Source of the DNA: Lactobacillales bacterium
GTDB taxonomy: Bacteria > Bacillota > Bacilli > Lactobacillales > Streptococcaceae
Assembly: GCA_031288715.1 (NCBI GenBank)
Contig: JAITQW010000045.1
Location: 1 to 34,706, forward strand
DNA length: 34,706 bases
Reading direction: 5' to 3'
Position numbers and translations under genes: made by a program. Shown here piece after piece: positions 1 to 34,706 of the stretch (position 1 is its first letter; every line of letters starts with the position of its first letter). The notes under the pieces are model-generated. The model was given only the letters and a program-made list of their open reading frames with translations. It was not told the DNA's origin and did not search any database.

Positions 1-11
1 AGGCATTTCAT
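1..11 (-). CDS. Start of an unidentified gene running off the left edge
   Basis: A strong ribosome-binding site, AGGAGG on the minus strand at 24-19, lies 7 bases before an ATG whose first base is position 11. Only Met-Lys-Cys is inside the window, so the product cannot be named. A later in-frame ATG is not visible. The spacing and the quality of the binding site are the whole evidence. Confidence 0.5.
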
Positions 12-91
12 CTTTATTCCTCCTAAATGTTTTGGGCTGATACTTTAAACATTTTATTAGAATTTTGATGATCTGTCTTTTTTTATTTTTC

Positions 92-115
92 AGTGGACGG
101 GTTTATGTTACAACT
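92..115 (+). repeat. Remnant of the right end of repeat family D
   Basis: This stretch matches the end of the family D copy at 26340-26472 in about 20 of 24 positions (GTGGACGG...GTTACAA). The hairpin part of the element is absent, so it is a decayed end rather than a full copy. Confidence 0.4.
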
Positions 116-165
116 TGCCATTTCAATTTTTTCGCAAAAATTAGCAAAAAGCATAAAAATATGTT

Positions 166-198
166 TTGCGATTTTTAATCGTGAGTGAAACAGTGTTT
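166..198 (-). repeat. Partial copy of repeat family A
   Basis: Read on the minus strand this contains the family A core: a TTTCAC-like start followed by the palindrome CGATT-AAA-AATCG. It lies just downstream of the DUF1827 gene. The outer inverted ends seen in the 22251 and 34101 copies are not clear here. Confidence 0.5.
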
Positions 199-260
199 CA
201 TTGCGAAATGAGCTTTTTTACGATATATCAAAGAAAATGAAATGCCTAAAAATAAGCTCA

Positions 261-566
261 TTAAATATCTTGCTTATGTGGAATAGATATCTCAATTAAG
301 CCACCCGACTTTTCAATAATGATATCATTTTTATTGTATGTAAATTTTTTCATTTTTCGTTTAAAAAATTTTTTGAAAGTTTCTAATTCTTGTTTGTTGA
401 TCGCTCTTTTTTTGTTGATAATGACGATTTCATTATGGAAGGGCGCTTCCGTGTATATGATGTTTGTACTTCCGGCAGAGTAAACTTCAACGAGCTGTGC
501 ATCTGTATTTTCCAGTTGATTCAACACCAAGCGAGGGTGATTATCTGTTACATTAATTAATTTCAT
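261..566 (-). CDS. DUF1827 family protein
   Basis: This is a small cytosolic protein of 101 residues. The N-terminal stretch, beginning MKLINVT and followed by a conserved TDAQLVEVYSAG segment, is what I recognise from the DUF1827 family of streptococci and enterococci. The function of that family is unknown. The middle is very basic (a KKFFKRKMKK run at about 65-74), which could suit nucleic-acid or membrane contact, but that is inference. There is no signal peptide or membrane segment. It is transcribed away from the Rgg pseudogene. A GAG-type ribosome-binding site sits about 10 bases before the ATG (AGGAG on the minus strand). Family assignment is from memory of the sequence pattern. Confidence 0.75.
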   Translation of the reverse strand: MKLINVTDNHPRLVLNQLENTDAQLVEVYSAGSTNIIYTEAPFHNEIVIINKKRAINKQELETFKKFFKRKMKKFTYNKNDIIIEKSGGLIEISIPHKQDI

Positions 567-976
567 AAAAAACTCCTAGTAAAGTACAATAATATATTTC
601 ATTTTGTAGAAATTACTTTTTCGTATAATAACTCAATGGTATCATTATTTTTCGTACATGTTAAGAAATTTGACTTTATGCAAAAGGGGACAAAACCTGT
701 CTACTACCTTCAATACAGCATATATTAAAGCCATGCTTTTGGCTTTAAAAAATTTCTACTTAGCATCAATGATATGCTAAAAATTTGAAGAAGCTCATTT
801 TTAACAGATTTTTAGATAAGTGTGGTATGTTAAAAATTGTGTGATAAATGAAAATTCAGATAGAATAAACTTGTGCCTCTATCAATTTTGTTAAAAAATG
901 ACTATCTAATAAAAATAAGAATGCATTTATGTAGAAATTGTTAAAGACTTTTTATTCTATAAAGGATGTGAATTTA
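567..976. other. Divergent intergenic region with two small inverted repeats
   Basis: No gene is visible in this 410-base AT-rich spacer between the divergent DUF1827 gene and the rgg pseudogene. It holds two perfect inverted repeats: TTAAAGCC/GGCTTTAA at 725-748 with an 8-base loop, and TTAGCAT/ATGCTAA at 760-780 with a 7-base loop. Either could be an operator or a decayed terminator. Neither has a clear T-run on the plus strand. Confidence 0.4.
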
Positions 977-1881
977 ATGTCAGAGATGCTTACTTTTGGG
1001 GAATTATATAAAGATTTGCGGCGAGAAAGAAATATTCTTCAGCAAACTTGTTGCAAAGGGATTATAGATAAAAAAAGGTTTGTGGAACTTTGAAGTAGGA
1101 AGAACGACTCCGTCTTTTACACGTGTAATTATGTTGTTAGAAAAAATTAATGTTTCTTTGGAAGAGTTTATTGATTATTTTGAGAAATACAATCCAGATT
1201 TTGTGATCGGTGAAAAATTGAAAATTTTAAATCGTTGGGAATCTTTTTTTTCAATGGAGGCAAAAGAGCTTAAAGAAGAGATTAGAATATTGACCGAGAA
1301 ATATACGGAAACACAAGAACCGTTTTACCAATATTTATCATCCAGCTTGAAAGTTTTATATAATACACTTTATGAGGAACATTTCTTATTGATTGAAGAC
1401 CTTACTATTCTGTCGGACTATTTATTTTTGGTTGAGAATCCGACTAAACTTGAGTATGTATTGTTTATTAATTCATGTGCTTACCTTTCTGAGAGTTTAA
1501 TAAGCATTTATGATCAATATATTGATGACAGTATTCATGATTCAGATGAGAAAAGTCGGTTATTACTCGTATATTATATTAGAAGAATTAGAAATTTATT
1601 TAGAGAACCAAAGGAAAAATATATTCAAAATTGAGGCTTATTTGAATAGTTTTGAAAAGCATGTGGATTCAGAACAAACTCAGCGTTATTTTTTTGAACG
1701 ATTATATTGTCATTTTTTTATGAATTTATTGAAGGAATGGCAGGGAAATGTAGACACAGGAGCTGCGTTTAAGAATTTAACGATTTTTGAATATTTTTTA
1801 AAAGGTAAAAATGATTATGAGCTGCAACAATTATATAAAGATATGAAAATAATGATTAATGATAAAAACACTAATAAATGA
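977..1881 (+). pseudogene. Rgg/GadR/MutR-type regulator, two frameshifts
   Basis: This is a broken gene for an Rgg-family regulator, which in the intact state binds DNA through an N-terminal helix-turn-helix and a short peptide through a C-terminal helical repeat domain. Translation from ATG 977 (binding site AAAGGATG) gives a helix-turn-helix start, GELYKDLRRERN, then falls out of frame at an A7 run (1070-1076). Removing one A joins it to the body at 1080, with WNFEVGRTTPSF and a helical C-terminal part. The second break is near 1622-1630 (CAAAATT), where adding one A joins the frame that ends at 1881. The repaired protein would be about 300 residues, the usual Rgg length. Both breaks are in A-runs, so a sequencing error is possible. 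Long genes nearby are intact, however, and two independent errors in one gene are less likely than decay. Confidence 0.8.
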
Positions 1882-1897
1882 TGCTACGTAAGTAAAT

Positions 1898-1926
1898 TTG
1901 ACATATCTATACTTAGTTTCTACAAT
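1898..1926 (+). promoter_or_regulatory. Sigma-A type promoter of glmS
   Basis: TTGACA at 1898-1903 and TACAAT at 1921-1926 are separated by exactly 17 bases. This gives a leader of about 110 bases before glmS. I looked in this leader for a glmS ribozyme-like fold and saw none. Confidence 0.8.
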
Positions 1927-2044
1927 TAATTATGTTTGTTATATTTAAAATAAAATATAGCGATTTCCGTATGGATGTTAAAGCTGATTGCACTTATTGT
2001 TATAAGTAATTAAACTTTTTTATTCAACTTAGAGAGGATATCTT

Positions 2045-3865
2045 ATGTGTGGAATTGTTGGTGTGGTTGGAAATATAAATGCTACGGATATTTTGTTGCA
2101 AGGATTGCAAAAGTTAGAGTACCGTGGATATGATTCGGCGGGAATTTTTGTTGCAGGTCAAAGAGGAGATCATTTTTTATTGAAATCTGTAGGTCGAATT
2201 TCTTCTTTACAAGAAAAGATTGATGGTCAAGTGAGTGGTTTTTCAGGAATTGGCCACACACGTTGGGCAACTCATGGTAAGCCAGGTGAAAATAATGCGC
2301 ATCCGCATGTTTCCAAAAATTCACGGTTGGTTTTAGTGCATAACGGTGTAATTGAAAATTTTAAACAATTAAGAGAAGAGTATCTTGTTGAAGAAGAGTT
2401 TATTGGAGATACAGATACTGAAATTGTTGCTCATCTGATTGGTAAGTTTGTAGAAGATGGTAATTTTTCTGTAGAGGAAGCAATGCGCAAGGTTTTGTTA
2501 TTGATTGAAGGGTCATTTGCATTTGCATTGATGGATACGTTGGACTCTGAAACGATTTTTGTTGCGAAGAGAAAATCTCCATTGTTGATAGGCTTAGGTG
2601 ATGGTTGCAATATGGTTTGTAGCGATGCAATGGCGATGATACGTGAAACGCAAACATTTATGGAAATTAATGATGATGAGATGGTGATTGTTCGAAAAGA
2701 TGATGTTCAGATTTTGAATTCAGAAGGTAAGAAGATAGAGCGTGAACCATATATTGCAAAGCTAGATTTATCGGATATCGGGAAGGGAACCTATCCTTAC
2801 TATATGTTGAAGGAAATTGAAGAGCAGCCGGCAGTGATTCGCCGTATTGTACAAGAGTATGTCTCTGAACAAAACAATCATCAATTGAATGTTGATTCAG
2901 ATATTTTACAAGCAGTTCATCAAGCAGATCAAGTATATATTGTAGCTGCGGGAACTAGTTTCCATGCAGGATTTGCTTCAAAGAGCTTTTTTGAGAAATT
3001 GACGGGGAAACCTGTAGAGTTATGCCTTGCTTCAGAATTTGGATATAATACACCGATTTTGTCTAAAAATCCTTTGTTTATTTATATTTCGCAGTCTGGA
3101 GAAACAGCGGATAGTAGGCAAGTTTTAGTTAAAATGAAGGAACTAGGATATAAGGCGTTAACGATTACCAATGTTCCTGGGTCCACATTGTCTCGTGAAG
3201 CGGATTATACCTTATTGCTTCACGCGGGTCCTGAGATTGCAGTTGCTTCGACAAAAGCCTATACTGCACAAATTGCAGTTATGGCTGTACTTGCTAAGGC
3301 GGTTGGTGATGCTCAAAATAATCCTGTGGCTAAACAATTCGATTTGGCTAAAGAATTATCTTTGGTTGCTATGGCAATGGTCAGTATTTTAGAGGCCAAA
3401 GAGACAATTTCACAGAAGACAGGAGAACTTTTAAAGACTACAAGAAATGCATTTTATATTGGACGTGCAGCGGATTATTATGTGGCGATGGAAGCAGCAT
3501 TGAAATTAAAAGAAATCTCTTATATTCAATGTGAAGGGTTTGCAGCCGGAGAATTGAAACATGGGACCATTGCTTTGATTGAGGAAAAAACTCCCGTATT
3601 AGTGCTGATGAGCGATAAGGGAATTGCTTCTCTTACTAGAGGAAATATGATGGAAGTGATGTCTCGTGGCGCACAGGTACTAACAATTGTGACACAGGAG
3701 TGTGCGGAAAAAGGAGATGATATTGTTATTCCAAACGTTCATCCTTACCTAACTTGTCTTTCTATGGTTCTTCCTACACAGTTAATCGCTTATTATGCGA
3801 CCTTACAAAGAGGTTTGGATGTCGATAAGCCGAGAAATTTGGCGAAATCTGTGACTGTTGAGTAG
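2045..3865 (+). CDS. glmS: Glutamine--fructose-6-phosphate aminotransferase (isomerising)
   Basis: GlmS makes glucosamine-6-phosphate from fructose-6-phosphate and glutamine. It is the entry step to UDP-GlcNAc for peptidoglycan and teichoic acid, and it acts in the cytosol. The 606 residues match the family length. The protein begins MCGIVG, so after Met removal Cys1 is the glutaminase nucleophile of the class II amidotransferase domain (about 1-220). The HTRWATHG segment near residue 72 is the glutamine-site loop. Two SIS sugar-isomerase domains follow (about 285-420 and 455-590), with SQSGETADS in the first. The C-terminus NLAKSVTVE is the conserved tail that closes the ammonia channel. The start ATG has GAGAGG upstream. 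It stands alone behind its own promoter, and a family A repeat begins six bases after the stop. Confidence 0.97.
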   Translation: MCGIVGVVGNINATDILLQGLQKLEYRGYDSAGIFVAGQRGDHFLLKSVGRISSLQEKIDGQVSGFSGIGHTRWATHGKPGENNAHPHVSKNSRLVLVHNGVIENFKQLREEYLVEEEFIGDTDTEIVAHLIGKFVEDGNFSVEEAMRKVLLLIEGSFAFALMDTLDSETIFVAKRKSPLLIGLGDGCNMVCSDAMAMIRETQTFMEINDDEMVIVRKDDVQILNSEGKKIEREPYIAKLDLSDIGKGTYPYYMLKEIEEQPAVIRRIVQEYVSEQNNHQLNVDSDILQAVHQADQVYIVAAGTSFHAGFASKSFFEKLTGKPVELCLASEFGYNTPILSKNPLFIYISQSGETADSRQVLVKMKELGYKALTITNVPGSTLSREADYTLLLHAGPEIAVASTKAYTAQIAVMAVLAKAVGDAQNNPVAKQFDLAKELSLVAMAMVSILEAKETISQKTGELLKTTRNAFYIGRAADYYVAMEAALKLKEISYIQCEGFAAGELKHGTIALIEEKTPVLVLMSDKGIASLTRGNMMEVMSRGAQVLTIVTQECAEKGDDIVIPNVHPYLTCLSMVLPTQLIAYYATLQRGLDVDKPRNLAKSVTVE

Positions 3866-3870
3866 GAGCA

Positions 3871-3922
3871 AGAGCCTGTTTCACGATTAAAAATCATTCA
3901 CAAAAAACATTGTTAACGATCT
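3871..3922 (+). repeat. Short copy of repeat family A
   Basis: This 52-base element starts AGAGCCTGTT, contains the near-palindrome ACGATTAAAAATCATT and ends GTTAACGATCT. It is nearly identical to the inverted copy at 16839-16893. It lies between the glmS stop and a dapB fragment, and it marks the point where the 5' part of dapB is lost. Confidence 0.75.
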
Positions 3923-3926
3923 GCCA

Positions 3927-4062
3927 ATTTTTCAAGCTCCAGATAATGGTGAAGGATTAACGATTTGTCATGATTCCTATACAAGAGAAAGTTTTATGAT
4001 GGGTGTTCGAAATAATTGATAATCTTAAAGAATTAGTGAGTGGATTGGAACGATTGTTATGA
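3927..4062 (+). pseudogene. dapB: 3' remnant of dapB (dihydrodipicolinate reductase)
   Basis: DapB reduces dihydrodipicolinate in the diaminopimelate/lysine pathway. Only its C-terminal piece remains. The frame from 3927 reads IFQAPDNGEGLTI then HDSYTRESFMMGV, the DapB segment usually seen as GETLTIRHDSF-RxSFM-GV. It then shifts: dropping one base near 4007-4010 restores GVEIIDNLKELVSGLERLL, the expected DapB C-terminus. The stop TGA (4060-4062) overlaps the ATG of cca (4059), the close coupling expected of the old dapB-cca order. The 5' part of the gene, including the nucleotide-binding fold, is missing and a family A repeat stands in its place. The identification comes from sequence pattern plus the cca neighbour. 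Confidence 0.75.
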
Positions 4063-5273
4063 TAGTTGAAAAATTTCCTAGCGAGTTTTTGAGAGCTAAA
4101 TCAGTTCTAGGTTCACTAGAACAAGCTGGGTTTGAAGCCTATTTTGTGGGTGGTTGTGTTCGTGATTTATTATTGAGTAAGCCAATTCATGATGTGGATA
4201 TTGCAACTAGTGCGTATCCTGCAGAGGTAAAAAAGATTTTTCGTCGAACTGTAGATGTTGGAATTGAACATGGAACGGTACTGGTTTTGCAAAGAGGTGG
4301 TTCGTATGAAGTAACAACTTTTCGAACTGAAGGAAAGTATCAGAATTATCGCAGACCGGAATCGGTGAGTTTTGTCCGCAGTTTAGAAGGGGATTTGCAG
4401 CGCCGCGATTTCACAATTAATGCGCTGGCTATGAATAGAATTGGTGAGATAACAGATTTATTTGCTGGGCAAGGTGATTTGGAAAAGAAATTGCTTCGAG
4501 CTGTTGGTGAGGCTTGTGAACGGTTTAACGAGGATGCTTTGCGGATGATGCGTGCATTTCGTTTTGTAAGTCAGCTTGGATTTGCGATTGAAGAGGAGAC
4601 GTATCAAGCGATTGTTTCTCAGATTTCTTTGCTTGAAGAGATTAGTACGGAACGAATTCAGGTAGAATTTTTAGGAATGATGGTTGGTGAGTTTCGAAAT
4701 AAAGGACTAAAAGCGTTTATTGAAACGGATGCCTTTTTATATGTTCCTGTTTTGTCGGAAGATCATCGTGATGCGTTGCTTAAATTGCTAGAGTTACCTG
4801 ATGAATTGATTTATACAAGAAGTCAGGTATGGGCGTTAATAGCTTACTTCTTGAAATTTTCCAAGGAGGAATTTAAGCATTTCTTGCGAGAATGGAAGGA
4901 ATCAAGGACAAATTCAAAAGAGGCACAGCTAGTGTTAAAGTGTTTAAAAAAAAGAGAAAAAGGATTTTGGACAAAGGAAGAACTGTATCATACGGGACTG
5001 ACATACGCACTTTTGACTGAAGAATTGTTACAATTGATTTTTAGACGTGGTGAAGCTCAAAGAGTTAAAGAGGAATTTGCTCAGCTTGCCATTAAATCTC
5101 GGAGCGAAATTGTGGTGCGAGGTGGAGACTTACAAAGAGAGTTGAAACGATCTCCAGGGGAATGGTTAGGTGATATGTTATTTAAGATAGAGAGTGCAAT
5201 TGTAAATGGAGATCTTTTGAACGATTACTCGGCAATTATTGATTTTTTGACGCAGTTGGAAGGTGAGCTCTAG
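4059..5273 (+). CDS. cca: CCA-adding tRNA nucleotidyltransferase
   Basis: This enzyme adds or repairs the 3'-CCA end of tRNAs, using CTP and ATP. It is needed here because the tRNA-Thr gene in this window does not encode CCA. At 404 residues it has the size of the class II Gram-positive enzyme. The head domain shows VGGCVRDLLL (about 30-39), the metal-binding pair D45 and D47 in HDVDIAT, and the conserved RRDFTINALAMN segment at about 113-124. The neck region ERFNEDALRMMRAFRF near 155-170 selects the incoming nucleotide. The start codon overlaps the stop of the dapB remnant, so it was formerly translated with dapB. thyA follows after 56 bases. Confidence 0.96.
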   Translation: MIVEKFPSEFLRAKSVLGSLEQAGFEAYFVGGCVRDLLLSKPIHDVDIATSAYPAEVKKIFRRTVDVGIEHGTVLVLQRGGSYEVTTFRTEGKYQNYRRPESVSFVRSLEGDLQRRDFTINALAMNRIGEITDLFAGQGDLEKKLLRAVGEACERFNEDALRMMRAFRFVSQLGFAIEEETYQAIVSQISLLEEISTERIQVEFLGMMVGEFRNKGLKAFIETDAFLYVPVLSEDHRDALLKLLELPDELIYTRSQVWALIAYFLKFSKEEFKHFLREWKESRTNSKEAQLVLKCLKKREKGFWTKEELYHTGLTYALLTEELLQLIFRRGEAQRVKEEFAQLAIKSRSEIVVRGGDLQRELKRSPGEWLGDMLFKIESAIVNGDLLNDYSAIIDFLTQLEGEL

Positions 5274-5329
5274 GTCATTACAAAATACGATTTTATTTAG
5301 GATGAATGAAAGGAGGGAGTGTGAGGTGA

Positions 5330-6169
5330 TTGACAAAAGCAGATGATATTTTTAAAAAGAATATTCAAACGATTTTAGAGGAGGGTGTGGATAGTGAGAA
5401 TGCTCGTCCAAAGTACAAAGATGGTAAGAGTGCAAATTCAAAATATATAACGGGTGTTTTTGCGGAATATGATTTGTCGAAGAGGGAATTTCCGATAACA
5501 ACTCTTCGGCCAATTGCGATTAAAACGGCAATTAAGGAATTATTGTGGATTTACCAAGATCAGAGTAGTGATGTGAATGTTTTAGAGAGAAAGTATCACG
5601 TGAGATATTGGCGCGATTGGGTGATTGGTGACGGAAAAACGATCGGTCAGCGTTATGGTGCGACAGTGCGCAAATATGATATTATTGGACAGCTGTTGAA
5701 TGGATTAGAGAAGAATCCATGGAATCGGCGAAATATCATTAACTTATGGCAATATCAGGATTTTGCGGAGACGGAAGGATTGTTGCCTTGTGCGTTTCAG
5801 TCCATGTATGATGTGAGACGTATGGGTGAAGAAATTTTTTTAGATGCGACGTTGATTCAACGCTCCAATGACATGTTGGTGGCTCATCATATTAATGCAA
5901 TGCAGTATGTGGCGCTTTCGATGATGATTGCGAAACATTTTGGATGGAGAGTTGGGAAGTTTTTCTATTTCGTAAACAATTTGCATATTTACGATAATCA
6001 GTTTGAACAAGCGAGGGAATTATTAGGTCGTACACCGAGTGAGGAGAATCCAGAATTGCGTTTGAATGTTCCGGATGGAACGAATTTTTTTGAGATTCGA
6101 GCTGAAAATTTTGAGTTGATTGATTATGAACCTGTAAAACCGCAATTGAAATTTGAATTGGCGATATAA
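5330..6169 (+). CDS. thyA: Thymidylate synthase
   Basis: ThyA methylates dUMP to dTMP, with methylene-tetrahydrofolate becoming dihydrofolate, which the next gene product then recycles. It has 279 residues with Cys154 in [10 protein letters not shown] as the nucleophile. This is the form with alanine after the cysteine found in streptococci and lactococci, in place of the PPCH of most bacteria. QRSNDM near 178 and the NLHIYDNQ segment near 225 are the dUMP-binding parts. No ATG is in frame near the start. TTG at 5330 gives MTKADDIF and follows AGGAGG with a 12-base gap, and a second weak GAGGTGA lies directly before it, so the start is slightly uncertain. It forms an operon with dfrA 26 bases downstream. 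Confidence 0.95.
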
Positions 6170-6195
6170 GAGTCTGTGAAAGAAATGAGGTTTGT

Positions 6196-6693
6196 ATGTT
6201 AATAGCTATTTGGGCTCAAGATGAAAATGGTTTGATTGGAAAAGATTACCGTCTTCCATGGCATTTACCAGAGGATTTGCGAAGATTTAAGGAAGTGACG
6301 CAAGAAAATGTTTTGGTGATGGGACGCAAGACATATGAAGGTATGGGCAAACGTCCGTTGTTAAATCGCAAAACGATTGTTTTGACGCAAAATAAGCAAT
6401 ATGATCCAGGTTATGAGGATGTTTTGGTGATGAATCAAGCACAAGAGGTGTTGAATTATGAAAAAGATGCGAGAGAAGCTATTTTTATTGCGGGAGGTTC
6501 GCAAGTCTATAAAGCATTTGAACCTTATCTAGATAAACTTTTCAGGACAGTGATTCATCATTTATTTGATGGTGATGCCTATTTTCCGACATTTGATTAT
6601 ACAATTTTTGAAAAAGTGGAATCGAAAAAAGGATTGCGAGATGCAAGAAATCCGTATGATTATGATTTTGAAACATTTGTTCGCCGAGCGTAA
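6196..6693 (+). CDS. dfrA: Dihydrofolate reductase
   Basis: DfrA reduces dihydrofolate to tetrahydrofolate with NADPH. It is the partner step to ThyA, which produces dihydrofolate. It has 165 residues, normal for chromosomal bacterial enzymes. The active-site helix LPWHLPEDLRRFK (20-32) carries the acidic residue D27, VMGRKTYEGMG (41-51) is the NADPH-binding loop, and FIAGGSQVYKAF (about 97-108) is the second nucleotide loop. The ATG is preceded by a GAGG-like site (ATGAGGTTTGT). Chromosomal context next to thyA shows this is the housekeeping enzyme and not an acquired trimethoprim-resistance cassette. Confidence 0.96.
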   Translation: MLIAIWAQDENGLIGKDYRLPWHLPEDLRRFKEVTQENVLVMGRKTYEGMGKRPLLNRKTIVLTQNKQYDPGYEDVLVMNQAQEVLNYEKDAREAIFIAGGSQVYKAFEPYLDKLFRTVIHHLFDGDAYFPTFDYTIFEKVESKKGLRDARNPYDYDFETFVRRA

Positions 6694-6743
6694 AATAGGT
6701 ATCATATGTTGGATACACATAGATTTTAACAGGTTCTTAAAGG

Positions 6744-7100
6744 ATGTGGGTGATAAAGGTGGACATAGGGGAACATAAATGGACAGAATCTGAAATTGAA
6801 AGGACTAAAGAAAAAATTTTAGTAGCATTAGAAACGGTGATTGATCCAGAGCTAGGAATTGATATTGTAAATTTAGGTTTGATCTATGAAGTGGAATTTA
6901 AAGAAGATGGGCAAACGAATATTAAAATGACTTTAACGACAATGGGATGTCCTATGGCAGATCTTTTAATAGATCAGGTGAAAGAATCGTTAGATGAGAT
7001 TGAAGAAGTGAAGGAGGTTGAGGTGCAATTAGTTTGGTATCCTGCGTGGACCACAGAACGTATGAGTCGCTATGCTAGAATTGCGTTAGGGATACGGTAA
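6744..7100 (+). CDS. MIP18/DUF59 (PaaD/SufT-like) metal-sulfur cluster protein
   Basis: This is a small cytosolic protein of up to 118 residues from the MIP18/DUF59 family, whose members help insert iron-sulfur clusters. Visible signatures are ALETVIDPELGIDIVNLGL (about 28-46) and TTMGCPMADLL near 70, where the cysteine is the conserved reactive one. The start is uncertain. ATG 6744 sits only a few bases after AAAGG, while GTG 6750 has better spacing from the same site, and GTG 6762 is also possible. Directly upstream, at 6729-6741, is AACAGGTTCTTAA, the right end of repeat family A, so the promoter region may be element-derived. It probably reads through from dfrA. Confidence 0.88.
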   Translation: MWVIKVDIGEHKWTESEIERTKEKILVALETVIDPELGIDIVNLGLIYEVEFKEDGQTNIKMTLTTMGCPMADLLIDQVKESLDEIEEVKEVEVQLVWYPAWTTERMSRYARIALGIR

Positions 7101-7136
7101 TAAAGTGTTGATTGCAAGTAGGTAGGAGAGTAAAAT

Positions 7137-7207
7137 GTAAGTGTAAAATTTAATGAAAAAATAAAACGTATGTATCAACATTTATGAAATCAATATATAC
7201 GGAAATG
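7137..7207 (+). repeat. Repeat family C, copy 1
   Basis: The element begins GTAAGTGTAAAATTT and ends around a pairable CGTATGTAT/ATATATACG (7168-7201). Two further copies lie at 14559 and 28299. No reading frame is conserved between copies. It lies between the DUF59 gene and the aquaporin gene. Confidence 0.7.
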
Positions 7208-7314
7208 TCATGAAAGTGGGTACATACAAGTGTGTGAATATTTTGTTTTTTTAGAAGTAAATGCTAGAGTGATTGAGTTAGGAAATTACTTTTTTATTAT
7301 AAGGAGATGAAAAC

Positions 7315-7977
7315 ATGAAAAAAGGAATAGCTGAGGTTATTGGAACGTTTATTTTAGTGTTTGTTGGAACAGGAGCAGTTGTGTTGTCGGGAGAATCTGT
7401 AGGAACCCTAGGGATTGCTGTGGCTTTTGGACTGACGATTGTTGCTGCAGCGTATTCGATTGGAACAATTTCAGGAGCACATTTAAATCCAGCAGTTTCG
7501 ATTGCGATGTTTATGAACGGTCGTTTGAATGTCACAGAGTTGTTGACTTACATTGGAGCACAAATAGTAGGTGCCTTTTTAGGAACAGCAAGTTTGTATG
7601 GAATCCTGTATAATGCAAATAAGTCTGTTGATGAACTTGGACAAAATGCATTACAACATGTGGATGCTACAGGTGGTTTAATGGTAGAAGGATTGTTGAC
7701 TTTTATATTTGTCTTAGTGATTTTAACAGTGACAAGTAAGAAATTTGGTCAACCTTCTTTGGCAGGGTTAGTAATTGGTTTTACGCTAACATTAATTCAT
7801 TTTGTGGGAGTTCCTTTAACTGGAATGTCTGCAAATCCTGCAAGAAGTCTTGCGCCAGCAATTTTTACAGGTGGAGTTGCTTTTTCAGATCTTTGGATTT
7901 TTATCGTTGGTCCAATTTTGGGTGCAATTGTGGCAGCCATTATTGCAAAGTATGTGTTTGATACGGAAGAAGAATAA
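7315..7977 (+). CDS. MIP-family aquaporin
   Basis: This is an integral membrane channel of 220 residues with six hydrophobic segments and two half-helices. The two NPA motifs are at 58-60 (GAHLNPAVS) and 174-176 (SANPARS). R177 is the selectivity-filter arginine. H162 (IHFVG) and S rather than D after NPAR fit a water-type filter better than a glycerol facilitator, which has Gly and NPARD at these places. The short C-terminus ends DTEEE. A good AAGGAG ribosome-binding site precedes the ATG. It has its own transcript to judge from the 214-base gap upstream, which is mostly repeat C. Substrate choice is inferred from these residues only. Confidence 0.92.
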   Translation: MKKGIAEVIGTFILVFVGTGAVVLSGESVGTLGIAVAFGLTIVAAAYSIGTISGAHLNPAVSIAMFMNGRLNVTELLTYIGAQIVGAFLGTASLYGILYNANKSVDELGQNALQHVDATGGLMVEGLLTFIFVLVILTVTSKKFGQPSLAGLVIGFTLTLIHFVGVPLTGMSANPARSLAPAIFTGGVAFSDLWIFIVGPILGAIVAAIIAKYVFDTEEE

Positions 7978-7989
7978 GGTGGAATTCAT

Positions 7990-8117
7990 ATGAAAATTGT
8001 AAAAAAATTTATATTAGTATAACTTTGACAATTGCTATGATATCAGTATTTCTAATAATAAACGTAAACGCAGAAACAACAAAAGTAGTAGTGGTAGGAG
8101 CTAGTTTGGAGTATTGA
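7990..8117 (+). pseudogene. Signal-peptide fragment, possibly of an NlpA/MetQ-like binding protein
   Basis: From ATG 7990 the frame breaks at an A7 run (8001-8007). If one A is added, the reading is MKIVKKIYISITLTIAM then ISVFLIINVNAETTKVVVVG, which is a basic start, a hydrophobic core and an NA/ET cleavage-like site. The mature start TTKVVVVGAS recalls the beginning of NlpA/MetQ-type substrate-binding proteins, but there is no lipobox cysteine. It stops at TGA 8115-8117. The rest of the gene is absent. The family guess is weak; that it is a broken secreted-protein start is better supported. Confidence 0.45.
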
Positions 8118-8188
8118 AAAATCATCGCTTACCTAAATTAACAAGTTTGATCCTGTGATCAAGGAGGCGGTGTTAAGATAGATGTTTG

Positions 8189-8296
8189 ATGTCATTAGCA
8201 GATAATAAAATAAAAGAGTTGATCCGATTGATAGGAAAGGGTGAACGTGATTTTAACTCAGCAATCAAACAGTTGAGGATCGAAGGTAGGTATTAG
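8189..8296 (+). CDS. Unrecognised short ORF, probably a gene fragment
   Basis: Thirty-five residues from ATG 8189, beginning MSLADNKIKELIRLIGKGE. It is helical and charged in appearance. An AAGGAGG site lies at 8161-8167 but about 21 bases upstream of the ATG, too far for efficient use. I do not recognise the sequence. It sits between the dead signal-peptide fragment and the convergent PPDK regulator gene, and it is likely another piece of decayed DNA. Confidence 0.25.
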   Translation: MSLADNKIKELIRLIGKGERDFNSAIKQLRIEGRY

Positions 8297-8311
8297 AAAA
8301 GGTTTCAATTT

Positions 8312-9142
8312 TTATAAATTATAGGATGTATCTTCTAGATTTAGTGCATCTAAAATAAGAGTTGCAGTCTCTTCAATTGATAATTTTTCAGTATTGATAA
8401 TTAAACAATCTAGTTTTTTGTATAGGTCGTTGGCGTATTTTAATTCAGCTTTGATATTCTCTATATTTGAGTAATCTGTGTCTTCATCTAAACCATAGGC
8501 ACGCATTCTTTCGGCACGAATAGCATTTATGGTATCTGCACTATTCGTCAAACCAACAATTTTTTTTGAATCCATTTGCCAAATTTCTTCAGGAACTTCT
8601 ACGTAAGGCATTATCGGCAAATTCGCAACTTTGATGTTTTTATTTGCCAAAAATAGAGAGAGTGGAGTTTTTGAAGTTCGAGAAATTCCAAGAATCACGA
8701 TATCTGCTTTTAAAAATCCAGCAGGATCTTTTCCATCATCGTATTTAACTGCAAATTCTATCGCTTTAATTCTTTTGAAATAATTTTTGTTCAATTGATG
8801 CTGAGCTCCAAGTTGGCGTATGGGTTCAACTCCAATTCGATTGGAAATTTCTGTAATCACAGGGATTAGTAAATCTTGACAAAACAGACCATTAGAAATG
8901 CAAAAATTATTAGCGTATCGTTGCAGTTCTTTTTCAATCAGAGTATGAATTACAAGACCATCGTTTTTTTTTGCTTTCTCTAGTTGTATTTTCAATACAT
9001 CCAGTGAGCGTACAAAACTTTTGCGATGAAAGATGAAGTTGACTTTTGGAAATTGAGCCATATTGGCATGAGCAATTTTTACTGATGTGTCACCAACAGA
9101 GTCAGAGATAATATAAAGATGGATTGTAGAATTTTTAGTCAT
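8312..9142 (-). CDS. ppsR: Pyruvate, phosphate dikinase regulatory protein
   Basis: This is a bifunctional cytosolic enzyme of the DUF299 family. It phosphorylates a threonine of PPDK or PEP synthase with ADP to switch it off, and removes the phosphate by phosphorolysis. The 276 residues match the family. The ADP/phosphate loop GISRTSKTPLS is at 152-162, and the protein begins with the conserved IISDSVGDT. The chosen start, Met at 9142, has AAGGAA upstream at good spacing and aligns with the family start; longer readings up to 9232 would run into repeat sequence. No PPDK gene is in the window, so its target lies elsewhere or is missing. It converges with the fragments downstream of the aquaporin. 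Confidence 0.93.
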   Translation of the reverse strand: MTKNSTIHLYIISDSVGDTSVKIAHANMAQFPKVNFIFHRKSFVRSLDVLKIQLEKAKKNDGLVIHTLIEKELQRYANNFCISNGLFCQDLLIPVITEISNRIGVEPIRQLGAQHQLNKNYFKRIKAIEFAVKYDDGKDPAGFLKADIVILGISRTSKTPLSLFLANKNIKVANLPIMPYVEVPEEIWQMDSKKIVGLTNSADTINAIRAERMRAYGLDEDTDYSNIENIKAELKYANDLYKKLDCLIINTEKLSIEETATLILDALNLEDTSYNL

Positions 9143-9227
9143 AAATTTTTCCTTGTCTATACTCGAATAATTAACGCTCGCTGGATAACTTTTAAATTTT
9201 AAAATCTTAATTGCAAAATTTTTTGGC

Positions 9228-9400
9228 ACCAAGAGATATATCCTGCCTAGTCTCTGGCAAGTGATGTCTGTTTTGCGATTAAAAGTTGCTCACATAAAAA
9301 TCGTTTGCCAATCTCACTAAGGCAGTTCGCACCGAGAGGTACATCCTGCCTAAGTTCTGCTGCACTTCGTACCGTAGTCACTTAAGGCAGTTCGCAATTT
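9228..9400 (+). repeat. Two tandem family B units with a family A core inside the first
   Basis: Unit one (9228-9330) starts ACCAAGAGATATAT and ends AAGGCAGTTCGC. Unit two (9331-9400) starts ACCGAGAGGTACAT and ends AAGGCAGTTCGCAATTTT. Each holds a hairpin with arms CCTGCC(T)A.../...AAGGCAG. Inside unit one lies a family A core with TGTTTTGCGATTAAAAG. A related unit is at 22311-22380. Nothing coding is seen in it. Confidence 0.75.
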
Positions 9401-9670
9401 TGAGCAAAAAGCCTGCATTATAAATAGCTTATTTATAGCTATCATAAATTATTCAGCAGTAATTAATTAAGAATAAGAAATTTTTATGTATAAGTTTTTT
9501 ATTGAAAATTTACAGATATGATTTAATAAAGTGAGTATAGCACAGCTTAATTTTTTAGAAAATTATCATGTATAGGTCGCAATTATCTTGTAAATGTACT
9601 GTAGATAATCATAGAAATGGGTACTTTGAGAATATTTATTCTGCTTGCTATGGTATTTGAAAATTGGTAA
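9401..9670. other. Non-coding AT-rich spacer with repeat E
   Basis: This stretch between the repeat block and the rplS terminator has no gene. It contains a perfect TATAAATA-GCT-TATTTATA palindrome at about 9419-9437 and one copy of repeat E. The remainder is AT-rich without visible structure. Confidence 0.4.
9428..9459 (-). repeat. Repeat family E, copy 1
   Basis: On the minus strand this reads CTGCTGAATAATT, four variable bases, then ATAGCTATAAATAA. It matches 16481-16512 in about 28 of 32 positions. It is too short to judge what it is. Confidence 0.55.
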
Positions 9671-9704
9671 ATCAAAACTCCCACTTTAAAAGGGGAGTTT
9701 TGAT
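9671..9704 (-). terminator. Intrinsic terminator of rplS
   Basis: A perfect 12-bp inverted repeat, ATCAAAACTCCC/GGGAGTTTTGAT, starts six bases past the rplS stop codon. The T-rich descending arm and the AT-rich tail on the minus strand make it a plausible rho-independent terminator. Confidence 0.85.
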
Positions 9705-9709
9705 TGTTA

Positions 9710-10057
9710 TTAACGACGAATTTCTTTGATACGTGCAGCTTTTCCATGTAAAGCACGTAAGTAATACAATTTTGCACGACGCACTTTCCCGTGACGGGTT
9801 ACTTCAATTTTTGCAACACGTGGTGTGTGTAGCGGATAAGTACGCTCTACTCCAACACCGCTTGAAATTTTACGAACAGTATAAGTTTCACTGATCCCAG
9901 CTCCACGGCGTTTAATGACAACGCCTTCAAAAATTTGGATACGTTCACGATTTCCTTCGATAACTTTTGCATGGACACGAATAGTGTCCCCTGGGCGAAA
10001 ATCAGGAATATCTGAACGTAATTGCTCTTGTGTCAATGCTTCAATTAATGGATTCAT
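9710..10057 (-). CDS. rplS: 50S ribosomal protein L19
   Basis: L19 sits at the interface of the large and small ribosomal subunits. It has 115 residues, which is normal. The start [20 protein letters not shown], the FRPGDTIRV segment and the [20 protein letters not shown] stretch are characteristic, and it ends in a basic RIKEIRR. It is monocistronic, with its own promoter, a structured leader and a strong terminator. In many relatives rplS follows trmD; that gene is not here, so the locus is rearranged or rplS is already separate. The ribosome-binding site is GGGAGAAA. Confidence 0.97.
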
Positions 10058-10136
10058 TAATTTTTCTCCCTATTTCCAGACAATCAATAAAGCTATGGCT
10101 TCAGCGGATTGCCGTAATTTTTAGGCACAGCCTACA
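10058..10136 (-). ncRNA. Probable L19 (rplS) leader RNA
   Basis: This is the transcribed leader between the rplS promoter and its start codon. It contains a short GGC-TGT-GCC hairpin (10123-10131) and a larger stem, CAATC/GATTG (10081-10111), with an inner AAGC-CATA-GCTT stem. Firmicute rplS genes commonly carry a structured L19 leader for autoregulation. Position and two-stem shape fit, but I could not compare it with the covariance model. Confidence 0.55.
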
Positions 10137-10142
10137 AAATTC

Positions 10143-10171
10143 AATCTACCATGTTTGTTTTGAATTGTCAA
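10143..10171 (-). promoter_or_regulatory. Promoter of rplS
   Basis: On the minus strand there is a perfect TTGACA (10171-10166) and TAGATT (10148-10143) with a 17-base spacer. This places the transcription start near 10136. Confidence 0.8.
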
Positions 10172-10202
10172 AGGAACAATAAGATTTGCACGCGTGTTTG
10201 TC

Positions 10203-10277
10203 ATTGCTCAGTAAAAAAGTCCCGACAGTTGTTCAGTGAAAAGTCTGAACGATTGGTCAGGGAAAATGTCTTGAATT
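10203..10277 (-). repeat. Three imperfect 24-bp tandem repeats
   Basis: On the plus strand three units of about 24-25 bases run in series, each starting TTG-TCAG-(G/A)AAAA and then GTC. The middle one can fold by GTTCAG/CTGAAC. They lie between the glycosyltransferase pair and the rplS promoter. No insert or CRISPR-like spacer pattern is present. Confidence 0.5.
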
Positions 10278-10293
10278 TATTGAAAATCATAAA

Positions 10294-10761
10294 TTAATCT
10301 TCAATAAATTCAACGACTGTTTTTAGAATGTTATTTTTCAAATTATATGATTTAGGTTCAAAATTTTCAATATCTAGAATTGCTTCTTCAATACTTTTTT
10401 TAGCTTCGTAAACAAAACCAAGCTCAGCAAGCTTGCCTACTAATTCTTTTTGATGATTATCATTGTGCTCGCCAAGTTCAGCACGTCTTGGGATAGCGAT
10501 GATTTTTTTACCTAAATGAATCGCTTTAAAAAGGATTCCTGCTCCACCGTGAGTAATAATAATGCGAGCTTCTTTAAACAAACGATCGTATTCATCGCCT
10601 AGAAAGTAGTCTTTAATGATCATTTTTTTTGATTGAAACGAAGTTGTTCCCGTTTGAGCGTAGACTTTTTCGGTGATCGGAAGATGTAAAATAGCCTCTT
10701 CAGTTTCTTTTAAAATGCGTAAAAATGGACTGTCTTGTGTTCCAAGTAATACAAGTAACAT
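10294..10761 (-). CDS. Alg13/PssE-like glycosyltransferase, catalytic-donor subunit
   Basis: The protein has 155 residues and is the GT28 C-terminal-domain half of a split glycosyltransferase (Alg13, PssE, Cps14G type). It binds the UDP-sugar donor and works only together with a membrane-anchoring Alg14-like partner. Visible are the N-terminal LLVLLGT strand, ITHGGAGILFKAI at about 89-101, and IPRRAELGEHNDNHQKEL at about 109-126, which together form the UDP-sugar site. Its partner is the gene just before it, 41 bases upstream. In relatives such pairs sit in capsule or exopolysaccharide clusters; here no other polysaccharide gene is nearby. The sugar and acceptor cannot be read from the sequence. 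Confidence 0.88.
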   Translation of the reverse strand: MLLVLLGTQDSPFLRILKETEEAILHLPITEKVYAQTGTTSFQSKKMIIKDYFLGDEYDRLFKEARIIITHGGAGILFKAIHLGKKIIAIPRRAELGEHNDNHQKELVGKLAELGFVYEAKKSIEEAILDIENFEPKSYNLKNNILKTVVEFIED

Positions 10762-10802
10762 TTCAATCTCCTATATATTTACTTTTACGTGTGGTTACAG
10801 GT

Positions 10803-11267
10803 CTATAATATTTGTCCATGATATTCGGCTCGCGAATAGATATTTAACATTTCCTCCCATTGAACGATTAGTTTGTCGGCTTTTTTCTCAATCATGCGTC
10901 CTGCCATGGAGGAGGAGTTTACTCTGGCAATGGATTCTATATAAAGAATTTTCTTTTTGAAAAAGTGGGCTAAAAAAATCATTGGAATACAGGTATGCGC
11001 TCCCGTTGTAATAATGATATCAGGACGAAAAGTAGCGAAAAAGACAGAAGATTTTAGAATATTCCAACTGAAGATGAAAAAATAATGAAGGAGATGCTTA
11101 CGAGTACCGAAAGCTAGATATTTGATGGGGGTAGAAAGGCTCAGATTTTGAGTGATTTCATTTCTTTCAGTGACGAGAAGGCTTTCATATTTTGAGAACA
11201 ATTCTTTTAATTTGAGTATCTCTTCTAAGTGTCCCCCAGCAGAGCTGATAAATAGAACTTTTTTCAT
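10803..11267 (-). CDS. Alg14/PssD-like glycosyltransferase, membrane-anchor subunit
   Basis: The protein has 154 residues and is the N-terminal half of the split GT28 enzyme. It recruits the Alg13-like subunit to the membrane and binds the lipid-linked acceptor. It starts MKKVLFISSAGGHLEEIL, the typical SAGGH loop. A membrane-associating FFIFSWNILKSSVFFA stretch lies at about 63-78, and ITTGAHTCIPMIFLA and YIESIARVNSSSMAGR (about 107-122) are family hallmarks. ATG 11267 is chosen over an upstream start because AAGGAG lies about 9 bases before it. It is co-transcribed with the donor subunit downstream. It faces away from sodA, with which it shares the upstream spacer. Confidence 0.88.
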   Translation of the reverse strand: MKKVLFISSAGGHLEEILKLKELFSKYESLLVTERNEITQNLSLSTPIKYLAFGTRKHLLHYFFIFSWNILKSSVFFATFRPDIIITTGAHTCIPMIFLAHFFKKKILYIESIARVNSSSMAGRMIEKKADKLIVQWEEMLNIYSRAEYHGQIL

Positions 11268-11396
11268 TGAGATGTCTCCTTGTGTAAATTTTGAGTTCAA
11301 TATAAAATTTATTATAATGCATAAGCATTGGAAAAATATAGTAAAATTTATAATCATTCATCATGGTGGAAAGGATTCTATTCATGATTTTTAAAG

Positions 11397-11425
11397 TGGA
11401 AAATAAATGAAGCAAGAATTACAAT
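11397..11425 (+). promoter_or_regulatory. Probable promoter of sodA
   Basis: TGGAAA (11397-11402) and TACAAT (11420-11425) are 17 bases apart, just upstream of the sodA ribosome-binding site. The -35 box is only a partial match. Confidence 0.45.
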
Positions 11426-11451
11426 AAATGGAACAGTTAGGAGGAGATCAT

Positions 11452-12060
11452 ATGAGTTTTAAGTTACCCGAATTACCTTATAAATATAATGCGCTGGAAC
11501 CTTTTTTTGATGAAGAGACAATGCATTTGCACCACGATAAACATCATGCAACTTATACTACGAATTTTAACGCAGCATTAGAAAAGTATCCAGAATTAGC
11601 GAAAAAAGCTCCAGAGGAGCTACTTTCTGATTTGGAAGCAATTCCTTCAGAAATTCGGACGCTTGTTCGTAATAATGGCGGTGGATACGTCAATCATAGT
11701 TTTTTTTGGGAAATTTTAGCGCCTAATCAAGGAGGAAATCCTGATTATGAGGTGGGGGATGCTATATCAGAAGGTTTTGGTAATTTTGAGGTGTTTAAAG
11801 AGACTTTCAAGAAAGAAGCTATTGGACGTTTTGGTTCAGGTTGGGTATGGGTTGTCGTGGAAAATGGTGAATTGAAAGTGACTTCAACGAGTAATCAAGA
11901 CTCTCCATTATCATTAGGACAAACTCCAATTTTTACGCTAGATTTATGGGAACATGCTTATTATTTGAAATATCGTAATGTTCGTTTGGATTATATTGAT
12001 GCATTCTGGAATTTAATTCATTGGAAAAAAGTAAACGAATTTTATGTTAAGGCAAAGTAG
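11452..12060 (+). CDS. sodA: Superoxide dismutase (Mn/Fe type)
   Basis: SodA converts superoxide to oxygen and peroxide. The 202-residue protein has all four metal ligands of the Mn/Fe family: H27 in the [11 protein letters not shown] stretch, H82 in YVNHSFFW, and D164 and H168 in LDLWEHAYY. The GGG at 76-78 and the Q-D-SPL segment near 149 are consistent with a manganese-type enzyme, as expected in Lactobacillales, but metal choice cannot be proved from sequence. ATG 11452 follows AGGAGGAGAT at ideal distance, so the earlier in-frame ATG at 11428 is not used. It is monocistronic, or followed by readthrough into the CPBP pseudogene 45 bases later. Confidence 0.96.
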
Positions 12061-12105
12061 ATAAATGATGAACCGACTTTTAATGATACCATCTGTCTAG
12101 AGTGA

Positions 12106-12768
12106 ATGGGGATGAAAATGGATAGATTATTAAAAATTGGAAAAAGTATTGGAATTTTTTTGATATTTTTTTTATTAAGTCAAATATCATCATTTGTGGT
12201 TGGCTTAATACAGCATATGAATGTGAAAGTTGATCGTTTATCAGTATTGTGGTTAATTTTTACTATTCTGGGTAACGTTTGGTTAATAATTTACTTGGTT
12301 CGCAAATTAGGTATTTCACTTTCGATTGATTTTTTGAATAGAAGGACAATTGGAATGATCATTTTGGGTATTTTAGGTATGTTTCTGACAGTGATTTTGA
12401 CAGCGTCTATTTTTGATAGCAAAAATACTTCGAATCAAGAAATTTTAGATAAGTTGGTTAAATCTATGCCTAAATTGGTAATGTTTTTCATGGTTGTAGT
12501 GGGTGCTCCTGTCATGGAGGAGATCACATTTCGTGGAATCATTATGGGTAAATATCTGAATAAATTTCCATTAATAGGTCTTTTAGTAAGTTAACTGACT
12601 TTCAGTCTTATTCATGGTCCTAAAACTGTAGGTGAGTTGGCAACATATGGAAGTATGGGATTGGTGTTAGGACTTATTTATTTGAAATCGAAGCGTTTAG
12701 AGACAAATATTTGTGTACATGCAATTTGGAATTTTTTGATGTTTCTTGTTATGTTAAGTCAAAAATAA
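12106..12768 (+). pseudogene. CPBP-family intramembrane protease, one in-frame stop
   Basis: This is a CPBP/Abi-type membrane glutamic protease gene. The frame is open from 12106 (MGMKMDRLL, with ATG 12112 or 12118 also possible) to a TAA at 12592-12594, then continues in the same frame without a shift to TAA 12766-12768. The full length of about 220 residues suits the family. Motif 1, EEITFR, is before the stop. Motif 2, FSLIHG, and motif 3, CVHAIWN, are after it. The stop therefore removes two catalytic motifs and several membrane helices. A single substitution explains it, which makes recent inactivation or a read error the two options. The neighbour at 22647 is an intact paralogue. Confidence 0.85.
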
Positions 12769-12769
12769 A

Positions 12770-12902
12770 TTTATAAATTGTAACTCAACCGCTTACCCAT
12801 CAAAACTTAGTTAATCAGCATGTTAAGCGTTGTTCAAGGAAGGGTGGAGATTTTTTGAGGTGTTTTTTCCTCAAAAAATACTAACTGATATTTACAGTAA
12901 AG
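12770..12902 (-). repeat. Repeat family D, copy 1
   Basis: The reverse complement of this block is nearly the same as 26340-26472 over about 130 bases. It includes GAACAACGCTT, a GCTGATTAACT segment and GAGTTACAATTTAT at one end. It starts right after the CPBP pseudogene stop. No reading frame is conserved. Confidence 0.8.
12851..12878. terminator. Bidirectional terminator hairpin inside repeat D
   Basis: A perfect 10-bp stem, TTTTTTGAGG/CCTCAAAAAA, has T-rich ends on both strands, so it can end transcription from either side. It is placed to terminate the sodA/CPBP transcript. Confidence 0.65.
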
Positions 12903-13173
12903 TATTCCTTTTTACAATTATAGATATATTCCTTTGCGTAATATTGTGTTATTCTCAGTTTGCATCATAGTGAATTCCACCCTTTATTGATTGTTGTTGG
13001 GAACTTCAATAATACATGAAATTTCACTATGGCGTCTTTGTTTAACTTCTTAAAATAAGTTTTAAATAACTTTAATTTTAAAATGTTTATTGGTGGCTAA
13101 GTTCATTTTACAATCTACCATTAAAATAAAGGCTGTAACAACTGTTTGAATTTTAAATTGAAAGGTTTATGTC
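12903..13173. other. Spacer before accC with a nested inverted repeat
   Basis: No gene. An outer inverted repeat CATAGTGAA (12966-12974)/TTCACTATG (13023-13031) encloses an inner TTATTG/CAATAA (12984-13012). Nearer to accC, TTTGAATTTTAAATTGAAA (about 13144-13162) is nearly palindromic and somewhat like the TTTGA-N-TCAAA sites of the fatty-acid regulator FabT. That likeness is loose and I do not claim it. Confidence 0.35.
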
Positions 13174-14538
13174 ATGTTTCATAAAATTTTAATTGCAAAT
13201 CGTGGTGAGATTGCTGTGCGCATTATTCGTGCAGCTCGTGAGATGGGTATTAAGACAGTTGCGGTGTATTCGGAAGCGGATAAAGAAGCTTTGCATGTTC
13301 ATCTAGCAGATGAAGCAGTTTGTATTGGCCCTGCAAAAGCACAAGATTCGTATCTAAATATCAGCAATATTTTGAGTGCTACAATTGCGACGAAGGCGGA
13401 AGCGATTCATCCAGGTTTTGGATTTTTATCTGAGAATTCAAAATTTGTAACGATGTGTGAAGAGTTAAATATTACTTTTATTGGTCCGAGAGCTGAAGTA
13501 ATGGATAAAATGGGGGATAAGATTAACGCTCGCTCTGAGATGATGAAGGCTGGTGTTTCTGTGATTCCTGGTTCTTCAGGTGAAATTTTCACGATAGAAG
13601 AGGCGAGAGAAATTGCAAAAGAGATTGACTATCCTGTTATGTTAAAGGCAAGTGCTGGAGGTGGAGGTAAAGGTATTCGTAAGGTAGAGACTGAAGAAGC
13701 TTTGCCTGCTAATTTTTTAAATGCTCAGCAAGAAGCAAAAGCTGCTTTTGGCAATTGTGCAATGTATATGGAGAAAGTGATTTATCCAGCTCGTCACATT
13801 GAAGTACAGATTTTAGGAGATCGTTATGGGAATGTGGTGCATCTTGGTGAGCGAGATTGTTCTTTGCAACGAAACAATCAAAAGGTATTGGAAGAGTCGC
13901 CATCTGTTGCTATTGATCCGCAGAAGCGTGAAGAGTTGGGCGAGGCTGCGTGTAAGGCGGCTCGCTATGTAGGTTATGAAAATGCAGGCACGATTGAGTT
14001 TTTATATCAGAATGGTCAATTCTATTTTATGGAGATGAACACGCGCGTGCAGGTTGAACATCCTGTGACTGAATTTGTGACTGGTGTGGATATTGTTAAG
14101 GAACAAATTCGAATTGCTGCTGGTGAAAGCTTAAGTTTCTCTCAAGAAAATATTGAATTTCGTGGGCATTCGATTGAGTGTCGGATCAATGCTGAAAATC
14201 CTGCGTTTAATTTTGCGCCTGCCCCTGGGAAAATCTCGGAAATTTTTCTTCCAAGTGGATGTTTAGGATTGCGAGTGGATTCAGCGGTATATCAGGGGTA
14301 TGAAATTTCGCCTTTTTATGATTCGATGATCGCCAAGATAATTGTTCACGGAGAGAATCGAATGGATGCATTGATGAAAATGCAACGTTCTTTGTTCGAG
14401 CTTGAAGTTGAAGGTGTGATGACAAATACAGAGTTTCAACTGGATTTGATTACGCATTCGAGGGTGGTAAAAGGAGATTACGATACCAGCTTTTTAATGG
14501 AGGAATTTTTGCCTAATTGGCAAATGAGAGAAGAGTAG
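13174..14538 (+). CDS. accC: Acetyl-CoA carboxylase, biotin carboxylase subunit
   Basis: AccC carboxylates biotin on the carrier protein AccB with ATP and bicarbonate, the first half-reaction of malonyl-CoA synthesis. It has 454 residues, standard length. The N-terminal ILIANRGEIAVRIIRAARE is the family signature. The ATP-grasp glycine loop SAGGGGKGIRKV is near 162-173, HIEVQILGD near 209, and the catalytic EMNTRVQVEHPVTE near 288-301. The ATG follows AAAGG. In relatives accC lies in the fab operon after accB and fabZ; those are not upstream here, where instead there is a repeat D copy and a 400-base spacer. accD follows after a 208-base gap filled by repeat C. Confidence 0.97.
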   Translation: MFHKILIANRGEIAVRIIRAAREMGIKTVAVYSEADKEALHVHLADEAVCIGPAKAQDSYLNISNILSATIATKAEAIHPGFGFLSENSKFVTMCEELNITFIGPRAEVMDKMGDKINARSEMMKAGVSVIPGSSGEIFTIEEAREIAKEIDYPVMLKASAGGGGKGIRKVETEEALPANFLNAQQEAKAAFGNCAMYMEKVIYPARHIEVQILGDRYGNVVHLGERDCSLQRNNQKVLEESPSVAIDPQKREELGEAACKAARYVGYENAGTIEFLYQNGQFYFMEMNTRVQVEHPVTEFVTGVDIVKEQIRIAAGESLSFSQENIEFRGHSIECRINAENPAFNFAPAPGKISEIFLPSGCLGLRVDSAVYQGYEISPFYDSMIAKIIVHGENRMDALMKMQRSLFELEVEGVMTNTEFQLDLITHSRVVKGDYDTSFLMEEFLPNWQMREE

Positions 14539-14558
14539 GGTGTTAAAAATGGGAAATA

Positions 14559-14632
14559 GGTAAGTGTAAAATTTTATTGAGAAAATAAAGTGTATGTATC
14601 AATGCTTATGAGATCAATGTATGCGGAGATCC
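14559..14632 (+). repeat. Repeat family C, copy 2
   Basis: The sequence begins GGTAAGTGTAAAATTTTATT and has the pairable arms TGTATGTAT and ATGTATGCG. It interrupts the accC-accD spacer, which in relatives is only a few bases long, so it looks like an insertion in the operon. Confidence 0.7.
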
Positions 14633-14746
14633 AATAGAAGTTAATACAGACAAAAAATAGAGCTTATTTTTCTTTCAAGGTGGGAAGGTGTAGAATTTCT
14701 ATAAAGATGAAAAATTTGCAAAGAAATAAATTTGGAGGCCTTTCTC

Positions 14747-15610
14747 ATGGCATTATTTAAAAAGAAAAAAGAATACATTAAGTTGAGTCCTTATCATGAG
14801 AAAAAGTCAGGGGAGAGAACGTTACCGGATGTTCCTGAGAAGATGTTTGTAAAGTGTCCAGCTTGTCGTCAGTTTATATATATGAAAGATCTTGGAGAAG
14901 TGAAGGTTTGTCCACATTGTAATTATAATTTTCGTTTAAGTGCAATGGAGAGACTGAACTTAACGGCAGATGAAAATTCATTTATTGAATGGAATACTGG
15001 CTTAGATGAAAAGAATCCTCTAAATTTTCCTGGGTATGAGGAAAAATTAGAAAAAGCCAGAGAGGCTACTGGTTTGGAAGAGGCGGTTATTACAGGAGAG
15101 GCAAAAATTCTTGGTATGCGCACGGCTCTTGCGATTATGGATTCGCATTTTATCATGGCGAGTATGGGTACTGTTCTAGGAGAGAAGATTACTAGGTTGT
15201 TTGAAAAAGCGGTTGAATTATCGTTGCCTGTTGTGATTTTTACAGCTTCTGGCGGTGCGCGGATGCAAGAAGGAATTTTGTCTTTGATGCAGATGGCAAA
15301 GGTTTCTGCAGCAGTCAAACGTCATAGTAATGCAGGTCTACTGTACGTGAGCGTTTTGACAGATCCAACAACGGGTGGTGTCACGGCAAGTTTTGCGATG
15401 GAAGGTGATATCATATTGGCAGAACCACAATCATTGATTGGCTTTGCTGGAAGACGTGTGATTGAACAGACAATGAAAGTTGAACTTCCTGACAATTTTC
15501 AGCGAGCTGAATTTTTGCAGGAACATGGTTTTGTGGATGCTATTGTAAATAGGGGGCATTTATGTGAGAAGCTAGCCACCATTTTGAAAATTCATACAAG
15601 TAAAGGTTGA
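14747..15610 (+). CDS. accD: Acetyl-CoA carboxylase, carboxyltransferase subunit beta
   Basis: AccD and AccA form the carboxyltransferase that moves the carboxyl group from biotin to acetyl-CoA. The protein has 287 residues. An N-terminal zinc ribbon uses C37, C40, C55 and C58. The crotonase-like core has [11 protein letters not shown] near 168-178 and [13 protein letters not shown] near 205-217, where acetyl-CoA and the biotin meet. ATG 14747 has TTTGGAGG directly upstream at good spacing. The gene lies in the same direction as accC and accA, forming a broken-up acc operon. Confidence 0.97.
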
Positions 15611-15677
15611 GAAATTTTTATGTCGATTGAAAATGGTGTTTTTTCAAAGGTCTTTTTATTTTAGCAGGAGGTAAGTT

Positions 15678-16466
15678 TTGGGTCAGAAGAGTGCAGAAGA
15701 GATTGTTAAATTAGCACGAGCTAAGGATCGTTTAACTACTCGTGAATATATTGCGGCCATTTTTGATGATTTTTTAGAATTTCATGGAGATCGTAATTTT
15801 CGGGATGATTTGGCGATTGTTGGAGGTATTGCTTTTTTGGAGGAGGAGCCTGTAACTGTTATAGGAATGCAAAAGGGGCGAAATTTACAAGAAAATTTGG
15901 AAGTAAATTTTGGACAACCTCATCCAGAAGGATATCGAAAAGCTTTGCGTTTAATGAAGCAAGCAGAAAAATTTGATCGTCCAATTGTTACATTAATTAA
16001 TACAGCTGGCGCTTTTTCTGGAACTGGCGCTGAGGAGCGTGGACAGGGAGAAGCGATTGCTAGAAATCTGATGGATATGAGCGATCTTAAAGTACCGATT
16101 ATTGCAGTAATTGTTGGTGAAGGTGGTTCCGGTGGAGCGTTAGCTTTAGGGGTAGCTAACCGAGTGTGGATGTTGGAAAATACGATGTATGCTATCCTTT
16201 CTCCAGAAGGTTTTGCATCGATTTTGTGGAAGGATAGCTCGCGTGCTGCGGAAGCGGCGGAATGTATGAAGTTAACAGCTCCAGAACTTTTAGCTTTAGG
16301 TGTGATTGATAAAATTTTACCAGAAACGTTTAATGGACAGGTGTTAGAAACCGAAAAAGTCATACAAATTTTAAAAGAGTCATTGATAGAAGAGTTAGTT
16401 ACATTGTCTAAAATGAGTGTAGACGAATTAGTAAGCCAGAGATATGAGCGTTTTAGAAAATTTTGA
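15678..16466 (+). CDS. accA: Acetyl-CoA carboxylase, carboxyltransferase subunit alpha
   Basis: This is the second half of the carboxyltransferase. The 262 residues match the short AccA of Lactobacillales, which lacks the long N-terminal extension of the proteobacterial form. It begins with the helical [14 protein letters not shown] segment. The core has [20 protein letters not shown] near 108-127 and [15 protein letters not shown] near 143-157, which build the oxyanion holes. TTG 15678 is the start; AGGAGG is 7-8 bases before it and no ATG is near. The 67-base gap from accD contains only a tiny frame (MSIENGVFS...), which I take as noise. Confidence 0.96.
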
Positions 16467-16480
16467 GAGATATTTAATGT

Positions 16481-16512
16481 CTGCTGAATAATTCGTAATA
16501 GCTATAAATAAA
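16481..16512 (+). repeat. Repeat family E, copy 2
   Basis: CTGCTGAATAATT, four variable bases, then ATAGCTATAAATAA, matching the minus strand at 9428-9459. Here it overlaps an AATAATT/AATTATT stem followed by a few Ts just after accA, so it may serve as a weak terminator. Confidence 0.55.
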
Positions 16513-16526
16513 TTATTTTTGACATT

Positions 16527-16656
16527 AGACCTCTTGCGAAACCAAGTACCATCACCTTGAACATGGTAGACTTCATGCCTACCATGCAGCAAAATTTTTT
16601 GGACTTGCATGTTTTCTTTTATTTTTTATACATTAATTATGTTTCGCAAGAGATCT
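16527..16656. mobile_element. 130-bp MITE with 16-bp terminal inverted repeats
   Basis: The left end AGACCTCTTGCGAAAC (16527-16542) and the right end GTTTCGCAAGAGATCT (16641-16656) are inverted repeats with one mismatch in 16. ATT flanks both sides (16524-16526, 16657-16659), a possible 3-base target duplication. The inside carries a perfect CATGGTAG/CTACCATG stem and no conserved protein. Ends of this kind are found on insertion sequences of the IS5 type, but I cannot assign a parent. It sits in the spacer between accA and ftsW. Confidence 0.75.
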
Positions 16657-16699
16657 ATTAATGTAGACTTTTTGATGCCAAAAGGTTTTGTGCTTAATT

Positions 16700-16781
16700 T
16701 TGAAATTTCAATTCTTGCTGAAAGAGGACGAATGAGACGACAGGCTCATGAGCGGCCCCTCTCAGCAAGAATTGATTTCAA
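16700..16781. repeat. Long imperfect palindrome, possible structured element
   Basis: Arms of about 26 bases, 16700-16727 and 16756-16781, pair through TCAATTCTTGCTGA / TCAGCAAGAATTGA with an AGAGG/CCTCT extension. The 28-base middle holds a shorter GAG...CTC stem and is richer in GC than its surroundings. There is no T-run after either arm, so it is not an ordinary terminator. It lies downstream of the MITE. Confidence 0.65.
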
Positions 16782-16838
16782 AAAGAGAAATTTAAAAGTT
16801 ATTCAGCAGGCAATATTTAAAATTTTGAGGTTATTTCT

Positions 16839-16893
16839 AGAGATTGTTAACAATGTTTTTTTATGAACGATTTTTAATCGTAAAGCAGACTCT
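16839..16893 (-). repeat. Short copy of repeat family A, inverted
   Basis: On the minus strand it reads AGAGTCTGC, then ACGATTAAAAATCGT, then ACATTGTTAAC and ends AATCTCT. It is nearly the same 55-base form as the copy at 3871. Confidence 0.75.
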
Positions 16894-16942
16894 TACATAG
16901 ACGACAGTTTGTATGTGTATGAGTCGATGATACTCTTTTTTT

Positions 16943-16953
16943 TGTGCTATAAT
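16943..16953 (+). promoter_or_regulatory. Probable -10 region of the ftsW promoter
   Basis: TATAAT at 16948-16953 is preceded by GTGC. The -35 region is not convincing (CGATGA-like at 17 bases). This would give a leader of about 150 bases before ftsW. Nothing else in 16894-17111 stands out. Confidence 0.4.
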
Positions 16954-17111
16954 ATGAACACATTTTTGCTCTATATAAATTTGTTTAAGATGCTCATTTT
17001 ACTACTCATTTAAATATCAGCATTTTGTGATTTATGGATGGCTTCTCCGACAATAAATAAATTGCTACAAAGGTGAATTTGATTAAAAAATCGTTTAGGA
17101 GGCTTATTTAC

Positions 17112-18305
17112 GTGCCCCAAAAAATTTCAAAACATTATTTTATGAACTATTCTATTTTGATTCCGTATTTTATCTTAAATGCACTAGGTTTGATCATGGT
17201 ATACAGTTCTACCAGTTACAGAAAAGTTATCTCTGGTGAAAATTCAGCAAAAATGGTTATTACCCAGACTTTTTTTTTACTTATTAGTTTGATAATGATG
17301 TTATTAATTTATAAAGTTAGGACACAATTTTTAAGAAATACAGCATTGATTAAAATGGTTTTTATGATCGGACTTTTCTTGTTGATTATTACACTTATTT
17401 TTGGAAATTTTATCAATGGGGCGAAAGGGTGGCTTCGTTTAGGAGGTCATTTTTCGATTCAACCAGCAGAGTATTTTAAGGTTTTGATTCCTTGGTTATT
17501 AGCAAATGAATTTTCAAAGCAAAGAAAAGAAATAGGATATGGGGATTTGCGTGGATTTCGGCAGCCACTGTGTTTGATTTTTTTGTCGATTGGTTTGGTT
17601 GTTGCGATGTCGGATTTAGGCAATGCGGTGATTTTGTTTTTAATTACCATTGTTTTATTGGCGGTGAGTGGAATTTCTTACCGGTGGACATTGATTTTTG
17701 TGCCATTGTTTGTGATTGGAGGAATTTTGCTAACGACACTTGTTTTAGCTTCAAATGGTAAAGGGATTCCATCTTATGTTTATGCAAGATTTCAGGCATT
17801 TGCGAATCCATTTGCGAAAGAAATTTTGCAAGATCAAGGTCATCAATTGGCGAATTCTTACTATGCTATTCACAATGGGGGTTGGTTTGGACGAGGCCTT
17901 GGAAATAGCATTCAGAAAAAAGGTTATTTGCCAGAAGCTCATACAGATTTCATTTTTTCCGTGGTGATTGAGGAATTAGGAATTTTAGTAGCTCTAATAA
18001 TTCTAGGTCTTTTCATTTACTTGACCACACGAATTTTATTGGTGGGAATTCGAGCATATAAGCCTTTTAATTCCATCCTAGCTCTTGGAATTGGCGGAAT
18101 GATGTTTGTTCAAGTTTTTGTGAATCTTGGTGGGGTCCTTGGTTTGATTCCTTCGACAGGAGTTACGTTTCCTTTTTTATCACAAGGAGGGAATAGTGTT
18201 TTGGTACTTTCGATAGGGGTTGCTTTAGTGCTAAATGTGAGCGCAGATGAAAGTCGTACTAATTTGGAATATTACTTATTGCGCAAAGAAGAGAAAGTTG
18301 TTTGA
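17112..18305 (+). CDS. ftsW: FtsW/RodA/SpoVE-family peptidoglycan glycosyltransferase
   Basis: This SEDS membrane protein polymerises lipid II, with a class B PBP partner; by position before pyc it is most likely the division enzyme FtsW. It is 397 residues with about ten membrane segments. D279 in HTDFIFSVVIEELG is the catalytic aspartate of SEDS proteins. GAKGWLRLGGHFSIQPAE (103-120) and the PFLSQGGNS segment near the C-terminus are conserved. GTG 17112 is preferred, since TAGGAGG lies 8 bases before it, whereas the longer reading from TTG 17073 would put that site inside the gene. The C-terminal tail is short and charged. FtsW and RodA cannot be fully separated on sequence alone. Confidence 0.93.
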   Translation: MPQKISKHYFMNYSILIPYFILNALGLIMVYSSTSYRKVISGENSAKMVITQTFFLLISLIMMLLIYKVRTQFLRNTALIKMVFMIGLFLLIITLIFGNFINGAKGWLRLGGHFSIQPAEYFKVLIPWLLANEFSKQRKEIGYGDLRGFRQPLCLIFLSIGLVVAMSDLGNAVILFLITIVLLAVSGISYRWTLIFVPLFVIGGILLTTLVLASNGKGIPSYVYARFQAFANPFAKEILQDQGHQLANSYYAIHNGGWFGRGLGNSIQKKGYLPEAHTDFIFSVVIEELGILVALIILGLFIYLTTRILLVGIRAYKPFNSILALGIGGMMFVQVFVNLGGVLGLIPSTGVTFPFLSQGGNSVLVLSIGVALVLNVSADESRTNLEYYLLRKEEKVV

Positions 18306-18386
18306 AAGTTTATTTAATGAAGATGTGGTAATGAGCATTTTATTGTAAATAAATTTAGCTTTAAATCCTAATAAGGAGATAATATT

Positions 18387-21300
18387 GTGAAGAAAATTTT
18401 AGTAGCTAATCGTGGAGAAATTGCTGTACGTGTGTTTCGAGCATGTATTGAGTTAGGAATTGGGACGGTTGGAGTGTATGCTCAAGAAGATGAATACTCC
18501 CTTCATCGTTTTAAGGCGGATGAAGCTTATTTGATTGGTAAAGGAAAAAAACCGATTGACGCTTATCTTGATATAGAGGATATTTTGCGAGTTGCCAAAG
18601 AAGCAGAAGTAGACGGAATTCATCCAGGCTATGGTTTGTTGTCGGAAAATATTGATTTTGCTCGTCGTTGTATAGAGGAGGGATTTATTTTTATTGGTCC
18701 GACGCTTGAGCAGTTAGATATGTTTGGCGATAAGATCAAAGCTAAGGAAGTAGCAATTGCTGCAGGAGTTGAATCAATTCCAGGAACAGATGGACCTGTA
18801 GAAGATGTTTGTGAGGTTCTTTCATTTGGGGAAAGTTATGGCTATCCAATTATGATTAAAGCCGTCCTTGGTGGAGGTGGACGTGGAATGAGGATAGCAA
18901 AGAATGCTCAAGAAGCACGTGATGGATATGAGCGTGCAAAGTCGGAAGCAAAAAGCGCATTTGGCTCTGATGAGATTTATGTGGAAAAATACATTGCTAA
19001 TCCTAAACATATTGAAGTACAGATTCTAGGAGATACACATGGTAATATCATTCACTTATTTGAGAGAGATTGTTCAGTACAGCGCAGAAACCAAAAAGTG
19101 GTAGAGGTAGCACCCTGTGTTTCTATTACAGAGGAAAAACGGCAAAAAATTTGTGTGGCAGCATTAAAATTGATGAAGCATGTTGGTTATGTAAATGCTG
19201 GGACGGTGGAATTTTTATTTGAAGGAGATCATTTTTATTTTATAGAAGTAAATCCACGTATTCAGGTAGAGCATACGATCACCGAAATGATTACGGGAAT
19301 TGATATTGTGGTTTCACAGATTTTAATTGCCGATGGTTGTGATTTACATCAAGATCTTAATATTCCAAAGCAAGAGAAACTAGGTTTTGTCGGTGCAGCC
19401 ATTCAATGTCGTGTGACGACAGAAGATCCTGCAAATTATTTTTTACCGGATACCGGAAAGATTAATACTTATCGCTCATCAGGAGGTTTTGGGGTTCGTT
19501 TAGATATTGGAAATGCTTATCCTGGATATGAAGTTACTCCTTTTTTTGATTCATTGTTGGTGAAGGTTTGTACTCATGCTTTGGATTTTCAAGGAGCAGT
19601 ACAAAAAATGCGACGTTGCCTAAAAGAATTTCGAATTCATGGTGTGAAGACAAATTTGTTTTTTTTGTCGAATGTTGTAAATGCACCTGAGTTTCAAAGT
19701 GGTGAGGTGAAAACAACGTTTATTGACAATACGTCGTCTTTGTTTAAGATTCCTATCTTCCATGATTCTGCTTATAAGATGTTGAAGTATATTGGAAATG
19801 TGACTATTAATGGTTTTCCAGGCATTGAACAACGTAAAAAAAGGTATTTCGATACTCCTCGAATGCCGGAAAATTTAATAGTAGAAGAAAATATTTTAAC
19901 AGCTAAGCAGATTTTGGATACTAAGGGAGCAGAATCTCTTGCTTCATGGGTGATGAATGAACCTAATATTTTGCTGACGGATACAACATTTCGAGATGCT
20001 CATCAGAGTTTGCTTGCTACGCGAGTTCGAATGAATGATTTTAAGCAGATTGCTAAACAAACGGGTGATGCTTTACCAAATTTATTTTCCAGTGAGTGCT
20101 GGGGAGGAGCAACATTTGATGTGGCATATCGTTTTTTAAGCGAAGATCCTTGGGAACGTTTGCAGATGTTTCGTGAATTGATGCCCAATACTTTGTTACA
20201 AATGCTATTTCGTGGTTCGAATGCGGTAGGTTATCAAAATTATCCGGACAATGTGTTGGTGGAATTTATTAAAGAAGCTGCTCATACTGGAGTGGATGTT
20301 TTTCGGATTTTTGATAGTTTAAATTGGGTTCCACAGATGGAGAAATCTATTCAAGCAGTGCGGGATACGGGTAAGGTTGCAGAGGCGGCAATTTGTTACA
20401 CTGGAGATATTATGGATCCGAATCGTCAGAAGTATTCCCTTAAATATTATACAGATTTAGCAAAAGAATTAGAGGCACAAGGAGCACACATCATTGCAAT
20501 TAAAGATATGGCTGGACTTTTGAAGCCGCAAGCTTCATATAAATTAATTTCAGCATTGAAAGAAACGGTAGATGTTCCGATTCATTTGCATGTGCATGAT
20601 ACTTCTGGGAATGGATTGATTACTTATTCGGCAGCGGTGAAAGCGGGTGTGGATATTGTGGATGTGGCTATTGCCGCGCTTGCTAATGGAACTAGTCAAC
20701 CGGGAATGTCTCCACTTTACCATGCATTGGTGGATGGAGTTCGTGTGCCGGACATCAATATGGAGAATGTTTATCAGCTTAATCATTATTGGGAAGATGT
20801 TCGTAAGTATTATTTTCCATTTGAGAATGGTTTGACTTCGCCGCAATCAGAAGTTTACATGCATGAAATGCCAGGAGGGCAATATTCTAACCTTCAACAA
20901 CAAGCAAAAGCACTTGGATTAGCACATCGTTGGGATGATATTAAGAAAATGTATCAAACAGTAAACTTAATGTTTGGTGATATTATCAAGGTGACCCCTT
21001 CTTCAAAGGTTGTAGGGGATATGGCACTTTTTATGATCCAGAATAATTTGAGCGAAGAGGATGTATATGCACGTGGAGAGGAGTTAAGTTTTCCTAAATC
21101 AGTTGTGAGCTTTTTTGCAGGAGATTTGGGACAACCTGTGGGTGGCTTTCCGAAAAAATTGCAGAAAATTGTTTTGAAGGGACGCGTACCCTTAAAGGAT
21201 CGTCCCGGACTTCATATATCGCCAGTTGATTTTGAGAAAGTGAAATTGGAATTGCAGAAACAGGTTGGTTATGAACCTAATTTTCAGGAAGTGTTGAGTT

Positions 21301-21824
21301 ATTTAATGTATCCACAAGTATTTGTGAACTACACTGAAGAGGTTCGCAGATTTGGTGAAATTAACCTACTAGATACTCCAACTTTCTTTTCGGGAATTCG
21401 TCTAGGAGAGGTTTTGGAAGTTCAAATGCAGAAAGGAAAAGTTTTACGAATTCATCTGGATAGCATTGGAGAAGCTGATATTGAAGGAGAGAGAGTTCTA
21501 TTTTTTAACTTGAATGGTCAACGTTTAGAAATTAAAATAAGAGATACGGGAATTCAAACATTAACGGTTGCAAAACCAAAAGCTGAACCAACAAACCGAG
21601 AGCATGTGGGAGCAACGATGTCGGGTTCTGTTGTAAAAGTTTTTGTTAAGAAAGGTGAGCGCGTTAAAAAAGGCTCCCCATTATTAATTACGGAGGCAAT
21701 GAAAATGGAAACTACGATGGAGGCGATGTATGATGGCATTGTGGACCATGTATATGTTAGTGAAGGAGAAGCAATTGCTGCAGGAGATTTGTTGATAGAT
21801 ATGAAGGAGAAATCGTTTGCATGA
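18387..21824 (+). CDS. pyc: Pyruvate carboxylase
   Basis: Pyc makes oxaloacetate from pyruvate, bicarbonate and ATP, feeding aspartate synthesis. It is one chain of 1145 residues with all domains present: biotin carboxylase (about 1-450, with the GGGGRGMR loop near 164 and EVNPRIQVEHTITE near 290), carboxyltransferase (about 530-800, beginning LLTDTTFRDAHQSLLATR, metal and pyruvate site), tetramerisation region, and a C-terminal biotin domain with the biotinylated lysine near 1106 in EAMKMET. GTG 18387 has AAGGAG upstream. The stop overlaps the ylbF start (ATGA), so the two are translationally coupled. The gene is intact over 3.4 kb, a useful control that the reads are not full of frameshift errors. 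Confidence 0.98.
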   Translation: MKKILVANRGEIAVRVFRACIELGIGTVGVYAQEDEYSLHRFKADEAYLIGKGKKPIDAYLDIEDILRVAKEAEVDGIHPGYGLLSENIDFARRCIEEGFIFIGPTLEQLDMFGDKIKAKEVAIAAGVESIPGTDGPVEDVCEVLSFGESYGYPIMIKAVLGGGGRGMRIAKNAQEARDGYERAKSEAKSAFGSDEIYVEKYIANPKHIEVQILGDTHGNIIHLFERDCSVQRRNQKVVEVAPCVSITEEKRQKICVAALKLMKHVGYVNAGTVEFLFEGDHFYFIEVNPRIQVEHTITEMITGIDIVVSQILIADGCDLHQDLNIPKQEKLGFVGAAIQCRVTTEDPANYFLPDTGKINTYRSSGGFGVRLDIGNAYPGYEVTPFFDSLLVKVCTHALDFQGAVQKMRRCLKEFRIHGVKTNLFFLSNVVNAPEFQSGEVKTTFIDNTSSLFKIPIFHDSAYKMLKYIGNVTINGFPGIEQRKKRYFDTPRMPENLIVEENILTAKQILDTKGAESLASWVMNEPNILLTDTTFRDAHQSLLATRVRMNDFKQIAKQTGDALPNLFSSECWGGATFDVAYRFLSEDPWERLQMFRELMPNTLLQMLFRGSNAVGYQNYPDNVLVEFIKEAAHTGVDVFRIFDSLNWVPQMEKSIQAVRDTGKVAEAAICYTGDIMDPNRQKYSLKYYTDLAKELEAQGAHIIAIKDMAGLLKPQASYKLISALKETVDVPIHLHVHDTSGNGLITYSAAVKAGVDIVDVAIAALANGTSQPGMSPLYHALVDGVRVPDINMENVYQLNHYWEDVRKYYFPFENGLTSPQSEVYMHEMPGGQYSNLQQQAKALGLAHRWDDIKKMYQTVNLMFGDIIKVTPSSKVVGDMALFMIQNNLSEEDVYARGEELSFPKSVVSFFAGDLGQPVGGFPKKLQKIVLKGRVPLKDRPGLHISPVDFEKVKLELQKQVGYEPNFQEVLSYLMYPQVFVNYTEEVRRFGEINLLDTPTFFSGIRLGEVLEVQMQKGKVLRIHLDSIGEADIEGERVLFFNLNGQRLEIKIRDTGIQTLTVAKPKAEPTNREHVGATMSGSVVKVFVKKGERVKKGSPLLITEAMKMETTMEAMYDGIVDHVYVSEGEAIAAGDLLIDMKEKSFA

Positions 21825-22252
21825 TTATTACGGAAAACTTGTTTGTGATTGAAGATGTTCTTAAAGAATTGGCAAAAGCAATAGGTAATTCTTGGCAAGC
21901 AAAAAAACTTTCTCTAGCGAGAAGAGAAGTTTCAGAAGATCCTAAGATTTTAAAACTTGAAAAGAATTTGCAATCTGCATACGATGAATTTGTTTGTATT
22001 CAGAAATATGGTTCGTATGCTCCTGGTTATAATGATAAGAAAAAAGCTTTTTATTATGCGAAGAAGGTATATGATTTGCATGATAGTATTGCTAATCTTA
22101 GACAGTCAGAGATGGCTGTGCAAACAATTTTAGATGAAGTTGCAGTAAAAATTGCTCAAGTAGTATCAGAAAATATTCCTGTTGACACGGGCAATCCATT
22201 TTTTAATTATAAACAAAAGAAAAATTGCGCAAAAGATTGTTTGTTTTCTTAG
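21821..22252 (+). CDS. ylbF: YlbF/YmcA family protein (RicF-like)
   Basis: YlbF in Bacillus is part of the Ric complex (YlbF, YmcA, YaaT), which works with RNase Y in mRNA maturation. The 143 residues are mostly helical, with the family core ELAKAIGNSWQAKKLSLARRE (about 13-33) and a later DEVAVKIAQVVSENIPVDTGNPFF. The C-terminus has two cysteines, NCAKDC, four residues apart; the Bacillus protein also has C-terminal cysteines, but I do not claim a cluster here. The start overlaps the pyc stop. The stop TAG shares its last two bases (22251-22252) with the first bases of a family A repeat, so the true C-terminus may have been trimmed by insertion. Confidence 0.85.
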   Translation: MIITENLFVIEDVLKELAKAIGNSWQAKKLSLARREVSEDPKILKLEKNLQSAYDEFVCIQKYGSYAPGYNDKKKAFYYAKKVYDLHDSIANLRQSEMAVQTILDEVAVKIAQVVSENIPVDTGNPFFNYKQKKNCAKDCLFS

Positions 22253-22559
22253 AGCCTGTTTTACGATTAAAAATCGTTCACAAAACGATCTCTCTATGGA
22301 TGTTTTGGAAACCGAGAGGTACATTCTACCTAACCTCTGTCACATTTCATGTGTCAATCGTTAAGGTAGTTCGCAATTTTTATGCAATTTTAGACTGAAA
22401 GCACGACTTTCAGGTGTCGGATAAATGAAAACGACCGTAGAAAGTTTTCTGTCAAAAACGCAGATTAGCGAAGCGTTGGTTCCAAATCGAGGATTTTTAA
22501 CGACAAAGGGCGTAAAATTGCCGAAAATTTCGCTATTATGTAGATCATTAACAGGTTCT
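22251..22559 (+). repeat. Long copy of repeat family A with an internal family B module
   Basis: The left end AGAGCCTGTT (22251-22260) and right end AACAGGTTCT (22550-22559) are inverted repeats with one mismatch in ten. Next to the left end is the perfect palindrome ACGATT-AAA-AATCGT. The B module lies at 22311-22380, followed by a CTGAAAG/CTTTCAG stem and about 140 bases with no gene. At 309 bp it is the longest form in the window. The short copies at 3871, 16839 and 34101 look like deletion forms of it. No transposase is encoded. Confidence 0.8.
22311..22380 (+). repeat. Family B module
   Basis: It starts ACCGAGAGGTACAT and ends AAGGTAGTTCGCAATTTT. The outer arms CTACCTAAC/GTTAAGGTAG enclose a perfect CACAT-TTC-ATGTG hairpin. 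Compared with 9331-9400, the paired bases change on both arms together. Confidence 0.75.
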
Positions 22560-22646
22560 TAATGGAAATTGATGAAGCATTTCCTAGATTTAAAATTAAA
22601 TGTAATCAAAAATCGATTTACACGTAAAGAGGGGTAAAGGGGTAAA

Positions 22647-23306
22647 ATGAAAGCAATAAAAAAACAACAAACCAATTTATTAATGCTATTAACCATATAT
22701 TACGTACTATTTTTATTTTGCTGGTTTATATTTCATTTATATTTTAATCCCTGGCAATTGTCGTTGAATGGAAGATTTTTAGGAGAAATTGTCAGTAGTT
22801 CGGTGAAAGTTATTCTCTGGATTATTCCAAGTATCTATCTTATACAGCGTTATAGATCAGAACTGACTTATTCTTTGAAAGAACTATTTTCTTTCAAAAT
22901 AAAATGGTCTGCAGAAATATGGATGCTTTTTATTTATGTATTTAGTCCTTTAATAAAAAATTTCTTATCTAACGGAACATTTATTGTAAATAAACATTTT
23001 GAGTATTCAGACTTAATCTGGATTTCGATAGTGGGAATTGCAGAAGAAATAGTCTTTCGCGGTTGGATTCAGAATGTATTGATGCGTAAATTTAAAATTT
23101 ATTCTGCAATGATCATCACGAATATTTTATTTGTGATTATTCATTTTCCTAAACTTATACAAGAAGGGGGTTTTCCAGATTTACATCGTTTAATAGCGAT
23201 ATTTGTGTTGGGAACAATATTTTCATATTCTTTTTATAAAACTAAAAATCTTTGGACTCCGATTTTGTTTCATACATTGTGGGATTTGTTTGTAACTGTT
23301 TTTTAA
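22647..23306 (+). CDS. CPBP-family intramembrane glutamic protease
   Basis: This is an integral membrane protein of 219 residues with about six hydrophobic segments. All three family motifs are present: EEIVFRG near 132-138 (the two catalytic glutamates and arginine), IIHFP near 163, and FHTLWD near 209-214. CPBP proteins include CAAX-type proteases and, in lactic acid bacteria, self-immunity proteins for bacteriocins. No bacteriocin gene is visible nearby, so the role is open. It is an insert between ylbF and ylbG, which are close neighbours in relatives, and it lies right after a long family A repeat. The ribosome-binding site is weak (GGGGT). It is the intact paralogue of the broken gene at 12106. 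Confidence 0.9.
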   Translation: MKAIKKQQTNLLMLLTIYYVLFLFCWFIFHLYFNPWQLSLNGRFLGEIVSSSVKVILWIIPSIYLIQRYRSELTYSLKELFSFKIKWSAEIWMLFIYVFSPLIKNFLSNGTFIVNKHFEYSDLIWISIVGIAEEIVFRGWIQNVLMRKFKIYSAMIITNILFVIIHFPKLIQEGGFPDLHRLIAIFVLGTIFSYSFYKTKNLWTPILFHTLWDLFVTVF

Positions 23307-23525
23307 GCCATCCTTAGATCTTGTTAAAGGAGGAAATCGATCAAAAAATAGATGAGATGTTTTAATGTATTTGTTTTTTTATCTTTTTTGTTAATGAAGA
23401 AAAAAATGAAGTGATTATTTTGTGAAAGTCTTGTAGAATGACGCGAGTTAATTTTTTAAAATAATAGTTAAAGAGAATTGGTTCATTCTTTTCATTAACG
23501 AGCTTTTAAGAGGGTGTGTAACAAT
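23307..23525. other. Spacer with an orphan ribosome-binding site
   Basis: No gene is seen. A strong AAAGGAGG at about 23326-23333 is followed by no start codon that opens a frame, suggesting the 5' end of a lost gene. The last bases, GAGGGTGTGT, serve as the ylbG ribosome-binding site. Confidence 0.35.
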
Positions 23526-23903
23526 ATGGTAATAGAAGAGAAGAATTTATTAAATAAAGAAAAACCATTTATGCTTCAAAAACGACGTTTGCTGGTTATT
23601 TGGGTGTATAATTTGAAGCCAATAAAAAATTTAAAAAGATTCGGTCAAATTATGTATATTTCAAGAAAAATGAAGTATGTTTTGATGTACTTAAATGAAG
23701 AAGATGTAGGTGAAGTGGAACCAAAAGTTAGAAGGTTGCATTTTGTTCGTTATACGGAGTATTCATATCGTCCTGATATTGAGATGAATTTTTCAGATAA
23801 GATAGGAACTAGATCTCTTAAGGAACTTTCAAAAGAGAATGAGAATATATTAGATAAAGAAGAATTTTCTAAAACGATTCATTTGGCGGATAATTCTTTG
23901 TGA
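23526..23903 (+). CDS. ylbG: YlbG family protein (DUF2129)
   Basis: This is a cytosolic protein of 125 residues from the DUF2129 family, whose function is unknown. The core is RRLLVIWVYNLKPIKNLKRF then GQIMYISRKMKYVLMYLNEED, with a further conserved VRYTEYSYRPDIEMNF. It is longer than usual (about 80-95) because of a charged C-terminal tail of roughly 35 residues and an N-terminal extension. ATG 23526 fits GAGGGTGT upstream; the longer reading from 23514 lacks a site. It keeps the ylbG-rsmD-coaD order of Gram-positives, with rsmD starting 19 bases later. Confidence 0.88.
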   Translation: MVIEEKNLLNKEKPFMLQKRRLLVIWVYNLKPIKNLKRFGQIMYISRKMKYVLMYLNEEDVGEVEPKVRRLHFVRYTEYSYRPDIEMNFSDKIGTRSLKELSKENENILDKEEFSKTIHLADNSL

Positions 23904-23922
23904 TAGTAGATTGGTGGATTAA

Positions 23923-24480
23923 ATGCGTGTGATTTCAGGAGATTTCCGTGGCAGAAGACTTTTTAGTTTAACAGGAAAAATAACAAGACCTACCACTGAC
24001 AAGGTTAAGGAGTCTATTTTTAACATGGTGGGTCCATATTTTAACGGTGGCACATGTCTGGATTTGTTTGCAGGAAGCGGATCTCTTGGAATTGAAGCTA
24101 TTTCTCGTGGAATGGATCAAGCGATCTTGGTAGATCATTCTTTTCAAGCAATGAAGGTAATTCGTGAAAATGTATTGTTAACAAAGTCGGAAGGGCGTTT
24201 TAGCTTGGTAAAAAGAGACGCTGATTTGGCGTTATCTGATTTTGCTTTTTCAAAGGAATGTTTTGATTTGGTATTTTTGGATCCTCCATATAAAGAGCAG
24301 AAAATTGAAGAGCAGCTTAATAAAATGCAGGCTCTTGATTTGTTGTCTCAATATGCAATTATTGTAGCAGAAACGAATAAAGATGTTGTTTTACCTGAAA
24401 AAGTAGGTAAGCTGGTACAGTATCGTAAGCAAGTTTATGGAGGGAGTGCAGTTCAATTGTATTCATTCAAAAGTTTGTAA
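23923..24480 (+). CDS. rsmD: 16S rRNA (guanine966-N2)-methyltransferase
   Basis: RsmD methylates G966 of 16S rRNA with SAM. The protein has 185 residues. RVISGDFRGRRL at the start is the RNA-binding N-terminus typical of the family, LDLFAGSGSLGIEAISRG (46-63) is the SAM site, and DPPY at 120-123 is the catalytic motif for methylation of an exocyclic amino group. It is expressed with ylbG and coaD, as in other Firmicutes. No anomalies are seen. Confidence 0.95.
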   Translation: MRVISGDFRGRRLFSLTGKITRPTTDKVKESIFNMVGPYFNGGTCLDLFAGSGSLGIEAISRGMDQAILVDHSFQAMKVIRENVLLTKSEGRFSLVKRDADLALSDFAFSKECFDLVFLDPPYKEQKIEEQLNKMQALDLLSQYAIIVAETNKDVVLPEKVGKLVQYRKQVYGGSAVQLYSFKSL

Positions 24481-24555
24481 TTTTTTGACAAAGAGATTTT
24501 TCAATAATAGTGAATAATATTTTTTAATAGTTAAAAAATGAAGGGAATGGATTTA

Positions 24556-25035
24556 TTGAGTAAAAAAATTGCTCTTTTTCCAGGAAGTTTTGATCCTTTA
24601 ACCAAAGGGCATGTAAATTTGATTTATCGGGGATGCACTCTATTTGAAGAGCTTGTTGTAGGAATTTTCAGAAATACAACTAAGAATCCTCTATTTTCGA
24701 TGGACGAGCGAGAATTACTCTGTAAAAAAGTAACTAGGACGCTACAAAATGTAAGCGTTCATTCTTTTGCGGATAGCTTAACTGTAGATGCTGTAAAGCA
24801 GGTAGGTGCAACTCATCTTCTTCGCGGAATTAGAAATGCTTCTGATTATGAATATGAACGAGATTTAGCACGCTTTAATCAAGAATTGTCAGAAGGATTT
24901 GATACGGTTTTTTTATTTGCGGATCCATCTTTAGGACATTTAAGCTCAAGTGTGTTAAAAGAAATTCATGTATCTGGTGGAGATGTTTCTGCATATCTAC
25001 CCGACGAAGTTTATCGAATGCTGAAAAATAAATAA
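24556..25035 (+). CDS. coaD: Phosphopantetheine adenylyltransferase
   Basis: CoaD makes dephospho-CoA from 4'-phosphopantetheine and ATP. Counted from TTG 24556 it has 159 residues, the family norm. FPGSFDPLTKGHVNL (8-22) holds the T/HxGH nucleotide motif. HLLRGIRNASDYEYE near 86-100 and LGHLSSSVLKEI near 121-132 complete the active site. The start is a choice: TTG 24556 follows AAGGGA by 9 bases and matches the family start MxKIALFPG, while ATG 24538 and 24547 lack good spacing. In relatives sepM follows directly; here about 1.4 kb of other DNA intervenes. Confidence 0.95.
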   Translation: MSKKIALFPGSFDPLTKGHVNLIYRGCTLFEELVVGIFRNTTKNPLFSMDERELLCKKVTRTLQNVSVHSFADSLTVDAVKQVGATHLLRGIRNASDYEYERDLARFNQELSEGFDTVFLFADPSLGHLSSSVLKEIHVSGGDVSAYLPDEVYRMLKNK

Positions 25036-25137
25036 TATTTCTAAAAATCTGTTAATTCTTTTAAGAACCGGGGAACACTCTTCTCTATAGATGAAATTTA
25101 ACCATTATACGAGGGTTCTAATTTAACTATTCTTATA

Positions 25138-25182
25138 AGTGTGTATCTATCAATATATACACGCTCTCTGAAAATTTTTTTT
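25138..25182 (+). terminator. Possible terminator or operator hairpin after coaD
   Basis: AGTGTGTAT (25138-25146) pairs with ATACACGCT (25157-25165) through nine pairs, one of them G-U. A run of eight Ts begins ten bases later, so it could end the coaD transcript, though the gap is long. The same piece shares TATCAATATATAC with repeat family C and may be a decayed copy. Confidence 0.4.
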
Positions 25183-25211
25183 ATTTAACGTTGCAAGGAG
25201 GATTTTTAAAA

Positions 25212-26111
25212 ATGCAAAAATTAAAATATTTGATTTTCTTGGGGTTACCAGTGTTACTATCAATGTATACGCTTAAAGCACATGCCGATCTGCAAACATC
25301 ATTAAATGAGGTAGTAAAAGGTTTGGAAGAAAAGCATTCTCAACCTTTAGGAATTTGCTTGAAGATATCGATCCCTGGAAGTAAGAAGATAGTAATTTAC
25401 CAGTCGGGAAAGTGGCAGCAAGGTTATGCATGGTCAACGATAAAGGTTCCTGTGGCAATTGCCGCTTTACTAAAAAATGATAGTTCAGAAAATAGAGAAT
25501 TAGCTTGTTCGTCCATTTGTCAATCCGATAATTTTGCTAGCTTTAAATTGCTTAATTCCCTTCAACCAGAAACAGTGGGTGGACTACGTCCTGTAGCTAT
25601 GCAATCGGTGGAAACAATTATTCGTGCTGCAGGTGACCAAAAAACGATGATGGATCAAGAATATTCTGGACTTACTTTATGGAGTTTAGAGGATGCAGCA
25701 ACCTTTATGTTAGGATTGCAAAATTTTGACCATGATGCGGCAAGATTTGTTCGCGACCTTATGATGAATATTGATTCGAAACATTGTTTTGGATTAGGAC
25801 AAATTCATGGGATGATGTTTAAAACTGGTTGGGGTGAAGTGTTAGCAGAAGGCAGCGATGATAATTATACTGGATACGATTGTCGTCAGATGGGATATTT
25901 GGCATTGTCCAATGGTGGAGGCATTTCCATTGCGATAGGGACAACTTCTAATATTGATCGTTTTTCTCTTGAAGGGCATGAGGCACCTAGCGATGAAGAT
26001 GAATTTGATAAGAGTTCAGCGTTTTATCCATCGTTTTCAAAAGGTCGAGAAGTTTTGAGCGATTTTACTAGCAAAATTTTTTTGTTGTTAAAAAAGGAAA
26101 TGAATCTTTAA
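25212..26111 (+). CDS. Secreted serine hydrolase, class A beta-lactamase fold
   Basis: This is a protein of 299 residues with a signal peptide (MQKLKYLIFLGLPVLLSMYT, cut probably after AHA at about 25). The penicillin-recognising triad is present: S75-T-I-K78 (nucleophile and lysine), S105-D-N107, and K204-T-G206. No clear ExxLN omega-loop glutamate is visible between SDN and KTG, so I favour a cell-wall or general serine hydrolase over a true beta-lactamase. ATG 25212 follows AAGGAGG; the earlier TTG would place this site within the gene. It lies as an insert between coaD and sepM, with a dead M15-like peptidase start directly after it, suggesting a lost cell-wall gene pair. Confidence 0.85.
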   Translation: MQKLKYLIFLGLPVLLSMYTLKAHADLQTSLNEVVKGLEEKHSQPLGICLKISIPGSKKIVIYQSGKWQQGYAWSTIKVPVAIAALLKNDSSENRELACSSICQSDNFASFKLLNSLQPETVGGLRPVAMQSVETIIRAAGDQKTMMDQEYSGLTLWSLEDAATFMLGLQNFDHDAARFVRDLMMNIDSKHCFGLGQIHGMMFKTGWGEVLAEGSDDNYTGYDCRQMGYLALSNGGGISIAIGTTSNIDRFSLEGHEAPSDEDEFDKSSAFYPSFSKGREVLSDFTSKIFLLLKKEMNL

Positions 26112-26115
26112 ATTT

Positions 26116-26346
26116 ATGTTTTCAATTTTAGTTAATAAAAAGGTATTTCGGATATTATTTGTAATGACAATAATGGTTTTAGGTGTTGAGGGTGGGACCT
26201 GTTCTGCAGAATCAGGTGCTTTAGAAGACCCTATCATAGATAGTGCTTTGACTTTAGATTAAGCATTACAAGGTTTTTCATCGGAATATCCGGAAGAAAT
26301 TAAGAACAAACAGTGTCTTGTCGATTTAAAAAATTCCGCATTGTAA
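26116..26346 (+). pseudogene. 5' fragment of an M15-like D,D-carboxypeptidase, with a stop
   Basis: From ATG 26116 it reads MFSILVNKKVFRILFVMTIM, a signal-peptide-like start, then a TAA at 26260-26262, and continues in the same frame with ALQGFSSEYPEEIKNKQCLV before TAA 26344-26346. The segment PEEIKNKQCLVDL is like the first part of M15-type peptidases, in which a strand PEEI-KKQVLVDVRY leads to the zinc domain. The zinc site is missing because the frame ends where repeat D begins. The family call is tentative; that it is broken twice (nonsense, truncation) is direct. Confidence 0.5.
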
Positions 26347-26472
26347 AGGTCAGATAGTATTTTTTGAGGAAAAAGCGCCTCAAAAAATCTCCACCTTTCC
26401 CTGAACAACGCTTCACGTGCTGATTAACTTAGTTTTGATAGGTGGACGGTTTTGAGTTACAATTTATATAAA
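26340..26472 (+). repeat. Repeat family D, copy 2
   Basis: This block of about 130 bases matches the reverse complement of 12770-12902. It contains GAACAACGCTT, GTGCTGATTAACTTAG and GTTTTGAGTTACAATTTAT. It lies at the 3' edge of the M15-like fragment and ends 25 bases before sepM, so it takes up most of the sepM upstream region. Confidence 0.8.
26360..26387. terminator. Bidirectional terminator hairpin inside repeat D
   Basis: TTTTTTGAGG/CCTCAAAAAA, perfect over 10 bp, with loop AAAAAGCG. The loop differs from copy 1 while both arms are unchanged. It should insulate sepM from the serine hydrolase transcript. Confidence 0.65.
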
Positions 26473-26497
26473 TCTTTAAACGGGAAGGCAGAAGACA

Positions 26498-27550
26498 TTG
26501 AATTCATTTATCAAAAAGCATTGGAAAAAAATCGGCATTGTTTTGTGCATTCTTATTTTTTTAGTTCGTTTTATTCCGTTGCCTTATTATTTTATTGAAG
26601 GTCCTGGCGGAGCAATTTCTTTACGTTCAGCTGTGAAAGTTGATGGGAAGAAGGATAAGCAAAAAGGAGATTTTTATTTAACTGCAGTTTCGATGTGGCA
26701 TCCAACTTTACCAGATCTTATTAAAGCAAAATTTTTCTCAGAGTTTGAAGAGTTAGTAACACAGGAGGAGGTTATGGGATCATACGATACGACTGAGTAT
26801 TGGCAAGTACAAAATTATTTGTTGGAATCTTCTCGAAATGTAGCTATTTATCAAGCATCAAAGTTAGCAGGTCTTACTTCAAAATTAACGTTTGAAGGTG
26901 TTAACGTAATGAGTGTTGATAAGCGTTCGAAATTTTATGGAAAACTAGAAGTGGGTGATATTGTCACAAGTATTGATGGGCTCACGTTTCGCAATACAAA
27001 AGAAATGATTGCTTATGTTCAGTCTAAAAAGGCAGGGCAAATAGTAACTGTTTATTTTGAGCATAAAAAGAAGAAAAGACAAGTGAAGGAGAAATTAGTC
27101 TATTTAAAAGAAAATAAATCTTCGGGGATTGGCATTTCTTTAGTGGATAATACGAAGGTAAAGACAAATGTTCCAATTAAAATTGATTTGGATAAAGTAG
27201 GTGGCCCTTCAGGAGGGATGATGTTTACTTTGGAGATTTATCAATTGCTTTCTGGTAAGAATTTACGACATGGTAAAAAAATTGCCGGTACGGGAACAAT
27301 GGAGGAGACAGGAGCAGTCGGAAGAATTGGCGGGATTGATAAGAAGGTAGTTTCAGCAAGTCAGCAAGGGATTGAAATATTTTTAGCTCCGAATGATGAA
27401 ATTACTCAAAAAATGAGAAAAGATGATCCAAAGCTTGCTTCAAATTATGAAGAGGCTAAAAGGACAGCAGAGAAAATAAATACAAAGATGAAAATTGTTC
27501 CCGTGAAAACGATACAGGAGGCAGTGACTTATTTAGAGAATTTAAAATAG
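26498..27550 (+). CDS. sepM: SepM/YlbL-family PDZ-Lon serine protease
   Basis: This is a membrane-anchored protease of 350 residues. In streptococci SepM trims the competence peptide; in Bacillus YlbL acts in the DNA-damage checkpoint. Here the substrate is unknown. One N-terminal membrane segment lies at about 13-32, a PDZ domain at about 125-200 (KLEVGDIVTSIDG), and a Lon-type S16 protease domain at about 220-345 with catalytic S238 in KVGGPSGG and the partner lysine near 283 in GGIDKK. TTG 26498 follows GGGAAGGCAG; no ATG gives a better start. It belongs to the coaD-ylbL order but has been pushed away by inserted DNA. Confidence 0.92.
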   Translation: MNSFIKKHWKKIGIVLCILIFLVRFIPLPYYFIEGPGGAISLRSAVKVDGKKDKQKGDFYLTAVSMWHPTLPDLIKAKFFSEFEELVTQEEVMGSYDTTEYWQVQNYLLESSRNVAIYQASKLAGLTSKLTFEGVNVMSVDKRSKFYGKLEVGDIVTSIDGLTFRNTKEMIAYVQSKKAGQIVTVYFEHKKKKRQVKEKLVYLKENKSSGIGISLVDNTKVKTNVPIKIDLDKVGGPSGGMMFTLEIYQLLSGKNLRHGKKIAGTGTMEETGAVGRIGGIDKKVVSASQQGIEIFLAPNDEITQKMRKDDPKLASNYEEAKRTAEKINTKMKIVPVKTIQEAVTYLENLK

Positions 27551-27565
27551 AAAAAGAATAAATGA

Positions 27566-28060
27566 TTAATGAGTTGGCATGTTATCCATTGTTTGGTTTA
27601 ATAAGGAATCGACAAAGTTATTTCCTTCGTTGTCTGCATGTCCTTTTGTCCATTCAAAAGTAATACGTGGGAAGTAAGGAAGAGCCTTATAGATAGCTTC
27701 CCAGATATCACGATTTTTCACTTCTTTTTTTGTGGAATTGCGCCAATTATTTTTTGCCCAGCCAGCTAACCATCCTTTGTTTATGGAATCAAGGGCATAT
27801 TTTGAATCAGATATGAGAATTATTTTTTTATTTGCTAGTTTTTTACGATAAATTTTGCGCAATGCTTCTAGAATAGCGGTTAATTCCATTTGATTATTTG
27901 TTGCACCTAAAACCCCTGCACTTCCAGTGTATCTCTTTTCTTCATGCAAAATTAGGAAGGCCCAAGCAGCTCTATCTGTTGAGTTTACATGTCCTCCTTT
28001 ATGATTTCCGGTGTTTCTTGATCCACCATCAGTATAGACAGTTACGGTTTCAGTAGCCAT
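27566..28060 (-). CDS. rnhA: Ribonuclease HI
   Basis: RnhA cuts RNA in RNA-DNA hybrids with two metal ions. The 164-residue protein shows the four acidic ligands: D11 in VYTDGGSR, E59 in NNQMELTA, D85 in ISDSKYAL, and D151 in the FVDSLL segment, plus H141 in TKGHADNEGN. The basic KNNWRNSTKKEVKNRD (104-119) is the handle region of the Escherichia-type enzyme. ATG 28060 has AAGGG upstream. It is transcribed against sepM, only 15 bases from its stop, with no clear terminator between them. Confidence 0.94.
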   Translation of the reverse strand: MATETVTVYTDGGSRNTGNHKGGHVNSTDRAAWAFLILHEEKRYTGSAGVLGATNNQMELTAILEALRKIYRKKLANKKIILISDSKYALDSINKGWLAGWAKNNWRNSTKKEVKNRDIWEAIYKALPYFPRITFEWTKGHADNEGNNFVDSLLNQTMDNMPTH

Positions 28061-28298
28061 GTATTAACCCTTTCTAAGAATCTACCCACTATCTCTAAGT
28101 AAAATGAATTTTTGAATTTCAAGATCGTTAACAGGTTTTGAAAATAAAAATTGTTTTTGTTAGTTGAAGTTTATCAGATTTTAAGATATTTTCTCAATAA
28201 ATGATTATAATATCTATAAAAGTAAAGGATGTTTCAGTTAATAAACATTTATAGTAATTGCTAGGTAGGTACTTTTAAGTGTGTTTTCACAATTCTAT
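28061..28298. other. Spacer upstream of rnhA
   Basis: No gene. It holds the upstream region of rnhA on the minus strand and, at about 28122-28136, AGATCGTTAACAGG, the right-end signature of repeat family A without a matching left end. Confidence 0.35.
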
Positions 28299-28372
28299 GT
28301 AAGTGTAAATTTTTTTTAAGAAATAAGGCGTATATATAAATTATTTTTATGGGATCGACATATATGTAAGCC
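28299..28372 (+). repeat. Repeat family C, copy 3
   Basis: It begins GTAAGTGTAAATTTTTTTTA and has CGTATATAT paired with an ACATATATG arm. A TAGGTAGG motif upstream is shared with copy 1, and GGTAC-N4-AAGTGTGT occurs before this copy but after copy 1. Confidence 0.65.
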
Positions 28373-28461
28373 TCATTAAAGTGAACATGTATGAATTTGA
28401 TTTTTTTGTTAAGGATTGTTTTGAAATATGATAAAATTATGCTCAGAAAGTGGCGTGAAAT

Positions 28462-28497
28462 TAATGAGAATTTTTGAAAAAATTCATTAGTTTTTTT
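28462..28497 (+). terminator. Terminator-like hairpin upstream of ybeY
   Basis: TAATGA plus AATTTTT pair with AAAAATT plus TCATTA around a small bulge, and seven Ts follow (28491-28497). A promoter-like TTGTTA...GATAAAAT lies just upstream at about 28408-28438. It may attenuate entry into ybeY-dgkA-era-recO. Confidence 0.45.
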
Positions 28498-28529
28498 AAT
28501 GCCCATTTGTTGGATTAGAGGTAGAATAA

Positions 28530-29012
28530 GTGGATGTTGTAATGATGGATAAGACAAAATGTGTGATGAAAAAAGAGCGTGATTTTGTTGAAAAAATTTT
28601 GAATTTTGCGGCGGACTATTTCGAGTTGCCAGCTGAAACAGAAATCTCTGTTACTTTTATGAATGATGCACAGATTCAGGTGGTGAATCGTAAGTACCGC
28701 GGAAAAGACTCTCCGACGGATGTTATTAGTTTTGCATTGCAGGATGAAAGAGATGATGAGTTGGCCATTATTTTTGAAAAGGGAATGATAGGTGAGCTTC
28801 CTCAGAATCTTGGTGATATGATGATCTCAATTGAACGTGCTAAAGAGCAGGCGGAAGAATACGGGCATTCTTACGAAAGGGAACTTGGTTTTTTAGTCAT
28901 TCATGGTTTTCTTCATTTGAATGGCTATGATCATCAAAATTCTGCTGAAGAGAAGGAGATGTTTCATTTACAAGGGGAGATTTTAGGGACTTATGGACTT
29001 ACACGAGAATGA
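28530..29012 (+). CDS. ybeY: Endoribonuclease YbeY (rRNA maturation factor)
   Basis: YbeY is a zinc enzyme that matures the 3' end of 16S rRNA and takes part in ribosome quality control. It has 160 residues. The metal site is H125, H129 and H135 in HGFLHLNGYDH. R57 in NRKYRGKDSPTDVISFA (53-69) is the conserved arginine that contacts RNA. GTG 28530 gives MDVVMMDKTK, which lines up with the usual MDITFIDET start, and has GAGGT about ten bases upstream. It is the first gene of the ybeY-dgkA-era operon, and its end overlaps dgkA by 20 bases. Confidence 0.95.
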   Translation: MDVVMMDKTKCVMKKERDFVEKILNFAADYFELPAETEISVTFMNDAQIQVVNRKYRGKDSPTDVISFALQDERDDELAIIFEKGMIGELPQNLGDMMISIERAKEQAEEYGHSYERELGFLVIHGFLHLNGYDHQNSAEEKEMFHLQGEILGTYGLTRE

Positions 29013-29400
29013 TCGTAAGAAGTATAAAAACGAGACGTTTTTAGGGTCGTTTGAATTTGCATTAACGGGTATTAAGACGGCATTTAATGATGAAAAAAAT
29101 ATACGAAAGCATATGGCATTTTCAGCTTTAGCAATTTTTTTTGGATTGTTTTTTCATCTTTCTGTCAGCGAATGGTTATGGATTTTTTTATCTATATTTT
29201 TGGTAGTTATTATGGAAATATTAAACTCTGTTGTTGAAAATATTGTTGATTTAGCGACGAATTATCATTATCATTTTTTGGCTAAAAAAGCCAAAGACAT
29301 GGCGGCGGGAGCTGTGCTGTTGGTAGCTATTTTTTCGGTAATTGTGGGCTTTATGATTTTCGGTCCCAAGATTTGGCGATTGATTTTTTTAAAAAGTTAA
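28993..29400 (+). CDS. dgkA: Diacylglycerol/undecaprenol kinase
   Basis: This is a small integral membrane kinase of 135 residues. In Gram-positives the enzyme of this type phosphorylates undecaprenol, returning the lipid carrier for wall synthesis. Three hydrophobic segments lie at about 42-58, 60-78 and 105-125. The catalytic stretch [20 protein letters not shown] (about 74-93) has the conserved glutamates and asparagine. An amphipathic N-terminal part includes NEKNIRKH-like [12 protein letters not shown]. The start overlaps ybeY, and era follows 11 bases after the stop, so the three are one transcript. Confidence 0.93.
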
Positions 29401-29411
29401 GGAGAATTTAT

Positions 29412-30305
29412 TTGGGTGAATATAAATCAGGTTTTGTGGCGATTGTGGGGCGACCTAATGTTGGAAAATCGACACTTTTAAATCGCTTGGTTGGACAGAA
29501 AATTGCGATTATGAGTGATAAGGCACAGACAACGCGTAATAAGGTTCAAGGAATAATGACGACACCTTCTGGGCAGGTGATCTTTATTGATACACCAGGC
29601 ATTCACAAGCCAAGAACTGCTTTAGGAGATTTTATGGTGCAAGCAGCGTATTTGGCACTAGGTGAAGTGGATGTAGTTTTTTTTATGATTTCCGCGAATC
29701 AGAAGCGAGGAAAAGGTGATGATTTGATTATTGAGCGGTTGAAGAAAATCTCTGCTCCTGTTTTCTTGATTGTGAATAAGATTGATATGGTAAGTCCAGA
29801 GGAATTGTTGGAATTTATTAATGATTTTAAAAATCAGATGAAGTTCGTTGAAATTGTTCCGATTTCAGCAACTGGCGGAAATAATGTAGAAAAAATGCTT
29901 GAATTACTGATGGAAAAACTACCAAGTGGTCCGCAATATTTTCCAGAAGATATGGTGACGGATCGTCCAGAGTATTTTGTGGTTTCTGAGTTGATTCGCG
30001 AGAAAGTTCTATTGTTGACGCGGGAAGAAGTACCACATTCTGTAGCAGTGAATGTAGAGCGGATGTGCAAAGTAGAAGGAGAGAAAAAATTTCGGGTGGA
30101 AGCGATGATTGTTGTAGATCGTGAAAGTCAGAAGGGAATTATCATTGGAAAGAAAGGTTCGATGTTAAAGAAAATCGGTATCATGGCAAGGCGAGATATC
30201 GAGCATTTGCTAGGAGAAAAAATTTATTTGGATTTGTGGATCAAGGTACAAAAAGGTTGGCGAGACAAGCAGTCATTTTTGAAAAAATATGGATATCAAG
30301 ATTGA
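29412..30305 (+). CDS. era: GTPase Era
   Basis: Era is an essential GTPase that binds the 3' end of 16S rRNA during small-subunit assembly. From TTG 29412 it has 297 residues, the normal size. The G motifs are GRPNVGKS (13-20), DTPG near 61 and NKID near 124. The KH domain is C-terminal, with [14 protein letters not shown] near 236-249. TTG 29412 is preferred over the longer reading from 29373 because AAGGAG at 29399-29404 lies 7 bases before it, and [16 protein letters not shown] matches the family start. Confidence 0.96.
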
Positions 30306-30461
30306 TATTGGAAATTCAGATATGGGGATTTTCCTAATTGTGGGAATAAGTTTTTTCTTTTGTTTGTAGATATTTCTGTAGAGAGAAGTTCAAGAGTCCA
30401 ATGTAATCGTCTTTTTTCACAATTTTGAACTTGTAAAGAATATTAGGGGAGTAGACATGGC

Positions 30462-31217
30462 ATGAGCCAGAATATTGAATTTCAAGGGATGATCTTGTTT
30501 TCGAAAGATTACAAGGAAAAGGACCGATTGGTGAAAATTTTTACTGAGCAAGCAGGGAAAAGAATGTTTTTTGTACGCAATATTAAAAAGAGAAATAATC
30601 CGTTGGTGCAAGGTATCATGAATTTTTGTTATGGCTTATACATTGGTAAATTGCAGAAAGAAGGATTGTCTTTTTTAAATGGTGTAAAAATTGCCGAGAT
30701 GTTTTCAAAGATTCAGAGTGATATTTTCTTGAGTGGTTATGCAACTTATATTTTAAATCTAGTGGATATTGCGATTGAGGATAATGAATATGATCCCAGC
30801 CTTTATGTTTTTACTAATAAGTCTTTGCAATTGATTGATCGTGGGTATGATGCGGAAGTTGTGACCATTATTTTTGAGTTACAAATTCTCTCACGTTTTG
30901 GTATCCAGTTGGCATTTGATTCTTGTGCTGTTTGTGGAAAAGAAAAGGGAAAATTTGATTTTTCTTCGCGTGCAAGTGGAATTGTTTGTGATAAGCATTA
31001 TAAAAGTGATCTTAATCTTTATCAAGCTTCTCCTCGAGCAGTTTACTTTGTCAGGATGCTTTCAAATATTTCATTGGACAATATTGGAGAAATCAAGCTT
31101 AGTGTACAAACAAAGCGGGATATTCGTAAATTAGTAGATGCATTTTACGAGGAGTATGTAGGAATTTGTCTGAAGAGTAAAAAATTTATTGATCAAATGT
31201 ATAAGTGGGAGAAGTGA
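30462..31217 (+). CDS. recO: DNA repair protein RecO
   Basis: RecO works with RecR and RecF to load RecA on gapped DNA. It has 251 residues: an N-terminal OB fold (about 1-80, with FSKDYKEKDRLVKIFT), then a helical part with a zinc site, C155, C158 and C176 in CAVCGKEKGKF...GIVCDKH. The ATG follows GGGGAGT. The 156-base gap from era is longer than usual and holds a distant AAGTTCAA/TTGAACTT inverted repeat (30388-30433). A strong terminator follows, closing the ybeY-recO operon. Confidence 0.94.
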   Translation: MSQNIEFQGMILFSKDYKEKDRLVKIFTEQAGKRMFFVRNIKKRNNPLVQGIMNFCYGLYIGKLQKEGLSFLNGVKIAEMFSKIQSDIFLSGYATYILNLVDIAIEDNEYDPSLYVFTNKSLQLIDRGYDAEVVTIIFELQILSRFGIQLAFDSCAVCGKEKGKFDFSSRASGIVCDKHYKSDLNLYQASPRAVYFVRMLSNISLDNIGEIKLSVQTKRDIRKLVDAFYEEYVGICLKSKKFIDQMYKWEK

Positions 31218-31276
31218 TGATTGAAATTGAATAGCCATTTATTTGATTCAAACAAATGAATGTAATTTTGTATAAA

Positions 31277-31345
31277 AGAGTTTGCTACGTATACGAGCGT
31301 ATTTTCGGAAAAAGTGTGCTTGTATGCGTAGCAAGCTCTTTTTTT
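31277..31345 (+). terminator. Strong intrinsic terminator after recO
   Basis: A 22-bp stem (31277-31298 with 31318-31339), fully paired apart from three G-U wobbles, has a 19-base loop and ends in eight Ts. It is the best terminator in the window. Confidence 0.93.
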
Positions 31346-31441
31346 GTAATTTTTTGTGTTTATAATAACTAGGAAGTAATAGATATATGTAAGTAATATA
31401 TATAATTTTTTTAATTTAGAATGAAAGGAGCTTTGTTTAAA

Positions 31442-32896
31442 GTGAGAGAAGAATTTTACTTAGAGGCAAACGAGGCATATTTAGTGAAAGTCATTCGAAC
31501 ATTGAGGGATCATCCAAAGGGTTTTACGGATTCAGAGTTATGTAGGAATTTAAAAATCTCTAACTACCGCCTTCTTCGTGTGCGTTCTTTTTTTGAGGAG
31601 AAGAAAGAAAGGTTAAATGTTGAAGTTTCTTTATTTTGGCGGAAAAATGAAAAGGGAGTAAATTTTTTAAAGTACCGTTACGAGGAAGAAATTTTGTCTT
31701 TCTTACAATCTTTATTGCAGTCATCAGTTATTTTTCAATTTGTATCCATATTATTGCAGCAAGAGCGGGTTTCGATTCGTGAGATGGCAGAAAAATTCAA
31801 AATAAGCGAGAAGAAGCTACGGAAAGTTGCCCTTGACCTTAAGAATGAGTTTCGTCTCTTTTCTGTAAAGATAAGTGAAAAGGGATTTCGAATGGATGGC
31901 GATGAGGGAGTAATTCGAGAGTTATTAGCTCAATTTTGGGGACGAATAGGAAATTATATTTATTGGCCGGAAAGCTTTTTAGAAAAAAAACGTGTGAAAA
32001 TTTTAGTAAATCAGTTTATTAAGAAATTAAACGTGAAGAAGGTTAAGGAGGAGGTTATTGAAGAGTTATATTTGAGAGTAGGAGTTTCTTTATGGAGATT
32101 TTCATGTGGTCATAGATATGGGAAATGTTTAAATGGTGATATTTATGCAAAAAATTCTTATGTTTATAATCAATTCTATTTGCACATCAAACAGTTTTTT
32201 TTCGTAGGTAGCTGTTCTATTGAAGAAATCGATTATTTGTATAGTTTGTTTATTTATCTTGGTATTATTCCTTTGAAGGGGATTAATATTGAAAATGCAA
32301 GAATTGATTCCTGCTTAAAGACAGTTGCGATATTTGTGAAAAATAATTATGCTAAGGCAAGTGTTTCGCAAAATAGAGAAGCTGAATCGTTGATAAATAG
32401 AGTTAATTTTTATTTACCTATTGCGAAGAAAGCTGTGTTAAGTCAAATGTTTGAGGAGTCTGAAAATTTGAATTACTCGGAAGGTTTTAAAAATTGTTTA
32501 CATTTAGCTGAAAAAATTATAGATCAGTTAAACTTATATTGTCTGGATGTTCATTATTTAGCATGTTATTATTTTCATTTATTAAAATCTTTTTGTTGCA
32601 CTACGGAAATTGCAAAGATTTATTTGGTGAAAGAAGAAGACTCTACTTTGGAAGATAATATAAAAAGTCAGCTTAAACAAGCATTTCAAAGTTTTCATTC
32701 ATTTTGTTTTGTGGAGGAGGATGAGAAATACAAAGCAGATATTGTTCTTTTGCAACATCATCGAACAGGAGAAATTTACGATGACTCGCAAAAGCAGTTG
32801 TTTGTGAAGAGAAAGTTGGATGCTGAAGATTTTGGACGAATTAATTATGCATTGATGGAAGTTGTTAAACAGAAAGATCTTATGAGTAATCAATGA
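31442..32896 (+). CDS. Mga-like transcriptional regulator
   Basis: This is a large regulator of about 484 residues resembling the Mga/AtxA group: N-terminal helix-turn-helix domains, PRD-like helical domains, and a C-terminal part like an EIIB domain. Visible are VIRTLRDHPKGFTDSELCRNLKIS near 11-34 as a first helix-turn-helix, and RVSIREMAEKFKISEKKLRKV near 106-126 as the Mga-type DNA-binding helix. GTG 31442 is chosen because AAAGGAG (31424-31430) lies before it; the longer ATG 31421 has no site of its own. It is monocistronic, with TATAAT at 31361-31366 upstream. Targets are unknown; no surface-protein gene is adjacent, unlike classic Mga loci. Confidence 0.78.
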   Translation: MREEFYLEANEAYLVKVIRTLRDHPKGFTDSELCRNLKISNYRLLRVRSFFEEKKERLNVEVSLFWRKNEKGVNFLKYRYEEEILSFLQSLLQSSVIFQFVSILLQQERVSIREMAEKFKISEKKLRKVALDLKNEFRLFSVKISEKGFRMDGDEGVIRELLAQFWGRIGNYIYWPESFLEKKRVKILVNQFIKKLNVKKVKEEVIEELYLRVGVSLWRFSCGHRYGKCLNGDIYAKNSYVYNQFYLHIKQFFFVGSCSIEEIDYLYSLFIYLGIIPLKGINIENARIDSCLKTVAIFVKNNYAKASVSQNREAESLINRVNFYLPIAKKAVLSQMFEESENLNYSEGFKNCLHLAEKIIDQLNLYCLDVHYLACYYFHLLKSFCCTTEIAKIYLVKEEDSTLEDNIKSQLKQAFQSFHSFCFVEEDEKYKADIVLLQHHRTGEIYDDSQKQLFVKRKLDAEDFGRINYALMEVVKQKDLMSNQ

Positions 32897-33069
32897 AAGA
32901 AATTTTATTTTCAAAATTTCTTTCAAAGTGTGGAAGAAGAGCCGAAACCATTCATTACTGGGAGATTTTGGCCAGGTTCTAAGAGGTGATTTAGATAAAA
33001 AAATATTAGATTATTTTTTACGGTATAATTTTATGATACAGGTAAAGGATAGAAAAGAGAGTGAGTTTT
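32897..33069. other. Spacer before gpsA with a -10 box
   Basis: TATAAT at 33024-33029 is a likely -10 box for gpsA, without a good -35. No other feature is seen. Confidence 0.35.
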
Positions 33070-34101
33070 ATGGAAAAGCAGAAGGTAGCAATTTTAGGTC
33101 CTGGTTCTTGGGGAACGGCATTAGCACAGACATTGAATGATAATGGACATGAAGTGAGGATATGGGGGAATGTTTCTGAACAAATTGAGGAAATTAACAC
33201 AAAACATACCAATAAAGGATACTTGCCAAAATTGGTGTTGGATGAAAAAATTCGTGCGTATCATGATTTGTCAGAAGCCATTGATGGAGTGGATGCAGCT
33301 CTTTTTGTTGTGCCAACTAAAGTAATGCGCATTGTTGCGAAACAATATGCAGAGGTAGTAAAAAATTCTTCAGTGGTAATTCATGCATCGAAAGGATTGG
33401 AACAAGAGACTCATCAATGTATTTCACAAATTTTAAAAGATGAGATTCCAGATTCTTTTCGAAAAGGAATTGTTGTTCTTTCAGGGCCTTCTCATGCGGA
33501 AGAAGTAGCGATTCGTGATATTACTACAATTACTGCTGCTTCTTCAAATGAAATCGCTGCAAACTATGTTAGAGATTTATTTACGAATCATTATTTTCGA
33601 ATTTATACTAATCATGATGTTACAGGAGTAGAGACAGCTGGAGCATTAAAAAATATTATTGCTTTGGGTGCAGGAGCATTGCATGGATTAGGTTATGGAG
33701 ATAATGCGAAAGCTGCAATTATTACGAGAGGATTGGCTGAAATTACCCGTTTAGGTGTTGCGATGGGTGCAGAACCGTTGACTTATATGGGACTTTCTGG
33801 AGTGGGAGATTTGATTGTTACTGCGACTTCACCTCATTCGAGAAATTGGAGAGCGGGAGATCGACTTGGACATGGAGAGAAGCTTTCAGATATTGAAAAA
33901 AGTATGGGTATGGTTATTGAAGGGGTTTGTACGACAATTGCTGCTTATGAACTTTCTAGGAATTTGAATGTAGAAATGCCGATTACAGAGGCTATTTATG
34001 AAGTACTTTATAACCAAGCAGATGTCAAAGAAGTGATTAAGAAGATCATGCTGCGAGATACTCGTCCAGAAAATGAGTATAAGAGTTTGTTGAATATGTA
34101 A
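33070..34101 (+). CDS. gpsA: Glycerol-3-phosphate dehydrogenase [NAD(P)+]
   Basis: GpsA reduces dihydroxyacetone phosphate to glycerol-3-phosphate, the backbone for phospholipids and teichoic acids. It has 343 residues. [11 protein letters not shown] (10-20) is the nucleotide loop, the catalytic lysine is in [15 protein letters not shown] near 190, and [14 protein letters not shown] near 255 holds the conserved substrate arginines. ATG 33070 has GAGAGTGAG upstream and fits the usual start; GTG 33061 is possible but less so. The last base of its stop (34101) is the first base of a family A repeat, as also happens at ylbF. Confidence 0.96.
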
Positions 34102-34202
34102 GAATCTGCTTCACGATTAAAGATCGCTCACAGGAGAAACGTGTCAGAGTTTAGATAGTATGTGCCGAGAGGTTTACCATAGATAGAGTGTTAACAGATT
34201 CT
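34101..34202 (+). repeat. Mid-size copy of repeat family A
   Basis: The ends AGAATCTG (34101-34108) and CAGATTCT (34195-34202) are perfect 8-bp inverted repeats. Inside are ACGATTAAAGATCGC and GCCGAGAGGTTTA, the start of module B without its hairpin. The length is 102 bp. Confidence 0.8.
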
Positions 34203-34231
34203 AAGGAATGTGAAAAAATATTGAAATTATA

Positions 34232-34260
34232 TTTACAGGTTGGGGTTGGAATTTTATAAT
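34232..34260 (+). promoter_or_regulatory. Promoter upstream of the hairpin and tRNA-Thr
   Basis: TTTACA (34232-34237) and TATAAT (34255-34260) with a 17-base spacer. Transcription should start near 34267. Confidence 0.75.
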
Positions 34261-34266
34261 GTATTT

Positions 34267-34363
34267 GTTGCTTCTTAAGCGAAACCAGGAACCTTTGTTT
34301 CGAGAAATTGTGAAGCGTGTAGTACAAAATTGCATATGCAATTTCTTGAAACAGCACTTTTTT
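34267..34363 (+). ncRNA. Candidate small RNA or attenuated leader ending in a terminator
   Basis: Between the promoter and the tRNA there is a hairpin GTTTCGAGAAATTG (34297-34310)/CAATTTCTTGAAAC (34339-34352), 14 pairs with one G-U, followed by TTTTTT (34358-34363). The loop includes part of a perfect 18-base palindrome (34327-34344). A transcript from the promoter would be about 97 bases if it stops here. No frame with a start and binding site is visible. Confidence 0.45.
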
Positions 34364-34392
34364 GAAGATCTTATGTATTAGATTTTTATTTA

Positions 34393-34465
34393 GCCGGATT
34401 AGCTCAGTTGGTAGAGCAACGCACTCGTAACGCGTAGGTCACAGGTTCGAGTCCTGCATCCGGCA
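34393..34465 (+). tRNA. tRNA-Thr (anticodon CGT)
   Basis: A 73-base cloverleaf. The acceptor arms GCCGGAT and ATCCGGC pair fully with discriminator A. The D arm is GCTC/GAGC, the anticodon loop is CTCGTAA with CGT at positions 34-36 reading ACG codons, and the T loop is TTCGAGT. CCA is not encoded and must be added by Cca. One mismatch closes the anticodon stem and one lies at the base of the T stem. Confidence 0.95.
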
Positions 34466-34517
34466 TTTTGGTAGTAAAAGATTAGCAAGAGAAGATGTTA
34501 TGCTCTTGTTTTAAGGA

Positions 34518-34542
34518 TATAGCATTTTGGCAAAATGCTATA
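34518..34542. other. Perfect 11-bp inverted repeat after the tRNA
   Basis: TATAGCATTTT/AAAATGCTATA with a GGC loop. Without a T-run it is a poor terminator by the usual rule, but its U-rich ascending arm and place after the tRNA make processing or termination possible. Confidence 0.4.
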
Positions 34543-34586
34543 AAAATGGGTGGTTAATTGGAGTGTCTAAATATTAATTAAGAATC

Positions 34587-34633
34587 AAAAAAATAACAAT
34601 GCATTTTATAGCTAAGTAGCTAAAAATGCATTG
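34587..34633 (-). terminator. Terminator of a minus-strand gene beyond the right edge
   Basis: A long inverted repeat, CAATGCATTTT...AGCTA with TAGCT...AAATGCATTG (34597-34633), is followed on the minus strand by a T-rich tail (TTATTTTTTT). It implies a gene on the minus strand entering from the right. The last bases hold possible stop codons in more than one frame, so I do not call its end. Confidence 0.65.
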
Positions 34634-34706
34634 AATTAAATTTCTAAGAAAAATTAAGTTTGTTGAATACTGGCATTAATAGTCTTTTTGCAAAGTAATA
34701 TAGCTA

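Follow-up and report, generated by a model that had tools for sequence, protein, structure and literature searches.

A 34,706-nt stretch of a Lactobacillales genome of the family Streptococcaceae (the window) contains three copies of an imperfect palindrome of approximately 64 nt, the arms of which pair beyond chance across the repeat family. This hairpin forms a separate cassette: MITEs of three types, each with its own ends, carry it, as does an IS5-like transposase gene at a single codon. A start-codon form exists in a second genus. Both points had escaped the first-pass annotation. The chances are about even, in our estimate, that it is a non-autonomous palindromic DNA cassette, kept at the DNA level as a substrate for insertion.

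The hairpin unit and its copies

The two short copies in the window (Table 1) carry the differing outer arms that had been claimed for them, between the near-fixed flanks ACCGAGAGGTACAT and AGTTCGCAATTTT. The neighbouring bases had been described as a further paired change, AAGT/ACTT against AAC/GTT; the paired change is correct, but AAGT/ACTT arises in the copy at 9331 from one extra T on its 3′ side (66 nt versus 65 nt), and the common form of these inner pairs is AGT/ACT beside an unpaired A.A. The third copy, of the long form, surfaced in a repeat search and lies head to tail with its short neighbour, the join reading GTTCGC|ACC. Elsewhere in the window, positions 12787–12896 and 26342–26451 form a 110-nt inverted pair, 87% complementary, that looks like another genomic repeat family.

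Table 1 Hairpin units and carrier elements in the window
Feature	Position	Strand	Details
Type (ii) MITE with two hairpin units	9169..9467	.	Ends AATTAACGCTCGCTGGATAA / AATTATTCAGCAGTAATTAA; limits approximate
Hairpin unit, long form	9228..9331	+	Insert of ~37 nt in inner loop; R1 E 6.9e-8
Hairpin unit, short form	9331..9396	+	66 nt including next A; R1 E 3.0e-16
Outer arms of 9331 copy	9346-9351 / 9385-9390		CTGCCT / AGGCAG
Second type (ii) MITE, without hairpin	16474..16812	.	Limits approximate
Type (iii)-like repeat nested in second type (ii) MITE	~16528-16661	.	GACCTCTTGCGAAAC..GTTTCGCAAGAGATC; approximate
Type (i) MITE with hairpin	22249..22561	.	TTA-GAGCCTGTT..AACAGGTTC-TTA; 3-bp TTA duplication
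Mini-palindrome, left end of type (i) MITE	22261..22284	.	ACGATTAAAAATCGT; limits approximate
Hairpin unit, short form	22311..22375	+	65 nt; R1 E 1.5e-18
Outer arms of 22311 copy	22326-22331 / 22364-22369		CTACCT / AGGTAG

A covariance model (R1) trained on 19 short host-genome copies alone identified at least 52 hairpin copies in that genome, where 150 of 414 candidates had been scored. In four sister genomes of the same genus it found 82, 9, 7 and 3 copies. The sister MAGs, with names such as Cc175_bin59, are presumably of termite-gut origin. Excerpts of PMC9137090 bearing on the termite-gut question do not mention Streptococcaceae. Three alignments were analysed: A1, made up of 19 copies aligned by sequence alone with MAFFT and unfitted to the model; A2, of 40 own-genome copies, 39 of them distinct; and A3, of copies from the sister genomes. 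The latter two were aligned to the model and therefore lean towards it.

Unit boundaries and carrier elements

In almost every context the unit begins with ACC and ends with TTCGC, an A being the next base, and the same boundaries recur at the joins of its exact tandem arrays. A rough script with overlapping labels, applied to 120 stored copies, linked 55 to type (i) MITE ends, whether close by or more distant, 19 to type (iii) and 9 to type (ii), placed 10 beside an adjoining tandem unit and 7 in the transposase gene, and assigned no label to 29. Type (i) ends read GARYCTGTTAA, for which the host genome gives 47 end matches as opposed to 1 for the reversed control. TTA, TAA or CTA duplications flank 8 of 11 own end pairs and 33 of 61 others. 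The empty MITE L194 (GTCAC|AATTACG) and the filled MITE L152 have the unit absent and present at the same point.

Long-form hairpins carry in their inner loop a relative of the mini-palindrome ACGATTAAAAATCGT, judged homologous by eye, and approximately 34-nt palindromic mini-modules of this kind stand in tandem in MITE ends at L011:1328-1420 and L026:1600-1704. The mini-module resembles the insert of the long hairpins and would constitute a second nested unit. Two further observations concern genes. In the host genome, a 171-bp type (i) MITE that includes the hairpin (L025:1464-1634) sits in frame within an Acyl_transf_3-domain ORF. At L029:1506-1569 (minus strand) the hairpin is part of an open frame where an ORF with a SpaA-type domain, which may encode a surface protein, has its upstream end.

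In sister genomes, a PF01609 transposase gene ends in GATCGTTAACAGGTTCTTA, the same as the type (i) end (only the right end was mapped), and that IS5-like element therefore probably moves type (i). The type (i) MITE carrying the 22311 copy is thus probably moved separately by such an element, to judge from the shared end. Within the transposase gene itself lie 7 of the 80 sister-species hairpin copies, all at one codon and with the same unit boundaries. They follow the codons for GYDGGK, L252 (66 nt) being in frame and L253 out of frame; L250 and L247 are empty, the latter from the same genome as the filled L252. All filled copies share the one codon and so may stem from a single event. An origin of the MITEs as simple deletion derivatives of the transposase gene was rejected because their right flanks differ from that gene, the exception being the chimera L117, in which the left side of the transposase is joined to the right side of a MITE at the hairpin.

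In the mechanism proposed for a mobile DNA cassette, a putative enzyme acting in trans would recognize the unit as a folded single strand, with the A.A mismatch and a TCT/AATC internal loop as its marks. This enzyme would insert the unit, with no clear target duplication, beside sequences like the unit's own end (..GC|A, a target rule drawn by eye), and insertion next to such sequences would explain the arrays. Pairing arms would be needed in the source copies that give rise to new ones, so that pairs would change together; resident copies would decay neutrally after insertion, and the cassette would also be carried by MITEs. No enzyme for the unit was found: the Y1 transposase (PF01797), which three of the five genus members possess, is missing from the host genome (88.6% complete) and from the most complete sister genome (G003, with nine hairpin copies), and as the mover it is unsupported given its absence from two of the five.

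A less probable account, though one to be taken seriously, holds that the hairpin is the internal B-type module of a BOX-like modular MITE, multiplied by tandem duplication and by homologous recombination between MITEs, with no insertion of its own. Recombination between MITEs could indeed spread the unit without insertion, and the tandem arrays, the modular and nested MITEs and the chimera L117 all fit this account, as does the A-B(n)-C architecture of BOX in Streptococcus pneumoniae. Excerpts of PMC3049150 describe BOX as a narrowly distributed composite that contains B modules in tandem, has features of MITEs and nests with other repeats. However, the unit stands by itself in the transposase gene, without other MITE sequence, where empty genes also exist, and the empty and filled MITEs differ by the unit at a shared position.

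Covariation of the arms

Double changes are found in 12 of the 14 stem pairs. In A2, 90.0% of cells are paired, compared with 82.3% after shuffling and 24.5–35.7% in controls with slid partners, and there are 72 double-change cells compared with 29.3 in shuffles, a number reached by none of 500. In A1, which was not fitted to the model, 27 double-change cells compare with 9.4 in shuffles, again reached by none of 500. In all three alignments, none of the 500 shuffles reaches either the observed number of double-change cells or the observed covariation score. Two other measures were reached by shuffles: further pair types by 500, 67 and 65 of the 500 in A1, A2 and A3, respectively, and the number of double-change pairs by 38 in A1 and 85 in A3. 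When 97 distinct copies were placed on a FastTree tree, parsimony gave 25 double changes that keep a Watson–Crick pair. Independent variation of the arms, which would have spoken against the paired change proposed from two copies, did not appear with more copies; pairing stands above the shuffles.

The unpaired A.A is present in all 19 rows of A1 and also in the second genus. A rough pattern script, some of whose exceptions may reflect parsing mistakes, counts it in 30 of 39 and in 53 of 73 distinct copies. Together with the TCT/AATC internal loop, the A.A persists while the pairs on both sides co-vary. This persistence bears on a quite improbable alternative, in which the complementarity of the arms comes from template-switch (quasipalindrome) correction rather than from selection. 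Palindromes are prone to such correction, and the double changes are grouped, for example AGT/ACT versus AAC/GTT, as it would have them; yet the A.A and the loop have been kept between co-varying pairs, and many A.C and G.T mismatches are left uncorrected.

DNA or RNA

In a stem kept as RNA, G.U should be tolerated and A.C avoided. The leftover mismatches comprise 30 A.C and 29 G.T cells in A2 and 35 A.C and 39 G.T cells in A3, and on the tree of 97 copies 49 A.C and 42 G.T branches. G.T being no commoner than A.C, individual copies appear to decay regardless of strand and are not maintained as RNA. Equal mismatches combined with paired changes suggest that source copies have to be palindromic, as a mobile DNA substrate would, and we infer selection on the palindrome of the source.

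It is highly doubtful that every copy is a functional RNA, a transcribed hairpin controlling RNA decay, termination or translation. Both short window copies have predicted RNA folds better than those of shuffled sequences (z of −1.90 and −2.85), and in the second genus (g9) the hairpin contains a ribosome-binding site directly before an ATG, as an RNA role would lead one to expect. Against this stand the lack of any excess of G.T over A.C, the absence of a start codon at the end of the unit in all 120 host-genus copies, a copy number ranging from 3 to 82 among sister species and the lack of an Rfam match. In g9, a T.G pair is fixed in 29 of 29 units and the other mismatches are 6 G.T and 6 A.C, too few to decide on strand asymmetry.

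The first-pass annotation had left the fold as either RNA or a DNA cruciform used by a transposase. Its paired change stands, and the hairpin does belong to mobile repeats; the DNA reading is favoured, and the RNA reading is disfavoured in the host genus but may hold in g9. A DNA substrate for a mobile-element enzyme is the better fit, although selection is not separated from template-switch correction.

A start-codon form in a second genus

Among 196 genomes of the family outside the host genus, the host-trained model R1 matched two genomes of g9 and none of the remainder. A DNA query within g9 matched 7 of 12 species, with 40 places in one genome (G062). A second model trained on both genera (R2) and run on 335 Streptococcaceae genomes matched all five host-genus genomes and 5 of 12 of g9, and gave no match in 8 of the 10 genera. 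The core common to both genera consists of GTACAT, a stem, CCTAAGTTCT, the hairpin, CAATCACTAA and a stem.

The g9 unit is 98 nt long, stands in tandem and ends AAAGGAGTAGCC|ATG, its 3′ arm being the ribosome-binding site. Of 59 matches, 7 were dropped as the same genome place reached through a second locus, leaving 52 units, 29 of which end an array inside a contig. Immediately after 26 of these 29 follows the ATG of an ORF of at least 60 amino acids, 25 at the same offset and one 1 nt later; one of the 26, L375, was found by a pattern containing ATG. Two of the other three array ends lead into the start of a further unit that reaches, or nearly reaches, the end of the contig; the remaining one (L274) is divergent. 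The weak matches L274, L293 and L296 are other forms, away from start codons.

Among the products of the genes behind the units are RecN, MutM, AlsS, TsaD, dihydroorotase, lactate oxidase, serine dehydratase alpha, a NadD-like protein and a LysR regulator, with 1 of 10 scanned giving no match. Across L269-L348, units stop right at the start codons of numerous unrelated genes, and there are tandem 98-nt arrays, for example before pyrC. A second copy of the ribosome-binding 12-mer seems to lie to the left of most of the g9 units inspected. The RecN leaders of the 12 g9 species include 3 with the unit and 9 without; the latter end AAAGGAGTTGCG|ATG (five) or GGAGGGAAATTG|ATG (four). In several g9 species (L349, L354, L355, L356 and L365), AAAGGAGTAGCCATG occurs without the hairpin at a small gene that, from its sequence, we take to resemble that of ribosomal protein L33. 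This AAAGGAGTAGCCATG at the L33-like gene is a possible origin of the 3′ end of the unit.

These observations are consistent with a wider reading, put forward tentatively and at somewhat less than even chances: a portable hairpin family in Streptococcaceae that inserts at precise sites, in g9 between ribosome-binding site and ATG, and there moves a translation switch with its own buried ribosome-binding site between genes (recN, pyrC, mutM, sdaAA, alsS, tsaD and others), often in tandem; the host-genus relative would have no start-codon target and would reside in MITEs and the transposase gene.

Relation to known systems

Rfam searches of the whole window, of 9150–9450 and of two g9 loci gave nothing relevant, no cut-off being reached. 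Both hairpin forms were without match in plasmids and phages (blastn), and a pattern search of IMG/VR found none; a query with L19 in viral contigs gave a mere hint of the hairpin family. Among the titles and abstract openings searched, which leave most subscription journals uncovered, none concerned this repeat or one fixed before start codons.

The integron attC core is GTTRRRY / RYYYAAC; it is not kept in A1, where AAC/GTT alternates with AGT/ACT and GAT/ATC. Shared ends with a transposase-coding element and TNA duplications are traits of the IS5-family (IS427-like) MITE group, and the type (i) carriers have both, an end common to the PF01609 element and a 3-bp duplication; this likeness is a trait of the carrier, not of the hairpin unit.

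BOX is the nearest architectural analogy. It occurs in the same bacterial family. Here, tandem units were observed between two ends, but the ends differ among the MITE types, and the unit is also found outside its MITEs and in three types of them. A sequence relation to BOX seems to be lacking, to judge indirectly from R2, which matches only 2 of 10 genera, with S. pneumoniae assumed to be among the 335 genomes.

The nearest functional analogy would be REP, because a fixed stem mismatch is required there: according to excerpts of PMC8266576, repairing the stem mismatch of Escherichia coli REP abolishes activity, and the mismatch is missing in some REP groups. REP with TnpA-REP (RAYT), and IS200/IS605 ends, likewise combine a small imperfect palindrome, a fixed stem mismatch and high copy number. 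In contrast, the GTAG (or CGTC) 5′ tag is absent here, GTACAT standing in A1 and the host-genus rows of A4, and the Y1 transposase is lacking in two of the five genomes.

Rickettsia palindromic elements (RPE) lie in frame within genes (excerpts of PMC10969869), as do the copies in transposase L252 and acyltransferase L025. However, few copies here are within genes: 7 of 80 from the sister species, confined to one transposase, plus one MITE in an acyltransferase. Most copies lie in MITEs or between genes. In place of the many unrelated genes that receive RPE in frame, two gene types and an open frame upstream of a third were found.

Implications

To our knowledge, how short bacterial palindromic repeats move, and whether their fold acts as DNA or as RNA, are mostly open questions. 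In the family described here, the symmetry of mismatches separates DNA from RNA, and empty sites define the unit. The relatives in the second genus make the idea of insertion at start codons testable; if the start-codon placement reflects insertion, the element would be mobile and would rewire the initiation of translation while leaving genes unbroken.
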